Assembly: GCA_021772565.1 (NCBI GenBank)
Contig: JAJFLR010000107.1
Span: 1-64,000 of the forward strand
Source of the DNA: Opitutales bacterium
Lineage (GTDB): Bacteria > Verrucomicrobiota > Verrucomicrobiia > Opitutales > JAJFLR01
Direction of reading: 5' to 3'
Length of the DNA: 64,000 bases
Positions 1-64,000 of this stretch are shown piece after piece. Position numbers and translations under genes: made by a program. Position 1 is the first letter of the stretch, and each line of letters opens with the position of its first letter. The notes under the pieces are model-generated. The model was given only the letters and a program-made list of their open reading frames with translations, did not search any database and was not told the origin of the DNA.

Positions 1-1
1 A

Positions 2-79
2 CTTTATGAACAAATCCTAACGAAAAGTACAGGTAAAAAAATTGTAAAAAACATTCATATGCCCCATGTTGTTCACTAA
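2..79 (+). CDS. C-terminal end of an unidentified protein (partial)
   Basis: An open frame enters from the left edge and stops at a TAA at 77-79. It encodes 25 residues, basic, ending in PHVVH. There is too little sequence to recognise a family. It could be the tail of a real gene upstream of the window or a chance open frame, because 25 open codons are not by themselves significant. Confidence 0.3.
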   Translation, partial: LYEQILTKSTGKKIVKNIHMPHVVH

Positions 80-136
80 CAATACCTTGTGTATTGGATT
101 AAATCAGTAAAATTGTATAAAAAAACTTAGGAAAAC

Positions 137-244
137 GTGTCTCAAGTTGCGGAAAAAGGTTTAATTGGAGGGATAATAGGCGGTGTCATTGCAGTGATTA
201 GTTTTTTAGGTAAGAAGAGAAAAGGGAAAAATAAAAATCGGTAA
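137..244 (+). CDS. Small single-span membrane peptide, GTG start
   Basis: The predicted peptide has 35 residues. A short N-terminus is followed by a glycine-rich hydrophobic segment (GLIGGIIGGVIAVISFL, residues about 8-24, with GxxxG spacing) and a strongly basic tail (KKRKGKNKNR). The layout fits an inner-membrane micropeptide with positive residues at the membrane boundary. TAGGA lies just upstream of the GTG, one of very few Shine-Dalgarno-like sequences in this window. An in-frame stop at 128-130 rules out a longer N-terminus. Function is unknown. It could also be the remnant of a larger membrane protein. Confidence 0.35.
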   Translation: MSQVAEKGLIGGIIGGVIAVISFLGKKRKGKNKNR

Positions 245-394
245 AACTGCATACTTTATAACGGTAATCAAAAATCAATTCATCAGGACACACATATATG
301 TAATCGATTTAATTTCCTAAACACGATTTCGAAAATAGTAAATTAAATTAATTTATTCTTAATTAAAATACGTAGTTCAAATTATAAAATTGTT

Positions 395-3300
395 TCACTC
401 CTTTTTCCACAGCCACTTCCAAAAAGTTTTAGTATCTTCCAAAATTAAGTAAAGGGACGGAATCAGAAACAACGTAATTGCAGTGGCAAATAGTATACCG
501 AATGCCAACGATGTCGCCATGGGGATTAAAAATTTCGCTTGTAGACTTTTTTCCATGAGGATTGGTACCAGGCCAAAAAATGTTGTTAGTGATGTGAGCA
601 GGATCGCTCTAAAACGTGCAGCGCCGGCTTCGCGAACCGCGTCCATCTTTGGCTGACCCTTGGCTTCGTTTTTATTTATAAAATCTACCATGACCAAACT
701 ATCGTTTACCACGACCCCCGCTAATGCAATAATTCCACAAAGTGATAATATACTAATAGGCATATCGTTAGCTATTGCACTCATAATCCAATGACCGAGA
801 ATTGCCCCGACAACACCGAATGGAATTACCGACATTATGATTAATGGTTTGCTGTAAGATTTTAGTGGTATAGCCATCAGTGCATAAATTAGAATGAGTG
901 CCAAAATACTGTTTTGTCTTAAGCTGGCCATTGATTCCTGCTGATCCCTACTCTCTCCTTCCAGACTGTATAATGTATCAGGATATTTACTTTTTAACTC
1001 AGGTAAACTTGAATTGATGATACTAGTAATAACGGTTTGTGGTTCTGTGGTGCTCTTGTTCACTTTAGCAGTCACATTGACTACTCTTTTAAAATCTTTT
1101 CTGATAATTGTTGAGTAACCTCTTTTAAATTCCATATCGGCAACTGTTTCAAACGGCACTTCAATTCCGTCATCAGTTCGAATGCGCATTCCTTCAAGAG
1201 AGCTAATAGAATTGCGGTGTTCGGGTGGAAATCTAACCATCACCTTGATTTCATCTTTACCACGTTGTATACGCTGTGCCTGAGCACCATAAAAAGCCTG
1301 ACGTACCTGTCGGGCTAATTTTTCATACGATATGCCAAACGCTTCGGCTTCCGGTTTCGGTTTGAGTTGAATTTCTTTTTTTCCGGCTTTAAATGAATCT
1401 TTAATATCATAAACTCCGGGATAACTTGCCAATATTAATTTTAATTCATCGGCAGCTCTATCGAGTTGCTCATAATTATTTCCGTCCAATTGAAAATCAA
1501 TGGCCGTCGAACGGTGTCGGATAACCCCTGAAAAATTCATACTGGAAGAGCCAGGTATCTGCCCGACATTTTCACGCCACCGGTTAACAAATTGTTTTGT
1601 GCCAAAGGGCCGTGATTCCCCTGGTGATAACTCTACCGCAAATTGAGCTTCTGTGTCGGATGTATTGTAGGTTGAGTATTGCAGTAGTGCCCCTTTTTCC
1701 AAACTAAATTCTTTTTTGAATTGAGCATCTGTTTTAACTAACGCAGTTTCAATTTTTTTCACCGCCTTCTTGGTTATATTTACTGGTGTACCTTCAAGCA
1801 TTGATAGACTTACGCGAGGGTAATCGGTTTCCACATCCGGAAAATGAACCCATCTGACAATTCCGCCAAGAATTAATCCGACACTTAATATTACAAGCGC
1901 GATAAAAAATGCGATGGTTATGTATCTGTAGTTAAGAGTGACAGCTAATGTTGGCTTATAAAAAGTATGAATAAAATATTCCAGGCCATCAGCGACACGA
2001 CTCTGAATTCGAGTAAGTATATTTTTAGATTCAGAAGTTTTTATGTTAGCCAGATGTGCTGGCAAAATTAATTTTGATTCTACTATGGAAAAAAGTAAGC
2101 AGAGGATAACGACGAGTGCGATACCACTCCAAATTGCCCCTTGAACTCCTGGAATCATTAACATTGGTGTGAACGCGACAACAGTTGTCAAAACACCGAA
2201 GAGTGCCGGTACAACAACTTCCATAGTTCCTTTGATGACATTGTTTACACTTTGGCCATCACGTTTGACAGTCGTATAAACATTTTCTCCAATAACAATC
2301 GCATCATCGACAACGATACCTAAAACCAGAATAAAGCCGAAAAGGGTTATCATATTTATTGAGATATCAAAAAACGAAGTCGGCATTATAATTAACGTCC
2401 CCAAAAAACTAACCGGTATTCCCATCATTACCCAAAAGGCTAATTTAAATCGCAAAAATATTGTCAGTAATAAAAAAACTAACATGCCGCCGAAGAGAGC
2501 ATTTTTTAACATAAGATTAAGCCTGTCCTTCAGCAGTCTCGACCTGTCCGCCCACGCCGAAATTTGCAAACCTTGTGGCAACGTGATACTTTTTTCAGCA
2601 ACAAACTTTTTAATAGCAGCTGATACATCGAGAGCACTCTGATTGCCGACACGGAATACCTGAAGTCCAACAGCAGGTTTTCCGTTGAACCGAGAAATAT
2701 TTTCACGATCTTCAAACCCATCGACGACATTGGCGATCTGACCGAGTAATATGCGGGTACCATCCTCTTCTGTGCGCAAAGGAATTTTTTCAAACTCGTG
2801 TCCACGATAGGCTTGCCCTTTACTGCGAAGTAAAATTTCCCCACCGGAAGTTTTTAATGAACCGCCGGGCAAATCAATTGATGAACGACGGACGGCTCTA
2901 ACAATTTCATCAAATGTGAGATTATATTTTCGCAAAGATTCTTCAGAAATTTCTATGGAGATTTCGTATTCTCTGGCACCTCTGATATCGACTTGTGTAA
3001 TTTCCGGCAAACGCAACATTTCGTCACGAGTTTTTTTAGCAAATTCCTTTAAAGTCTTTTCATCGGCATCGCCATAGAGGTGCACCCAGATTACTTCGCG
3101 TTTTCTCGTCCGTTCATAAATTATCGGTTTCTCAGTTTCAACTGGTAGTGTTGTTATAGCATCGATGCGAAATTTTATCTGATCAAGTAATTCGCTGACT
3201 TGGTAGTCTGGCTCAAGCTCAATTTCGATCGTTGCAATACCTTCACTGGCAGTTGAAGTTATCAGCTCAATTCCTTCGAGATCCTGAATGGACTCTTCAA

Positions 3301-3517
3301 TCTTAATGCAAACACCATCCTCAACCTCAACGGGTGCCGCCCCGAGGTATGGGACGCGGACAATAATTGTTTGAAGATCAATTTCAGGAAAGAATTCTTT
3401 TTTGATGGAGAGTGCTGAGAGGATGCCGGTGATTAAAATGGCAATCATCAGTAAATTTGCTGCGACATGATTGCGAGCAAACCACGGAACTATGCCTCGT
3501 TCTTCATTTTTTTCCAT
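395..3517 (-). CDS. RND-family efflux/export permease (AcrB/HAE1-like)
   Basis: At 1040 residues this is normal length for an inner-membrane RND proton-antiporter subunit. TM1 lies near residues 18-38, followed by a large periplasmic loop, a TM block around 335-500 and a second half of the same design. TM4 carries the proton-relay pair in GIVVDDAIVIGENV (Asp404, Asp405). In the second half the equivalent segment reads GVVVNDSLVMVDF, so the lysine usual in AcrB is Asn. This occurs in the branch of RND pumps outside the classical multidrug type. RND pumps work with a periplasmic adaptor and an outer-membrane channel, but neither is adjacent: the upstream neighbour is divergent trpF. Substrate cannot be deduced. 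Confidence 0.93.
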   Translation of the reverse strand: MEKNEERGIVPWFARNHVAANLLMIAILITGILSALSIKKEFFPEIDLQTIIVRVPYLGAAPVEVEDGVCIKIEESIQDLEGIELITSTASEGIATIEIELEPDYQVSELLDQIKFRIDAITTLPVETEKPIIYERTRKREVIWVHLYGDADEKTLKEFAKKTRDEMLRLPEITQVDIRGAREYEISIEISEESLRKYNLTFDEIVRAVRRSSIDLPGGSLKTSGGEILLRSKGQAYRGHEFEKIPLRTEEDGTRILLGQIANVVDGFEDRENISRFNGKPAVGLQVFRVGNQSALDVSAAIKKFVAEKSITLPQGLQISAWADRSRLLKDRLNLMLKNALFGGMLVFLLLTIFLRFKLAFWVMMGIPVSFLGTLIIMPTSFFDISINMITLFGFILVLGIVVDDAIVIGENVYTTVKRDGQSVNNVIKGTMEVVVPALFGVLTTVVAFTPMLMIPGVQGAIWSGIALVVILCLLFSIVESKLILPAHLANIKTSESKNILTRIQSRVADGLEYFIHTFYKPTLAVTLNYRYITIAFFIALVILSVGLILGGIVRWVHFPDVETDYPRVSLSMLEGTPVNITKKAVKKIETALVKTDAQFKKEFSLEKGALLQYSTYNTSDTEAQFAVELSPGESRPFGTKQFVNRWRENVGQIPGSSSMNFSGVIRHRSTAIDFQLDGNNYEQLDRAADELKLILASYPGVYDIKDSFKAGKKEIQLKPKPEAEAFGISYEKLARQVRQAFYGAQAQRIQRGKDEIKVMVRFPPEHRNSISSLEGMRIRTDDGIEVPFETVADMEFKRGYSTIIRKDFKRVVNVTAKVNKSTTEPQTVITSIINSSLPELKSKYPDTLYSLEGESRDQQESMASLRQNSILALILIYALMAIPLKSYSKPLIIMSVIPFGVVGAILGHWIMSAIANDMPISILSLCGIIALAGVVVNDSLVMVDFINKNEAKGQPKMDAVREAGAARFRAILLTSLTTFFGLVPILMEKSLQAKFLIPMATSLAFGILFATAITLFLIPSLYLILEDTKTFWKWLWKKE

Positions 3518-3595
3518 TATTAGATTGTGATGATTTATTGACCTTTTTGTTCAGACGCCAGATTATATTGGCAAACAAAAATAATTAAAATTATT

Positions 3596-4243
3596 ATGTC
3601 TAACTCAATTAAAGTCAAAGTTTGTGGGATAAAGCGAGAAGAAGATAGCGTAACAGCTTTGATCGAAGGAGCTGATTTCATTGGAATCAATGTTTACAAG
3701 GATTCACCCAGAAGTGTTTCTTTGGATCGAGCAGAAGAGTTGTTAGCTAAAATTCCAGAAGGCAAACGAGTTGTTGTAGATGTCAGTCCGGATGACACGA
3801 AACGGATGCTAATAAAAAAATTGAGCTTTGATTATTTTCAGCTGCATTTTGATATATCTACTGAAGAAACAGTTATTTCTGAATGGGTTAAAATATTTGG
3901 TAGAGAAAAGTTATGGCTGGCACCGAGAATTCCGTCGATTGATGAGTTTCCAAGATTTCTGTTTGATTATGTAGATACATTTTTGATCGATGCTTTTTCA
4001 GAAAATGTATTTGGAGGAACAGGTAAGACTGGTAACTGGGATGACTTTGCAAAAATCAGAAAACGGTATTTAGAGAAAAATTTTATTTTAGCCGGTGGCT
4101 TAAATCCTGAAAATATTTGCGATGCAGTAAAAAATTCCGGAGCGGAACATGTTGATGTGAACAGTGGTGTCGAATCAGAGCCTGGCGTTAAGGATGCAGA
4201 AAAAGTACATAAATTTTTTGCTGCGCTGAAATCCGGATACTGA
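3596..4243 (+). CDS. trpF: Phosphoribosylanthranilate isomerase
   Basis: This TIM-barrel enzyme of tryptophan synthesis converts N-(5-phosphoribosyl)anthranilate to the carboxyphenylamino-deoxyribulose phosphate. The length of 215 residues is typical. The family start motif KVCGIK supplies the catalytic Cys near residue 9. The C-terminal phosphate-binding strands FILAGGLNPENI and VDVNSGVESEPGVKD are well conserved and include the catalytic Asp. No other trp gene is adjacent, so the pathway is dispersed. The start has no Shine-Dalgarno sequence. It is transcribed divergently from the RND gene, with about 78 bp between the start codons. Confidence 0.95.
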   Translation: MSNSIKVKVCGIKREEDSVTALIEGADFIGINVYKDSPRSVSLDRAEELLAKIPEGKRVVVDVSPDDTKRMLIKKLSFDYFQLHFDISTEETVISEWVKIFGREKLWLAPRIPSIDEFPRFLFDYVDTFLIDAFSENVFGGTGKTGNWDDFAKIRKRYLEKNFILAGGLNPENICDAVKNSGAEHVDVNSGVESEPGVKDAEKVHKFFAALKSGY

Positions 4244-4273
4244 CGCTTAGGGAGTTTAGATAAATTTTTATGA

Positions 4274-4288
4274 TGTAACTGAGTTACA
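4274..4288. promoter_or_regulatory. 15-bp perfect palindrome
   Basis: The sequence TGTAACTGAGTTACA has two 7-bp arms around one central base, the shape of a binding site for a dimeric regulator. It lies 31 bp after trpF and overlaps the stop codon of a small reverse-strand ORF. The loop is too short for a hairpin. No regulator can be assigned. Confidence 0.35.
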
Positions 4289-4412
4289 CTTCATCGATAT
4301 CTACTATACGAAATTCCTTGACTGCGTGATCAGACCAGAAGCCAATAACATAATCACCAATTAGGATAAACTGTACTCGTTGCTTGAGCTCTAATTCAAC
4401 TGCTGTATTCAT
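4284..4412 (-). CDS. Small hypothetical protein (42 aa)
   Basis: This ATG-started frame between trpF and the rhomboid gene encodes 42 residues with a balanced acidic composition (start MNTAVELELKQR, end RIVDIDEV). The centre (FILIGDYVIGFWSDH) could form a beta hairpin and is not hydrophobic enough for a clear membrane span. Composition is protein-like, but there is no recognised domain and no Shine-Dalgarno sequence. It may be a genuine small protein or a remnant. The sequence alone does not decide. Confidence 0.35.
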   Translation of the reverse strand: MNTAVELELKQRVQFILIGDYVIGFWSDHAVKEFRIVDIDEV

Positions 4413-4470
4413 ACAGATGAAATTATCGTTTCATACTTATATGTCAATAGAATTGCATGCTAATTGTTGG

Positions 4471-5403
4471 CTAATTACTCATCGCATCTTTGGCTTTGTC
4501 TAAAGTCTTTTTTTCCTCATCCGTTAGAGACCCGAAGCCTTTTGAATTTATTTTATCGAGAATACGATCGACCTCTTTTTGCAGATCTTTTCGATTTAAG
4601 ATGTTTACGCTGTATTTGTATTTTGGTTTTCCGGAAGTGCCACTGTTTTTAAAGAAGTTGGGAATGCTAAAATTGAAGGATTTATTTTCGAACCAAAAAT
4701 CCTTATTCATAAAATATTTGTAGTACAACCATCCACCAAGGATTCCACCCAAATGTGCCGAATGAGCTACATGTGTTTTAGCACCGGGGGGAAGTTCTTG
4801 AAATAAAAAGAAAAACAGGTCTACACCCAGTACAACCCATAGTAAATTTTTTGGTTTTACCCGTACAGGGATTATAAAAAATAGGAGTAAGGTTATTGTT
4901 TCATTTGCGTGTAAAATGCAAAAAAGTGTAAGTAATCCCATAGCCGCGGCAGATGCACCGATAAGAAAACCTCCTGAGTGATTAAATAATAGATAAACAA
5001 TGCCTCCAGTAATTGCAGAAAATAAATAGAGTGTCAGAAGTTTTCGGGAGCCAATATCTCTATCAATTGTTCTGCCAAATATAAATACGATAAACATATT
5101 AAATATTAAATGGAAGGGATTTTGCACATCATGCAGGAAACTGTAGCTAATTGGTGTCCAAATAAAGAAACTTTTTAGTGAATATCTGGAAAGTGAAAAA
5201 AAGTTTTCCATCAGTGGAACATGGATCCACCAGACAAATACACTCTGCATTACAAAAACAATGATGTTTGAAATAATTATCCATTTAAGTATAGGTATTG
5301 GGGAGCTTCCACTGTATTGGTAGCCTTGCCGCATATATGGTCTATCGTATAACATATTTTTATTTTGGAAATAGAGAATGGAGTAAAACTTGGGTTTATC
5401 CAA
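4471..5403 (-). CDS. Rhomboid-family intramembrane serine protease
   Basis: The protein has 310 residues with about six membrane spans between residues 40 and 235. Family signatures are PFHLIFNMF (residues about 96-104, the HxxxN element), GASAA with the nucleophile Ser151, and HSAHLGG with catalytic His217. These form the Ser-His dyad that cleaves transmembrane substrates in the inner membrane. A soluble, charged C-terminal tail of about 70 residues follows (ending DEEKKTLDKAKDAMSN), rich in Lys and Asp. The first Met is used here, but Met17 or Met24, closer to TM1, are equally plausible starts. Substrate unknown. Confidence 0.93.
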   Translation of the reverse strand: MDKPKFYSILYFQNKNMLYDRPYMRQGYQYSGSSPIPILKWIIISNIIVFVMQSVFVWWIHVPLMENFFSLSRYSLKSFFIWTPISYSFLHDVQNPFHLIFNMFIVFIFGRTIDRDIGSRKLLTLYLFSAITGGIVYLLFNHSGGFLIGASAAAMGLLTLFCILHANETITLLLFFIIPVRVKPKNLLWVVLGVDLFFFLFQELPPGAKTHVAHSAHLGGILGGWLYYKYFMNKDFWFENKSFNFSIPNFFKNSGTSGKPKYKYSVNILNRKDLQKEVDRILDKINSKGFGSLTDEEKKTLDKAKDAMSN

Positions 5404-5470
5404 TAAAAATAAGGAATTTTAAATATCAATCTTGACTAATTTGATATTTTTTGGATTTTAGCGCACTACT

Positions 5471-5707
5471 ATGGCAGAAAAAGATGAAAAGTGGCCTGAT
5501 AATATAAAAGGCAAGTTTTATGTCGATGAACAATGCATCGACTGTGATCTTTGTCGTGAAACTGCGCCTGATTTTTTTACGCGTAGTGACGACGGCGGAT
5601 TTTCTTTCGTATACAAACAGCCTACTGAGCAGGAAGATATCGATTTATGCATGGAAGCCTTGGAAGGTTGCCCAGTTGAAGCCATTGGTGATGACGGTGA
5701 CGAATAA
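5471..5707 (+). CDS. Small [4Fe-4S] ferredoxin
   Basis: This 78-residue acidic protein carries one cluster-binding set. CIDCDLC gives three cysteines and the distal GCPVEAIG gives the fourth, with an additional Cys (LCMEALEGC) between them. The pattern matches single-cluster soluble ferredoxins that act as one-electron carriers. It lies between divergent rhomboid and convergent dxr genes. DXR itself does not need ferredoxin, but the later MEP-pathway enzymes IspG and IspH are Fe-S enzymes, so a functional link is possible though unproven. Confidence 0.9.
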   Translation: MAEKDEKWPDNIKGKFYVDEQCIDCDLCRETAPDFFTRSDDGGFSFVYKQPTEQEDIDLCMEALEGCPVEAIGDDGDE

Positions 5708-5722
5708 GACGGAAATTCTATT

Positions 5723-6904
5723 CTAAATTAATTCAGTCGCCTTTTTTCGAATCGTATCATCGAAATCGATAACTTCATCCAGGCTTTCTGCCTTTTTGTG
5801 CGGAAGAGCAGACATTGTTTTTTCGATTAATTTTGCAATTCCGGTAAAGGGGATCTGATGCTTTAAAAACGCGTCCACGGCGATTTCATTGGCGGCGTTA
5901 AAAATAGTCGACGCGGTACCGCCCGAAATAAGTGCTTCACGAGCTAATCTGAGACAGGGAAATTTATTTAAATCCGGGGGTAAAAATTCAAGATTAAACA
6001 TTTTTGTAAAATCGATCGGTTTATCGACGCCGGTAAATTTCTCAGGAAAAGTTAAAACATGCTGAATTGCAAAAGTCATCGATGGAGGTGAGAGTTGTGC
6101 GATTACCGATCCATCTTGCCATTCAACCATTGAGTGAACGATACTTTGAGGGTGCACAACGATTTCAATTTGATTGGAATGTGCGTTAAATAGCCAATGT
6201 GCTTCGATAAGTTCTAAGCCTTTGTTTGCCATTGTCGAGGAATCAACAGTAATTTTTGGCCCCATATCCCAATTCGGATGTTGAATCGCATCTTCCGGTT
6301 TAATTTTGGCCATTTGCTCGAGTGTAAAATTTCGAAATGCACCACCCGAGGCCGTGAGTATTATTTTAGAAAGGTCTTTGCTATTTCCAGATTGTAAGCA
6401 TTGAAAAATAGCGTTATGCTCACTGTCTATCGGCAATATGCTAACATTATTTTTGTGAGCAGCTGCCATGACAAATTTTCCTGCCATGACCAAAATTTCT
6501 TTACTGGCGAGGCCGATATCTTTGCGTGCTTCAATAGCCGCCATAACTGGTTTTAAACTTTTCGTACCGACAATCGCGGCGATAACCATTTTAACTTCTG
6601 CTAGTGTAGCTAATTCTGACAATCCATTTTCGCCACAATAAAGTTTTGTGTCACCGGAAAATAAATTACTTCTTTGTGCTTCAGCATATGCTTTTTGGTC
6701 ACCAATTGCGACATGCTTAACGTGAAATTTTTCTGCGATCGCCGCCAATTTTTTGTAACGCTTGCAACCGGCGATGGCGAATAATTCAAATTTATCAGGA
6801 TGCTTTTCAATAACGTGCTGAGTATTTTCTCCAATGGATCCGGATGCGCCGAGCAATGCTATTTTTTTTATCACGGGGTAATGGTTATTATAATTTAGCG
6901 GCAA
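5723..6904 (-). CDS. dxr: 1-deoxy-D-xylulose 5-phosphate reductoisomerase
   Basis: This enzyme of the MEP isoprenoid pathway rearranges and reduces DXP to MEP with NADPH. The 393 residues match family length. The N-terminal Rossmann motif LLGASGSIGENT (about residues 18-29) binds NADPH. The central catalytic segment has PIDSEHNAIFQCL, LTASGGAF and HPNWDMGPKITVDSSTMANKGLE. The C-terminal helical domain is complete. It feeds the polyprenyl diphosphate synthase encoded at 50.9 kb. No Shine-Dalgarno sequence is visible. Confidence 0.97.
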   Translation of the reverse strand: MPLNYNNHYPVIKKIALLGASGSIGENTQHVIEKHPDKFELFAIAGCKRYKKLAAIAEKFHVKHVAIGDQKAYAEAQRSNLFSGDTKLYCGENGLSELATLAEVKMVIAAIVGTKSLKPVMAAIEARKDIGLASKEILVMAGKFVMAAAHKNNVSILPIDSEHNAIFQCLQSGNSKDLSKIILTASGGAFRNFTLEQMAKIKPEDAIQHPNWDMGPKITVDSSTMANKGLELIEAHWLFNAHSNQIEIVVHPQSIVHSMVEWQDGSVIAQLSPPSMTFAIQHVLTFPEKFTGVDKPIDFTKMFNLEFLPPDLNKFPCLRLAREALISGGTASTIFNAANEIAVDAFLKHQIPFTGIAKLIEKTMSALPHKKAESLDEVIDFDDTIRKKATELI

Positions 6905-6921
6905 TATAACTTCTCAAACCT

Positions 6922-7104
6922 TTATTGGAAAACATTGTATGCTTTAAAAAAATCCAGTTGAACGAATTTATCAATATCATTATGGGGAGAAATCCAAATA
7001 AAAGGTTTCATCGTCTATTTTATAAAATGAAAGATCGAATCTGCCGTCAAACGTATATATGCTTGCGGCTCGCTGTTTTGTTCTGACCGTAGTCCTTCAT
7101 TAAA
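6922..7104 (-). pseudogene. Broken reading frame next to the RM operon
   Basis: On the reverse strand one frame reads as protein-like sequence for about 60 codons, interrupted only by an in-frame TAG near 7015-7017. Upstream of the stop it reads SEQNSEPQAYIRL followed by TADSIFHFIK. Downstream it reads MKPFIWISPHNDIDK and continues to a TAA at 6922-6924. Either the second half is a 29-residue ORF from an ATG at 7011, or the whole is a nonsense-mutated remnant. It sits exactly at the boundary between dxr and the restriction-modification operon. No family is recognised. Confidence 0.3.
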
Positions 7105-7113
7105 TTATTAATA

Positions 7114-7350
7114 TTATTTACTAAATAAATGATTTTGAACTTCAGATTCTATGCTAGACGGACGTTCCTCTTGCAGTGAGTCACAAATGCAACAATATTG
7201 CTGGGTTATGGGATAGATATAATTATTTTTACATTCACAGTCCCAATAGTCTAAATTTAAAGTTATGTTGCCAGCATACTGGAGGCGTTCATTACGTGCA
7301 TTAAATGTGTCATGCCAGCAGTTAATATCTTTATTCAAATTGATCCCCAT
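7114..7350 (-). CDS. Small Cys-rich protein, fourth gene of the RM operon
   Basis: The protein has 78 residues. Cysteines occur as WDCECKNN and QQYCCICDS, which could form a small zinc-binding knuckle of CxC...CCxC type. Its start lies 16 bp inside the end of the preceding nuclease gene, so it is translationally linked to the RM operon. No domain is recognised. Possible roles are a controller or specificity accessory of the nuclease, but nothing in the sequence shows DNA binding directly. Confidence 0.6.
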   Translation of the reverse strand: MGINLNKDINCWHDTFNARNERLQYAGNITLNLDYWDCECKNNYIYPITQQYCCICDSLQEERPSSIESEVQNHLFSK

Positions 7351-8108
7351 TTCAATGGTTTTGTATGATAGTTTACTTGTTTTGTATTTATTGTTTTCTC
7401 ATTAAAGTTTATTTTATACGTTGGATTGAAAATTACATTCATTTGAGGTACTTCACGCAAGTTGCTTATAACTATTAATGCATAATCATCCTTGTAAACC
7501 TTAGCCTTTCCAAATTCATTTTTTGTCATCCTGATACTACCATAGTCGGTACACAGACCTTTTATTTCTGCAAGAAAAAAATGTTTTTGAACCTCAATTT
7601 GGAAATCATATCCATCACCAAATAACCGTGCATCTTCTAAAATACCGTACTCAAAAGCTTCAACATTTGAAAAGTTATTCATAAAGTACAGTTCTGCTTC
7701 CTGTCCTGTTATCTGGAGTTGCTTAAATTTACTTTTTAATACTGGACTTATTTTTTCAGCTGACTCGCAAATAACAGAACATTTTTCTTCAAGATATAGT
7801 TTTACAATATTTGAATAAGCAACTGCATCAAGGGAACCAAAAAGGGAATCTATAAGAATCTTACGATGAATATAAGCATCACTCTTTTGCCACCACCCCT
7901 TTCTCTTATTATCAAAAAATGGATCAAATAAATCTTGTCTATTTTTTACTGTACCAATTGTCTCAGCAATCTTTATTTGAACTATATATTCATAAAAAGC
8001 AGTTTTGGTTTTAAAACCAAAACTGCTAACAAAGATTGTATCAAATTTAGCTAGACCGTATCCAATTAAATTGAGAATCTCATAGTTTTTGTGCTGTCCC
8101 TGATACAT
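7335..8108 (-). CDS. Putative type II restriction endonuclease, DUF3883/PD-(D/E)XK
   Basis: The protein has 257 residues. The C-terminal half matches the DUF3883 (NO VEIN C-terminal) nuclease-like domain. GQEAELYF (Glu138) is followed by GDGYDFQIE (Asp168) and FLAEIKG (Glu181, Lys183), giving the D...ExK arrangement of PD-(D/E)XK nucleases. The N-terminal half (residues 1-130, with a Trp-rich region around residue 72) is probably the DNA-recognition part. It lies 8 bp after the methyltransferase gene, in a Vsr-Dcm-nuclease order that strongly suggests the cutting partner. The ATG lies in the 3' arm of a hairpin. Sequence specificity is unknown. Confidence 0.75.
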   Translation of the reverse strand: MYQGQHKNYEILNLIGYGLAKFDTIFVSSFGFKTKTAFYEYIVQIKIAETIGTVKNRQDLFDPFFDNKRKGWWQKSDAYIHRKILIDSLFGSLDAVAYSNIVKLYLEEKCSVICESAEKISPVLKSKFKQLQITGQEAELYFMNNFSNVEAFEYGILEDARLFGDGYDFQIEVQKHFFLAEIKGLCTDYGSIRMTKNEFGKAKVYKDDYALIVISNLREVPQMNVIFNPTYKINFNEKTINTKQVNYHTKPLKWGSI

Positions 8109-8137
8109 TTGAAAGATTAAGCAGCCTTTACAAATGT
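8105..8137 (-). promoter_or_regulatory. Hairpin spanning methyltransferase stop and nuclease start
   Basis: On the mRNA strand ACATTTG and CAAATGT (outer arms, 7 bp) and AAAG/CTTT (inner arms, 4 bp) pair with a one-base bulge and a 10-nt loop. The TAA that ends the methyltransferase gene lies in the loop and the ATG of the nuclease lies in the 3' arm. A ribosome finishing the methyltransferase would open the stem, so nuclease translation may depend on methyltransferase translation. This regulation is inferred from position only. Confidence 0.5.
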
Positions 8138-9091
8138 CTGCAACCTCGCTCTTTCTCTGTTTGTAAGCGCACGATTTTCTTTCCAGTGATACATATGAGT
8201 TCCGCCTCCACCACTTCCGGTAAGAGTGTATGCAGGTTTTTCCGGATCGAGCCGTTTATATATTTGACTAATTCTAGCACCGCGAATATTTAGCCTTAAG
8301 TGATCTGGAATACCAGCTGTAAAAGCGTTTTCTCCAGGTTTTATGTATTTCAAACGTTCTATTACTGCCTTGGATTGCTTAGTTAGTTCATTATTTTTAT
8401 GGGTTTCTTTAATTGGAGGAATTTCAATGGCATTTTTACATGAGACATTTATGTCATTAAAAGGATTCGAAGATGGGACTTTAAAATTTATAGAAAAATC
8501 CTTTTTAATGCCTATTATTATAATTCGCTGTCGTGCTTGAGGGACTCCATATTTATTAAATTTATAAAGGTGAGGATAAACAGAGTATCCTGCATCATAG
8601 AATTCTTGAAGAATGATATTAAAGGTTTTTCCTTCATTTGAGTTTTTTAAACCCCCAACATTTTCAGCAAGAAACCAATTCGGCTTAAAATATTTTAAAG
8701 CTTTAACTCCGTAAGAATATAGAGGCCCGTAATTGCCATTAATTCCTTTTTGCTCACCAACAACACTAAAATCATTACATGGAAAACCAAACGCCAAAGC
8801 ATCAATTTTAGATATTTTTTCTAATCTTTTAAAATCAAGTTTTCTTATATCTTCGCATACTACAGATTCTGGGTTATGAGGACATATATTACTACGGTAT
8901 GTATCACAGGTATCAGTGTCATAATCTGTTGCCCATGCATGTTTTATTTTATATATTTTATTTTCAGTTTCGATTTGAGCATATTTTGCTCCTAATGCTA
9001 TTCCGCCCGGTCCAGAAAACAATTCTCCCAATCTAAACTCAACTATTTCCTTTTTTTTCATGTTTTTACTAATAAAGTTACTATTTTTCAT
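8117..9091 (-). CDS. DNA cytosine-5 methyltransferase, C-terminally truncated
   Basis: This AdoMet-dependent C5-cytosine methyltransferase should protect host DNA from the partner nuclease. Motif I is ELFSGPGGIALG (residues 23-34). Motif IV is FPCNDFS with catalytic Cys105. Motif VI is ENV (143-145) and motif VIII is QARQR (185-189). The motif IX region with RALTNRERARLQTF ends at 320. Only four residues (VKAA) follow, so the usual 'PDDF...IGNAVPP' motif X, which completes the AdoMet domain, is missing. The downstream frame does not supply it. The gene overlaps vsr by 11 bp. Activity is doubtful unless motif X comes from elsewhere. Confidence 0.88.
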   Translation of the reverse strand: MKNSNFISKNMKKKEIVEFRLGELFSGPGGIALGAKYAQIETENKIYKIKHAWATDYDTDTCDTYRSNICPHNPESVVCEDIRKLDFKRLEKISKIDALAFGFPCNDFSVVGEQKGINGNYGPLYSYGVKALKYFKPNWFLAENVGGLKNSNEGKTFNIILQEFYDAGYSVYPHLYKFNKYGVPQARQRIIIIGIKKDFSINFKVPSSNPFNDINVSCKNAIEIPPIKETHKNNELTKQSKAVIERLKYIKPGENAFTAGIPDHLRLNIRGARISQIYKRLDPEKPAYTLTGSGGGGTHMYHWKENRALTNRERARLQTFVKAA

Positions 9092-9599
9092 TGGCCATCA
9101 AATACTTACTTCTTTTCTCAGCAACTTTTATTATTTTTACTTTACTTATGTCATCATCATAACAGTAACCATTAGGAACATCTAATACTTTTAAAACCTT
9201 GTTAATAACTTCACATGGATTTCTTAATATATCACATTCCCATAAAACAATAATTTTCCAATTTAATTTTTCGAGAGATTTTTTCACATATTTATCACGT
9301 TCTTTGTTTTTTCTAAATTTGTCATGCCAATATATTTCATTAGTTTTTGGGAAAGTGGCTTTTTTGCAATTTTCATGTCTATGCCAAAAACATCCATGAA
9401 CTAGAATTATGGTTTGGTATTTTGAAATTACAATATCTGGGTTTCCAGGTAACTTATTGGCATTTATCCGAAACCGTATCCCTTTTCTGTGCAATAAAGA
9501 CCTTATTATAACTTCTGGTTTGGAGTGCTTATTTTTAATCATGCTCATATTCCATGATCTTTTTTCTCTGCTCAAATGATCTACCATATATTTTCTCAC
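9081..9599 (-). CDS. vsr: Very short patch repair endonuclease
   Basis: Vsr nicks next to T:G mismatches formed by deamination of 5-methylcytosine and so normally accompanies a Dcm-type methyltransferase, as here. The protein has 172 residues. Family motifs are SKPEVIIRSLLHRKGIRFR, LPGNPDIV (Asp55, metal ligand), LVHGCFWHRHENC (His73 and zinc-site residues) and WKIIVLWECDIL. It is first in the operon and overlaps the methyltransferase by 11 bp. Met5 (MVDHLSREKRS) is an alternative start closer to the family's usual N-terminus. Confidence 0.95.
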   Translation of the reverse strand: MRKYMVDHLSREKRSWNMSMIKNKHSKPEVIIRSLLHRKGIRFRINANKLPGNPDIVISKYQTIILVHGCFWHRHENCKKATFPKTNEIYWHDKFRKNKERDKYVKKSLEKLNWKIIVLWECDILRNPCEVINKVLKVLDVPNGYCYDDDISKVKIIKVAEKRSKYLMANEK

Positions 9600-9648
9600 A
9601 AATTGAACCTCAAAACCAGAGGGTTAATGGAACTTCAAACTAATACAT

Positions 9649-10020
9649 TTATATTTTATATGGGACTCTTATATCAACATTTTCTTTTTTAAAATCTTTA
9701 GTATTTCGAGTAACGAGTATGCTTCCTTCTTCTTTTGCAGTTGCATAAATGATTGCATCGGGGATTTTCATTTTAGTTTTTTTTCGAATAGTTACTGCTT
9801 GTTCAGCAATCTGATTGGATAAGCTAATAATATTAAATAAAGCCAAAAAAGAGCGAACTGCTTTTTCTTCATCATCAGATTTAACTCCAGCTAACACTTC
9901 AATCATAGATATAATACTGAGCAATTTTTCATCAAATCTGTCTATTTCTATTTTGGCTTTTTTAATACCATTCAGGTAATCGATTAATATATTTGTATCA
10001 AAAAGTGCTTTCATTACCAT
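9649..10020 (-). CDS. PIN-domain ribonuclease toxin (VapC-like)
   Basis: The protein has 123 residues with the PIN fold of VapC toxins, which cleave specific RNAs in a Mg-dependent way. Acidic residues are visible in LFDTNILIDYL near the N-terminus, MIEVLAG, and KIPDAIIYATA, followed by LVTRNTKDF. The first 7 bp overlap the antitoxin gene, typical of co-translated toxin-antitoxin pairs. Met3 (MKALFDTN) is the more usual N-terminus. It lies just downstream of the Hsp70-like gene and upstream of the RM operon, within the defence island. Confidence 0.88.
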   Translation of the reverse strand: MVMKALFDTNILIDYLNGIKKAKIEIDRFDEKLLSIISMIEVLAGVKSDDEEKAVRSFLALFNIISLSNQIAEQAVTIRKKTKMKIPDAIIYATAKEEGSILVTRNTKDFKKENVDIRVPYKI

Positions 10021-10229
10021 TCACTTCTTATTTTGGATTGATATTCCAACCCGTCAACTTTTCGATTTTTCCAAATGCCAAATGCTGCTTTTGCAGAGTT
10101 TTGATTTTTATTAGCCAGATATTCAGATAGTGCAGATCTGATTACTGATGCTTTTGATCGTTTTTCCTGTTTAGCTACGGCATCAACATTATTCGCAATT
10201 TCTTGTGGTATATCAATAATTGTTCTCAT
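10014..10229 (-). CDS. Ribbon-helix-helix antitoxin (VapB-like)
   Basis: The protein has 71 residues. The N-terminal half, beginning MRTIIDIPQEIANNVDAVAK, is a ribbon-helix-helix DNA-binding domain. The remainder (ending YQSKIRSEW) would wrap the PIN toxin. Antitoxins of this type bind and neutralise the toxin and repress the shared promoter. Paired GATATCAT repeats directly upstream fit such autoregulation. Confidence 0.86.
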   Translation of the reverse strand: MRTIIDIPQEIANNVDAVAKQEKRSKASVIRSALSEYLANKNQNSAKAAFGIWKNRKVDGLEYQSKIRSEW

Positions 10230-10232
10230 AAA

Positions 10233-10255
10233 ATGATATCATGTATCGATATCAT
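10233..10255 (-). promoter_or_regulatory. Operator of the RHH/PIN toxin-antitoxin operon
   Basis: Two copies of GATATCAT, at 10235-10242 and 10248-10255, are spaced 13 bp apart. The first lies within the palindrome ATGATATCAT. The pair starts 4 bp upstream of the antitoxin ATG. Tandem short repeats are the usual target of ribbon-helix-helix dimers. The element overlaps the last codons of the upstream Hsp70-like gene. Confidence 0.55.
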
Positions 10256-11724
10256 ATACAGTCAACACTTATTAATAGAATTTCAACAATATTGTCATCT
10301 TCATGAAAACTAACATTATCGCCAATTCTTAATACTGTAGGTTGATGACAAATACTTCCATTTATTTTAATTTCGATTTGAGAATCAGGAATTAATTCTA
10401 TAGTACCAGCATTAATATTTATTTCACTAGTTTTGCAAAAATTCAAATCAGGAACCAAATGACTAACGCTCACTTTATTAGACTGCTTTTCACTTGAAAG
10501 AACAGTTAATGAATAAGCTCGACCTTCGTATACTAGATGAGTTGGCAGGTTTGAATCCGTTGTTGGGATATCCTCAGTGGCATTTGAATCTTCATTCAAT
10601 TGCTTTATACCATCGTTTGAAAAATTGATAGCGGTGATAATAGGTGTCTCTTCTATATCACTGACTAAATCTTTATCAATCCCATATCTGGCTGCACCCT
10701 TAGCGGCAGCTCCTTCCGGTAAAATTCTTACTTCTAAATTTGAATTCTTAGAGATTGCTTCATCTAACCCGACTAAGCGATTTGCTCTTTCTGAAAGCAG
10801 AATCAAACAATTTTTATACGATAAACTTTCTTCAGTTAATAACTTATTAATTTTATCTGTAATCCGATTACACGTTTGCTCTAAATAATTTAAAATAAAA
10901 TCACGGCGAATTGTTGTTCTCCAGGATCTGGACTTACCAACTATTTCGAGGTCTCTCTCATGCACTGTATTTATATTTTTTAGCAGTTTGACAATTTGAT
11001 TATAAAATTCCTGTTCGGTATTTCTATTATGGGTGACGTCAAAAGTAGTCTGACTTAGAAAATGATTGGAGAGCCAAGCAAGCAGATCATCAAGTATCTG
11101 TGAAAAACCAAAATTGCGAATAGATGTGGATTTAACAACTTTAATTTGATTTGCTGAATTCAATAACGTTACCTCAGTAGCATTCTGATGAATATCAACA
11201 TATAGTATCGCGCGATTTTTTATTTCAAAAAATTGATCAGCGCCCAGTAATGATGCACAAGAAATATCAACAATACCTGTCAGCGGTATATCCAAATCAT
11301 TAGCAATACCAAGCAGAATACCAATCCTCTCTTCATTGCTTCGCTCATCGGACAAGAAACTACTTTGAAGTGCAATCGTTACTTTATCGATCGGTAATTT
11401 ATCTATTGTTAACTTTTGGCAAACAAATTTTAAATAATGAAACGCGAGTTCAGAAAAGCGGGGGGTATTTCCAGAAACTGAAATTTCGGAATGCTGTAGA
11501 GACAAATTATCCAAAAAAGAATCACTGATTAAGCGAGGGTGAGTACGCCGATGTTTTTCTGCTAACCGGCCACTAATAAATTCCCGTCCATCGTGATAGA
11601 CTATTCCCGGACATGTAGTATGTCCATCATCTAAACTGAGCAGGCTTTCCAGATTATCACTTTTGGCAACCGCTAAAAATTCAGTGCTGCTTATTTCAAG
11701 TCCAATTGTTCTCATCTTTTTCAA
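10252..11724 (-). CDS. Divergent Hsp70/actin-like ATPase-fold protein
   Basis: The protein has 490 residues and no membrane spans. The first ~350 residues resemble an Hsp70 nucleotide-binding domain: phosphate-1 region RTIGLEISSTEFLAVA (5-20), phosphate-2-like AILYVDIHQNATEVTLL (from residue 172) and the late signature LPEGAAAKGAARYG (335-348). Glycines of both phosphate loops are lost, so ATP hydrolysis is uncertain. There is no Hsp70 substrate-binding domain. Instead a small C-terminal beta-rich region (about 395-490) contains IKINGSICHQPTVLRIGDNV. The gene lies 31 bp after an ExbB/MotA-like channel gene on the same strand and is probably co-transcribed with it. Function is unknown. Confidence 0.72.
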   Translation of the reverse strand: MKKMRTIGLEISSTEFLAVAKSDNLESLLSLDDGHTTCPGIVYHDGREFISGRLAEKHRRTHPRLISDSFLDNLSLQHSEISVSGNTPRFSELAFHYLKFVCQKLTIDKLPIDKVTIALQSSFLSDERSNEERIGILLGIANDLDIPLTGIVDISCASLLGADQFFEIKNRAILYVDIHQNATEVTLLNSANQIKVVKSTSIRNFGFSQILDDLLAWLSNHFLSQTTFDVTHNRNTEQEFYNQIVKLLKNINTVHERDLEIVGKSRSWRTTIRRDFILNYLEQTCNRITDKINKLLTEESLSYKNCLILLSERANRLVGLDEAISKNSNLEVRILPEGAAAKGAARYGIDKDLVSDIEETPIITAINFSNDGIKQLNEDSNATEDIPTTDSNLPTHLVYEGRAYSLTVLSSEKQSNKVSVSHLVPDLNFCKTSEININAGTIELIPDSQIEIKINGSICHQPTVLRIGDNVSFHEDDNIVEILLISVDCI

Positions 11725-11755
11725 ACAGATTTCTTAAATAATTTTTAATCTGCTA

Positions 11756-12580
11756 TTATACTATTTTGGGAATTTTCATTATTGAAATGAGTTTTTCACG
11801 ACAATAATTTTCGATATCATAAATTAGCTGATCTTGCTGTGATTGAAGTAAGTGAATGATATACATTAAAATTATACTTAAAAACAAAGCAATAAGTGTA
11901 GAATTAAATGCCAGTCCAAGTGAAGCTGTAACACCTGAAATATCACCTTTTATGGCTTGATCGGCTTTCATTAAAGCTTCACCGATACCGCGAACCGTGC
12001 CAACAAATCCAACAGATGGAATTGCCCAGGCAATATATCGAACCAGTGACAAATCTGAGTCGAGTTGATCAGCTGCACTGTCTGTTAAATCTTTGATTGA
12101 TTGTGATACATCCTGAATAGAACTGGTAGAATGAAAGCGCAGTAGAGCTTGAGACAAAGTTTTTGGAAGCATCATATCTACTAACGTTGGGTTATTTTCT
12201 AATTTTGTTTCAATATGTTTTCGATAAACCAATGCATCTTCCGGCAAAATTCGCTCGCCCTCTTCCAAGTCCAAAAAACTGAAATCAATGAGATTTTTTT
12301 CATGATAAAGATTTCTCAGTTTATAGAAGATAATAAATGTCGCCCAAATTAAAAGTGTAAAACAAATCTGTTGTTCGTAATTGTGCAAAATAACGTATAT
12401 ATTTCTCCTGGGGGCATACCCTGAATCACTTTGCTTGGCCGCCATGACACGCTCCTCAAAAAGAGCGTGTTCAGCTTTGGGTCTTATGATTGTACTATAA
12501 ATAATACCGACGACAAAAAATGAAATAAACAGCCCGAACATTTGTAATATATTATCTTTGGAGAAAAATCCTTTGTGCAT
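11756..12580 (-). CDS. MotA/TolQ/ExbB-type proton channel protein
   Basis: The protein has 274 residues with spans near 11-33, 68-88, 182-200 and 219-243. The last two carry the family signature SVGFVGTVRGIGEAL (189-203) and GVTASLGLAFNSTLIAL (216-232). MotA/ExbB proteins form pentameric channels that use proton flow to drive a partner. The usual ExbD/TolR/MotB partner with its essential Asp is absent. An Hsp70-like protein follows instead. A GC-rich 8-bp hairpin lies in the coding region at 12447-12470. It is not adjacent to Tol-Pal or TonB genes, which argues against ordinary ExbB/TolQ. Confidence 0.85.
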   Translation of the reverse strand: MHKGFFSKDNILQMFGLFISFFVVGIIYSTIIRPKAEHALFEERVMAAKQSDSGYAPRRNIYVILHNYEQQICFTLLIWATFIIFYKLRNLYHEKNLIDFSFLDLEEGERILPEDALVYRKHIETKLENNPTLVDMMLPKTLSQALLRFHSTSSIQDVSQSIKDLTDSAADQLDSDLSLVRYIAWAIPSVGFVGTVRGIGEALMKADQAIKGDISGVTASLGLAFNSTLIALFLSIILMYIIHLLQSQQDQLIYDIENYCREKLISIMKIPKIV

Positions 12581-12781
12581 TAATATTTCCTTTCCGGCTG
12601 GTTATCAATTTTATCAATTATTACTCAATCGAAGATTAGTCTGATTTGCGAGAAATTTTCAAGACTTCATCTTCGTCATTTTTTAGGTATTTTATCGCAA
12701 TTGAAAACCATTGTTCACAGTTTTTATTGGGTTAAGTGAAATCTTGACTCATATTAGAAAGGATGTGAATTATCCGATGTA

Positions 12782-13702
12782 ATGTTTAAATTTATCAGCA
12801 GTCGAGTTTTGCAGACTATCCCGGTTTTATTCATCATAGCGACAATGACTTTTTTTATGGTTCGGGCAGCACCCGGAGGACCCTTTAGTCAGGAAAAAAA
12901 GATTTCTCCGTTAATAAAAGAAAAAATGAACGAACATTACGGGTTGAATGATCAGTTGCATGTTCAATATTTTAATTACTTAAAAAATCTAACGCATTTA
13001 GATTTGGGCCCCTCTTTCAAACACGAAGGAAGAACGGTAAACGAGTTAATTAAAGATTCATTTCCGGTTTCTATGGAGCTTGGGTTATATGGGCTTTTAA
13101 TTGCATTGGTCATTGGAATTTCTGCAGGGTTAATAGCATCCGTTAAAAAAAATTCATTTTTTGATTACACACCCATGTCGATTGCCATGATCGGTATCTG
13201 TTTACCGACATTTGTAATGGGGCCAATATTAGCGTTAGTTTTTGGACTACACTTAAGGTGGTTTAATGTTTCCGGGTGGTTTACAATGGCAGATCGAGTA
13301 TTGCCGGCAATGACATTGGGATTATATTATGCTGCTTACATTGCCCGACTTACTCGCGGTGGGATGTTAGAAGTTTTATCTCAGGATTTCATACGTACGG
13401 CACGTGCAAAAGGTGTCCCCGAACATATAATACTTTTCAAACATTGCCTAAAAGGCGGATTGCTACCGGTAATTTCTTTTTTAGGGCCCGCATTTGCAGG
13501 ATTAATTAGTGGTTCATTTGTAGTCGAAACTATATTTCAAATTCCGGGACTGGGCAGACATTTCATTAACGCAGCATTTAACCGAGATTATACAATGGTG
13601 CTAGGAACCGTTTTGTTTTATGCCACTTTAATTATATTGATGAATTTGATTGTTGATATTATTCAAGTATTACTTAATCCGAAATTAAAATTTGAGAGTT
13701 AA
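12782..13702 (+). CDS. Peptide/nickel-type ABC transporter permease (OppB/DppB)
   Basis: This inner-membrane permease of binding-protein-dependent transport has 306 residues and six spans. It shows the N-terminal signature FKFISSRVLQTIPVLFIIATMTFF and the EAA loop with FIRTARAKGVPE (about 203-214), which docks the ATPase. It is complete at the C-terminus (IIQVLLNPKLKFES). OppB normally pairs with OppC, two ATPases and a binding protein, but none is present: a dinJ-yafQ module lies immediately downstream in the opposite direction, overlapping the stop by 4 bp. The transporter may be split, or the gene may be a stranded remnant. Confidence 0.93.
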   Translation: MFKFISSRVLQTIPVLFIIATMTFFMVRAAPGGPFSQEKKISPLIKEKMNEHYGLNDQLHVQYFNYLKNLTHLDLGPSFKHEGRTVNELIKDSFPVSMELGLYGLLIALVIGISAGLIASVKKNSFFDYTPMSIAMIGICLPTFVMGPILALVFGLHLRWFNVSGWFTMADRVLPAMTLGLYYAAYIARLTRGGMLEVLSQDFIRTARAKGVPEHIILFKHCLKGGLLPVISFLGPAFAGLISGSFVVETIFQIPGLGRHFINAAFNRDYTMVLGTVLFYATLIILMNLIVDIIQVLLNPKLKFES

Positions 13703-13962
13703 AACAAATCACTATGGCTTCCGGTTCGCTCAAGAAGTAATTCCTTTTTGCTGATTTTATAAATTAAAATCCAATCTGGTTCTATATGGCAATCTCTTCT
13801 CCCTAACCAATTTCCTTTTAATGGATGATCTTTATATTTTATTGGGAGTGTTAATTCACTCATCAATAATTCAATAACTATAGTTAGTTTACTTTGATTC
13901 TTCCCTCTTTTAATTTGATTTTTGATATCTCTTTTAAACTGAGAAGTTTGAGAAAGTTTCAT
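13699..13962 (-). CDS. yafQ: mRNA interferase toxin, YafQ family (RelE superfamily)
   Basis: YafQ toxins cleave mRNA on the ribosome. The protein has 87 residues, with YKDHPLKGNWLGRRDCHIEP in the middle, then DWILIYK, and a C-terminal LERTGSHSDLF. These give the His and Asp residues characteristic of YafQ. The gene overlaps the antitoxin by 4 bp (ATGA), which indicates translational coupling. Its 3' end overlaps the oppB stop by 4 bp. Confidence 0.93.
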   Translation of the reverse strand: MKLSQTSQFKRDIKNQIKRGKNQSKLTIVIELLMSELTLPIKYKDHPLKGNWLGRRDCHIEPDWILIYKISKKELLLERTGSHSDLF

Positions 13963-14222
13963 TCTTCATTCCAGCTTTTGACCATATCTTTAAGATTTTC
14001 AAATGATTCTATTTCTTCCCGTCGATCACTTTTTTCGAGTGTTTTGGCAGTCGCTGCATTTGGAACTCGAAGTTCAACCGGAAATTCCTTTCTTAGTGCA
14101 ATCTGCTTGTAAAGTAAGCGAACTGCATCAGTCGGGGTCATTCCGATTTTAGTTAAAATATTTTCCGTTTCTTTTTTTGTTTTTAAGTCGATTCTAGCGT
14201 GCACTGTTGCTGTTTGATTCAT
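13959..14222 (-). CDS. dinJ: DinJ/RelB-type antitoxin
   Basis: The protein has 87 residues from the ATG at 14222. The frame is open further upstream, but this start matches the family (MNQTATVHARIDLKTKKE, then a ribbon-helix-helix domain with GMTPTDAVRLLYKQIALRKEFPVEL). It neutralises the YafQ toxin and should repress its own promoter. A TTGACA element and a 7-bp inverted repeat lie immediately upstream. The spacing suggests transcription starts at or next to the ATG. Confidence 0.9.
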   Translation of the reverse strand: MNQTATVHARIDLKTKKETENILTKIGMTPTDAVRLLYKQIALRKEFPVELRVPNAATAKTLEKSDRREEIESFENLKDMVKSWNEE

Positions 14223-14229
14223 ATAGAAA

Positions 14230-14257
14230 AATGTAGCACGTTTGCTACATGTGTCAA
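14230..14257 (-). promoter_or_regulatory. dinJ-yafQ promoter with operator
   Basis: On the reverse strand TTGACA (14257-14252) and TACATT (14235-14230) are separated by 16 bp. Between and over them lies the inverted repeat ATGTAGC (14231-14237) / GCTACAT (14244-14250) with a 6-bp spacer. The predicted transcription start falls about 7 bp beyond the -10 element, that is at the antitoxin ATG at 14222, so the message may be leaderless. Confidence 0.55.
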
Positions 14258-14283
14258 TCAATAAATCCCGAAGTTCAGCTTGT

Positions 14284-15156
14284 TCAAAAAAACTTAAATT
14301 TATCAGGTGAAATTTCTGATGGGATATTCCCAAGTTGCGTGATATTAAAAACGCTTTCTGACAAATCTAAATTTACGGCAGCAGCGACAATTTTCAAACG
14401 AGTCTTGTTTCTTGTTTTTTCATCTAACAAGTCAATTGTTTTAACGATCCATTCTTTGTTAACTTTTTTAACACTATTAATTTTAAAGGTTTTAATTAGT
14501 TCGCCATCAGGTGAAATTATTTCTGCTTTTAGCATCGCACTAAACTCTGCATCAAGTGTGACTCGGACTCCACCAATATCAGGATACTGTTCACTGAAAT
14601 CTTCAGGCGGGTATAGAAGCAGTTGATGAGCCGATCTGCCTTTCATTCGTGTTGAGCCTTCGTAGACATGATCCTGCCAATAAATAAAAGGCATTTGAAT
14701 ATCAAATGGTGTAAATATTAAATTTTCGTACAACGGTTCAAACAAATTTTCGCCATCAATTTTTACAGTTTTTGATTTTTCTCCAGCTCGATTTATCCAT
14801 AGAGTTGCCTCGACACCATTTTGAGAAAGCATATCGACTTGTCCTATTTCTTTATTATTTGATTTTTGTCGTGGCCATAATCGAACTCTGTTCAAAGGGC
14901 CTTTTTCATTCCACGAACCCCAAATTTGGCCAAGATAAATTGATTCTTTGCCTCTGCGAGGCAAATGTTTCATTTCAAAACGAAATGCAAAATCATTGGT
15001 TAATTTGGCACTTCGAAAAAAATCCATGATTTGATCGACTCTCTCCGGGCTGATTTCTTTGTTATTTATATATTCAGGCTGAGCTCTAACATTTTTTTTT
15101 GCTGATAAACAAACTGCTAGTGAGAGAAAAATAAATAATGCGATAAAAGCTTTCAT
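14284..15156 (-). CDS. LolA-like outer-membrane lipoprotein-sorting protein
   Basis: The protein has 290 residues. It begins with a signal peptide (MKAFIALFIFLSLAVCLSA; the Cys could alternatively place it as a lipoprotein) followed by a soluble periplasmic domain. Segments such as IYLGQIWGSWNEKG, RVRLWPR and STRMKGRSAHQLLLYP resemble the LolA-like beta half-barrel of 'outer membrane lipoprotein-sorting' proteins, which carry hydrophobic ligands between membranes. It follows secG on the same strand with a gap of about 47 bp, so co-transcription is likely. Assignment is by overall fold features rather than a decisive motif. Confidence 0.6.
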   Translation of the reverse strand: MKAFIALFIFLSLAVCLSAKKNVRAQPEYINNKEISPERVDQIMDFFRSAKLTNDFAFRFEMKHLPRRGKESIYLGQIWGSWNEKGPLNRVRLWPRQKSNNKEIGQVDMLSQNGVEATLWINRAGEKSKTVKIDGENLFEPLYENLIFTPFDIQMPFIYWQDHVYEGSTRMKGRSAHQLLLYPPEDFSEQYPDIGGVRVTLDAEFSAMLKAEIISPDGELIKTFKINSVKKVNKEWIVKTIDLLDEKTRNKTRLKIVAAAVNLDLSESVFNITQLGNIPSEISPDKFKFF

Positions 15157-15203
15157 TTACGGGGCTGACAGAATGGGAGTCGAAAAAGTTCCGTAAGTCT
15201 CAT

Positions 15204-15719
15204 CTAATTTGATTTTGGATCAGATTCCTTAACAGGTGGGAGAGAATCAGGAATAGCTTTATCAAGTTTTTCTGCGGGATCAGGAGTTACAACTTTGCTG
15301 ACTGATTCAGTTAAATTTTCGCTTACATCATCTAGTTGTAACTCAGGAAGTGTAGTACTTTGACTATCAGCATCAGAGGTATTTTTGGCAGATTCTTCAA
15401 TTTTAACGTCAGGTAACATTAAATCTTTACGGTTGGTATCTTTACTCATGTAACCTAAATAGAGACCAAAGCAGATGACAAAAAATGCAATGCTGGCGTA
15501 TATTGTGCCTTTTGTAAGTATATTTCCGGTCTCCGTACCAAATGCTGATTCAGCAGCTCCACCGCCAAATGCAGTTCCCAGACCAGCGTTGGTATTGGCT
15601 CTTTGTAACAATATAATTAATATCATAAATAGACTTACAAGAATCAATATAACTGTAAATAATGTTGTGATAATTGTGAACATGATTATCGCTATAGTAA
15701 TAATCTCGTCTGGCCACAA
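15204..15719 (-). CDS. secG: Preprotein translocase subunit SecG with C-terminal extension
   Basis: SecG assists SecYEG protein export. The core (residues about 13-95) has two spans flanking the hallmark loop ILLQRANTNAGLGTAFGGGA. Family members are usually 70-110 residues. This one has 171, with an acidic Ser/Pro-rich tail of about 75 residues (from DTNRKDLMLP onward) that looks disordered. The start could be the first Met or Met13 (MFTIITTLF). Confidence 0.92.
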   Translation of the reverse strand: MWPDEIITIAIIMFTIITTLFTVILILVSLFMILIILLQRANTNAGLGTAFGGGAAESAFGTETGNILTKGTIYASIAFFVICFGLYLGYMSKDTNRKDLMLPDVKIEESAKNTSDADSQSTTLPELQLDDVSENLTESVSKVVTPDPAEKLDKAIPDSLPPVKESDPKSN

Positions 15720-15869
15720 GATTAAATTTTATTGTATTTCATAATGAGAAATTTATGTTATGAATAGAATTACTCCTTAATCTGACTGCAATTTTGCAAA
15801 TGCAGTGAACTAACTTTAGCTTAAGCAAGAGGACGACTAAATTAGATTAGCTCTTAATTTTCGAATTAA

Positions 15870-18086
15870 ATGAGAATTCATAATAGATTAATAATATTAC
15901 TAACTATACTGATTCTAATGTTTTCAGTACTGGCTTATGTAGATTATAATTATCAAAAAATACGTGGAGAAAAATTATTTGATGAGATTATTAAACAGGA
16001 AATTATTCAATTTGATCGATTAATAGTCCTACAAAGAAAATCATTGGTAACTTATGTTAATGATTACTCTTGGTGGAACGATATGGTGAGTTACTCCAAT
16101 AGCAAAGATATCAATTGGTGGAATGAAAATGTAAATAAAGTCATTGGTCTATATGATGTCGATATTAGTTGGATTTATGATGCCGACAAAAATTTAATTA
16201 TTGTTTTTGACCAAGATGGACAGATTGAAGCATCTAGTTTCTCGATTCCAAATGAGGTATTAAATCGTATCTTATCGAAAGGAGATTTTAGTCACAATTT
16301 TATTGAACTAGCGGGTAAATTCATTGAAATTACTGTAGCACCCATTCAGAGCACTGATGACAAAGAACGAACATCGCAAGCAAATGGATACCTGGTTGGA
16401 GGTCGTTACTGGAACTCAAATTTCATTGAAGAACTCAGTCAAATTTGTGGAGCGGAAATTACGTTAATGAATCCAATTTTTTTGAAAAACTCAGATAATA
16501 GCAATATAACTGATTATAACTCAGGGTCTTTCATGTTTTATAAAACCGTTTTAAATCAAAATGAAGAACCATTAATACGTTATTCAGTTAGCAAGGATTC
16601 CAAAATTATTCAAGATTTGGTAAAAGGCAGTCGATTCTCCCATTGGCTAGTATTATTTTCGATGGGTATTGCCATTTTTATATGTATAGCCCTTGTCTAT
16701 AAATGGGTGACTTTACCGCTGAATGCGATTATAAAATCTCTAAAATCAAATAGTATCGATATTACAGCGCCGATTTTTCAAAGTAGCACAGAATTTCGTA
16801 AAATAGCCGAGTTGATAAAATCGTTTTTTGATCAAAAAACGATTTTAAAAAATGATATTGAAGAAAAAAAGAAAACTGAAAAAGATTTAATACTTGCTCG
16901 GGATAAATCTGCATCAGCGAATATTGCTAAATCAAATTTTCTTGCGATGATGAGCCATGAGACAAGAACACCAATGAATGCGGTCATTGGTTTTGCAGAA
17001 ATTTTAGAAACTACAAAGCTGGATGAAGAACAAGAACAAGCAGTAAAGTTTATCAAAACGAGTAGTAAAAGTTTACTAAAATTATTAAATGATATTCTTG
17101 ATTTCAGCCGTATTGAGGCAGACAGGTATATATTTGAAAGACAAATTTTTGATTTAGAAGAATTAATCCATAGTGCTATCGATATAGTTTCACCAAATGC
17201 TAGTCTTAAAAATCTGGAACTAATTCTAACAATTGAAGATGATTGTCCGATAGAAATTAGTACTGATGCCGACCGTTTAAAACAAATATTGATTATATTA
17301 TTAGACAATGCAGTTAAATTTACCGACGAGGGACACATAGAAATAAAAGTTGAAAATGTAAAAGGGAAATCTAAACAGGGTGCGAAAGATACTGAAAAAA
17401 TTATCAATAAAGATGTTAAGTTAAAAATTTCTGTATTAGACACCGGAATTGGAATTCCGGAAAATAAATTAGATGTTATTTTTGAAACATTTAGCCAGGT
17501 TGATAGCAGCATAACCAGAAAATATGGAGGTAGCGGCTTAGGTTTATCTATTGCCAAACGATTGGCAAAATTGTTAAATGGTGATCTATCAACTTCTAGT
17601 AACTTAGGATCTGGATCTAGTTTTCAACTTACTTTCACCTGTAGAAATGAAAATACGAAGGAAGTTGATAAGAAAGAAAATGTAAATAAAATTGAAGATT
17701 CAAAACTTAACAATAAACGAGTACTCATTGTAGACGACGACTTAGCAAGCAGAATTGCTCTCAAGAACATTGTTCTCAAGTTGGGATTTGCTGCAGATGT
17801 TGTGGAAAATGGCTATGAGTGCCTTTACTCTCTAAAAGAAAATCATCAAAATATTGTCTTTATGGATATTCATATGCCAGAATTGGATGGATTTCAAACA
17901 ACTGAAAGAATTCGCAACGAATTAAACATGCCTAATTGTTATATTATTGCATTAACAGCTGATGCTCAGGAAAAAACAAAATTTGAGATCAAGCAATCTA
18001 CCATAAACGCATTGATGATCAAACCTGTAAATATGAAAAAAATAGCTGATGCTCTGAATGAAGCTTTAAAATATGGCTCTGAATAA
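15870..18086 (+). CDS. CHASE4 sensor hybrid histidine kinase
   Basis: The protein has 738 residues. TM1 lies at about 7-24. The periplasmic CHASE4 sensor domain (about 45-250) has the typical NDYSWWNDM and INWWNENV. TM2 lies at about 257-277, followed by a linker. HisKA has MMSHETRTPMN with phospho-acceptor His363. The ATPase domain has DNAVKF, DTGIGIP and YGGSGLGLSIAKRL. A C-terminal receiver domain (about 616-735) has VDDD and FMDIHMPELDG with phospho-acceptor Asp666. It can autophosphorylate and pass phosphate to its own receiver. No output regulator is adjacent. A perfect 32-bp palindrome lies in the linker-coding region. Confidence 0.93.
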   Translation: MRIHNRLIILLTILILMFSVLAYVDYNYQKIRGEKLFDEIIKQEIIQFDRLIVLQRKSLVTYVNDYSWWNDMVSYSNSKDINWWNENVNKVIGLYDVDISWIYDADKNLIIVFDQDGQIEASSFSIPNEVLNRILSKGDFSHNFIELAGKFIEITVAPIQSTDDKERTSQANGYLVGGRYWNSNFIEELSQICGAEITLMNPIFLKNSDNSNITDYNSGSFMFYKTVLNQNEEPLIRYSVSKDSKIIQDLVKGSRFSHWLVLFSMGIAIFICIALVYKWVTLPLNAIIKSLKSNSIDITAPIFQSSTEFRKIAELIKSFFDQKTILKNDIEEKKKTEKDLILARDKSASANIAKSNFLAMMSHETRTPMNAVIGFAEILETTKLDEEQEQAVKFIKTSSKSLLKLLNDILDFSRIEADRYIFERQIFDLEELIHSAIDIVSPNASLKNLELILTIEDDCPIEISTDADRLKQILIILLDNAVKFTDEGHIEIKVENVKGKSKQGAKDTEKIINKDVKLKISVLDTGIGIPENKLDVIFETFSQVDSSITRKYGGSGLGLSIAKRLAKLLNGDLSTSSNLGSGSSFQLTFTCRNENTKEVDKKENVNKIEDSKLNNKRVLIVDDDLASRIALKNIVLKLGFAADVVENGYECLYSLKENHQNIVFMDIHMPELDGFQTTERIRNELNMPNCYIIALTADAQEKTKFEIKQSTINALMIKPVNMKKIADALNEALKYGSE
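16816..16847. repeat. Perfect 32-bp palindrome inside the kinase gene
   Basis: The half-site is TAAAATCGTTTTTTGA and the second half is its exact reverse complement, with no spacer. It falls in codons for the linker between TM2 and HisKA (around SFFDQKTILK). It could extrude as a cruciform or bind a dimeric protein. By composition alone such a perfect repeat is improbable in 64 kb. Confidence 0.6.
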
Positions 18087-18181
18087 TGGCGTGATCACAA
18101 GTAGTTGTTATACAAGATAATAAAAAATTTGTTGTCATAAAAATACAATTTTTTCGTTTGAAAAAACTTTTTAATTGATAT

Positions 18182-18225
18182 TTAGAATTATTATTGTTAA
18201 CTAGTAATAATTAGAATCATTCTAT
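18182..18225 (+). promoter_or_regulatory. Two PerR/Fur-box-like sites before the regulator gene
   Basis: TTAGAATCATTCTAT (18211-18225) is a 6-1-6 inverted repeat that matches most of the Per-box consensus TTATAATNATTATAA and runs into the ATG of the Fur-family gene. TTAGAATTATTATTG (18182-18196) is a second, weaker match 29 bp upstream. The arrangement suggests autoregulation of the regulator and of the downstream suf genes. Confidence 0.5.
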
Positions 18226-18679
18226 GAAACTTTTAATTAGAGATAGAGAAATATTATCAAGTGCCCTGAACAAGGGTGGCTATCGACCTACTCCGCAAAG
18301 AGAGCATATTTATTTAATAATTCTCAATAAGCGTGATCATCCCACGGCTGATGAAATTTACGTTAGGTGCAAAAAAGAGATGCAAGGAATTTCTCTAGCA
18401 ACAGTTTATAATTGTTTAGAAATGTTTGTTGAGTGCGGTTTAGTTAAGCAAGTAAATTTTGAAAGGGAACCTTCGCGCTATTGTCCAAATTTAATGGAAC
18501 ATGCTCATTTTCACTGCAAAAATACAGGTAAGGTTTTCGACATCGATTTACCTAACGAATATTTTAATGAGATAAAAAAATTACTCCCAAATAGCTTTAA
18601 CACTGATATTGTTGAAATAAATTTTCGTGGCATATGTAAAACAGAGATGGATGAGACCTCTCAATTAGTAAACGAATAA
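18224..18679 (+). CDS. Fur-family regulator (PerR-like), zinc cysteines lost
   Basis: The protein has 151 residues. The N-terminal winged helix is clear ([43 protein letters not shown]). The dimerisation domain keeps the regulatory histidines in HAHFHC (93, 95, 97), but the structural zinc site, usually CxxC, reads CKNT (Cys98, Thr101). The C-terminal pair is also reduced to a single Cys (GICKTE). It lies 13 bp upstream of sufC, so it very probably controls the SUF system in response to iron, peroxide or Fe-S status. Loss of structural zinc is unusual for PerR but known in some Fur relatives. Confidence 0.88.
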
Positions 18680-18692
18680 ATTAAAAATTAAT

Positions 18693-19451
18693 ATGAATGC
18701 ACTTGAGATAAAAAAATTATCAGTAGCTATCAATGACAGCAATATCCTTAAAGATTTTAATCTTACTGTCCCCAAAGGTGAAGTTCATGCATTAATGGGC
18801 CCTAACGGTACTGGTAAAAGCACTTTTGCTAAAGCTTTATCCGGTCATGAAGATTATGAAATTACATCGGGTGAAGCTTTATTGGACGGGAAAAATATCG
18901 TTGGTATGGAACCTGATGAAATTAGCAGAGCAGGTCTTTTTTTGGCATTTCAATATCCGAGCGAAATACCTGGCGTAAGTATTGCAAATTTTATTAGAGC
19001 TGCATTAACAGCAAGACTCAAAGACAATGAAGATTTTGAGGTAACCCAATATTATAAAAAACTTTATGAAAAAATGGATCTATTAAAAATTGATCGTAAA
19101 TTTACATCGCGATCAGTAAATGAAGATTTTTCAGGTGGTGAAAAGAAACGGTGTGAAATTTTGCAACTTGCAATGTTGCAGCCTAAATATGCAATTTTAG
19201 ATGAAACAGACAGTGGCCTAGATATCGATGCACTAAAAATTGTCGCAGAAGGTGTAAATAATATGAGAAGCGCAGAAACTGGATTTTTACTAATTACACA
19301 TTACCAAAGATTACTTAATTACATAGTCCCCGATAAAGTACATGTAATGTGGGATGGTGGTATTGTCCGTAGCGGTGACAGGTCGCTGGCTCTTGAATTA
19401 GAAGAAAAGGGCTATGACTGGATCAAAGAAGAAATGGCTTTGACTACATAA
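18693..19451 (+). CDS. sufC: Fe-S cluster assembly ATPase SufC
   Basis: SufC is the cytosolic ABC-type ATPase of the SufBCD scaffold. The protein has 252 residues with Walker [19 protein letters not shown] signature [15 protein letters not shown], Walker [17 protein letters not shown] and the late [13 protein letters not shown] histidine loop. It is followed by sufB after 21 bp and preceded by the Fur-family gene. sufD and sufS are not in the window. Confidence 0.97.
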
Positions 19452-19472
19452 CAGTCTTTTTTATAAATCATT

Positions 19473-20879
19473 ATGACACAAACTGATACTATTAATATTG
19501 ATAGAGATAAAGGTAACTTTTTTTATCCTACCGACTATGAATTTGATGCAGGAACCGGGTTAAATGAAGATACCGTTAGATACATTTCTCAAATTAAAAA
19601 AGAAGATGAATGGATTCTTGATTTTCGTTTAAAAGCACTCAAAGTTTTCAATGAAAAAAAATTGCCTACCCATTGGGCATCCAAAGATTTGGAAAATATA
19701 AATTTTGACAAAATTCGGTATTATCTATCTCAGGGGCAAAAACCAAGCCGATCGTGGGATGATGTTCCAGATGATATGAAAAAAACATTTGAACGTCTTG
19801 GAATTCCCGAACAGGAAAGAAAATTTTTGGCTGGGGTTGAGGCACAATTTGATAGCGAAGCAGCATATTCGAACATGAAGGAGCAGTTAGCTAAAGATGG
19901 CGTCATTTTTATTGGATCAACTGATGGTCTGATGGAGCATCCGGAAATTTTCAAAAAATGGTTCGGCAAAGTAATTCCAACCGGTGATAATAAATTTAGT
20001 GCTTTGAATAGTGCAGTTTTTAGTGGTGGCAGTTTTATATATGTTCCACCTGGGGTAAAAGTCCGTCAACCACTTCAGGCTTATTTCAGAATTAATGCTG
20101 AGAATTTTGGCCAGTTCGAAAGAACATTGATTATTGTGGATGAAGGAGCCGAAGTAACCTATATGGAAGGATGCACAGCTCCTAAATTTGAGACAACAAC
20201 ATTGCATAGTGCCGTAGTAGAACTAGTTGCCCTAAAAGGCGCAAAAATTCAATATATTACTGTGCAAAATTGGTCGGATAACGTTTTTAATTTGGTCACA
20301 AAACGTGGTCTGGCAATGGAAGAAGCGGAAATTAAATGGATCGATTGCAATATTGGTAGTCGGTTAACAATGAAATATCCAGGTGTGATCTTAAAAGGAA
20401 GAAAAAGTCGTGGTGAAGTTCTATCCATTGCTTTATCAAATAATGGCCAACATCAGGATACGGGGGCAAAAATGATCCATGCTGCAGACGAAACAACGAG
20501 TAATATTATTTCAAAAAGTATCAGTATTGGTGAAGGAAGATCAACCTATCGAGGACAAGTTCACATTCCCAAACATCTTAAAAATTGTAAAAACAATACT
20601 GAGTGTGATGCCTTGCTAATCAATACAAACAGCAGAACTGACACTTATCCTGCTATAACAGTTCGTGGCGATTGTAATTCTGTTCAACACGAAGCTAGTG
20701 TATCAAAAGTAAGTGCAGAACAAATTTTTTATATGATGCAGAGAGGGCTGACTGAAGGACAAGCTATGAGCCTTGCAGTTAATGGTTTTGTAAATGAATT
20801 AATTCGACAATTTCCAATGGAGTACAGTGTCGAGCTCAAACGTTTGATTGATTTAGAAATGGAAGATTCTGTTGGTTAA
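19473..20879 (+). CDS. sufB: Fe-S cluster scaffold protein SufB
   Basis: The protein has 468 residues, normal for SufB. Conserved stretches include [45 protein letters not shown], and the C-terminal [14 protein letters not shown], which holds the Cys and the His-Glu residues of the scaffold site, followed by [18 protein letters not shown]. It assembles nascent [4Fe-4S] clusters with SufC and normally SufD. The absence of sufD means either a distant sufD or a SufB2C2-type scaffold. Confidence 0.97.
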
Positions 20880-20894
20880 TATATATAAATTTTC

Positions 20895-21563
20895 TTAAAC
20901 ACTTTGACCTAATTCATTGATACCAATATGAATAATAAATTTATCGGTGAAGTGTGACTGACTAAATAATTTATCGACTTTATAAATTTTTATTGGAGAA
21001 ATGTTAAGAGCTTCAAGTTCTTCCCTATAATTAGTTCCCTTAAAATAAAGAATCCCATTTTGTAGTTTATTGTCACTATCGGCTTTAATATTATATTTAG
21101 TCCATTCTATAAATTTGGCAAACGACGCTACAGCTTTTCCTAAAATATAATCAAATTTTTTATTAATTTCTTCTGCTCTGATTTGATGAACAGTAACGTT
21201 TTTTAGATTTAGTTCAGCCACCATTGATTCAACAGCCTGGATTTTTTTCCCAATTGAATCTATTAGAGTAAAATGTGCGTTTGGAAATAAAATTGCTAAT
21301 GGAATTCCAGGAAGCCCACCTCCTGTTCCGATATCTAATATTTCATTACCGAGCTTAAAAGCAGTTATTTTTGCAATAGCTAATGAATGTAGAATATGAT
21401 GCTCATTAACATTGCTTATATCCTTTCGAGATATTAGATTAATTTGCGTATTCAAATGTTGTAATAACTTTGAGTAATCGTTCAATTTCTCAATTTTCGT
21501 CTTATCAAGTTCAGGAAAATAAAATTTGAAAATTTCCATATTTAACCACATTTGAGAAATCAA
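20895..21563 (-). CDS. rsmG: 16S rRNA (guanine527-N7)-methyltransferase
   Basis: RsmG methylates G527 of 16S rRNA. The AdoMet motif ILDIGTGGGLPGIPLA is followed by FTLIDSIGKKIQAV and a conserved GKAVASFAKFIEW. The length from the first Met is 222 residues. Met9 (MEIFKFYFPEL, at 21539) matches the usual N-terminus better and may be the true start. It converges on sufB with a 15-bp gap. Confidence 0.93.
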   Translation of the reverse strand: MISQMWLNMEIFKFYFPELDKTKIEKLNDYSKLLQHLNTQINLISRKDISNVNEHHILHSLAIAKITAFKLGNEILDIGTGGGLPGIPLAILFPNAHFTLIDSIGKKIQAVESMVAELNLKNVTVHQIRAEEINKKFDYILGKAVASFAKFIEWTKYNIKADSDNKLQNGILYFKGTNYREELEALNISPIKIYKVDKLFSQSHFTDKFIIHIGINELGQSV

Positions 21564-21610
21564 CTGAATTTCCAGTTTAACATAAAAAGAAGTATTAAAT
21601 ATTAATCAGC

Positions 21611-22216
21611 ATGAATATTTTATTATTAGCAATCTTACCGATAATTACTGCGTTAATTGGTTGGGTTACAAACTATGTAGCAATAAAAATGTTATTTCGT
21701 CCACGCAATCCAATAAATTTATTTGGATTTAAAATTCAAGGAATGATTCCCAAACGACAAATGGATATTGCTGCACGCGCAGCTGAATTAATCGAGAGCG
21801 AAATCCTGAGCCAGCATATAATAAAAAATGAAATTTTAAAAATAAACATGGAACCCTATATATTGGAAATCTCAAATAAATTAGTGCATCAGGGAATAGG
21901 AATGCGATTACAAGCAATGCCATTGATCGGCGGGTTTATCAATGAATCTACTTTGAAAATTTTTGAAAATATTATGAATGAGGAAATGTCTAAGGAAGTC
22001 GTTCCTTTAGCTGAAAAAATTGCTGGAGAATGTGAATCTCAACTTGATATTAACTATCTGGTTAAATCTCAAATTGAAAAACTTGACCTGATTAATCTAG
22101 AACAAATCGTTCGGAAAATTGCAGCAAAAGAATTTAAAACAATTGAATATTTGGGTGGATTTTTAGGATTTGTGGTCGGGATATTACAGTTAGTAATTTT
22201 ACTATACATTAAATAA
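21611..22216 (+). CDS. DUF445 family membrane protein
   Basis: The protein has 201 residues. The N-terminal signature ALIGWVTNYVAIKMLFRPRNP and FKIQGMIPKRQMDIAARAAELIESE is typical of DUF445 proteins. There is one span at each end (about 3-22 and 183-200), with a helical soluble region between. The family function is unknown. Most members are longer, so this is a compact version. Confidence 0.85.
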   Translation: MNILLLAILPIITALIGWVTNYVAIKMLFRPRNPINLFGFKIQGMIPKRQMDIAARAAELIESEILSQHIIKNEILKINMEPYILEISNKLVHQGIGMRLQAMPLIGGFINESTLKIFENIMNEEMSKEVVPLAEKIAGECESQLDINYLVKSQIEKLDLINLEQIVRKIAAKEFKTIEYLGGFLGFVVGILQLVILLYIK

Positions 22217-22464
22217 TTACATCTATATCCATAATTGGGATTTTTTTAACATTTTAGTATAGTGACTACTACTACGAGCGATGAATACAAATTTAAAATA
22301 TCACATTTATTATTGATTATAAAATTCAATCACATATGAGTATACTTATATTTTGAAATCGATTTTTTTATTACAAGTAATAATCACTATGAAATGTGAC
22401 CGTTGTTTATTTAATTAAACTATTAATTCTTAACCCTATTATGATAAACATAATAAATTACTAA

Positions 22465-24333
22465 ATGATCAAAACGATATATAAATATCTACAACCCGGC
22501 AGAATTGGATTCCTACTTATCATATATTCTATTTCTTCTGTTATAAGTATCTATTTGGCATATCAACTGCGTTTCGATTTTGTGGTACCAAAAATATTTT
22601 GGGATACTTTTTTTAAGAATTTAATATGGATAATTCCTCTAAAACTGTTATTACTCTATGCATTTGGCCAATTTGGCGGATTACTTGGATATTTTAGATT
22701 GCCTGATGTAGCTAGGGTATTTGCTTCAATGTTATTTTCCAGTATTATTCTATTAATAATTTGGCTCTTCACAAAAAACTCTGTTGTAATGCCACGGGGT
22801 GCAATATTAGGAGATTTTATTTTTTCTTTGATTCTGATCTGTGGATTTCGCATATTACTACGCGTTTTAAGAGAGCAATACTTAGAGGGCAATATCAGTA
22901 AAAATGTTCATATTCGACGTGTAGCTATTATTGGTGCTGGTGATGTAGGATCTACAATTGCAAGTGATTTCTTGGCACGCCGTGGATTGGGAATTCAGCC
23001 GGTTGTTTTTTTGGATGATGATGAAACTAAATGGAAAAAACATATACACGGAATAACTGTATATGGGAATCCTGATGATCTAGAAGTTGTTAAAAGGAAA
23101 TATGAAATTGATGAAGTTATCTTAGCAGCGCCGTCAGCTTCTGCTAAACGTATAAAAGATTTAATACAAATGGCTAATGCTTTAGGCTTGAAAGCAGATA
23201 TAGTACCATCATTAGCAGAGTTAACGACCGGAAAAGTTAGAGCTAATCGTGTCCGACCCATTGAAATTGAAGATTTGTTAGGTAGAAAACCCGTTGAATT
23301 GGATACTGATAATATCTCTGGATTAATCAAAGATAAAATAGTATTGGTAACAGGTGCTGGAGGTAGTATTGGAAGTGAACTCTGCCGACAAATTGCACAT
23401 AACAACCCAAAACGTCTTATACTAGTTGAACAATCTGAGTATCAGTTGTTTCAAATTGAACAACAACTGCACGAAGAAGGCTTTGGTTCTGTAGTTCTCC
23501 CGTTAGTTGGAGACATTACTGATGAAGAAAGAATGCGTTATATAATAGAAAAATTTAGCCCTGAAATATTCTTTCATGCTGCAGCACATAAACATGTGCA
23601 CATGTTGGAACGTCAACCTGGAGAAGCTATAAAAAATAATAGTGTAGGTTCAGCATTAATAGCTACATTAGCAAGTGAGTATAATGCTGAATGCTTTGTA
23701 TTTATTTCAACTGATAAGGCAATTAATCCTACAAATGTTATGGGGGCAAGTAAACGACTGGCAGAAATGTTTATTCAAGCAAAACATTTTGACGCAAGTA
23801 ACAATACACGGTTTATGGCAGTCCGTTTTGGAAATGTTTTAGGGTCATCCGGTAGTGTTGTTCCTATCTTTAAAAGACAAATTTCACAGGGTGGTCCTGT
23901 TCGAGTAACTCATCCTGAAGTATCTAGATACTTTATGACTATACCAGAAGCAGTTGGTTTGGTTTTACAATGCGCTACTCAAGGAGAAGGCGGAGAAATT
24001 TTTGTTTTAGATATGGAAGAGCCAATTAAGATAGTTGAATTAGCACGGCAAATGATTGAATTAAGTGGATTTCGCCCTGATATAGATATTGAAATTGAAT
24101 TTATCGGGTTAAAGCCTGGAGAAAAGCTTTTTGAAGAGCTTCAACACGTATCTGAAAAAATGGATAACACCCAACATTCACGAATATTTCGATTTATATC
24201 TGAGCCTAAAACATTAGACGAAATTAATAAATATTTAGACGAACTAAAAGCCTGTTATAACACAACTAGTAATGAGAGATTAAAAAATTTGTTGAAAAAA
24301 TTTGTTCCTGAATATGCTCCTCATCTTGAATAA
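22465..24333 (+). CDS. CapD/PglF-type nucleotide-sugar 4,6-dehydratase, membrane anchored
   Basis: The protein has 622 residues. Four spans in the first ~130 residues anchor it. A CoA-binding-like Rossmann domain follows (VAIIGAGDVGSTIASDFLA), then the catalytic short-chain dehydrogenase domain (VLVTGAGGSIGSELCRQI, AAAHKHVHMLE, STDKAINPTNVMGASKRLAEM with the MxxxK catalytic form). These enzymes convert UDP-GlcNAc to 4-keto-6-deoxy sugars for capsule, O-antigen or glycoprotein glycans. A GT2 gene follows 68 bp later. The 248 bp upstream carry no recognisable gene. Confidence 0.93.
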   Translation: MIKTIYKYLQPGRIGFLLIIYSISSVISIYLAYQLRFDFVVPKIFWDTFFKNLIWIIPLKLLLLYAFGQFGGLLGYFRLPDVARVFASMLFSSIILLIIWLFTKNSVVMPRGAILGDFIFSLILICGFRILLRVLREQYLEGNISKNVHIRRVAIIGAGDVGSTIASDFLARRGLGIQPVVFLDDDETKWKKHIHGITVYGNPDDLEVVKRKYEIDEVILAAPSASAKRIKDLIQMANALGLKADIVPSLAELTTGKVRANRVRPIEIEDLLGRKPVELDTDNISGLIKDKIVLVTGAGGSIGSELCRQIAHNNPKRLILVEQSEYQLFQIEQQLHEEGFGSVVLPLVGDITDEERMRYIIEKFSPEIFFHAAAHKHVHMLERQPGEAIKNNSVGSALIATLASEYNAECFVFISTDKAINPTNVMGASKRLAEMFIQAKHFDASNNTRFMAVRFGNVLGSSGSVVPIFKRQISQGGPVRVTHPEVSRYFMTIPEAVGLVLQCATQGEGGEIFVLDMEEPIKIVELARQMIELSGFRPDIDIEIEFIGLKPGEKLFEELQHVSEKMDNTQHSRIFRFISEPKTLDEINKYLDELKACYNTTSNERLKNLLKKFVPEYAPHLE

Positions 24334-24401
24334 GATGTGCATATCAAATCATCAAAGTAAAATTTCATTTCGATTTTTCACAAATAATTTTAGATAGAAA
24401 A

Positions 24402-25091
24402 ATGAAAATCTCCGTAGTCATTCCATGTTACAATGAATTTAAAACAATAGCTGAAATTCTTAGATTGGTTAATAGTAGTTCTGTTGATGTTAATGAAATT
24501 ATTGTTGTTGATGATTTTTCAACAGATGGTACACGTGAATTAATTCAGGGTGAATTAAAAAATAAAATCGATAAAGTTTGTCTGCACGATAAGAATTCAG
24601 GAAAAGGTGCAGCTTTGCGAACTGGATTTCAAAACGCTACAGGAGACATTATTATAATACAAGATGCAGATCTGGAGTATGATCCCGGTGAATATGCAAC
24701 TTTAATTGGACCAATATTAGAGGGTAAAGCAGATGTTGTTTACGGATCAAGATTTATGGGTGGAAGACCACATAGAGTTTTGTATTTTTGGCATTTAGTT
24801 GGAAATCGATTTCTAACTATGCTTTCCAACATGTTTACAAATTTAAATCTAACAGATATGGAAACTTGTTATAAAGCATTTAAAAAGGAGGTGCTTAGTT
24901 CTTTAACGTTAGAAGAAAATCGCTTTGGATTTGAACCGGAAATCACAGCTAAAATTGCTAAAAGCAAAGTCAGAATATATGAAGTCGGAATCTCTTATTA
25001 TGGGCGGACATATGAAGAGGGAAAAAAAATAAACTGGAAAGATGGTGTTAGCTGTATTTATTCAATAATAAAGTATAATTTGTTAAAATAA
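24402..25091 (+). CDS. GT2-family glycosyltransferase (DPM1/undecaprenyl-P transferase-like)
   Basis: The protein has 229 residues, with the GT-A fold. VVIPCYNEFKTIAEIL is the nucleotide-sugar loop, VVDDFSTDGTRE is followed by GKGAALRTGF, and IIQDADLEYDP carries the DxD-type metal site. Resemblance is to dolichyl-phosphate mannose synthase-like enzymes, which load a sugar onto a polyprenyl phosphate. There are no membrane spans. The neighbouring CapD-like dehydratase suggests a role in surface polysaccharide or glycolipid synthesis. Confidence 0.9.
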   Translation: MKISVVIPCYNEFKTIAEILRLVNSSSVDVNEIIVVDDFSTDGTRELIQGELKNKIDKVCLHDKNSGKGAALRTGFQNATGDIIIIQDADLEYDPGEYATLIGPILEGKADVVYGSRFMGGRPHRVLYFWHLVGNRFLTMLSNMFTNLNLTDMETCYKAFKKEVLSSLTLEENRFGFEPEITAKIAKSKVRIYEVGISYYGRTYEEGKKINWKDGVSCIYSIIKYNLLK

Positions 25092-25094
25092 TTA

Positions 25095-25886
25095 TTATTG
25101 TAATATATTATTGTATAGCTCAGCCCAATTGTTTTCTCCAAGAAAAAACTCTTTGTGGCTACTCAGAACACCATCTAATCCACAGCCATTTTCAATTGTA
25201 AGAAGTCTATCACGTCTCTCCAGTGAATCTGTTGAAATATAATTAGAAAATATAATTCCTGCTTTTAGAAAATTTATTTGATCATAATATTCTAACGCAT
25301 CTATCGAAAAAAAATCATCTGGTAAGTTAGTTAATTTAAAGGACTTTGCCGGAAAAATTCCCTGATATTTAATTGTATGGATTGTTGTTAAGATAGTATC
25401 GGCTAGGCAGATACCATGCCGTTCTTCGGAATATCTAACAAATATTGGTATCAGTGCAGTAGGCCAATCATGACAGTGTATTAAGTCCACTTTTAAATCG
25501 AAGCGTCTAATTGTTTCAACAACCGCTTTTGAGAAAAAAATAAATCTTGCATCATTATCATCATAGTCTCTGTTCTCTGGTCCATATTGAAACTGGCGAT
25601 CGAAATACTCATCTCTACAAATGAAATATAATGTAATATTTTCTGTAAGATTGGTTTTGAGTATTTCGCACAATTCAAAATTATCACCCAATTCTATTAG
25701 TAATTCAAAAACATGTTTCGTGGGTGGTAAGTTGGAATTTAGGAGAGCCTCTCTATATCCAGGCATAAAGATTGAAATTTCTTCTTTACTACTACCGAGT
25801 TCTGAAATTAAATTATTTACATTAATTCCAAGATTCCCGGTACTGGCAAACGGATGTAATTCACTTGTTGCTTGGACGATTCTCAT
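25095..25886 (-). CDS. Stand-alone GT5 (glycogen/starch synthase) N-terminal domain
   Basis: The protein has 263 residues, against about 480 for complete glycogen synthases. It matches only the N-terminal Rossmann domain: RIVQATSELHPFASTG at the start, then DLIHCHDWPTALIP, and ILTTIHTIKYQGIFP in place of THN(xx)YQG. The ADP-glucose motif K-T-G-G-L reads STGNLG, and the C-terminal GT-B domain with its catalytic Glu is absent. Catalysis as glycogen synthase is unlikely. It could be a regulatory or sugar-binding relative, or a degraded gene. The frame is intact and the start is conventional, which argues for retention. Confidence 0.78.
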   Translation of the reverse strand: MRIVQATSELHPFASTGNLGINVNNLISELGSSKEEISIFMPGYREALLNSNLPPTKHVFELLIELGDNFELCEILKTNLTENITLYFICRDEYFDRQFQYGPENRDYDDNDARFIFFSKAVVETIRRFDLKVDLIHCHDWPTALIPIFVRYSEERHGICLADTILTTIHTIKYQGIFPAKSFKLTNLPDDFFSIDALEYYDQINFLKAGIIFSNYISTDSLERRDRLLTIENGCGLDGVLSSHKEFFLGENNWAELYNNILQ

Positions 25887-25972
25887 TTGTAGATTTATCC
25901 AATACCAAATTTGGAGTTAAAATTATTAATGCTTTTGATGCATAATATTTCATAATTAACGAGTAATGTCCA

Positions 25973-28216
25973 TTGAGAAAAAAAAATTTAATAGAAAAAG
26001 ATAGCAAGGGTTATAGCTCAAGGACTAAACCAGCAAAGTTATACAAATTAGAAGCACCCGCAAATGAAAAAATTAATGTGAACAACAAAAGAAGAAAAAA
26101 AGTAAAAAAAAGTAAAATAATAAGATCCTCAAAGGATTATATTGAGAAGAAAAAAAATTCAGAATTAATTTCAGGAATAATCCGTTTTCGCCAAAGTGGC
26201 CTTGCAATATTTATCCCGGAAAAAACCGTTGAAAATAGTAATCAAGATTCTATTTTAATACGCTCTGAAAACACTGGCGTAGCTTTGCATGGTGACAGAG
26301 TTTTAGTTCGGCTGTTAAAAAGGCATTCAATATCTGGTAGTAATGACAATTTGAAGAAGAGAGCCGGGCAAGTTATACAAGTTTTAGAAAGAGGCTGCAA
26401 ATCTATTACTGGAACTCTCCGCCGAGGCAGATCAAATTTTCATGTAATTCCAGATGATCCTAAATTCAGTAGAGATATTTATGTTTCTAATCCCAGTAAA
26501 TCTAAGCTATCTCCAAAACCTCGAATCAATGATAAAGTTGTTGTTAAATTAAATGAGTGGAAATCACGCTATCATAAACCAGAAGGGCAAATAACAAAAG
26601 TTCTCGGTGTAACGCATACACCGAATGCTGAATATCTTGGAATCTTAAATCAATATAATTTGGATCCTGAATTTCCCCATTCTGTAATTCGCGAGGTTAA
26701 AACTTTACCGGATAAAGTTAGAAAAAGTGATTTGGTGGGTAGACTCGATTTGAGAAATGTGAGAACATTTACTATAGATCCTGATGATGCCAAAGATTTT
26801 GATGATGCAATTTCAGTTGAACAATTAAACAACGGTGGATATCGAGTTGGAGTTCATATAGCGGATGTAGCAACTTACGTTAAGCCAAAAACGCTTTTAG
26901 ATAATGAAGCACAAAAACGGGGAAATTCTACTTATCTAGTTGGTAGCGTTATTCCAATGCTTCCTTTTGATCTGTCAAACGGGATTTGTAGTTTAGTTGA
27001 AAAACAAGATCGATTAACAAAAACAGTTTTTTTATATTTTTCAAAATCAGGAGAAATACAAAAAAATGATTTTAGAAATACTGTAATCAATAGTAATAAA
27101 AGGTTAACTTATAAGCAGGCTCTTTTGTTGCTAAAAGAAAAAGGGATTGAGAAAATAAAGCAATTGCCTGCACCACCAAATTATCAAACTGGTTTCTCAG
27201 GATGTTTACTCAATACATTATCAAATGAAGATTTAAAATCTTTGCAAAATGATATTCGTATTTTTTGGAAACTTGCAAAACAGTTACGCGATAATCGAAT
27301 GAAATCAGGGAGCCTTGACTTCGATATGACTGAAATAAAAATCTTGGTGGACAGTAACGGATATGCCGACAAAATTATTAAAATTGAAAATGATGAAAGT
27401 CATCAAATGATTGAAGAATTTATGTTGGCAGCTAACGAAGCTGTTGCAAAAAAATTAATGGATAAAAATATTCCTTTAATGCATCGGGTTCATGATAAAC
27501 CTGATGAGGAAAAATTGATAGAATATCGTGAATATCTTTTAAGTTTAGGAATTCAAGTAGGTGATTTGACATTAAAAAATGAAGTTAAAAAATTAATGCA
27601 AATACTTAAAACCCATTCTCAGAATTATATTATAAAAATTCAATTTTTACGGAGTATGAAACAAGCGTGTTATCGTGCACAAGCTCATGGACATTATGGT
27701 TTAAATAAGAATTATTATACGCATTTTACTTCTCCTATTCGTCGTTACTCTGATCTAATCATTCACCGATTATTTGATCAACATATTATTAATCGGAGCA
27801 ATGAACTTACTGAAAAAAAACCGTTGATTAACTATAATCAAAATCGATTGAATTCACTAGCTGAACATTTAAGTTTAACTGAGAGGAATAGCACAGATGC
27901 CGAACGTGAATCTATTAAAATAAAATTATTGGAATATTTTGAGCGTGAAGTTAGCAAAATAAAAAAAACCAGATTTAAAGCAATAATAACAGACATCAAG
28001 CAAAATGGAATGTTTATCGAGTTAGTAGACTCAATGGCATTTGGCTTAATTCCAATTTCTAGCTTAACAGATGATACCTATAATTTTAGTTCAGACGGCA
28101 CTACAATTAAGGGGCGTAAAAATAAAATTATTTATCAAGTTGGCCAAAAAATTCATGTCAGTATTGTGAAGGTCAATCGATTTAAAAGATTAATGGATTT
28201 TAAAATCGCAAACTAA
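25973..28216 (+). CDS. rnr: Ribonuclease R
   Basis: This 3'-5' exoribonuclease of the RNB family has 747 residues. A lysine-rich N-terminal region (1-60) is followed by cold-shock-like domains, the RNB catalytic core with TIDPDDAKDFDDAISVE and GVHIADVATYV, HFTSPIRRYSDLIIHRL, and a C-terminal S1 domain (about 665-745). The frame begins at a TTG (25973). An ATG at 25966 lies in a different frame, separated by a 9-A run at 25978-25986, so the N-terminus could involve slippage or a sequencing error. The enzyme degrades structured RNA. Confidence 0.94.
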   Translation: MRKKNLIEKDSKGYSSRTKPAKLYKLEAPANEKINVNNKRRKKVKKSKIIRSSKDYIEKKKNSELISGIIRFRQSGLAIFIPEKTVENSNQDSILIRSENTGVALHGDRVLVRLLKRHSISGSNDNLKKRAGQVIQVLERGCKSITGTLRRGRSNFHVIPDDPKFSRDIYVSNPSKSKLSPKPRINDKVVVKLNEWKSRYHKPEGQITKVLGVTHTPNAEYLGILNQYNLDPEFPHSVIREVKTLPDKVRKSDLVGRLDLRNVRTFTIDPDDAKDFDDAISVEQLNNGGYRVGVHIADVATYVKPKTLLDNEAQKRGNSTYLVGSVIPMLPFDLSNGICSLVEKQDRLTKTVFLYFSKSGEIQKNDFRNTVINSNKRLTYKQALLLLKEKGIEKIKQLPAPPNYQTGFSGCLLNTLSNEDLKSLQNDIRIFWKLAKQLRDNRMKSGSLDFDMTEIKILVDSNGYADKIIKIENDESHQMIEEFMLAANEAVAKKLMDKNIPLMHRVHDKPDEEKLIEYREYLLSLGIQVGDLTLKNEVKKLMQILKTHSQNYIIKIQFLRSMKQACYRAQAHGHYGLNKNYYTHFTSPIRRYSDLIIHRLFDQHIINRSNELTEKKPLINYNQNRLNSLAEHLSLTERNSTDAERESIKIKLLEYFEREVSKIKKTRFKAIITDIKQNGMFIELVDSMAFGLIPISSLTDDTYNFSSDGTTIKGRKNKIIYQVGQKIHVSIVKVNRFKRLMDFKIAN

Positions 28217-28235
28217 ATTTTGCATAATCTATCTT

Positions 28236-28937
28236 TTACCAAAGACGCTTAATTTTCATTTTGTATTCTTCTACAGTTAGCTCCTTATATGAATTATGAC
28301 GAAATGTTCTAATATATTGTTGATCGTAAGTATGTGAATCTCCACTAATATTTTCATTCATTGTATTATCATTTAGGGGTGAATCACAGATCAATAATGT
28401 CACTTCTGCATGAGCTAAAACAGTAGAACCATCTCTAGGTGAAATAGCCGCAGCTTTCCCATAAATCGTTACTTCTCGAACAAACGATTTTTCACTGATT
28501 AAAGGATTAATTTTGCCAGTATTGTCTTCAGGATCAAAATATTTAAACTCGCCGGGTGATAATTTGCCGCCAATCAGCTCAGAATAATTCATATCAATAT
28601 TTGTACTTGAGAAAAATAAAATCCCACTTGCTGGAATTTCGAGTGGATTATTATCTGGATGGAGAACCGTTGAATGAAATTTTTTCCCATTGTTTAATCG
28701 CGTGATAATTTCTGCAATTCCGTATTCAATTATTGATTTCACGGCATTCTGTGCTTCATAGTTTAATAATTGTTTTTCATTTCGAACTTTTTCAGAAAGG
28801 GGGCCTTTAAGTGAAATACCAATAACCAAGACCATAACCGTAATAACTAATAGAGTATTCGGCAAAATATATCCGTTTTTAAAATAATATAAATTTCTCA
28901 TATTACTGCTAACCTTATTGAGAATAATCTTTAACAA
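28236..28937 (-). CDS. PilX-like pilus/pseudopilus assembly protein
   Basis: The protein has 233 residues. A short basic N-terminus (MRNLYYFKNGYIL if translation starts at Met12, 28904) precedes one hydrophobic helix (about 23-44) and the polar sequence NEKQLLNYEAQNAVKSIIEYG. This is the layout of type IV pilus PilX or general-secretion minor pseudopilins. A normal prepilin Gly-Phe cleavage site is not obvious. The C-terminal domain is unidentified. No other pilus gene is nearby. Assignment is tentative. Confidence 0.5.
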   Translation of the reverse strand: MLKIILNKVSSNMRNLYYFKNGYILPNTLLVITVMVLVIGISLKGPLSEKVRNEKQLLNYEAQNAVKSIIEYGIAEIITRLNNGKKFHSTVLHPDNNPLEIPASGILFFSSTNIDMNYSELIGGKLSPGEFKYFDPEDNTGKINPLISEKSFVREVTIYGKAAAISPRDGSTVLAHAEVTLLICDSPLNDNTMNENISGDSHTYDQQYIRTFRHNSYKELTVEEYKMKIKRLW

Positions 28938-29036
28938 CTATTTACACACCGGTTAGATCGAAATTTAAATTGTTATAAGAAAATTAATAAAATGGAAGTT
29001 ATTTATCTAACAGATTAAAATATCCTGAAATTGTAT

Positions 29037-30194
29037 TTAAGTGACAGAGCTCACTAAATCATAAAATTTCTCGAATAAATGGTCTGAGTCATGAGGCCCC
29101 GGAGAAGCCTCAGGATGATATTGTACCGAAAAAATTGGCAGGTCCTTGTGTCGAAGTCCTTCAACTGTATTATCATTCAAATTAATTTCAGTTACTATAG
29201 CTCCACATTTTTCTAATTCCTCCGGTGTTGATGCAAATCCATGATTTTGTGAAGTAATAGATACTTGTCCGGTTTCAGTATTTTTAACCGGCTGATTAGA
29301 ACCCCGATGACCAAATTTTAATTTGAAAGTTTTTGCGCCTAATGCATGCGTAATAATTTGGTGTCCAAGACAAATTCCAAATATTGGAAAGTGCGGCATT
29401 AATTTTTTTACTGATTTATGCGCGTATGAAACGGCTGCTGGATCACCTGGCCCATTTGATAAAAATATCCCGTCAGGATTAATTTCTTTTACTTGCTCAG
29501 CAGTTGTATTAGCAGGGAAAACATATACTTCAAAATTGTGTTGGGTAAGTTTTCTGAATATATTATATTTAGCCCCAAAATCGTAAGCTGCTATACGAAA
29601 TCTTTTCTTATTCTGATTATTAGCAGATCCTAAATTTGTACCTTTAATCATAAATGGTTCTGAATCTATGCCTGTTTTATCCCAACTATAATACTTATCA
29701 CAAGTTACCTCTTTTACATAATCTACGCCCACTAAACCACACCAGTTTTTTGCTTTTTCGATTGCTTCTAAATCAGAAATACTTTCCGTGCTTAAACACG
29801 CGTTTAATGCTCCATTAACTCGAAGTTGTTTTGTTAACGACCTTGTATCAATTCCGCTTAAACCTGGAATATTGTTTTCTTTAAGGTAACTATCTAAACT
29901 CTGTTCACTGCGCCAGTTACTTGACATAGGACTCAAATCTCGAACTACGAAACCCGCAATTTTTGGACCGTCTGACTCAACATCCTCACAATTTACACCA
30001 TAGTTTCCAATTTGAGGTGCAGTCATAGCTACAATTTGTGCAAAATATGAGGGGTCCGTAACGACCTCCTGATAGCCGGTCATACTAGTATTAAAAACTG
30101 CTTCACCCAAAACAGTACAATTTCCACCAAATGATATACCTCGAAAAATAGACCCATTTTCAAGTGCTAAAATTCCTGTATTATTTTCTGACAT
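29037..30194 (-). CDS. carA: Carbamoyl-phosphate synthase small (glutaminase) subunit
   Basis: CarA hydrolyses glutamine and passes ammonia to CarB for carbamoyl phosphate used in pyrimidine and arginine synthesis. The protein has 385 residues. The N-terminal domain begins [11 protein letters not shown] and the class I amidotransferase domain has [14 protein letters not shown] (catalytic Cys), [10 protein letters not shown] and [12 protein letters not shown] (catalytic His). carB is not adjacent. It lies 8 bp after an ArsR-family gene and is probably co-transcribed with it. Confidence 0.96.
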
Positions 30195-30202
30195 AAAAAT
30201 AT

Positions 30203-30520
30203 TTATTCTTTCTCAGTTGATTTATCTAATTTATGCTTAAAGATTGATTGGAGCGCTTCAATAACTAAATTTGCTTGTTTGTGATCAATCCAATAAAATA
30301 CATCTCGACACATTTTCTTATTTGAAATTATACCCGCATTTTTTAGTACTTTTAAATGATGAGAAATTGTAGGTTGTGGTGTGTTCAGTTTTTCAGCAAG
30401 TTGAGATACATTATTCCCATGCTCACAATTAGCAGAATCAGGCAATAATTGTAATATTTCCAGCCTACACGAATCTCCAAGTGCTTTTATCTGTTCTGAC
30501 AATATTATTTCTCTGTGCAT
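30203..30520 (-). CDS. ArsR-family winged-helix repressor
   Basis: The protein has 105 residues. The helix-turn-helix region is [28 protein letters not shown], followed by the wing ([11 protein letters not shown]). Cys residues at SANCEHG, DSCRLE and KMCRD could act as metal or redox ligands, but the classical CxC motif of arsenic sensors is absent. It precedes carA by 8 bp, and an 11-bp inverted repeat lies just upstream. Ligand unknown. Confidence 0.9.
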
Positions 30521-30528
30521 CTAATATT

Positions 30529-30560
30529 ATTGATGTATTGACAAATTTAAATACATCAAT
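30529..30560 (-). promoter_or_regulatory. Operator of arsR-carA
   Basis: Perfect inverted repeat ATTGATGTATT (30529-30539) / AATACATCAAT (30550-30560) with a 10-bp spacer, 8 bp upstream of the arsR ATG. The size and symmetry fit an ArsR dimer site. TAATAT next to the ATG could serve as -10 element, which would again give a very short or absent leader. Confidence 0.6.
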
Positions 30561-30675
30561 GTTATTTTAATTTTAAATAAATTTAAACTATTAACGGATG
30601 ATAATTTAAAAAAATCTAATTTAAAAATTAAAAACTGGAAAAAGTAGAGTCAATTTGCAAAAAAGATAATTTAAA

Positions 30676-31863
30676 ATGTATCCTAAAGATCAAATAACAT
30701 ATTGGTATCAAGGGCAAGGACTGTGGAATAATACATCTGAGAAGGATTGGAATAGTTGGACCTGGCAATTAAAAAACAGAATAACAACTGTAGAACAGCT
30801 AGAAAACCATTTAACCCTAACACCTGAAGAAAAAATGGGATGTTATTTTGCTAATAAAAAATTAGCTTTAGCCATAACACCTTATTTTTTTAATCTTATA
30901 GATCGTAACAACCCAAATTGTCCAATACGTCGCCAGGTTATCCCTCGCGGTGAAGAAATGAATGTTTCGCCTGAAGAATTAGTTGATCCGGTAGGAGAAG
31001 AACAAAATATGCCGGTAAAAGGATTGGTTCATCGATATCCCGACAGAGTCTTATTTCTGGTTACTGATAGATGTGCCTCATATTGTCGTTATTGCACACG
31101 CAGTCGTTTAGTCTCCAATGCTCAGGATTATAATTTTCATCCAGAATTTGAGGAAGGGTTACAATATATTCGTGAGCATAAAGAAATCAGAGATGTATTG
31201 CTAAGCGGTGGAGATCCATTGCTCTTATCTGATAACAAACTCGATTATCTACTCAAACAACTTCGTGAAATTCCGCATGTAGAATTTATTCGAATTGGTT
31301 CTCGTATACCTGTATTCCTGCCACAGCGTATTACCGAAAATCTTTGTAATATTTTTAAGAAACATGGTCCTATTTGGATGAGTATTCATACCAATCATCC
31401 CAAAGAATGTACCATTGCTCTTAAAGACGCTTGTGACAAACTATCATATGCGGGTGTCCCACTTGGTAATCAATCTGTTTTACTAAATGGCGTTAATGAC
31501 AATATTGAAATATACAAATCTCTTGTTCATAGATTGTTGCTAATGCGTGTGCGTCCCTACTATCTCTATCAATGTGACTTAATTACCGGCAGTGCTCATT
31601 TGCGAACGGATATTAAAAAAGGTATAGAAATAATACAAGGACTTCGCGGTCACACATCCGGTTATGCAGTTCCTCAATTTGTCATTGATGCTCCTGGAGG
31701 TGGAGGAAAAATTCCGATAAACCCAGAGTATGTCCAAAAAATTACTGTCTCGGAAATTATTTTAAAAAATTATCAGGGGAAAATTTATCGTTATCCAATA
31801 GGTACAAATACAATTGCCAATGAACAGAACCTGAATGAATTCGTTGAAGAAATTTTAATTTAA
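30676..31863 (+). CDS. kamA: Lysine 2,3-aminomutase family radical SAM enzyme
   Basis: The protein has 395 residues. The radical SAM cluster motif CASYCRYC uses Cys133, Cys137 and Cys140. The PLP-binding region is VIDAPGGGGKIP near residue 340. KamA interconverts alpha- and beta-lysine, used in lysine degradation or as precursor of the osmolyte N-acetyl-beta-lysine. The related EpmB acts on EF-P but is shorter. Neither an acetyltransferase (ablB) nor efp/epmA is adjacent, so the pathway is undetermined. Confidence 0.9.
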   Translation: MYPKDQITYWYQGQGLWNNTSEKDWNSWTWQLKNRITTVEQLENHLTLTPEEKMGCYFANKKLALAITPYFFNLIDRNNPNCPIRRQVIPRGEEMNVSPEELVDPVGEEQNMPVKGLVHRYPDRVLFLVTDRCASYCRYCTRSRLVSNAQDYNFHPEFEEGLQYIREHKEIRDVLLSGGDPLLLSDNKLDYLLKQLREIPHVEFIRIGSRIPVFLPQRITENLCNIFKKHGPIWMSIHTNHPKECTIALKDACDKLSYAGVPLGNQSVLLNGVNDNIEIYKSLVHRLLLMRVRPYYLYQCDLITGSAHLRTDIKKGIEIIQGLRGHTSGYAVPQFVIDAPGGGGKIPINPEYVQKITVSEIILKNYQGKIYRYPIGTNTIANEQNLNEFVEEILI

Positions 31864-31882
31864 AAAAATAAATTTCAGCTGT

Positions 31883-33721
31883 TCATTGTTTGGCAACTAG
31901 CTTCGATGCACGCTTTCTATCGCTAGCATCGAGAATACGTTTTCGCAATCGAATATTTTTTGGTGTCGCTTCAACAAGTTCGTCCGGGGCAATATACTCA
32001 ATGGCACGCTCTAGCGAAAAACGAATAGGTGGTGTTAATTGCGGTCCTTTACCATCACCACTGGAACGGTGATTTGTTATGTGTTTCGCTTTTGTTGGGT
32101 TAACCGGTAAATCTTCAACTCGAGGATTTTCACCCACTATCATACCTTGGTAAATTTTATCTCCAGGCCCAATAAATAACTTTCCACGTACTTCAATATT
32201 GTTGAGCGCATAAGTCATTGCATCACCATCTTCAACCGAGACTAACGTCCCCGTGTGACGCGTTCTAATATCGCCACTGTCAAGCCGATACTCTTTGAAT
32301 AAATGCGACATAATACCTTCGCCTCGAGTCATATTTAGCAACTCGAATTCAAATCCAATTAAACCACGAGTTGGAATTGTAGCTTCGATAGTTGTTCTAC
32401 CCGAACGTGAATTCATTGTGTCGACAATGCCTTTTCGATGGGCAAGACTTTGCATACAACCACCAACTGATTCATCCGGAACTTCGAGATTTAATGATTC
32501 AAAAGGTTCGTGAAGCTTGCCATTAATTTCACGTTTAATGACCGTTGGTCTGGATACTAAAACTTCAAAACCATCTCTTCTCATATCCTCAACCACAACA
32601 GCTACCTGCATCGCACCTCTTGCACTTACTCGGAAAATTCCTGATGTATCAGTGTCTTCAACTTTTATGGATACGTTTGTTCGCACCTCACGTTGAAGAC
32701 GATCGCGAATTTCTCTGGAAGTCACCCTGTTACCTTCTTTTCCAGCAAATGGACCATCATTAATAGAAAAAAACATTTCTACAGTCGGAGGATCAATTTC
32801 AACAAAAGGTAAAGCTTCTGCTTCTGCGCTAATAGCAATTGTTTCACCGATATCAACATCTTCAAATCCTGATAACCCGACAATGTGCCCTGCCCCACCT
32901 GATTCTAATTCAGTTGTAGCTAGTGCATTGTACTCGAAAACTTTAGTCACTTTCCCACGCTGAGGGCTTAATCCCTCACCTCTAAGACGCCAAACTGTTT
33001 CTCCAACACTCACCCGGCCACTAAAAATTTTTCCGATTGCAATGCGTCCAACATAGTCAGACCAATCAATATTTGAGACTAACATTTTGAAATCGCCGTC
33101 TGCATCAACGACTGGCGGTGGTATATTTTTTAATATGCATTCAAAAAGCGGATTCATGCCAGCCGGCTCATCATCAAGAGAATACATTGCATATCCATCT
33201 TTGGCACTACCGTAAAGAAATGGCGCATTGAATTGATCATCGTTTGCATCAAGATCGAGAAACAATTCCAAGACTGAGTCGTGGACATCCTCTGGTCGTG
33301 CATTTGGACGATCTATTTTATTAATAAAGACTGCGGCTTTTAACCCATTTGCAAAAGCTTTTTTAAGAACAAATCTGGTTTGAGCCTGAGTCCCTTCATA
33401 TGCGTCAACTAGTAATAATACACCGTCAACCATTTTCATAACACGTTCCACCTCTCCGCCAAAATCAGCATGCCCAGGGGTATCAACAATATTCACCACA
33501 TGATCGCCCCAGCGAACAGATGTATTTTTAGCCTTGATAGTTATGCCTCGCTCGCGTTCCTGATCCATCGAGTCCATAGCACGATCTTCGACAACTTGAT
33601 TTTCCCGAAAAGAACCTGCATGCTTCAGCATCTGATTAACTAAAGTGGTCTTACCATGATCGACATGAGCGATGATCGCAATGTTACGGATATCATCCGC
33701 TCGTAAATTTGAAGTAGCCAT
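31883..33721 (-). CDS. typA: Ribosome-associated GTPase TypA/BipA
   Basis: This translational GTPase is involved in ribosome assembly and stress adaptation. The protein has 612 residues, a usual length. G1 is [11 protein letters not shown], switch ERERGITI, G3 [16 protein letters not shown]4 NKIDR and G5 GSAKDG. Domains II, III and V and the BipA-specific C-terminal domain follow. It converges with kamA with a 19-bp gap. Confidence 0.97.
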
Positions 33722-33978
33722 AAACTATATAAAAAATTGATTAATGAATTTAAATTTTAAAATAAATGTTTCGATGAACGAATGAAAGAGCTAGTGGAAA
33801 ACTAATTTGCAAGATATTAACTTAGGTAAAAGTCTTAAATGCGCTGTAGACTATCAAAACGATGAAAGCCTTATCCTCTTAATGCCTCTACACTGAAAGG
33901 GTGTCTGGAAACTATATAACCATTTTCCAATTAATTACAGATATAGAACTACTCAAAATTAATAATTTCAACCGAAAT

Positions 33979-35313
33979 TTAAGCCACACGCTCTACAACT
34001 AATTGCGGTGGATTCGGCCTTTTTGGTGCGAGTCTGTATGCGGTACGCAAATAATCCAATGCACTGTCAAGTTTGGCTTCATTATTATAATGAATCATCA
34101 TTAAAGGTTCTCCTTGTTTAACTTGTGCCCCTACTTTACAAATTTCAGAAACTCCTACTGCCGGATCATAGTTTCCTTTTGAATCTTTTGATAAAAGTTG
34201 AACCCCTCTCGCAATCATCCCTGCATTTATAGTGTGGACATATCCACGCTTGGGTGCTGGTAGCTTTTTGATAAATTTGGCTTTTGGAAATTTATCCGGA
34301 TTTTCTATATATGATGAATCTCCTCCTTGAGCTTTTACCATTTCTTTGAATTTTTCTAGAGCTTTACCATTTTGTAAGTGTCGATTTACAATTTGTTTAG
34401 CCGAGAGTGTAGAACCAGCTACTCCGCCCAGCCTTACAATTTCCATACCGAGTTTTAAGACAATCTCTTTTAAATCTTCCGGTCCTTCACCTTTGAGCAA
34501 ATCGATAGTTTCTTTTATTTCTAAAGCAGTGCCAACTGTGTCACCTAAGGGTTGGTTCATATCGGTCACCAATGCAACACAACGTCGTTTCATCGAACGC
34601 CCTACCCTGATTACTGAACGCGCCAATTGCTTTGCTTGCTCTAAATCTTTGATAAATGATCCATTACCCCATTTTACATCTATGACGAGTCCTTCAGCCC
34701 CTTGTGCAAGCTTGCGACTCAATACACTAGCAGTTATCAACGGTAAGCTAGGTATTACAGCGGTCTTTTGCCTCATTTTGTAAAGAATATTGTCCACTGG
34801 TGCAATTTCATCACACTGTCGAGTAATAGCACAATTAACGGCTTTAAGCTGTTTGATAAAGTCTTTTAAAGACAATTGAGTGTTAATCCCGGGAATAGAT
34901 TCTAGTTTACTCAAATTACTAATTATAAAATCTTCATCGTGCCCAACCATCATAGGCATGACAACACCACAAGATGCTGCTAGCGGAGCCAATACTAAAG
35001 AGGTTTTGTCACCAACGCCACCAGTCGTATATTTATCAATCTTCGGTTTGGTTATTTTAGCAAGATCAATGACATCACCGGACAACATTATCTCTTCTGC
35101 AAGTGCGGCTGTTTCCATAGCTGACATACCTTGAAAGAAAATTGCCATTATCATAGCAGCCAACTGATAATCTGGTAACTCTTTATCGAGTATTGAGTCA
35201 GAGATGTATCGAATTTCATCCTTGGTATATTCACCACTGTCTCGTTTTTTCTCAATTAAGAAAGAAAAAGAAGGCTTAATAAATTTTCTCGGAGTAATGA
35301 ATTTTTTCCGCAT
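33979..35313 (-). CDS. Thymidine/pyrimidine-nucleoside phosphorylase-like protein with altered active site
   Basis: The protein has 444 residues in family order: N-terminal helical domain (LPDYQLAAMIMAIFFQGM), DKYTTGGVGDKTSLVLAP, and a C-terminal domain with GYVHTINAGMIARGV and KVGAQVKQGEPLMMIHYN. The normally near-invariant GRGLGHTGG stretch is replaced by VGHDEDFIISN, removing residues that bind phosphate in the E. coli enzyme (Ser113, Thr123 equivalents). The base-binding Lys190 equivalent is Arg (ASVLSRKLA). Arg171 and Ser186 equivalents remain. It may use a different nucleoside or acceptor, or may be non-catalytic. Confidence 0.82.
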   Translation of the reverse strand: MRKKFITPRKFIKPSFSFLIEKKRDSGEYTKDEIRYISDSILDKELPDYQLAAMIMAIFFQGMSAMETAALAEEIMLSGDVIDLAKITKPKIDKYTTGGVGDKTSLVLAPLAASCGVVMPMMVGHDEDFIISNLSKLESIPGINTQLSLKDFIKQLKAVNCAITRQCDEIAPVDNILYKMRQKTAVIPSLPLITASVLSRKLAQGAEGLVIDVKWGNGSFIKDLEQAKQLARSVIRVGRSMKRRCVALVTDMNQPLGDTVGTALEIKETIDLLKGEGPEDLKEIVLKLGMEIVRLGGVAGSTLSAKQIVNRHLQNGKALEKFKEMVKAQGGDSSYIENPDKFPKAKFIKKLPAPKRGYVHTINAGMIARGVQLLSKDSKGNYDPAVGVSEICKVGAQVKQGEPLMMIHYNNEAKLDSALDYLRTAYRLAPKRPNPPQLVVERVA

Positions 35314-35559
35314 TTTATAAAAGATTATTATTAATATCTGCTCGCTATCGCTGTAAACATCTAACCATTAGGCTATTAAGAATCAAAATGTCCAGTCTTT
35401 TCTCAATTTAATGATTCTGACCGGGCTAAATTTGCAATTAAGACTAATAGTATCAACGGTTTGCTAATTGTTATTTTTTGAGAATAAATCTCGCTAAATG
35501 ACCCTTCTGATATAATTAAGTTGCACATATTCTAGTATAAATATTACAGAAACCCGAAT

Positions 35560-37323
35560 ATGGATATTTGGTTAAATCCTTTATTTGAGATTGAAAAAGT
35601 ACTTCTGGGTATTACAGAAGACCTTGAGTATTTTAATGATACTTATACTCCAAATCTCAAAATTTCAGATCCAAGGTTTGGCGATCTTCAAGCCGACGGA
35701 ATTCTGTCATTTGCAAAACAAAGCAAGCAAAACCCACGATTTTTGGCCGAACTATTAATTGAGGCAATGAATAAATCTGGTAAAATTGATCCAAAGCTCA
35801 TCAGCTATGAAATATCTGGTCCTGGTTTTATTAATTTTAAGTTTAGTAATGAATTTCTAACAGAATGGTTAAAAACTGTTCAGACAAAAAGCCAGCTTAA
35901 GGATCTGTGTCATAGCTCTTACCGCAAAAAATGTATTGTCGTTGATTTCAGTTCACCAAATACAGCAAAGCAATTGCACGTGGGACATATTCGATCGACT
36001 GTTATTGGGGAGTCAATTAGCCGTCTTCTTGAATTTTGTGGAGCTAATGTAATTAGAGACAATCATATTGGTGATTGGGGAACTCAGTTTGGCATTCTAA
36101 TTATGGCTATCAAAAAACAGAATTTTGATTTGGATACTGTGGATGATCAAACTTTGGCGAAACTGGAGCAACTTTATAAATCCGGAACCGAGTTAACCAA
36201 AGAAAATTCAGAAGCACTAGCCGAGGCCAGAAACGAGTTAGTAAAACTTCAAAATGGAGATCCGGAAAATATAGGAATGTGGGAAAAAATTTCTAAAATA
36301 AGCTATCTGGAGTTTGAGGGAATTTATAAAATGCTTGGTGTCAGTTTTGATAAAGTTTTGGGTGAAAGTTTTTACCGTGACAAAATTGATCCAATTTATA
36401 AAGAATTAATAGAAGCAAAAATTGCGGAGGAAAGTGATGGTGCATTGGTAGTTTTTCATCTCGAACATCCCAGATTTAATAAACAGCCATTTATAATTAG
36501 GAAGCAGGATGGGGCATCGAATTATGCAACAACTGATCTTGCGACAATTATGTTTAGAGTTAAGGAATTTCAAGTCGACGAAATTATTTACGTAGTTGAC
36601 TCAAGGCAGTCTGATCATTTCGAACAACTATTTTTGACAATTGATAAATGGTTTTCAACTTCTAATAAACCAAAACCAACATTAACACATGTTAAATTTG
36701 GCACGATTTTGGGCGATGATGGAAAAGCTATTAAGACACGATCAGGTGAACCAGTTAAACTTAAGGCATTGATCAATGAAGCGATTCAGCGAGCTTATAA
36801 AGTTGTAGAATCTAAAAATCCGGGTTTACCAGATAAAGAAAAAAATAACATAGCTCGTGTTATAGGCTTAGGAGCAATTCGATATATTGATTTACAGCAA
36901 AATAGAATTAGCGATTATATTTTTTCATGGGATAAAATGTTAAGTTTTGATGGAAATACGGCGCCATACTTGCTTTATGCTGTTACGCGGATTCGAAGTA
37001 TTTTTCGCAAAGCAGCAATTGATCCTGAATATTATTGCGAGCAGGCTTCAGATATTGAATCTATTACAGAAATTGATTTGGCAAAAAAATTATTAGGGTT
37101 TGGTAGTGCAATCAATCAAGCTTTAAGTGAATTAAAGCCTCATCACCTATCATCGTATTTATTCGAATTAGCTGGAGTTTTTAGCACATTTTACAATACC
37201 GATAAAGTGATAGTCGATGATGCGTTAGTAAAATCTCGTCGACTAATGCTTTGTTCGAGAACCCTTTTAGTTTTGGAATCCGGGTTGAATTTATTAGGTC
37301 TGGAAACACTAGAGAGAATGTAG
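35560..37323 (+). CDS. argS: Arginyl-tRNA synthetase
   Basis: This class I synthetase has 587 residues. An N-terminal additional domain is followed by the HIGH-type motif QLHVGHIRSTVIGE and the connected RDNHIGDWGTQFG. The KMSK loop is replaced by GKAIKTRSGEPVKL, as in many ArgRS, and the C-terminal DALR anticodon-binding domain is present (NTAPYLLYAVTRIRS, ending LGLETLERM). The 246 bp upstream hold no gene. Confidence 0.97.
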   Translation: MDIWLNPLFEIEKVLLGITEDLEYFNDTYTPNLKISDPRFGDLQADGILSFAKQSKQNPRFLAELLIEAMNKSGKIDPKLISYEISGPGFINFKFSNEFLTEWLKTVQTKSQLKDLCHSSYRKKCIVVDFSSPNTAKQLHVGHIRSTVIGESISRLLEFCGANVIRDNHIGDWGTQFGILIMAIKKQNFDLDTVDDQTLAKLEQLYKSGTELTKENSEALAEARNELVKLQNGDPENIGMWEKISKISYLEFEGIYKMLGVSFDKVLGESFYRDKIDPIYKELIEAKIAEESDGALVVFHLEHPRFNKQPFIIRKQDGASNYATTDLATIMFRVKEFQVDEIIYVVDSRQSDHFEQLFLTIDKWFSTSNKPKPTLTHVKFGTILGDDGKAIKTRSGEPVKLKALINEAIQRAYKVVESKNPGLPDKEKNNIARVIGLGAIRYIDLQQNRISDYIFSWDKMLSFDGNTAPYLLYAVTRIRSIFRKAAIDPEYYCEQASDIESITEIDLAKKLLGFGSAINQALSELKPHHLSSYLFELAGVFSTFYNTDKVIVDDALVKSRRLMLCSRTLLVLESGLNLLGLETLERM

Positions 37324-37358
37324 TTATTAATAAATATATTTACATAAATTATATCTTC

Positions 37359-37409
37359 ATTATTACAACAACTGTATTGTTGCTTTACTAGTATTGAAAT
37401 TGTAATAAT
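37359..37409 (+). promoter_or_regulatory. Inverted repeats upstream of the MntA-HepT pair
   Basis: Outer arms ATTATTACAA (37359-37368) and TTGTAATAAT (37400-37409) are perfect complements 31 bp apart and end 7 bp before the ATG. A second stem, CAACAA (37366-37371) / TTGTTG (37377-37382), lies between. The elements could be an operator for toxin-antitoxin autoregulation. Confidence 0.4.
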
Positions 37410-37416
37410 TTTAGAA

Positions 37417-37833
37417 ATGATTAATGAAAATAATATTGTGCAGTACGTCTTAGAAGAATATCCAAATACACAGGCTATTTATTTATTCGGATCTATTGCT
37501 GCTAAAGAATACACTAAAAATAGTGATATAGATATTGCTCTGTTACTTCCAGTAAATGATGCTAAATTAGAATACGAAAATCTATTTTATTCAGAATTAC
37601 ATAACAAATTAGCTAAACATTTTAATTGTGCTATTGATTTAATAAATCTTCGTAAAACTTCGACAGTATTTCAAAAAGAGGTTATTGCAAAGGGCAAACG
37701 TATCAGTTGTAATGATCGTTATACCTCCGATGAATTTGAGATGATAACTTTGTCTAAATATCAAAAACTAAATGAAGAACGAAAAGACTTACTAAAAGAA
37801 TTTTGGGAAAGTGGAAGGGCATATAAAATATGA
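37417..37833 (+). CDS. mntA: MntA-type nucleotidyltransferase antitoxin
   Basis: The protein has 138 residues. The minimal nucleotidyltransferase motif is YLFGSIAAKEYTKNSDIDIA, with Gly25-Ser26 and Asp37/Asp39 as metal ligands. MntA enzymes neutralise their HEPN toxin by adding AMP to a Tyr near its active site. The gene overlaps the toxin gene by 4 bp (ATGA). The C-terminal ~45 residues (from RYTSDEFEM) are longer than in minimal versions. Confidence 0.9.
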   Translation: MINENNIVQYVLEEYPNTQAIYLFGSIAAKEYTKNSDIDIALLLPVNDAKLEYENLFYSELHNKLAKHFNCAIDLINLRKTSTVFQKEVIAKGKRISCNDRYTSDEFEMITLSKYQKLNEERKDLLKEFWESGRAYKI

Positions 37834-38267
37834 ATGACATAGTTATTAATAAAGTTCAAAGTATTCAACGTTGCATTGAACGTGTTCGGGAAGATTATTT
37901 GTTGGCAGGAGATAAATTTCGTGAAAATTATAGCATTCAAGATGCTGTAATATTAAATATTATGAGAGCTTGTGAACAGGCAATTGATTTAGCCAATCAC
38001 ATAATTAAGTCTCATAAAATGGGTATTCCGACTAGTAGTTCTGAATGTTTCGAGTTGCTTGCAAAAAAAAATGTAATAACAGAGACGTTATCAAAACAGT
38101 TAATCAAGATGGTTGGTTTCAGAAATATTGCAGTTCATCAATATCAGGAGTTGAATATTAACATTGTTGAAATAGTTATAAATTCAGGAATTGATGATTT
38201 AGTGAATTTCACAGATTCTATGATAAATTTTATAAAAACTGATGCACCAGACTCAGATTATAAATAA
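37830..38267 (+). CDS. hepT: HepT-type HEPN RNase toxin (DUF86)
   Basis: The protein has 145 residues, all-helical HEPN fold. The ribonuclease motif Rx4HxY is GFRNIAVHQY, with Arg98, His103 and Tyr105, the Tyr being the expected AMPylation target of MntA. It is translationally coupled to mntA. This is a third toxin-antitoxin locus of a third type in this window, located away from the defence island. Confidence 0.9.
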   Translation: MNDIVINKVQSIQRCIERVREDYLLAGDKFRENYSIQDAVILNIMRACEQAIDLANHIIKSHKMGIPTSSSECFELLAKKNVITETLSKQLIKMVGFRNIAVHQYQELNINIVEIVINSGIDDLVNFTDSMINFIKTDAPDSDYK

Positions 38268-38279
38268 AAAAGTTTCTAC

Positions 38280-38831
38280 CTATAAACCATTATTATTTTT
38301 AGATCCAGACTCGATCATTTTTTTTAAATTACCCAATCCTGTTTCAAATTCATTTCCAATCATTCCATCCATGAGTAGACCAAAGAATCGTTCTAAAGGA
38401 TATTTCAAAGTACCTTCATAAATCCATTCAGCATTTGTCGCATTATCATTTTCACTAAAAATCCAAATGTCCTTTGCTTCGCCTTGCATCGGTGAGGCAA
38501 AAACGAGTTTTGAGTCAATTCTCTTTCCAGGATCCAATTTTTCGATTGTCAAACTCCCTTCACCAACATCTTCTCCCCTCCAAGACCAGAAATGTCCAAG
38601 CGCTTGTGGGGTACCGTCAATTATATGCTCGGCAGAAGGATCTTTCTGAGACCATGGATTCCACTTAATAAAATTATTAAAATCCGCTACATATTTGTAA
38701 ACTGTTTCAGGTTTTGCATTTATTTGAACCGATCGAGAAACATGAATTTGAGACGGTAATATTGCTGCAACAATTAACAAGATAGTAATCAGTCCAACAA
38801 TGACTATTCCTAATATTTTTAATAGCTTCAT
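38280..38831 (-). CDS. SRPBCC (START-like) domain protein with membrane anchor
   Basis: The protein has 183 residues. An N-terminal hydrophobic helix (residues 5-25) is followed by a polyketide-cyclase/SRPBCC domain: HVSRSVQINAKPETVYKYVADFNNFIKWNPWS at its start, and a C-terminal long helix (FGLLMDGMIGNEFETGLGNLKKMI). These domains bind hydrophobic ligands in a deep pocket. Ligand unknown. Confidence 0.82.
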   Translation of the reverse strand: MKLLKILGIVIVGLITILLIVAAILPSQIHVSRSVQINAKPETVYKYVADFNNFIKWNPWSQKDPSAEHIIDGTPQALGHFWSWRGEDVGEGSLTIEKLDPGKRIDSKLVFASPMQGEAKDIWIFSENDNATNAEWIYEGTLKYPLERFFGLLMDGMIGNEFETGLGNLKKMIESGSKNNNGL

Positions 38832-38892
38832 GATTCTAAATAGTTAATGTTAGATATACATATTTGCAAATAAATTTACTATTGATATTTAT

Positions 38893-39444
38893 TTAAAGCC
38901 TGGAAACAAATTCTAATAAATCGTGGCTTGCTGATATATTCATTTCAGAATTAGGATTGTTTTTTTTAGTATTGTTAACAATAATTTTTGATTCTTTTCC
39001 AGCGGCAACAGAATTGATTTTCGCGTTTATACCTGCTTGTAAATCTGATTCGCGATCCCCTACCATATAACATTGTTCATGAGCTAATTTATATTTCTCA
39101 ATCATCTCTAATATAAATTTAGGAGATGGCTTCCGGTAAAATTTTGGTTGATCCGGTGCTTCAGGTGCTATACAAATCTGAGTAAATCCTGGTGATGGTA
39201 AATTTAATAACGATAACATTCGTTCGTTGCAAGCATCGACATCTTTCATTTTAAAAAACCCGCGTCCTACCCCACTCTGGTTCGTCAGTAAAAAAAGATG
39301 ATATTTTTTTTCTAACGCTAACTTCAAAGCTTCATCAGCACCAGGAATCAACTCGACATCATCAGGATTGGATATGTATTCCTTGTCGAAAATTAGTAGT
39401 CCATCTCGATCAAGAAACAGAGCATTATTCGTGATTCTGCTCAT
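38893..39444 (-). CDS. gmhB: D-glycero-D-manno-heptose-1,7-bisphosphate 7-phosphatase
   Basis: This HAD-family phosphatase of LPS heptose synthesis has 183 residues. LFLDRDGLL carries the Asp11/Asp13 pair. LLTNQSGVGRG and YRKPSPKF follow, then GDRESDLQAGINA with the metal-binding Asp. It overlaps the heptose kinase gene by 20 bp, so the two steps of ADP-heptose synthesis are co-expressed. Zinc-loop cysteines typical of E. coli GmhB are not evident. Confidence 0.9.
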   Translation of the reverse strand: MSRITNNALFLDRDGLLIFDKEYISNPDDVELIPGADEALKLALEKKYHLFLLTNQSGVGRGFFKMKDVDACNERMLSLLNLPSPGFTQICIAPEAPDQPKFYRKPSPKFILEMIEKYKLAHEQCYMVGDRESDLQAGINAKINSVAAGKESKIIVNNTKKNNPNSEMNISASHDLLEFVSRL

Positions 39445-40399
39445 ATTGTAGTATTTCTTTTGGACTCACTGTTGCAGTACCTATTTTGCCAACAACAACA
39501 CCAGCTGCAATGTTCGCAAAATGCGCTGCTTCTTCCATAGTAGCCTCAGCAGTGAGTGCAATTGTCAATGCAGAAATAACAGTATCACCTGCACCGGAAA
39601 CATCAAATACTTCCTGAGCATATGTAGGAATAATTTTTAAAACTTTTCCCTCTTTACTGATTAACATCCCTTCTGAGCCTAACGTGATAACTAAATTTCT
39701 TGGTTTATACTTTTCCCAAATCAGTGAACAAATTTCTTCCGCAGGATAACTTTCATAATCTTCTGCTGAGAGACCACACAGTTCGAATGACTCTTTTTTA
39801 TTTGGTGTTAATAATCCGATACCATTGTGCTTCAGTTTTCTTGAGGGTTTGGGGTCAAGCGCAGTAAATACATTTTTACCTAACGACAGTGAATGGATTT
39901 TTTCAATTAACTCATTGCTGACAACACCTTTTGCATAATCTGATATAATAACGGCGTCATATTCATCTAATTTTTCTTCAATTAATTTTATACTTTTTTC
40001 GTTATAGATATTATAATATTTAGCTGATTCTTCTCTATCTAATCGACAGAGTTGTTGTCCTCGAACAATTACCCTAGTTTTTAAAATACTCAATTTATTG
40101 GGCATGATAAAATGTTCATTGAAATGAACACTATGTTCTTTGAATATTTTTAGTAAATTTTCTCCGGCACTATCTTGTCCGATAACACCACATAACTCCG
40201 ATCGTGCGCCCATAGAATTAATATTTAATGCAACATTAGCGGCTCCACCTGCTGTATATGTATCATTTTCTACTCCAACTACCGGCACCGGTGCCTCTGG
40301 CGAAATTCTCCATGCATCTCCCCAAATATAATGGTCTAATATTATGTCACCTATTACCAGAACCTTGAGTTTAGATATTTTTTCCAACAATTGTTTCAT
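39425..40399 (-). CDS. hldA: D-glycero-beta-D-manno-heptose-7-phosphate kinase
   Basis: This PfkB-family kinase makes heptose-1,7-bisphosphate. The protein has 324 residues. The heptose-kinase start is IGDIILDHYIWGDAWRISPE, followed by APVPVV and TAGGAANVALNINSMG, and the anion hole / catalytic Asp is DVSGAGDTVISALT. It corresponds to the kinase half of E. coli HldE; the adenylyltransferase half is absent. Its presence implies an LPS with heptose in the core. Confidence 0.93.
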   Translation of the reverse strand: MKQLLEKISKLKVLVIGDIILDHYIWGDAWRISPEAPVPVVGVENDTYTAGGAANVALNINSMGARSELCGVIGQDSAGENLLKIFKEHSVHFNEHFIMPNKLSILKTRVIVRGQQLCRLDREESAKYYNIYNEKSIKLIEEKLDEYDAVIISDYAKGVVSNELIEKIHSLSLGKNVFTALDPKPSRKLKHNGIGLLTPNKKESFELCGLSAEDYESYPAEEICSLIWEKYKPRNLVITLGSEGMLISKEGKVLKIIPTYAQEVFDVSGAGDTVISALTIALTAEATMEEAAHFANIAAGVVVGKIGTATVSPKEILQYEQNHE

Positions 40400-40446
40400 A
40401 GTGTTGATCTCAAATGATAATTCTATAAAAGTGCGATTTTAATAAT

Positions 40447-41391
40447 ATGTCAATTAACCGCTGGTTATTATTTAAACAAAAGTTATTTGTGAAAGAGCAA
40501 CAAATTGAATTCTATAATCGCTATTCAAGCCAAATTGAAATCGAAGAAATATATGGCGAGAAATGGTTGAAGTTTATCTACAATAATTCATTTGGTAAAT
40601 TTTTACTCTGGTTAATCGTAAAACGTACGGTATTTTCATATTTATACGGACGATGGGCAAAAAGCAAGTTGAGCATTAAAGAGATTATTCCATTTATCGA
40701 GAAGTATAAATTAAATGAGAATGAGTTTATCTTAAAGAGTAATCAATTTACATCGTTCAATGATTTTTTTATTCGAAAATTAAAACCTGAATCAAGACCA
40801 ATAGATGAAGCAGTTAATTCGGTAATTTTTCCTGCTGATGGGAGACATTTAGGATTTCAAAATATAAATCCAGAAAATAATTTTTATGTAAAGGATCAAC
40901 AGTTAGACTTAATTAAACTACTTGGGTCTTATAAGCTTGCTGATCAATTTAAAAATGGGAGCATGGTATTTTCCAGATTATGCCCGATAGACTACCATCG
41001 CTTTCACTTCCCCTACTCTGGAATTGTTAAATATGCTAAATTAATTAACGGACCATTATTTTCTGTGAGCCCACTAGCTTTAAAGCAAAACTTAAAAATA
41101 TTATCTGAGAACAAACGTTGCTTAACTTTATTGGAAATTAATAATAACTTTAATGTGGCAATAGTTGAAGTCGGAGCTACGAATGTTGGTTCAATTGTAC
41201 AAACTCATAATTCAAACACTAGAATAATTAAGGGTGATGAAAAAGGCTATTTCCAATTTGGAGGTTCAGCGATAATTACTCTTTTCCCGGAGGGAAAAAT
41301 TAGACTAGCTGATGATTTAGTAGCGCACAGTGAATCAGGTAGAGAAATTTTTGCACGTATGGGAGATAAATTAGGAGAATGGATTACTTGA
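40447..41391 (+). CDS. psd: Phosphatidylserine decarboxylase
   Basis: This enzyme makes phosphatidylethanolamine. The protein has 314 residues. Conserved parts are FNDFFIRKLKPESRPID, PADGR, CPIDYHRFHFPYSG and VGATNVGSIVQT. The self-cleavage region is KGYFQFGGSAIITLF, where the Ser of GGS becomes the pyruvoyl group. The sequence order (YHRFH and a late GGS) fits the longer PSD-II subtype. Confidence 0.94.
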   Translation: MSINRWLLFKQKLFVKEQQIEFYNRYSSQIEIEEIYGEKWLKFIYNNSFGKFLLWLIVKRTVFSYLYGRWAKSKLSIKEIIPFIEKYKLNENEFILKSNQFTSFNDFFIRKLKPESRPIDEAVNSVIFPADGRHLGFQNINPENNFYVKDQQLDLIKLLGSYKLADQFKNGSMVFSRLCPIDYHRFHFPYSGIVKYAKLINGPLFSVSPLALKQNLKILSENKRCLTLLEINNNFNVAIVEVGATNVGSIVQTHNSNTRIIKGDEKGYFQFGGSAIITLFPEGKIRLADDLVAHSESGREIFARMGDKLGEWIT

Positions 41392-41393
41392 TT

Positions 41394-42530
41394 TTATGTT
41401 ATTGGCTGTAATGTAAATCCTGAATTTTTCAATACCGTTAAGTGATCCATGGCATTGTTGACATCATGTTTCCACTGCATGGTTGTCTCCTTTGAGACAT
41501 TTATTTTTTCATTGATAGCAGCCTCTAACTGACTGTAATTTTCATCAAACTTTTGCTTAAGTAATTTTAATTGCTCAATACTTTTATTGATTATTTCCTG
41601 ATATGCACTTGAGTCCTTGTTTGCATATTCTATTAAGCTTGCATCAATTTTTCTGCGTGTCTCATTTATTTCTGCCAATAAAATTTTTTCGTCGGCTACT
41701 CTTCGCAAACCACTCGTTAGGCCAAATTTTGATAATACCCATATAATCCATTTTGTTGGATCAAACTGCCATGCTTTAACGCCATTTCTATAATCGTGCT
41801 GAAACTCGTGATGATAGTTATGATACCCTTCGCCAAAAGTGACTAATGCCATAATTCCACTATCCCTGGCACTGCAACTAGCTGAATAAGGTTGTCGTCC
41901 CATATAATGACAGAGTGAATTAATACAGAATGTCCCTTGTTGAACTACAACTACTCTCAATATTCCGGAAAGTAAAAATGCACTCAGTGCAGCTTGGTGA
42001 CCTCCATAAAAGTATCCGAGGATATAGGGCAAAATAAATCCTACAAAGACACCAATATAATGACACCATTTATATTGCCACATTATTAGTTTATCTTTTC
42101 TAAGATCAGCAACATTGTCCATTGGAGGTTTTGGTTTTAACTTAAATAGTAACCATCCAATGTGGGCATGAAAAAATCCTTTGCTTATATCATATGGATC
42201 ATCTTCTTCATCTACATGTTTGTGGTGACGTCTATGATCTGACACCCAATCTAAGGCTGCATTTTCAAACGCGGCAGCACCAAATAATAATGTAAAAAGT
42301 TTAACCGGCCACTTTGCTTTAAATGCGAGATGAGAAAACAATCGATGATATCCTAACGTTATACTAAATCCGGTTGCAAAATAATAAAAAAGAAACAGAC
42401 AAATTTGAAAAGCATCAACACCGTTATGCCAAATGTGATAAGGCACAATACTGATTGACATTAAAAATGTCCCAATTAAAAATGTACTGGTTATCCAACT
42501 TACTCGATTGAATGGAATTCTTAAGTTCAT
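41394..42530 (-). CDS. Acyl-lipid/acyl-CoA delta-9-type desaturase with coiled C-terminus
   Basis: This membrane di-iron desaturase has 378 residues. Three His boxes are present: HRLFSH (62-67), HRRHH (99-103) and HNYHH (237-241). Further histidines occur in CHYMGR. Four spans fit the fold. Residues about 285-378 form a Glu/Lys-rich helical extension with no counterpart in minimal bacterial desaturases. The reaction needs O2 and an electron donor; the ferredoxin at 5.5 kb is one candidate. It converges on psd with a gap of only 2 bp. Confidence 0.92.
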   Translation of the reverse strand: MNLRIPFNRVSWITSTFLIGTFLMSISIVPYHIWHNGVDAFQICLFLFYYFATGFSITLGYHRLFSHLAFKAKWPVKLFTLLFGAAAFENAALDWVSDHRRHHKHVDEEDDPYDISKGFFHAHIGWLLFKLKPKPPMDNVADLRKDKLIMWQYKWCHYIGVFVGFILPYILGYFYGGHQAALSAFLLSGILRVVVVQQGTFCINSLCHYMGRQPYSASCSARDSGIMALVTFGEGYHNYHHEFQHDYRNGVKAWQFDPTKWIIWVLSKFGLTSGLRRVADEKILLAEINETRRKIDASLIEYANKDSSAYQEIINKSIEQLKLLKQKFDENYSQLEAAINEKINVSKETTMQWKHDVNNAMDHLTVLKNSGFTLQPIT

Positions 42531-42785
42531 AGATTCTAAGTTTATTATATCAAAATTATAGAAAATTTTTATACTTTTGTAACAGACGAATATTTAAATG
42601 ACAACAGAAAATTTTTATAGTTCTATATATTTTATTATTAACTGGATTTATAAGTAAAAATCCACACAGAAAGCTACGAGACATTGAAGATAAAGAATTT
42701 TAGAATGGGCAAAGCACGCTTCAAAGTATTCATCATCCTCTAAAGCATAAACTAATCTAAAAGTCTAAATTAATATCACTGCACC

Positions 42786-44660
42786 CTACTCTACGACTTT
42801 GTCATTAAACCTTTCCAAAGATATCATAAGTATACTAATATCAGGTGGATTTATACCACTTATTCGACTTGCCTGCCCTAATGTCATAGGTCTGATTTGC
42901 TCTAATTTTTGAATGCATTCGTTTCTTAGTCCTTTAATATTTTTGTATATTAGCATTTCTGGTATCTTAATATCATCAATTTGTTGAAATCGCTTTAATA
43001 GTTTAACTTCCTTATCTAGATATCCCTTAAACTTAATTTTATAAAGCACTTCTGATTTTATAGCATCAGTTTCAGCCAAAAATTGCCCCGGTAAATTCGT
43101 TGATTCACGCCCTTTTCTGATTAGCTCTCCATAAGTTATCCCCTTAATTTTCTCTGCTTCTAAATTATTTATCCATGTATTAATTTTGGCTTTTTTAATT
43201 TTAATATTCTTCAGTCTATCTTCAGCAACCAATTTATAGTCTTTAGCATGATCATATAAGCGACTTTCAGCGCTTCCATGGTTAAAGAGCAATCGATGCT
43301 CTGCTCTACTAGTAAACATTCTATATGGTTCAGTTGTGCCTTTTGTGACTAAATCGTCGATTAATACTCCTATATACGCTTCATACCGTTTTATGACTAG
43401 AGGAGCTTTTGCCATCACCTTATTGCATGCATTTACACCCGCCATAAGCCCTTGTGCAGCAGCCTCTTCATAACCAGATGTTCCATTTATTTGTCCCGCG
43501 AAAAATAAATTTTCTACTTTTTTAGACTCAAGTGATGGAAGTAATTGTGTGGGATCAGCATAGTCGTATTCTACAGCATATGCAGGCCTAAGCATTTTGA
43601 CATCTTCTAATCCATTGATTGATTGAAGAAGTTTGATTTGAACTTCATACGGAAGGCTGGTTGATAATCCGTTTATGTAATATTCATCCGTATTTCTCCC
43701 TTCAGGTTCAAGAAATAATAAATGACGATCTTTGTCAGCAAATCTAACGAATTTATCTTCAATACATGGACAATATCGTGGCCCAGTACCCGTAATTTCA
43801 CCACTATACATGGCCGATGACTTTAAATTATCGAGTACGACTTTCTCGGATTCTTTACTCGTATAGGTCGTCCAGCAAGAAATTTGATCGTAGCCAGGCG
43901 TCCACCCCAATTTTTTTTGCCCAAAATGTTCCACGTGGAACAAATCATTGCTTGGCCGAGTATCGTAAAAACCAAAAAGAGTGGGGTGCTTATCGCCAAT
44001 TTGCTCGACCAGCCCTGAGAAGTTTATACTTTTCCCGGAAACCCTGGGAGGGGTGCCTGTCTTCAATCGACTCAACTCAATACCTGCTTCCTCAAAACTT
44101 CCAGACAATCCATTTGCCGAAAAATCCCCGAGCCGCCCCCCCTCATTCTTATTTGTACCAATATGAGTTAACGCCCGAAGAAATGTACCCGTAGTAACGA
44201 CAATTGTTCTTGAAAAAAACTCTATACCCAAATTGGTTTTTACTCCAATAGCCTTATAATTCTTAAAAATTATCCCTGTCACTATAGCCTGGAAAAGATT
44301 CAAGTTATCCTGCAACTCTATGGTATGCTTCATTCTAAATTGATAGGCTTTTTTATCACATTGGGCACGTGGAGCCTGAACAGCCGGCCCTTTAGATCTA
44401 TTCAATAAACGAAATTGAATTGCCGTCGTATCGGCATTAATTGCCATTTCACCTCCAAGAGCATCAATTTCTCTCACCATGTGGCCTTTTGCTTGTCCGC
44501 CAATGGCAGGGTTACAACTCATTTGGGCAATCGTGTCAATATTCCCACTGAGAAGTAAAGTCTGACCTCCCATACGAGCTGCAGCAAGTGCTGCCTCGCA
44601 ACCTGCGTGACCAGCACCACAGACTATTACATCATATGGATATTGTTTGGAATTTTTCAT
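42786..44660 (-). CDS. mnmG: tRNA uridine-34 carboxymethylaminomethyl-modification subunit MnmG
   Basis: This FAD-dependent partner of MnmE modifies U34 of tRNAs. The protein has 624 residues. The FAD motif is [43 protein letters not shown] and the catalytic region around [14 protein letters not shown] are conserved. The C-terminal helical domain ends in RFNDKVVE. It overlaps mnmE by 4 bp. The 255 bp downstream toward the desaturase carry no supported gene. Confidence 0.97.
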
Positions 44661-46012
44661 TTACCTATACAGAAATTATCAAAAATTTCATCCAATATTC
44701 TTTCATTACTTATTGATCCAACAATAGTTTCAATAGCAGATAGTGATGTCCTCAAATCACTGACTATTAATTCTGTAGGGATTTTATTATTTATCTTATT
44801 AATTGCATCTCTGATATTTAGCTTAGCTTCTTTCAAGGCTGTTGCATGACGTGCACTCACAATAATTGCATCTCTATCATGGATTTCGAAATTTTTTTCA
44901 ATGATTTTTACTATTGAAGAAAATACATCCTCTAATCCAAATTCATTTAATGCTGATACTCGACAATGTTTAAAATTTTTGAATAAATTCGAGCATGATT
45001 TGCTCTCTGCTAAATCAATTTTATTTTCAATTATTAATAAATTTTTTGTCGGTAATATATCATTTATCTCATTGGTTAAAGTCGGGTAGGGTAATGTAGA
45101 ATCAATGACAAACAAAATAATATCAGCTCTCCTTACTTGTTCGAGTGTTTTAGAAATACTTTGTTCTTCAATTGACGTTTTAGCGCTATGAAGTCCTGCT
45201 GTATCAATAATTTGTAAGCAATATTGCTCAACAATGACTCTTGTTTCAATAAAATCACGAGTAGTGCCTGCTTCAGGACTAACAATAACTCTATCATCAC
45301 CAGTCAAAGCATTGAGTAAGCTACTTTTTCCTACATTTGGAAGTCCTATCAAAACAGTTCTAACACCCTCTTGAAGTATGGATTTGTAATGACTGGTAGC
45401 AATCAGTTGATCAATTTCATTAGATAATTGTATTAAATCAGAAATAGGACCAACTTCATTTTCTGTGGGTAAATCTTCTTCAGGAAAATCAATGTAAGCT
45501 TCTAGGTTAGCAATAACTTGTACTAATTTTGAAACTAATTCATTGACCTTGTGACCAACTGATCCATCAAGCTGCTTTTTGGCCGATTCAAGAGCTTTAT
45601 CACTGCGAGATCTGATTAAATCAATAACTGCTTCACTTTGGCTTAAATCCATTTTCCCATTTAGAAATGCAGTTCGGGTAAATTCACCTGGTTGAGCTAT
45701 TCTACAACCCCTTTCTACTAAATCTTCAATAATCTTTTGGACTATTAGTGGATTTCCATGGGGGAAAATTTCCAACATTGGTTCGCCGGTGTATGATGCT
45801 TCGTTTTCATAATAAACAAATATTACATGGTCAATTTCCTTATTATTAATAGAAGTATATTTACCAAATGTTGAAATTCTTGGGGTAATATTTTTGTTCG
45901 TGAAGATATCACTTACTAATTTTTGACACAACTGCCCAGTAACTCTGACTATGGCAATAGCAGATTCTCCTAATGGTGTGGCCTGAGCCACTATTGTTTC
46001 ATCAAATGGCAT
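44657..46012 (-). CDS. mnmE: tRNA modification GTPase MnmE
   Basis: The protein has 451 residues. The N-terminal formyl-THF-binding domain ([16 protein letters not shown]) and helical domain are interrupted by the G domain: [31 protein letters not shown] and NKID. It ends in CIGK with the essential C-terminal Cys of CxGK. It works as a heterotetramer with MnmG, encoded in the overlapping downstream gene. Confidence 0.97.
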
Positions 46013-46054
46013 AATTATGCCATCGACTTAAACTATCAAAAAAAAATAGTCCAA

Positions 46055-47119
46055 CTATTCTTCTGCAGTAGTTTCTGCTAGAATGCTACCACCAGCTACT
46101 TGAATTTTACTTAAGATAGTATTTTTGATTTCATCTAATACATCTGGATTTTCTTTTATGTATTGCTTACAGGCTTCTCTCCCTTGTCCTATTAATTTAC
46201 CTTTATAAGATATCCATGACCCTTTTTTATCCAATATCTTATGTTCTATTCCTAAATCAAGGATCGAACCGGTTTGTGAGATCCCTTCATTATACATAAT
46301 ATCAAATTCACATTCAGTGAAGGGTGGGGCTACTTTATTTTTAACAACCTTTATCCTTGTACGATTTCCTGTAACTTTACCTGATGGCTCTTTAATTGCA
46401 CCAATTCTGCGAATATCTATTCTTACTGATGAAAAGAATTTTAATGCCCGGCCTCCAGGTGTTGTTTCAGGGCTACCAAACATCACTCCGATTTTTTCGC
46501 GAATTTGATTGGTAAATAGACAGATGCAATTTGTTTTGCTAATCGCTGCGGTAAGCCGTCTCATTGCCTGACTCATAAGTCTGGCTTGAACGCCAACTGT
46601 GGCATCACCCATTTGTCCATCTAATTCATTTTTAGAAACAAGTGCTGCTACTGAGTCGATAACTACAATATCAATTGCTCCAGACCTAATTAACGTTTCT
46701 GCAATATTGAGTGCATCTTCACCACAATTTGGCTGACATACCATAAGATTTTCTAAATCAACCCCGACAACTCTAGCGTATCTGGCATCAAGTGCATGTT
46801 CAACATCAATAAATACAACATTACCACCCATTTTTTGGGCTTGGGCAATGATACTCAGACATAATGTTGTTTTACCTGATGATTCTGGCCCATAAATTTC
46901 GGCAATTCTACCTCGAGGCAGTCCACCGACTCCGAGGGCCAGGTCGATTGCAATTGAACCTGTGGAAATCACTGGCACGTCCAATTTTGAAGGATCTCCC
47001 ATTCGCATTATAGCTCCTTCACCAAATTGTTTATTTATCGCCGAAAAAGCAAAATCGAGCGTATTATTATTATTGTCCATTGCTATTGATGATTTTTTCT
47101 TTGTCATTTCTTTTACCAT
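46055..47119 (-). CDS. recA: Recombinase RecA
   Basis: RecA forms the nucleoprotein filament for homologous recombination and the SOS response. The protein has 354 residues. Walker A is [10 protein letters not shown], followed by [28 protein letters not shown], the L2 region [19 protein letters not shown] and PGGRALKF. The C-terminus is acidic. Upstream sequence shows no palindrome clearly matching a known LexA box. Confidence 0.98.
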
Positions 47120-47385
47120 TTTGAGTATTTGTTAAATTTATTACGAATTATGTGTTCAATCAATAACCAAAAACATAATTAATTCACAAAAGCAACAAAA
47201 AAGTGTAAATATGTTCACTGTAATTTTGTTCATCTAACAAAGGTCATAAGCATGTGATCTATTCTTTAGATCAGAAATTAAACTGGCGATATTTTCGAAA
47301 AAGTCCTTTAATCTCAATATATCTTTAGATTTATCATTTTGATATGGGTGAAATTTTCTAGAATTGTTTAAAATAAATTATCTGT

Positions 47386-48234
47386 ATGAGTGAAGTTGAC
47401 AACAAACCGATCAAAAATTTAGCAATTATTGTAAACCATTCCAAAAATGGTTCGCAAGCGTTGGCTGATAAATTACTCACTTTATTGGAGGCAATAGGTA
47501 TTAATGCTAAATCAACATTCGAACACCCTGTTCCAGAGGACTTTTTAGTTGGTATGGATGCATGTTGTGTTGTTGGAGGCGATGGAACAATTTTGGGTGT
47601 TGTAAAACAATCGGTTGATTTATGTGTACCTGTGTTTGGAATCAATATCGGGAAACTTGGATTTCTGTCTACATTTTCACCGGAAGAAGCAAAAAAGGGG
47701 TTCGCAGAATTACAAAAGGGTAATTATCGTATTGCTGAAAGAACAATGGTTCAATGCTGCAATGTCCATGGAGAGACTTATTTTGCACTTAACGATGTTG
47801 TGATAAAAAGTTATTCATCGAGAATGATTCAGCTGGAGGTGTATGCGAACAATAGTTTTGTTAACGAGTATTTTTGTGATGGGTTAATCTTTTCAACCCC
47901 TACCGGATCAACAGCGTACAATCTTTCTGCCGGTGGACCTATAATTCATCCTGATGCGAGGGTATTTGCTATGACTCCGATTTGTCCACACACTTTGAGT
48001 AATAGAGGGGTTATCATTGATGAAAACACTAATATCGAAGTTAAATTGAGAATTAAAAATAATGAAAGTCGTGTCACTTTAGACAGTATAAGCAGGTTTA
48101 GCGAGGGAGATTTTCCGTTGACAATAAAAGTGGCTAAGAAAACTTTTCCTCTTATTCTCAGTAAAGATCATGCACATTTTTTAATGGTAAGACAAAAACT
48201 AAAGTGGGGAGGAGAGTTCAACAAAGAAGGATAA
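47386..48234 (+). CDS. nadK: NAD kinase
   Basis: NadK phosphorylates NAD to NADP. The protein has 282 residues. The family motif is VVGGDGTILG, followed by GINIGKLGFLSTF, ALNDVVIKS, and FSTPTGSTAYNLSAGGPI as the NAD-binding site. It is transcribed divergently from recA across 266 bp. Confidence 0.96.
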   Translation: MSEVDNKPIKNLAIIVNHSKNGSQALADKLLTLLEAIGINAKSTFEHPVPEDFLVGMDACCVVGGDGTILGVVKQSVDLCVPVFGINIGKLGFLSTFSPEEAKKGFAELQKGNYRIAERTMVQCCNVHGETYFALNDVVIKSYSSRMIQLEVYANNSFVNEYFCDGLIFSTPTGSTAYNLSAGGPIIHPDARVFAMTPICPHTLSNRGVIIDENTNIEVKLRIKNNESRVTLDSISRFSEGDFPLTIKVAKKTFPLILSKDHAHFLMVRQKLKWGGEFNKEG

Positions 48235-48329
48235 CTCTGCCTAATAGCATAGATTATTCAGACAATTTATTACTTGCTGAATTAAAAAATAGTATATTAA
48301 TTATAAGCTCATTACTATAATATCACTAT

Positions 48330-49124
48330 ATGGCTACTGAATATTACATACGATCTCAAGACTCAGAAAACTCTCAGGGTCCATACACCGTTGAAAAATT
48401 AGTTACATTAGCTGAAGCCGATCAACTTGATTCTGAAACACTTTTTTTTAATGAAGAAACAGAACAATGGGCGACAATAGGTTCTGATGAACAACTAAAG
48501 CGGAAAATATTTCCTGAGAAGAAAAAGCTATCTTTAAAACCTAAGGCTGAAGAAGACATGAATCTCCTTAATGCTGATGAAGATGAAGTCGCTGAAATTA
48601 AAGTAGATGAATTATTAGCTGCGGCGGAAGGGGATACAGAAGAAACGGCACATATTAAAACCCAACAAATTTGGCAAAATAGGGCTGCTGGGATTTCAAT
48701 TCCTTTACTTGGCACAATGATGATGATTAGTGCATTAACCTTAATTTTCCCAAGTTTAAGTAATATTCAAGCTGCTATGTCGGAAGGGGATTATATGATT
48801 TTATTGCAAAAACCTTTAATTATCGTGGGCATAATTGATATATTATTTGCAATTGCCCTATTTCTCTCAGTTGTTGAAATATTTCCTGTCTTACGTTTAA
48901 GAGCGATGCTTGGCTTAGGTTACTTTGCTTTTTATCATTGGGCATTATGGTTTAATGGCGATTCAGATTCTCTTTACTTACTGATATGTGGAATTTGTGC
49001 AGCACTGGGAGTATATATTTGTTCTATTACTTTGAATTTTATTTTCATGATTCTTTTTGCAATTATTGGACTTGGTGGACTTGGTGGTTACGCATATTTT
49101 TCAATAATTAATAAATTATTTTAG
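48330..49124 (+). CDS. GYF_2-domain membrane protein
   Basis: The protein has 264 residues. The first ~70 residues form a GYF_2-type domain (YYIRSQDSENSQGPYTVEKL, ...ETLFFNEETEQWATI), a cytoplasmic peptide-binding module common in PVC and Bacteroidetes membrane proteins. An acidic linker (about 75-115) leads to about four or five hydrophobic spans (from 125). No catalytic motif is seen. It may organise membrane protein partners, but function is unknown. Confidence 0.78.
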   Translation: MATEYYIRSQDSENSQGPYTVEKLVTLAEADQLDSETLFFNEETEQWATIGSDEQLKRKIFPEKKKLSLKPKAEEDMNLLNADEDEVAEIKVDELLAAAEGDTEETAHIKTQQIWQNRAAGISIPLLGTMMMISALTLIFPSLSNIQAAMSEGDYMILLQKPLIIVGIIDILFAIALFLSVVEIFPVLRLRAMLGLGYFAFYHWALWFNGDSDSLYLLICGICAALGVYICSITLNFIFMILFAIIGLGGLGGYAYFSIINKLF

Positions 49125-49231
49125 AATTATTACTTAGATACATAACGAGTAAACATCTATTGGAATGTTTACTGATTCACAATAATTATTTGATAAAGTT
49201 AATGAGTCTATATTAATCAAATTTAATCGTT

Positions 49232-50713
49232 ATGTCTCGCAGTCCTATCAAGATTTTTAATGAAATTAAAGATAAAGCCTTCAATATATTTACTAAGGAT
49301 ATATGGGCATCCACATCCCTTAATGATACTGATTTAAGAGGACGAATTTACAGTTATCTAAGAATATTATTTATTATAATTCGGGGTATCACTGATAACC
49401 GAATTTTTAGTCGAGCTGCTGCGCTTAGTTATTATGCTCTTATTTCATTGGGTCCATTAATTGCCATTATCATAATGATATCTGGATTTGTTTTAAAAAA
49501 GGGTGAGTCCGATCTGGCGATCAATAGTCTAAATAAACTGATTTTATTTATTGCACCTTCTGTATCAGAACTGAACAAAGCTAATGAGCGTGAGGAACAA
49601 ATGAACGAACTTCAGAATGGCTCAGTAGAATCTACTGAGACGCAAAATTTAATCAATCCTGAGCTAACGGATTTATTAAATAATATAATTTCCAGTGCTC
49701 AGTCAGGAACTGTTGGAGTTGTTGGTCTGTTAATGTTGATATTTGTTGGGATTCAATTGATAACCTCCATTGAAACTGTGTTTAATGAAATTTGGGGAGT
49801 GCGTCGTGGCAGAAGTTGGTTTCAGAGAATAGTTTTTTATTGGACATTTATTAGTCTGGGATCAGTCGTCGGTTTTGCTTCTGTGACAATAATTTCTGCC
49901 TCAACTTTAGCACAAATATTTAATAAACTTCCGTTTGGACCAGAGTTATCGGCAATATTTTTTTTGTTGGGACCTGTTATATCATTTCTATTGGTGATCT
50001 TACTTTTAATGGCATTTTATGCTTTTATCCCAAATACACAAGTGAAGTTAAAGCCTGTTATTATTGGTTCAACAATTGTGGCCTTACTTTTATTTTTGAA
50101 TAATTATTTATCATTTTTTTATGTGCAAAGAGTTATTGAAAGTAAGAGTCTATATGGATCGTTAGGGATAATTCCGGTATTAATGTTAGGACTTTATATC
50201 TTTTGGGTTTTTATTTTATTTGGCGGTCAGATTACCTACTCAATACAAAATGTTAACTTTCTATCCAATAAACTCGTTTGGAATCAAATTAGTTTAAAAA
50301 ACCGAGAAACCTTAAACTTAGCTGTTTTCATTTCAATATGTCGCAGATTCAACGATGACCAACCTCTATATACATTTAATGATTTAATTGAACTACTTTC
50401 AATACCGGGGCACATCCTAAATGAATGCTTAAGTAGACTTTGTGATTTAGGATGGATAAATAAAGCAAACGCTGAAGATAGTAAGGATATAAATTCAATA
50501 AAATTTTTGCCGGCAAGGTCGTTAGATAAAATTACCTTGGCCGAATTCAAAAAATCACTCGACGAATTTAATCATACGGAGAGTATGGGAATACTACAAA
50601 AAATTGACCCATTGATTGATCATTACTTAACTTCTTCCGATGAATTTTTGCAGAAAAAATTGGGGAATGTTACATTGTATCAGTTATTGTCTGAACACCA
50701 ACAAAAGTTGTAA
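49232..50713 (+). CDS. YihY/BrkB-family membrane protein
   Basis: The protein has 493 residues. It has the YihY/virulence factor BrkB signature (FSRAAALSYYALISLGPLIAI; FNEIWGVRRGRSWFQR; the middle block NNYLSFFYVQRV and LFGGQITYS), with six spans. The C-terminal ~140 residues form a soluble winged-helix-like region (DLIELLSIPGHILNECLSRL), a common add-on in this family. Historically misnamed RNase BN; the molecular function is unknown. Confidence 0.9.
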   Translation: MSRSPIKIFNEIKDKAFNIFTKDIWASTSLNDTDLRGRIYSYLRILFIIIRGITDNRIFSRAAALSYYALISLGPLIAIIIMISGFVLKKGESDLAINSLNKLILFIAPSVSELNKANEREEQMNELQNGSVESTETQNLINPELTDLLNNIISSAQSGTVGVVGLLMLIFVGIQLITSIETVFNEIWGVRRGRSWFQRIVFYWTFISLGSVVGFASVTIISASTLAQIFNKLPFGPELSAIFFLLGPVISFLLVILLLMAFYAFIPNTQVKLKPVIIGSTIVALLLFLNNYLSFFYVQRVIESKSLYGSLGIIPVLMLGLYIFWVFILFGGQITYSIQNVNFLSNKLVWNQISLKNRETLNLAVFISICRRFNDDQPLYTFNDLIELLSIPGHILNECLSRLCDLGWINKANAEDSKDINSIKFLPARSLDKITLAEFKKSLDEFNHTESMGILQKIDPLIDHYLTSSDEFLQKKLGNVTLYQLLSEHQQKL

Positions 50714-50864
50714 GAAGTTTGCTCTATTATAAAAAATTTCTGGGTTTCTCTGATCGGGCTACTACAAACGCCATACCGTTAGTAATAGTGGTTCCACACA
50801 AGACAGTACGAGTTCGATTACTACAAAATTATATTTGAAATTCGTTATTTATAGAATTATTTTA

Positions 50865-51758
50865 TTACTTAATTCTCTTTGCCATTGATTGAATTAGCAT
50901 CGTTAGAAATATAGTGTCTGACTCAATTTTTCTACAGGAGTCTACTGCATTTTTTGTGTAATCATTTGCTTTTTCACGTGCCCTGTCTAATCCAAATTTT
51001 GTAGCATAATTTAGTTTATTATTTTTAGCATCAATGCCGGTTGATTTACCTAACTGTTCAAATGAACTTGTTACATCTAGTATATCATCAATTAATTGAA
51101 ATGCTAATCCAAAATTAATCCCTATGTCGCGAATGATATCTATTTGTGTTTTTGAAGCATCCGCTAGAAGAGCACCTATAACTAGCGATGAAGAAATTAA
51201 TGATGCCGTTTTATTTAAATTTATAAAATATAAATCATCTTCCGATACATTAATTGAGTTATCTTGAGTGCTCATCAAATCTTCCACCTGACCGCCAATA
51301 AGCTTCTGGCTTCCAGCGATGGTACTTAGTTCACTCGAAATAGCACAACAAATACTTGGATTATTTTTGTATGCCCCAGAGATTAACTGAAAAGAATATG
51401 TGAGTAAAGCATCACCGGCAAGAACAGCAGTAGCTTCATCAAATTTGATATGACATGTAGGGTTGCCTCGTCGAAAATTGCTGTTATCCATACAAGGCAA
51501 ATCATCATGAATCAGAGAATAAGTATGCAAACACTCAACAGCCACGGCAGCAGGAGCTGGATCAATTATTGAATCAAAATCAAAAAATGTATGGCCTGTA
51601 AACACTAGTATAGGCCTCAGTCTTTTTCCACCAGCAGTAATACTATAACGCATAGCTTCATGAATTCGAGATGGCCGAATATCAACTGCAGGAAGTAATT
51701 GATCAATCTTTTTGTTAACAATTGATTGAAAATTGTTATATGTTTTTTGAAAGTTCAA
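50865..51758 (-). CDS. ispA: Polyprenyl diphosphate synthase (farnesyl/geranylgeranyl type)
   Basis: This trans-prenyltransferase joins IPP to allylic diphosphates. The protein has 297 residues, typical for IspA-like short-chain synthases. The first Asp-rich motif is LIHDDLPCMDNSNFRRGNPT, the second LIDDILDVT, and GGKRLRP binds IPP. The residues in the region before the first motif suggest a C15-C20 product. This is the downstream consumer of the Dxr pathway. Confidence 0.92.
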   Translation of the reverse strand: MNFQKTYNNFQSIVNKKIDQLLPAVDIRPSRIHEAMRYSITAGGKRLRPILVFTGHTFFDFDSIIDPAPAAVAVECLHTYSLIHDDLPCMDNSNFRRGNPTCHIKFDEATAVLAGDALLTYSFQLISGAYKNNPSICCAISSELSTIAGSQKLIGGQVEDLMSTQDNSINVSEDDLYFINLNKTASLISSSLVIGALLADASKTQIDIIRDIGINFGLAFQLIDDILDVTSSFEQLGKSTGIDAKNNKLNYATKFGLDRAREKANDYTKNAVDSCRKIESDTIFLTMLIQSMAKRIK

Positions 51759-51910
51759 TTCTTAATAATTACTTTAGTTTATTATAAATATCAGCTGTGC
51801 TAAACTCGGTTTAATTTTTTATTTGTGTTTTTAATAAATAATTAGTTTACCTTAGGTTACATCAACAACTTCAATAACAGTTTATTTATTAAGTATTATA
51901 AAAATTAAAA

Positions 51911-52516
51911 ATGGAAAGAATAGAGCAAATTTGCCAGAGAATTTTTTCGAGCAAAAATTTTTTTAATAAATTTTTAGTAGGAGGCGTATTATCATTTATC
52001 CCAATTCTGAATATCTTTTCTTTGGGGTACCTCTATCGTTATTCATTGCAAGTTCGCCAGAAAGGAGATTTTACATTGCCTAAATGGAAAAACTGGCCCG
52101 GACTGTTTATTGACGGTTTAAAGTTTTTGTTGTTGGCAATACTGTTTGCTGGTATCCCAGTATTATTTGGCTGGGCATTGTCAAGTGGACTACGAGTTCC
52201 ATTTAGTTACATTAGAATTGAGTTATGGGCATTTATTCCATTTGGAATTTCAATAGCATTAGCACCTCATTTCATGATAGCCGCATTATACCGTTTTCAA
52301 TCAAGAGAAAAAATTGAAGATTTACTGCGCTTAGATATAATTTTTTCAATGATTTTGGGGTGTTGGCATAGTTTGATTATTCCGGGATTGGCATTAATTG
52401 GGTTATTATTTGTTGGATTACCAATAATTGGATTTTCATTTTTTCTCGGATTTTCATTGATTATTGCTTACTTTAATCTGATATTTCTTTTATTTGATAG
52501 TGAGAGAAAAGCTTAA
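51911..52516 (+). CDS. DUF4013-like multispan membrane protein
   Basis: The protein has 201 residues with four to five hydrophobic spans. Its start (SFIPILNIFSLGYLYRY and then GDFTLPKWKNWPGLFIDGLK) matches the DUF4013 layout of archaeal and bacterial membrane proteins of unknown function. It leads a cluster of four closely spaced plus-strand genes up to 54648, suggesting an operon for a membrane-associated process. Confidence 0.72.
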   Translation: MERIEQICQRIFSSKNFFNKFLVGGVLSFIPILNIFSLGYLYRYSLQVRQKGDFTLPKWKNWPGLFIDGLKFLLLAILFAGIPVLFGWALSSGLRVPFSYIRIELWAFIPFGISIALAPHFMIAALYRFQSREKIEDLLRLDIIFSMILGCWHSLIIPGLALIGLLFVGLPIIGFSFFLGFSLIIAYFNLIFLLFDSERKA

Positions 52517-52527
52517 TAGAATTTGAT

Positions 52528-52812
52528 ATGCCAACTTACGAATATTCGTGTAAATTTTGCAGAGAAATTTTGGAAGTTTTTCAAAATATGACTGAACCCG
52601 CCTTAAAAAAATGCCCTATATGCAAGAAAAGTGGCGTTCAACGTTTAATTAGTGGTGGTGCTAGTATAATATTTAAAGGGGGGGGATTCTATGAAACAGA
52701 CTATAAAAAATCACAGACTAAAGAAAATGTAAGTCCTCCAAAAAAAGAAACTACCAGTGATCAACAAAAGGCACCAGATTCTAAAATAAAAGAAGTATCA
52801 AAATCAAATTAG
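52528..52812 (+). CDS. FmdB-family zinc ribbon protein
   Basis: The protein has 94 residues. MPTYEYSCKFC and KKCPICKK give the paired CxxC zinc ribbon of FmdB/putative regulatory proteins, followed by RLISGGASIIFKGGGFYETDY. The tail is Lys/Ser rich and disordered. It is located 11 bp after the DUF4013-like gene and 7 bp before the next. Function unknown. Confidence 0.88.
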   Translation: MPTYEYSCKFCREILEVFQNMTEPALKKCPICKKSGVQRLISGGASIIFKGGGFYETDYKKSQTKENVSPPKKETTSDQQKAPDSKIKEVSKSN

Positions 52813-52819
52813 TTTAATT

Positions 52820-53518
52820 ATGGCAAAGAAAGAAAAAGATGATTTTCAGCCCAGTATTTTTGGATCACTGCTTGTTGCAGCAGTAGCTATTATGGTTGGT
52901 ATTATTTTAGCAACTATAAACCTCTCATTGATAGCAGTTGCAGAAGTCAAAGAAATACCACCTGATGATGAAAGCGATGTAAAGGTAGTATATTATGTTA
53001 AGGGAGAAACTAAAGGAGGAAAAAACTGGGAAACCAAACGTACTTATCTTGAAGCCGGTACCCCCGGAAGCATTTTTTTTGATGAAGGTGAATTGAACAC
53101 CTGGCTACGCAAAACATTTTCCTCAAAACAGATTCAAAAACCAAATTCAGGAGAAGAAGATAAAGGTGAATTTTTAAAAATAGCAGCCACCAATCCTAAC
53201 GTCAATATTGATGGAATTGATTTTCAGCTTTCATCAGTTATTGAAGTACCCCTGTACTTTAAAAAATTTAATATCGTTTACCAAACTAAAGGAATTTTTG
53301 TGAAAGATGATACCGGCTATAATTTTGTACCGGAAAAAAGCTACTTTGGCAGCTGCCCAATCCCTAAACTTTTTGGTATTCAAAATAGGGTATTCAAAAT
53401 ATTTTCTAGTGATTATTTAATATCAGAAGAATATGTTGCCCTTAATACCCAATGGAGTGAACTTGATGTCGTGTCAGTTGAAAATGATATGATTAAGCTG
53501 GTTATTCCTGGTTCATGA
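52820..53518 (+). CDS. Membrane-anchored periplasmic protein, family not recognised
   Basis: The protein has 232 residues. A short charged N-terminus precedes one span (about 13-37), and the rest is a soluble beta-rich domain (GSIFFDEGELNTWLRKTF; KSYFGSCPIPKLFG). No cysteine pair or catalytic motif stands out. It overlaps the next gene by 4 bp (ATGA), so the two products are probably made in equal amount and act together. Confidence 0.7.
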   Translation: MAKKEKDDFQPSIFGSLLVAAVAIMVGIILATINLSLIAVAEVKEIPPDDESDVKVVYYVKGETKGGKNWETKRTYLEAGTPGSIFFDEGELNTWLRKTFSSKQIQKPNSGEEDKGEFLKIAATNPNVNIDGIDFQLSSVIEVPLYFKKFNIVYQTKGIFVKDDTGYNFVPEKSYFGSCPIPKLFGIQNRVFKIFSSDYLISEEYVALNTQWSELDVVSVENDMIKLVIPGS

Positions 53519-54648
53519 TTTTGAGATGTTTCATTTTTCTTAGCACAATCCTGGCAATTCCCGGCATTACTAACGCTAATATTATATCTCAAAATGCTCC
53601 CCGAAGGATAGTTAGTAATCGGTACTTTGAAATATTATCTAGTGATAATGTTTCGTTGGCATATGTAAATTCTATAAGTCAAATTACATCACGATTATTT
53701 AAGTCATATTTTAATTTACCAGATAAATTTAATCAGCTCATTACAGTAATTTTAACTCCTGAAGAAGATTGGAAACATCATGAACAATTTTTAGTCGAAT
53801 CTACGTCTAGCGGTAAAATTTATTTATCACTATCATGGGGCGAAAAATCGCAAAAAGAATTTTTAGTTAGAGGCTTAATACAATCTTTAGGTGTTCAGTA
53901 TTTTATTTGGAACTACGGTCATTCTGATTCAATAAAATTTCCATTATGGTTAGAAGTCTCTATATCAGAAGAATTCAAAAAACATGTAGCACCAGCATAT
54001 CAAGATTATTTATTATTATCGGCTGATCTATATCAACCAATTGAGATTAGAAAACTAATAAATACTAACAAAACTGATGATATTAATATTGTGTATAAAA
54101 ATAATTCTTATTGGTTTTTGCATTTTTTAATTAATGAAACTGGATCAGTCAATGAGTTTAAAAACATACTCAATAATCTTTTTAAATCTCGTTCACCAAT
54201 GCAGTTTCTCAGTAATTATTTTACTGAGAAGTATAATAAAATCCTTGATGTTGAATTTGTTTGGATAGTCAGCTATTACGAATTGACTAACCGTAAGGCT
54301 GGTTTAGTCGAATCTTTAGAGACTTCATCTAATATCCATTCACACCTTAGTAGCTTCACATATTTTGAATCAAACGAAGAGATCAAAATACCAATATCAA
54401 AATTATGGAAAATTAGAGACCATCAATTTATTCATGATTTGATTACATCTCGACTATTAAGTATCAAACATCATCTCGTTGGTATTAATCCAGTTTTTCA
54501 TAATTCATTGATGTCCTTAGGAGAGACATTGGAGCATATTTTAGAAAATGATTTAGAACGCGTTACTTTTGCTAATTTAAAATACCTTGACGACATAAAG
54601 ACTGCCGAGGAAACCAAAGCTCAAATTCTTGAATTAATAAACCAGTGA
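53515..54648 (+). CDS. Secreted protein of unknown function, possibly a degenerate metallopeptidase
   Basis: The protein has 377 residues with a signal peptide (MILRCFIFLSTILAIPGITNA). The body (YFEILSSDNVSLAYVNSIS; LITVILTPEEDW; FPLWLEVSISEEFKKH) follows the order of 'peptidase MA'-like domains, where an HExxH helix normally sits before the conserved P-x-W-L-x-E segment. Here that helix reads FLVRGLIQSLG, without the zinc ligands. So it is more likely a non-catalytic relative. Fold assignment is tentative. Confidence 0.6.
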   Translation: MILRCFIFLSTILAIPGITNANIISQNAPRRIVSNRYFEILSSDNVSLAYVNSISQITSRLFKSYFNLPDKFNQLITVILTPEEDWKHHEQFLVESTSSGKIYLSLSWGEKSQKEFLVRGLIQSLGVQYFIWNYGHSDSIKFPLWLEVSISEEFKKHVAPAYQDYLLLSADLYQPIEIRKLINTNKTDDINIVYKNNSYWFLHFLINETGSVNEFKNILNNLFKSRSPMQFLSNYFTEKYNKILDVEFVWIVSYYELTNRKAGLVESLETSSNIHSHLSSFTYFESNEEIKIPISKLWKIRDHQFIHDLITSRLLSIKHHLVGINPVFHNSLMSLGETLEHILENDLERVTFANLKYLDDIKTAEETKAQILELINQ

Positions 54649-54767
54649 AAACTTCGCGACTGAGTAATTGTTGAAATATATGATTACGTGTGAAGCAATT
54701 AAATGTCTAAAAAACCATTAGATTCAATATTAGAGTAAGTTTTAATTTATTATTTAAATGATAAATG

Positions 54768-54893
54768 TCATAAAACCATCCACCAAATAAATACTGGAAG
54801 AACCATTAAAATCCCCATTACAATTAATATAATTTTCTTGTGTCGTTTTGATCTAATATTTTCAATAGTTTGTTCGTTATTTAAACAGTCCAT
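54768..54893 (-). CDS. Small single-span membrane protein (41 aa)
   Basis: ATG-started frame of 41 residues located 26 bp downstream of the FGE-like gene on the same strand. A polar N-terminus (MDCLNNEQTIENIRSKRHKK) is followed by one strong hydrophobic helix to the end (IILIVMGILMVLPVFIWWMV, residues 21-40, then Leu). Basic residues precede the span, giving a likely cytoplasmic N-terminus. Function unknown; a partner of the FGE-like membrane protein is possible. Confidence 0.5.
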   Translation of the reverse strand: MDCLNNEQTIENIRSKRHKKIILIVMGILMVLPVFIWWMVL

Positions 54894-54919
54894 ATCTTTT
54901 TCAATTAAAAAATAATACT

Positions 54920-56659
54920 TTAATTACTTACAACAATTCGAAAACCTATAAATCGATTTCTGTGTATTTTTGGTTTATTGATTAATGGAATTTCAACTAA
55001 TTTTTCTACAGAATCACCCGCACTTCCCCCAATTACCCATGCATTGTCTTCATTTGGAATGTTTGTAGATAATGTCCATTCTGCAACATTTCCCAACAAA
55101 TCATAATAACCGTAAGTACTTATTAACTTTTCTCCTACAGGGTGAGTTGTGTTCCCACTGTTTTGTGAGTGCCATGATGAATTAAATGTATTACTGTAAT
55201 TAGTGTTACTCAATGCATTATAATAATTTGATTTTGTTGGCAGACTTACCGTTTTTCCTAACATCCACCCAAGTCTTTTACAAAATTCCATAGCATCATC
55301 CCATTTTACTGAGTCAACTGGATAATGATCATCTGAGTTTCTACTCGGATTTGTCCCCATGATTTTAGTATAGAGTACTTGGCTAGTTTCATATCGATAC
55401 ATTTTCCAGTTACTATCGTTTGGAATATTAATTATGTTATCATAAATATTATTTTGAATATAGGAAATCTCATCTTGATTCTCCCTTAAGTAGCGAAGTT
55501 TTTTTACTAATTTTTTGTCGTAATATTTACTATGAGGATAGCTTTTATTTAAACGTTTAATATTATTAAATAGATCAGCCATTACTTGAATAGCCATATT
55601 GATTTTTCTATTTGCAAGATAATCATTCAATAAGGCCTTCTGTTCAGTTATCTTTTTTTCATAACCATGGCTCAAATTCGATTGCCTTAATGTTTCTAAC
55701 TCTGCGATTCTTTCTAAAGATGCAAATTTGCTATCCGGGTATTCCTCGTTAATTTTCTGTTGCAGCAATCTTGCTTTTTTAATTAATTTTGCCGCACTAT
55801 TATAATTACCGTTATTATCATCATGAAGTGCCTGATCCAAAAGTTCTTCTATTTTAATAAAGTCAGGAGCTGTCAAAATTAATGTCATTTCATCTCCCAG
55901 TCTCTCAAGACGAGATTGGTCAGCATGTTCGCTATCTCGAAAATTAGTAACTATACTATTTTGTAAATTTATTGCCTCTCTCAAATGATGCTTGGCTTTT
56001 TGAAATTCGCCAACAATTACTGCTTTATTATACTCTAGTTCTTCTTCAATACTTTTTTCATAAGCTGGCCTTGTTTTTATAATCATTGTCATCTTTCTAA
56101 GTTCTTCTTCACGGGGTAAATTCCTATATTCACTTCCTTTGAACTTTTCATTTATTTCCGACTGTAACTTTAGAGCCTCTACTAAATGCAAGTTGGCATT
56201 ATCAAAAATTTTATCATTGAATAACTCACGGCCAATATCTTCCAATTCCTTACTTTTATCGTAGTAAAATTTACCCTGATATTGATCATATTGTTTTTTT
56301 AATTGATCAATTTTTTTCTGCTCCGAATGTTGAGTTCCTCTTGCTATTTCATACAATTTTGATTGTAGAATAATTATTTGTTCCAGAATCCATAAATCAT
56401 TAGGCTCGATCGTTCTTGTTTTTTTAATGTCATTAAATTTTTTTTCTGCTTCTTCGATTCGATTTCTAAGTTGAATAATTCCTTGAGTTTCAATTTTTAG
56501 ATTTTTAATATCATCTTCAGAGACTTTTTTCGGACCAAAAATTATCATAAGGTAAATAACAAACAGTATACTCAAAGCAAAGATTAGAGACCCTAATGTT
56601 TTTATCGACTTATTGCGATACCTTGATTTTGAGCCAAATAGTAGACGTATCAAACGCAT
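54920..56659 (-). CDS. Membrane-anchored coiled-coil protein with C-terminal FGE-sulfatase-like domain
   Basis: The protein has 579 residues. One span lies near residues 22-42, then about 370 residues of Lys/Glu-rich helical repeats with four similar units (each with 'AxxxLxxA...LQ...N..' around REL/HLVEALKLQSEI, HLREAINLQNSI, LIKKARLLQQKI). The C-terminal domain (418-579) is FGE-like: NPSRNSDDHYPVDSVKWDDAM, GYYDLLGNVAEWT, GGSAGDS, NRFIGFRIV. The catalytic cysteines of formylglycine-generating enzymes are absent, so it is probably a structural or ligand-binding form. The likely location is inner membrane facing the periplasm. Confidence 0.82.
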   Translation of the reverse strand: MRLIRLLFGSKSRYRNKSIKTLGSLIFALSILFVIYLMIIFGPKKVSEDDIKNLKIETQGIIQLRNRIEEAEKKFNDIKKTRTIEPNDLWILEQIIILQSKLYEIARGTQHSEQKKIDQLKKQYDQYQGKFYYDKSKELEDIGRELFNDKIFDNANLHLVEALKLQSEINEKFKGSEYRNLPREEELRKMTMIIKTRPAYEKSIEEELEYNKAVIVGEFQKAKHHLREAINLQNSIVTNFRDSEHADQSRLERLGDEMTLILTAPDFIKIEELLDQALHDDNNGNYNSAAKLIKKARLLQQKINEEYPDSKFASLERIAELETLRQSNLSHGYEKKITEQKALLNDYLANRKINMAIQVMADLFNNIKRLNKSYPHSKYYDKKLVKKLRYLRENQDEISYIQNNIYDNIINIPNDSNWKMYRYETSQVLYTKIMGTNPSRNSDDHYPVDSVKWDDAMEFCKRLGWMLGKTVSLPTKSNYYNALSNTNYSNTFNSSWHSQNSGNTTHPVGEKLISTYGYYDLLGNVAEWTLSTNIPNEDNAWVIGGSAGDSVEKLVEIPLINKPKIHRNRFIGFRIVVSN

Positions 56660-56815
56660 ATGATTTTTGATGAAATTAGTTTTTTGTTATTTATAATTTA
56701 AAGACCAGAATTTTCATTATACAAAAAAATTCAACTTTAAAACATTTTACATGGACTCATTTGTATTGATATTTTTACCTCGAGAGTCTTTTTTGCCAAT
56801 TATACAAACTTAAAT

Positions 56816-58489
56816 ATGGATGTTATAACTGATTTTGCATTTTTTGAACCTTTATTTCAAATATTGGATTCTTTTGTGGGCAATTGGTTACAATCTTACA
56901 TCGATATGGATTTCGCTATAAATAAAATTCTTCTTATAGCTGCCATTCAGATTCCAATTCTTTCTGCTTTAGTTTTATTAATATTTGGAAAGATATCAGA
57001 TAAGTTTGTAAAAAATCTTGCTGTAATTGCTTTTTTTATACCTGCAATAATCGCTTGTTGGTTATGGTCTGCTTATAATATTGTTGGATCTTCTGGATTC
57101 GCATATTTCTCAGATACCTATACAGGGCTCGAACTTTTTGGAATCAGTCTAAAATTAGGATTAAACGGGATTTCACTGCCATTATTTGTCCTCGCTGCTT
57201 TAGTTGGGCTGGCTGCCGGGTTATATGCAGTTTACTCAGTAACCGATAATTTAAGGCATTACTTAACATTACTATTACTAATGCATGGGGGGTTAATGGG
57301 TATCTTTGCATCAATCGATATTTTCTTTTTTTATTTCTTTCACGAATTAGCATTAATTCCAACTTTTATAATGATTGCTAGATGGGGTGGGCCGGGGCGT
57401 CGGTCTGCTGCTATAGAAATGACTATTTATTTAACACTCGGCGCACTTTTATCATTAATTGGCTTGATCGGAATATATTTAGAAAGCGGATTAGGGTCAT
57501 TTGACATAATTAGCCTCAGAAAACATCTTGCCGAATTTCCTTTATCAGAAATTACTGAAAAATATTTATTCGGATTATTACTTTTTGGGTTTGGCATTTT
57601 AGTTTCACTCTGGCCTTTTCACAGCTGGGCACCTCGTGGATACGGAAGCGCACCGACATCAGCTGCCATGTTGCATGCGGGAGTTTTAAAAAAATTTGGC
57701 CTTTACGGAATTATTCAGATTGGGGCCCCATTATTGCCAATTGGCGCCACTCAGTGGACAAATCTTCTCCTATTTTTGGCATTGGGGAATATCATTATTA
57801 TTGGTTTTGTAACTTTAGCCCAAAAAGATTTAAAGCAATTGATTGGTTACAGCTCCGTTATGCATATGGGTTATGCCTTCCTGGGAATAGTTTGTCTCTC
57901 GACTATCGGTATCGGCGGCGCTGTTTTAATAATGTTTGCCCATGGACTATCAATATCACTCCTTTTCTTACTATCAACTTGCATATACAAACGAAGTAAC
58001 ACTTTAGACATGAGACAAATGGGAGGGCTCGCGACCAAAGCACCCGTATTGGCTTTTTTCTTTATAGCTGCAATATTAGCAGGTATCGGGTTACCTGGTT
58101 TTGCCAATTTTTGGGGAGAAATCACAGTTTTTATTGGGCTTTGGCAATATAAGCCAATACTGGTATTCCCCGCAATTTTAGGAATAGTTTTATCTGCGAT
58201 TTATGGGTTGAGAGCCATTTCTTCTATTTTTTATGGCCCGATACCAGAATCTCTAAATTATAAATTAAATTCTGAAACTTCTGTAGCTGACTCAAAGCAA
58301 GAAAACCAAAACGAATCCATCGATTTAAATTATGGTGAAAAAATGCCGGCCGCTATTCTGCTGGTTACCTTAGTCATTGTGGGATTTTGGCCTAAATCAA
58401 TTTCAGATTTTATAAATGGATCTGTAGTCGAAATTTATCCAAAGTCTTATCATACAAAAACTGTATCAAATTTAGACAACAATAATTAG
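56816..58489 (+). CDS. nuoM: NADH-quinone oxidoreductase subunit M
   Basis: This is a proton-pumping antiporter-like membrane subunit of complex I. The protein has 557 residues with about 14 spans. Conserved: FFFYFFHELALIPTFIMI (with the key Glu), FLVSLWPFHSWAP-like (LVSLWPFHSWAPRGYGSAPTS), and the Lys in VTLAQKDLKQLIGYSSVMHMG. It is followed by nuoN after 21 bp. The other nuo genes are not upstream: the preceding gene is the FGE-like gene on the other strand. Confidence 0.95.
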   Translation: MDVITDFAFFEPLFQILDSFVGNWLQSYIDMDFAINKILLIAAIQIPILSALVLLIFGKISDKFVKNLAVIAFFIPAIIACWLWSAYNIVGSSGFAYFSDTYTGLELFGISLKLGLNGISLPLFVLAALVGLAAGLYAVYSVTDNLRHYLTLLLLMHGGLMGIFASIDIFFFYFFHELALIPTFIMIARWGGPGRRSAAIEMTIYLTLGALLSLIGLIGIYLESGLGSFDIISLRKHLAEFPLSEITEKYLFGLLLFGFGILVSLWPFHSWAPRGYGSAPTSAAMLHAGVLKKFGLYGIIQIGAPLLPIGATQWTNLLLFLALGNIIIIGFVTLAQKDLKQLIGYSSVMHMGYAFLGIVCLSTIGIGGAVLIMFAHGLSISLLFLLSTCIYKRSNTLDMRQMGGLATKAPVLAFFFIAAILAGIGLPGFANFWGEITVFIGLWQYKPILVFPAILGIVLSAIYGLRAISSIFYGPIPESLNYKLNSETSVADSKQENQNESIDLNYGEKMPAAILLVTLVIVGFWPKSISDFINGSVVEIYPKSYHTKTVSNLDNNN

Positions 58490-58510
58490 CCAATTTGAAT
58501 TCATTCATCA

Positions 58511-60034
58511 ATGCAAAATATCTACCAGATTTATGCTCAACTTAATACTTGGAACAGTATTTTGCCTGAAATATTACTGGCACTTCTAGCATTATCATTT
58601 CTAGTCATTGAAATAACACTACCCAAAGAAAAACATAATTATATACCTAAAATAGCATTTTGGGGACAAGTTATGCTACTCATTGGGGCATTAGCCTATT
58701 TTACATTTTCAGAAAATTTAATTTATGGAGAATCGTTTTCCGGATTAATCAAGCATTCAATGCGTGGCGAACTGATGCGTATTTTCTTTTTGTTTTGCTC
58801 TGTTCTAGTTACCTACATGGCGAATTTTTACTTTAAACATCATGAAAAGCTTTCTCAAACTGAATTTTACCCTATACTCTTATTAATCACCGCAGGGCTA
58901 ATGTTACTGGTTCAAAGTAATAATTTCATTATGCTCTTTGTAACCCTTGAGACAGTAACGATCGGTTTTTATGTACTGGTCAGCTATCGTAGGCTACAAG
59001 CACAATCTCTAGAAGCAGGATTAAAATATTTAATTCTAGGCGCATTTAGCTCCGCAATTTTACTCTTTGGTATCGTCCTGCTATACGGTGTCTGCGGAAA
59101 TCCCAATCTGTCTTACTCATCCAGCGATCCCATGAATTTTAGCTCATTAGAGATTTTTACCAGTGCTAATTCTGATAATATTCTAGTCCTCGCTGGTGCA
59201 ATCTTAGTTCTTGCAGGGATAGCATTTAAAATTGGTGCTGTGCCATTTCAAATTTGGATACCGGACGTTTATCAAGGTGCTCCAATACCGACGACTGCAT
59301 TTTTGGCAGTAGCCTCAAAAGCGGCAGGGTTTATTGTTTTAATTAATTTGATTGAGGGACCTTTTGCTCCACTAAGGGATTCGTTAGTTCCTTTATTATC
59401 TGCAATGGCTGTTGTAACTATTTTATTTGGAAATCTTGGGGCACTGTCACAGCGCAATATCAAAAGGCTTCTTGGACTATCTGGAATTGCCCATGCGGGG
59501 TATTTACTTATTGGAGTTGTCGCATCATTTTATATAACATGGGCCGGAGATGCAGTTCTCTTCTATCTCTACACTTATATGTTTGCCTCATTTGCAGTAT
59601 TTATAGTTGTCGGACTTGTAACCCCAAATGATGATACAAACCAAACACTTGATGATTATAAAAATTTATTTAAGGAAAATTCCTTTCTAGGCGGTGTGCT
59701 GGTTATCGGACTTGGTTCTCTTGCCGGGATTCCGCCATTAGCAGGCTTTATTGGGAAATTTTTAATTTTTGTGGCTGCTTATCAAGCGAAACTCTACGGC
59801 CTTCTGGCAATTGCTGTAATCGGAGTGGTCATTTCAATTTATTATTATTTTGGATGGATCATGGAGGTAGTCTACAGACATAATAAGTACCCTGTTGATA
59901 AAACTGATGATGAACTAGCCAAACCAGAGTGGGCCTATGTAGGTATTGCACCTCGCCTTATTCTCGGTTGCCTCGCATCCATCACGGTAATACTAGGAAT
60001 TTATCAAGGAATGTTGAAATATTTATTTTTATAA
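58511..60034 (+). CDS. nuoN: NADH-quinone oxidoreductase subunit N
   Basis: Third antiporter-like subunit of complex I, 507 residues. Conserved TM features are LFVTLETVTIGFYVLVSYRR, GAVPFQIWIPDVYQGAP and SQRNIKRLLGLSGIAHAGY. It forms a pair with nuoM. The 8-bp gap to the next ATG suggests the following hydrolase gene is in the same operon. Confidence 0.95.
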   Translation: MQNIYQIYAQLNTWNSILPEILLALLALSFLVIEITLPKEKHNYIPKIAFWGQVMLLIGALAYFTFSENLIYGESFSGLIKHSMRGELMRIFFLFCSVLVTYMANFYFKHHEKLSQTEFYPILLLITAGLMLLVQSNNFIMLFVTLETVTIGFYVLVSYRRLQAQSLEAGLKYLILGAFSSAILLFGIVLLYGVCGNPNLSYSSSDPMNFSSLEIFTSANSDNILVLAGAILVLAGIAFKIGAVPFQIWIPDVYQGAPIPTTAFLAVASKAAGFIVLINLIEGPFAPLRDSLVPLLSAMAVVTILFGNLGALSQRNIKRLLGLSGIAHAGYLLIGVVASFYITWAGDAVLFYLYTYMFASFAVFIVVGLVTPNDDTNQTLDDYKNLFKENSFLGGVLVIGLGSLAGIPPLAGFIGKFLIFVAAYQAKLYGLLAIAVIGVVISIYYYFGWIMEVVYRHNKYPVDKTDDELAKPEWAYVGIAPRLILGCLASITVILGIYQGMLKYLFL

Positions 60035-60042
60035 AAGCTCCA

Positions 60043-60909
60043 ATGGATCAATTACCTGAATCGCTTACTAAACTCTATCCCTTCAAGAACAACTTTTTAA
60101 ATTTAGGGACTGCTCAAATGCATTATGTTGATGAAGGAAATGGGACGCCAATAATTTTTTTGCATGGAAATCCCACATGGTCTTTTTTTTACCGAAATTT
60201 AATTTTGGGGTTGAAAGAAAATTATCGATGTATCGCACCTGACCACATCGGATCCGGATTATCAGACAAACCTCAAGATTATGATTATAAATTAAACGTT
60301 CATACTGAAAACATTGTACAGCTAATTAATAAACTGGAATTGGAAAAATTTCACCTTGTTGTGCATGACTGGGGTGGGGCAATAGGATTTGGTGTAGCAG
60401 AAAAGTTGAACGAAAAAGTTGACCAATTAGTTATTCTTAATACCGCAGCTTTTTTATCAAAAAGAATTCCTTTGCGGATAAATATTTGCCGAATTCCTGT
60501 TTTTGGAGAGATAGCAATTCGTAAGTTTAATGCTTTTGCTAAAGGGGCTACCATCATGGCAGTTGAAAATAAATTGCCGCAAGACGTTATACAAGGATAC
60601 CTTTATCCATACGATAGTTGGCAAAACCGAATCGGAAATTTTCGTTTTGTTCAGGATATCCCAGCCACACCTGCTTATCCTGCATATCCGATTATACAAG
60701 ATATTGATAGAAACTTACATAAATTATCCAGTAAGAAAAAACTCATCTGCTGGGGAGGAATGGACTGGTGTTTCAATGACACTTTTTTTGAACAGTGGAA
60801 AACACGATGTCCCGAAGCCGATTATCATTATTTCCCCAATGCCGGGCATTATGTTCTCGAAGATGCAGGCAAAGAAATTTTGGAACTGATCAAAGATTTT
60901 TTAGATTAA
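60043..60909 (+). CDS. Haloalkane dehalogenase-like alpha/beta hydrolase (Asp nucleophile)
   Basis: The protein has 288 residues from the ATG at 60043; the frame is open 114 bp further upstream inside nuoN, but this start matches the family (MDQLPESLTKLYPFKNNFLNL). FLHGNPTWSFFYRN carries the oxyanion/halide-binding Asn43, and VVHDWGGAIGFG has Asp109 in place of Ser and the halide-binding Trp110. AGHYVLED carries the catalytic His. An Asp nucleophile marks haloalkane dehalogenases and the OleB beta-lactone decarboxylases. No oleA, oleC or oleD gene is adjacent. Substrate undetermined. Confidence 0.88.
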   Translation: MDQLPESLTKLYPFKNNFLNLGTAQMHYVDEGNGTPIIFLHGNPTWSFFYRNLILGLKENYRCIAPDHIGSGLSDKPQDYDYKLNVHTENIVQLINKLELEKFHLVVHDWGGAIGFGVAEKLNEKVDQLVILNTAAFLSKRIPLRINICRIPVFGEIAIRKFNAFAKGATIMAVENKLPQDVIQGYLYPYDSWQNRIGNFRFVQDIPATPAYPAYPIIQDIDRNLHKLSSKKKLICWGGMDWCFNDTFFEQWKTRCPEADYHYFPNAGHYVLEDAGKEILELIKDFLD

Positions 60910-60928
60910 ACATGGTGCATGATTCGGG

Positions 60929-61471
60929 TTATAACACTCCTTCTTGCGTTAACATCTTAATTTTCACATCAGTACCCCAACGGTAATTGCCGGTCTCACC
61001 ATTTTTTTTAATGACCCGATGACACGGTATCAAGTAAGCAATCGGGTTAGCTCCAACAGCAGTGCCAACTGCTCTTAATGCATTTGGTTTTTCTATTGAT
61101 TGAGCAATATCAGAATAGGTGACAACCTTACCATTTTTAATTTTTAGCAATGCTCGCCAAACCGATATTTGAAATTTCGTACCTTTAACTAACAAATTGA
61201 TCGATCCAACTTTATCGTTACTTAGCTTGCTAAATAATTGATCGATGAAGTTTTTTGATTTAGATTTTCCTTCAACTACTGAAGCGTTATGCCAGTATTT
61301 ATTTATGACAGATAAAACTTTTTCTTTGTCGCCGTTAGAATAAAAATGTAAGTTTGTAATACTATCTCCATAATTTCCAATTACACAATTTCCAAATGCC
61401 GTTTTATGAACTGAATAAGCAATCTCTATATTGTCTTTGGGTGAATTAAACTCTTTAAATTTCAGCTTCAT
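60929..61471 (-). CDS. ogt: Methylated-DNA-protein cysteine methyltransferase
   Basis: This suicide enzyme repairs O6-alkylguanine. The protein has 180 residues. The C-terminal domain has VWRALLKIKNGKVVTYSDIA, GANPIAYLIPCHRVI with acceptor Cys in PCHR, and TGNYRWG. The N-terminal ribonuclease-like domain is present but weakly conserved. It converges with the hydrolase gene and follows gnd on the same strand after 12 bp. Confidence 0.94.
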   Translation of the reverse strand: MKLKFKEFNSPKDNIEIAYSVHKTAFGNCVIGNYGDSITNLHFYSNGDKEKVLSVINKYWHNASVVEGKSKSKNFIDQLFSKLSNDKVGSINLLVKGTKFQISVWRALLKIKNGKVVTYSDIAQSIEKPNALRAVGTAVGANPIAYLIPCHRVIKKNGETGNYRWGTDVKIKMLTQEGVL

Positions 61472-61483
61472 TTCGAAAATAAT

Positions 61484-62986
61484 TTAAATTTCAATTTGTG
61501 GTCGATTCGGTTCCGGCCAATCTAAATGGAAAAATTTCCCACGTTCTTTATCGACTCTTTCATAAGTATGCGCTCCAAAATAATCCCGTTGGGCTTGCAA
61601 AAGATTTTGCGGTAATCGCTCCGAACGATAACTGTCGTAGTAAGATAACGCTGAAGAAAACGTCGGTGTTGCCACACCATATTCGGCAGATGTCGCCACA
61701 ACTTTTCTCCAGTTAGTCTGTGAATTTTGAATAGCGTTATTAAAATACGGATCTAAAAGTAGATTAGCCAGTTTAGGATTGTTGGCATAAGCTCCAGTTA
61801 TTTTCTGAAGAAACGCCGCTCTGATAATACACCCTCCTCGCCAGATTTGAGCAATCTCACCAAAATTTAATTTCCAGCTATATTCATCCTGAGCAGCATT
61901 CATTAATTGAAATCCCTGAGCATATGAACAAATCTTTGAACAATACAGTGCATCCTGAATCGCATTTATAAATTCATCCCGATCACCACTGAATTTTAAT
62001 TCAGGCCCTTTTAAAATTTTTGCTGCTTCTCTTCGCTCATCTTTGATCGCACTCGAACAACGAGCAAAGACCGCTTCCGCAACTGTTGGTGCCGGAATTC
62101 CCATATCGAGAGCATTAGTCGATGTCCATTTGCCGGTTCCTTTTTGTCCAGCCGTATCTAAAACAATATCGACAAAATCTTTGCCGGTTTCAGGATCTTT
62201 TTGTTTTAAAATATCTGCCGTAATTTCGATAAGAAAAGAATCGAGCACTCCTTCATTCCATTTGGCAAACACTTCTCCCATTTCCGACGGTGTCATCCCC
62301 AATAAATTTTTCATTAAATCATACGCTTCACAAATCATCTGCATATCTCCGTACTCAATGCCGTTATGCACCATTTTGACATAGTGCCCCGCTCCATCTG
62401 AACCAACATACTCGGTGCAGGAATAACCGCCTTCAATTGGCTTGCCGGGACTTGCGCCTTCTAACGGCTTTCCGGATTCCGGATCAATTTTTGCAGCAAT
62501 GGCTTTCCATATCGGTTTAAGCTCATTCCAGGCATCAATTTTTCCACCCGGCATTAACGATGGACCAAACCGCGCACCCTCTTCTCCACCTGATACTCCG
62601 GATCCAACAAATCGAATCTCCTTTTCAGAAAGATCATTTTCGCGACGAATGGTATCTGTCCATTTAGCATTACCACCATCAATTATTATGTCACCGTTAT
62701 CCAACAATGGAACCAATCCATTAATGACAGCATCAGTTGGCCCACCCGCTTTCACCATGATAACAATTTTTCTCGGACTCGATAACGATTGAACAAATTC
62801 ATCTAATGTCTCTTGTCCCACTAATCCTCCGGGTGTATCAGAATTTTCTGCAACAAACTTCGACATCGTCGCTGTCGTACGATTATAAACTGAAATTTTA
62901 AAGCCGTGGTCAGCGATATTCAGCGCCAGATTTTGTCCCATTACAGCCAGACCGATTAATCCGATATCCGATTTTGTTTCACTCAT
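61484..62986 (-). CDS. gnd: 6-phosphogluconate dehydrogenase, decarboxylating
   Basis: This oxidative pentose phosphate enzyme produces ribulose-5-phosphate, CO2 and NADPH. The protein has 500 residues. The nucleotide motif is [16 protein letters not shown], followed by [22 protein letters not shown] and [18 protein letters not shown] with the catalytic Lys. The tail [15 protein letters not shown] is as in long GndA-type enzymes. Supplies NADPH for DXR. Confidence 0.97.
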
Positions 62987-63102
62987 AATTTTCTATATTA
63001 AATTAATTATATTGATACCCAATAGTGACAGTCCTTTAGCTTCAATATAAAAGTACTCATTCTAAATATTCCTATATTTAGAAAAATCTTTGAACGTTAA
63101 AA

Positions 63103-63471
63103 TTACAATTTAAACTTCTTTTTCTTTTTCGGTGCAGGGAGCACACCAATTCTTGGATCACCATTCAAAATATTCTCTACAATCTTAACGGAAATTTTTG
63201 CAAATTCATCACGCTCTTCGGATAGGTAAAGCCATTTTGGTAGCACAGAGTGGGGGACTAACATCGGAAATTCTTTGACGATTGACTCATGATGCTCACG
63301 TTCAGTCGGCACAAGAATGCCATTCCACGGCTCTTCTTTTTTTGCAGCAAGAACCAAGACCAAACGACCTTCATAATAGCACCCCTGACTGCCAAACATT
63401 GATTTTTGGATGTAACCTGGTTTATCAACCAACGGCTCAACGATCCACTGATAAGGATGCATTTTTTTCAT
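63103..63471 (-). CDS. Hypothetical protein, TfoX N-terminal-like
   Basis: The protein has 122 residues. SMFGSQGCYYEGRLVLVLA resembles the 'M-FG...Y..G..F' core of TfoX/Sxy N-terminal domains, which are small alpha/beta proteins, but the rest is not recognisable. The tail ends in a lysine run (APKKKKKFKL), which suggests nucleic-acid contact. The start MKKMHPYQW is conventional. Assignment is weak. Confidence 0.45.
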   Translation of the reverse strand: MKKMHPYQWIVEPLVDKPGYIQKSMFGSQGCYYEGRLVLVLAAKKEEPWNGILVPTEREHHESIVKEFPMLVPHSVLPKWLYLSEERDEFAKISVKIVENILNGDPRIGVLPAPKKKKKFKL

Positions 63472-63564
63472 TAATATTTTTTTACTACACAGTATCTCTA
63501 TAAATATCCTGTTTTCAATTCAATTTTGTATGACTCGAACTGATACAATGTGGTAGGGACGACT

Positions 63565-63607
63565 GGTCGTTCGACTGAGCTCGCGCCAAAGCTTCAGTCG
63601 AACGACC
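63565..63607. repeat. GC-rich REP-like inverted repeat
   Basis: Arms GGTCGTTCGACTGA (63565-63578) and TCAGTCGAACGACC (63594-63607) are perfect 14-bp complements separated by 15 bp. The arms are much more GC-rich than the surroundings. It lies in the gap between the TfoX-like gene and the last gene of the window. It resembles mobile palindromic intergenic repeats. Only one copy is visible here. Confidence 0.7.
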
Positions 63608-63657
63608 GCATCTATGCTATGAAAATTGTCAACGATCATGTTACGATAGTTAGTGTC

Positions 63658-63694
63658 AATAAAAAAGGCTGGCCCGAATTAACGAACCAGCCTT
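63658..63694 (-). terminator. Rho-independent terminator of the last gene
   Basis: On the reverse strand AAGGCTGG and CCAGCCTT form an 8-bp GC-containing stem with a 14-nt loop, followed by TTTTTTATT. It ends 26 bp past the stop codon of the partial gene at the right edge. Confidence 0.85.
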
Positions 63695-63719
63695 CCCTAC
63701 TATACTATTTCCTCATTAA

Positions 63720-64000
63720 CTAACCCTTTGTAGCTTCGCATTTTGAAGCTTCGCAAAAGCTCTCTTTAATTTTCTCTCTCAGATCACACTTTGATTTTGC
63801 CTGAGCTAACATTCCCTGCCAATAATCACTCATTGATTCAACAACTGCATCAGCCTGTTTTTCCAACATCGGCCCCCAGGCTTTTTCTATTCTTGTTTTT
63901 AATAGCTCTTTCTTTGTTTCATACATCGCATCACAAAAAGCAGATTGCCATTTCTGAGCTGTACTTTCTACAGGACAACTATTTTCCTGGTCCGTACAAC
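63720..64000 (-). CDS. Partial Cys-containing helical protein
   Basis: The frame is open to the right edge, so only the last 93 residues are seen. They are amphipathic and helical, rich in Lys, Glu and Ala, with cysteines at SCPVE, AFCDAM, SKCDLRE, FCEASKCEA. The spaced Cys pairs suggest disulfides in a secreted or periplasmic protein, or metal binding. An internal Met at 63926 could mimic a start, but upstream codons remain protein-like. Family unrecognised. Confidence 0.55.
   Translation of the reverse strand, partial: CTDQENSCPVESTAQKWQSAFCDAMYETKKELLKTRIEKAWGPMLEKQADAVVESMSDYWQGMLAQAKSKCDLREKIKESFCEASKCEATKG

Follow-up and report, generated by a model that had tools for sequence, protein, structure and literature searches.

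The window analysed here is a 64,000-nucleotide stretch from an Opitutales bacterium (contig JAJFLR010000107.1), and it carries a gene pair encoding a TolQ/ExbB/MotA-like channel subunit and an Hsp70-fold protein. The pair probably makes up that half of a proton-driven envelope motor which lies in the membrane and the cytoplasm; less certainly, the Hsp70-like protein would be a pseudo-ATPase regulator docked on it. Motors of the TolQ/ExbB/MotA kind power flagella, gliding, nutrient import and outer-membrane upkeep. The features of the pair are:

11756 to 12580, minus strand: TolQ/ExbB/MotA-like channel subunit, 274 aa, PF01618
11810 to 12160, minus strand: MotA/ExbB domain of the channel, residues 141–257, with the ring threonines T195 (11996–11998) and T228 (11897–11899)
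10252 to 11724, minus strand: Hsp70-fold protein with FHA-like tail, 490 aa from a TTG start or 487 aa from the probable ATG at 11715
10600 to 11715, minus strand: Hsp70-nucleotide-binding-domain-like region, residues 4–375, with degenerate nucleotide loops
10255 to 10545, minus strand: C-terminal FHA-like tail, residues 394–490, degenerate here and aligned with the FHA domains of relatives

The channel matches PF01618 with an E-value of 3.5e-14 and 53.1 bits, which passes the curated cut-off of 22.9, and its best match among solved structures is TolQ (E 0.003). It shares 38–60% identity with the operon channels of relatives, the nearest relative being at 60%, and T195 and T228 are kept in 10/10 aligned channels. 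The sequence-only reading, which had described a MotA/ExbB-type channel with an intact signature, is borne out by these results. It had also placed the Hsp70-like gene 31 bp from the channel. The coordinates and strand are right, but the gap is rather about 40 bp when the ATG start is used. The Hsp70-like gene probably starts at this ATG (11715) and not at the TTG at 11724, because its relatives begin at 'MRT'.

The Hsp70-like protein of the window has no Pfam match, neither to PF00012 nor to PF00498. Its AlphaFold2 model (mean pLDDT 90.5, pTM 0.80) was matched by Foldseek to the nucleotide-binding domains of DnaK with target TM scores of about 0.78–0.81 and E-values of about 1e-18, and a profile of 51 Hsp-like relatives matches DnaK/Hsp70 chains with E-values down to 1.9e-10. 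The GTTN, E171 (catalytic Glu), GGGT and GG-TR (adenosine motif) positions of DnaK are replaced in nearly all of the 51 relatives, and in the second phosphate loop, at the DLGGGT position, the Asp is mostly kept. Judged from these alignments, the degenerate loops are a family trait and not decay within the window genome. The protein appears unable to use ATP, and weak nucleotide binding may be possible. No transmembrane helix was predicted for it. The substrate-binding domain is absent, and an FHA-like tail follows the nucleotide-binding domain. Both the degraded phosphate loops and the lack of a substrate-binding domain had been noticed from the window, and the comparison with DnaK across relatives confirms them.

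The tail of about 95 residues aligns with the FHA domains of relatives, which match PF00498 in loci L093 (E 1.5e-10) and L113 (E 1.2e-12); the tail in locus L013 scores barely over the gathering threshold. The window tail itself has neither the S-x-x-H nor the GTFV phosphothreonine-binding motif and no Pfam FHA match. Intact FHA motifs are limited to Desulfobacterota and some Gammaproteobacteria, where many loci have them, and the motifs are degenerate in every Opitutales examined. In the Desulfobacterota and Gammaproteobacteria, a lipoprotein-like gene and a gene for a large PEGA/FGE membrane protein lie upstream of the operon, joined in several loci by a Ser/Thr kinase gene; in L093 (3571–6012, plus strand), PEGA repeats and an FGE-sulfatase (formylglycine-generating-enzyme-like) domain are found in one protein. 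This arrangement suggests that the Hsp-like protein reads a phospho-signal in these two groups. The state of the FHA domain matches the presence of the kinase imperfectly, and some Gammaproteobacteria have the upstream kinase without the FHA motif.

In relatives among the Opitutales, the pair is followed by two further genes of about 355 aa and 335 aa, here called vWA1 and vWA2. Each encodes, in this order, a single hydrophobic helix at the N-terminus (of the form SFLDCICCGFGAVILLFVL), a coiled coil and a vWA domain. An Asp in the helix is invariant; it is D17 in vWA1 and D22 in vWA2, and it is kept in 9/9 and 37/37 rows of the vWA1 alignments and in 9/9 rows of the vWA2 alignment. The metal site is degenerate in vWA1 (SGGM) and intact in vWA2 (DTSGSM), and in the AlphaFold2 model of vWA1 a single helix (residues 11–124) precedes the vWA fold. 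The Asp-bearing helix of vWA1 and vWA2 is a transmembrane helix of the MotB/ExbD type, and on this ground we assign the two proteins as the stator partners of the channel.

An alignment of vWA2 was used to search genome contigs, and at least 537 relatives were confirmed, from which 80 loci were kept for gene-order counts. A scan of genome contigs with the single Hsp70-like sequence gave no match, but the vWA2 alignment did find relatives. The genes for channel, Hsp70-like protein, vWA1 and vWA2 stand in this order on one strand in 54/80 loci. The channel, vWA1 and vWA2 occur together in 66/80, the Hsp gene alone being absent from 12/80, and the other 14/80 loci lack other parts, many of them lying at contig ends. 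By record title, the taxa are Opitutales, other Verrucomicrobia, Kiritimatiellia, Phycisphaerales, Desulfobacterota/Deltaproteobacteria, and Gamma- and Betaproteobacteria. Of 388 genomes in the phylum, 23 have vWA2 and 14 give a strong Hsp match, and each of these 14 also belongs to the 23 (hypergeometric p 5e-20, uncorrected for relatedness). The channel and the Hsp70-like gene are thus neighbours in unrelated genomes of several phyla, and the conserved third gene that the sequence-only reading had proposed to look for was found, together with a fourth, as vWA1 and vWA2 downstream of the pair.

The channel, vWA1 and vWA2 persist in one clade of Opitutales, and in a few others, that lack the Hsp-like gene, so the Hsp-like subunit is dispensable. 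In a locus from a clade lacking this gene (L031), the genes just upstream of channel-vWA1-vWA2 encode a barrel resembling TonB-dependent receptors (6887–8737, plus strand) and a glycine-zipper protein (8823–9431, minus strand). In loci L034–L039 the channel is more distant, and the next two genes encode other coiled-coil proteins with a membrane anchor and no recognisable vWA domain; these loci may represent additional kinds of motor with paired stators.

The retention of the motor without the Hsp70-like gene in 12 loci bears on a different role for this protein, namely that of an active ATP-driven actuator or a chaperone that assembles or powers the channel. Such a role would fit the Hsp70 nucleotide-binding fold and the fact that most members retain the Asp of the DLGGGT position. 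We consider it unlikely, as GTTN, the catalytic Glu and the glycine-rich phosphate and adenosine loops are replaced family-wide and the protein has no substrate-binding domain. The idea of a channel driven or gated by an actin-fold protein is affected in the same way: its 'driven' part is unlikely given the family-wide degeneration of the ATP-binding loops; gating or regulation may apply.

The sequence-only reading had regarded the ExbD/TolR/MotB-type stator partner as missing. Profile searches located intact vWA1 and vWA2 genes in the same genome, on contig C13 (62354–64404). Most Opitutales loci have divergent glycine-zipper and DUF4136-like lipoprotein genes upstream of the channel, and in the window genome these two are found together on contig C17; a DUF4136-like lipoprotein is also found in genomes without the motor. 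Since the stators are intact on C13 and the lipoproteins are on C17, the locus of the window genome is scattered over contigs and not missing. Misbinning of these contigs was considered, and the composition of C13 and C17 agrees with that of the window (tetranucleotide r 0.99). Because of this shared composition, the window contig, C13 and C17 plausibly belong to one genome. A second Opitutales genome (G054) is split at another joint, with the channel alone and Hsp-vWA1-vWA2 elsewhere (loci L030/L150 on G054:C173 and L016 on G054:C110).

A split operon could also mean that the pair is a decaying remnant in the window genome and that motor function has been lost. The Hsp-like protein is indeed diverged, with 33–37% identity to its nearest relatives, and its FHA tail is degenerate. 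However, all six open reading frames are free of stops, the conserved Thr and Asp are in place, the channel is still 60% identical to that of the nearest relative, the contigs share their composition, and a split that leaves the channel apart from the other three genes is known in G054. Loss of function is very unlikely on this evidence.

The surroundings of the window pair had led to the proposal of a defence system. Beside the pair, at 7335–10229 on the minus strand, are genes for a NOV_C-domain protein, a C5 cytosine methylase, a Vsr endonuclease, a PIN toxin (VapC) and a small ribbon-helix-helix antitoxin; the GC content of this cassette is 31%, compared with 34% for the window. Genes for a YafQ-type toxin and a RelB-type antitoxin lie at 13699–14333 on the minus strand. 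The position between toxin-antitoxin and restriction genes therefore holds for the window copy, but not elsewhere as far as the relatives read show. The flanks of relatives are ordinary genes, which we take to include those for IMP dehydrogenase, orotate phosphoribosyltransferase, pyruvate kinase and sulfate adenylyltransferase.

Under a Zorya-like reading, the pair would protect against phages, and the Hsp70-like protein would be its effector or sensor in the cytoplasm. The adjoining VapBC and restriction-modification genes and a weak match of the channel to ZorA models (PADLOC E 3e-6) are in its favour. Against NCBIfam ZorA_4, the channel scores 16.6 bits where the curated cut-off is 500. 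The long cytoplasmic tail of ZorA is required for defence and ZorB has a peptidoglycan-binding domain (PMC11890865), but the window channel has 274 aa in all, without a tail of this type, and the stator heads are vWA domains. In the operons that were read, none of the partners ZorC/D, ZorE and ZorF/G was recognised. When vWA2 was searched in 72,556 plasmid records, 50,697 phage records and viral contigs, 0 matches were obtained. PADLOC at 1e-10 gave few matches among 89 flanking proteins; in the 25 families listed of 37, the top count was three (mad3) and the rest were one each, and many of the matches are variants of one PD-T4-6/kinase-like model. The family sits among housekeeping genes in relatives, a context set beforehand as counting against a defence role. 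Gene context, domains and absence from mobile elements led us to reject the defence system, and the Zorya-like reading is very improbable.

The envelope motor that we favour can be outlined as follows; the structure models are of single chains, and the assembly is taken from homologous motors. Five channel subunits would surround a vWA1/vWA2 heterodimer (5:2), and proton flow would rotate this pair, which would reach into the periplasm. The vWA heads would then move or pull periplasmic or outer-membrane partners, which in Opitutales are probably the glycine-zipper and DUF4136-like lipoproteins beside the operon. Less certainly, the Hsp70-like protein would dock from the cytoplasm on the inner side of the motor and regulate it without hydrolysing ATP. 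Threonines phosphorylated by the kinase of the same operon may be recognised by the FHA domain of this protein in Desulfobacterota and some Gammaproteobacteria, and in Opitutales this kinase-FHA link may have decayed, with the Hsp70-like protein remaining as a scaffold. We tentatively raise a further possibility, that the dead Hsp70-fold protein is a phospho-responsive cytoplasmic clutch of a rotary motor, in which a kinase signal received through the FHA domain decides whether the motor runs. If true, this would be a previously undescribed mode of regulation for the TolQ/ExbB/MotA motor superfamily.

A motor that joins two distinct vWA heads with a conserved Hsp70-like subunit occurs in several phyla, including the culturable Pelagicoccus. 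Its operon offers a small testable set, consisting of a channel, a pseudo-Hsp70, two stators, a kinase and lipoproteins. The window also provides a lesson, as the reading of a single window makes a motor seem incomplete when its other half lies elsewhere in the genome.

Part of this motor has been predicted before. TolQ homologues with two transpore-helix vWA proteins were predicted as a new force-transducing motor in PMC12204202 (Mol Biol Evol 2025, Fig. 4c,d), where vWA pairs are independently predicted as the dimeric axle of TolQ-like motors. As described there, a TolQ homologue stands beside a non-identical, membrane-tethered vWA pair with a proton-binding Asp and without tolR/exbD, in Proteobacteria and Verrucomicrobia. 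The window motor belongs to this TolQ/vWA-pair kind; the three genes stand together in 66/80 loci, and in the window genome both vWA genes are on another contig. The main text of PMC12204202 makes no mention of Hsp70, DnaK, chaperone, kinase, FHA domain, PEGA-FGE gene or split operon. GTPase/Hsp70 conflict systems were also considered and set aside, as the main text of PMC7159879 names no TolQ, MotA or ExbB. A literature search, with most subscription papers and all preprints outside its coverage, gave no description of the four-gene set, nor of the Hsp70-like subunit, its FHA tail or the upstream kinase and PEGA-FGE genes. The suggestion of an undescribed system thus holds in that the system is distinct, but its channel and vWA-pair motor had already been predicted.

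Like the window motor, Zorya (ZorAB) has a non-flagellar MotA-like channel with dedicated partners. It differs in its long channel tail, peptidoglycan-binding stator head, nuclease/helicase effectors and mobile or defence context, none of which was recognised for the window motor. The Hsp70-like protein shares the nucleotide-binding-domain fold of DnaK/Hsp70, whereas its family has degenerate loops and an FHA or FHA-like tail in place of the substrate-binding domain. The 5:2 motors TolQR, ExbBD and MotAB have the channel domain, the ring Thr and the stator Asp on a single N-terminal helix in common with the window motor, which adds two different vWA stator heads and an Hsp70-like cytoplasmic protein.
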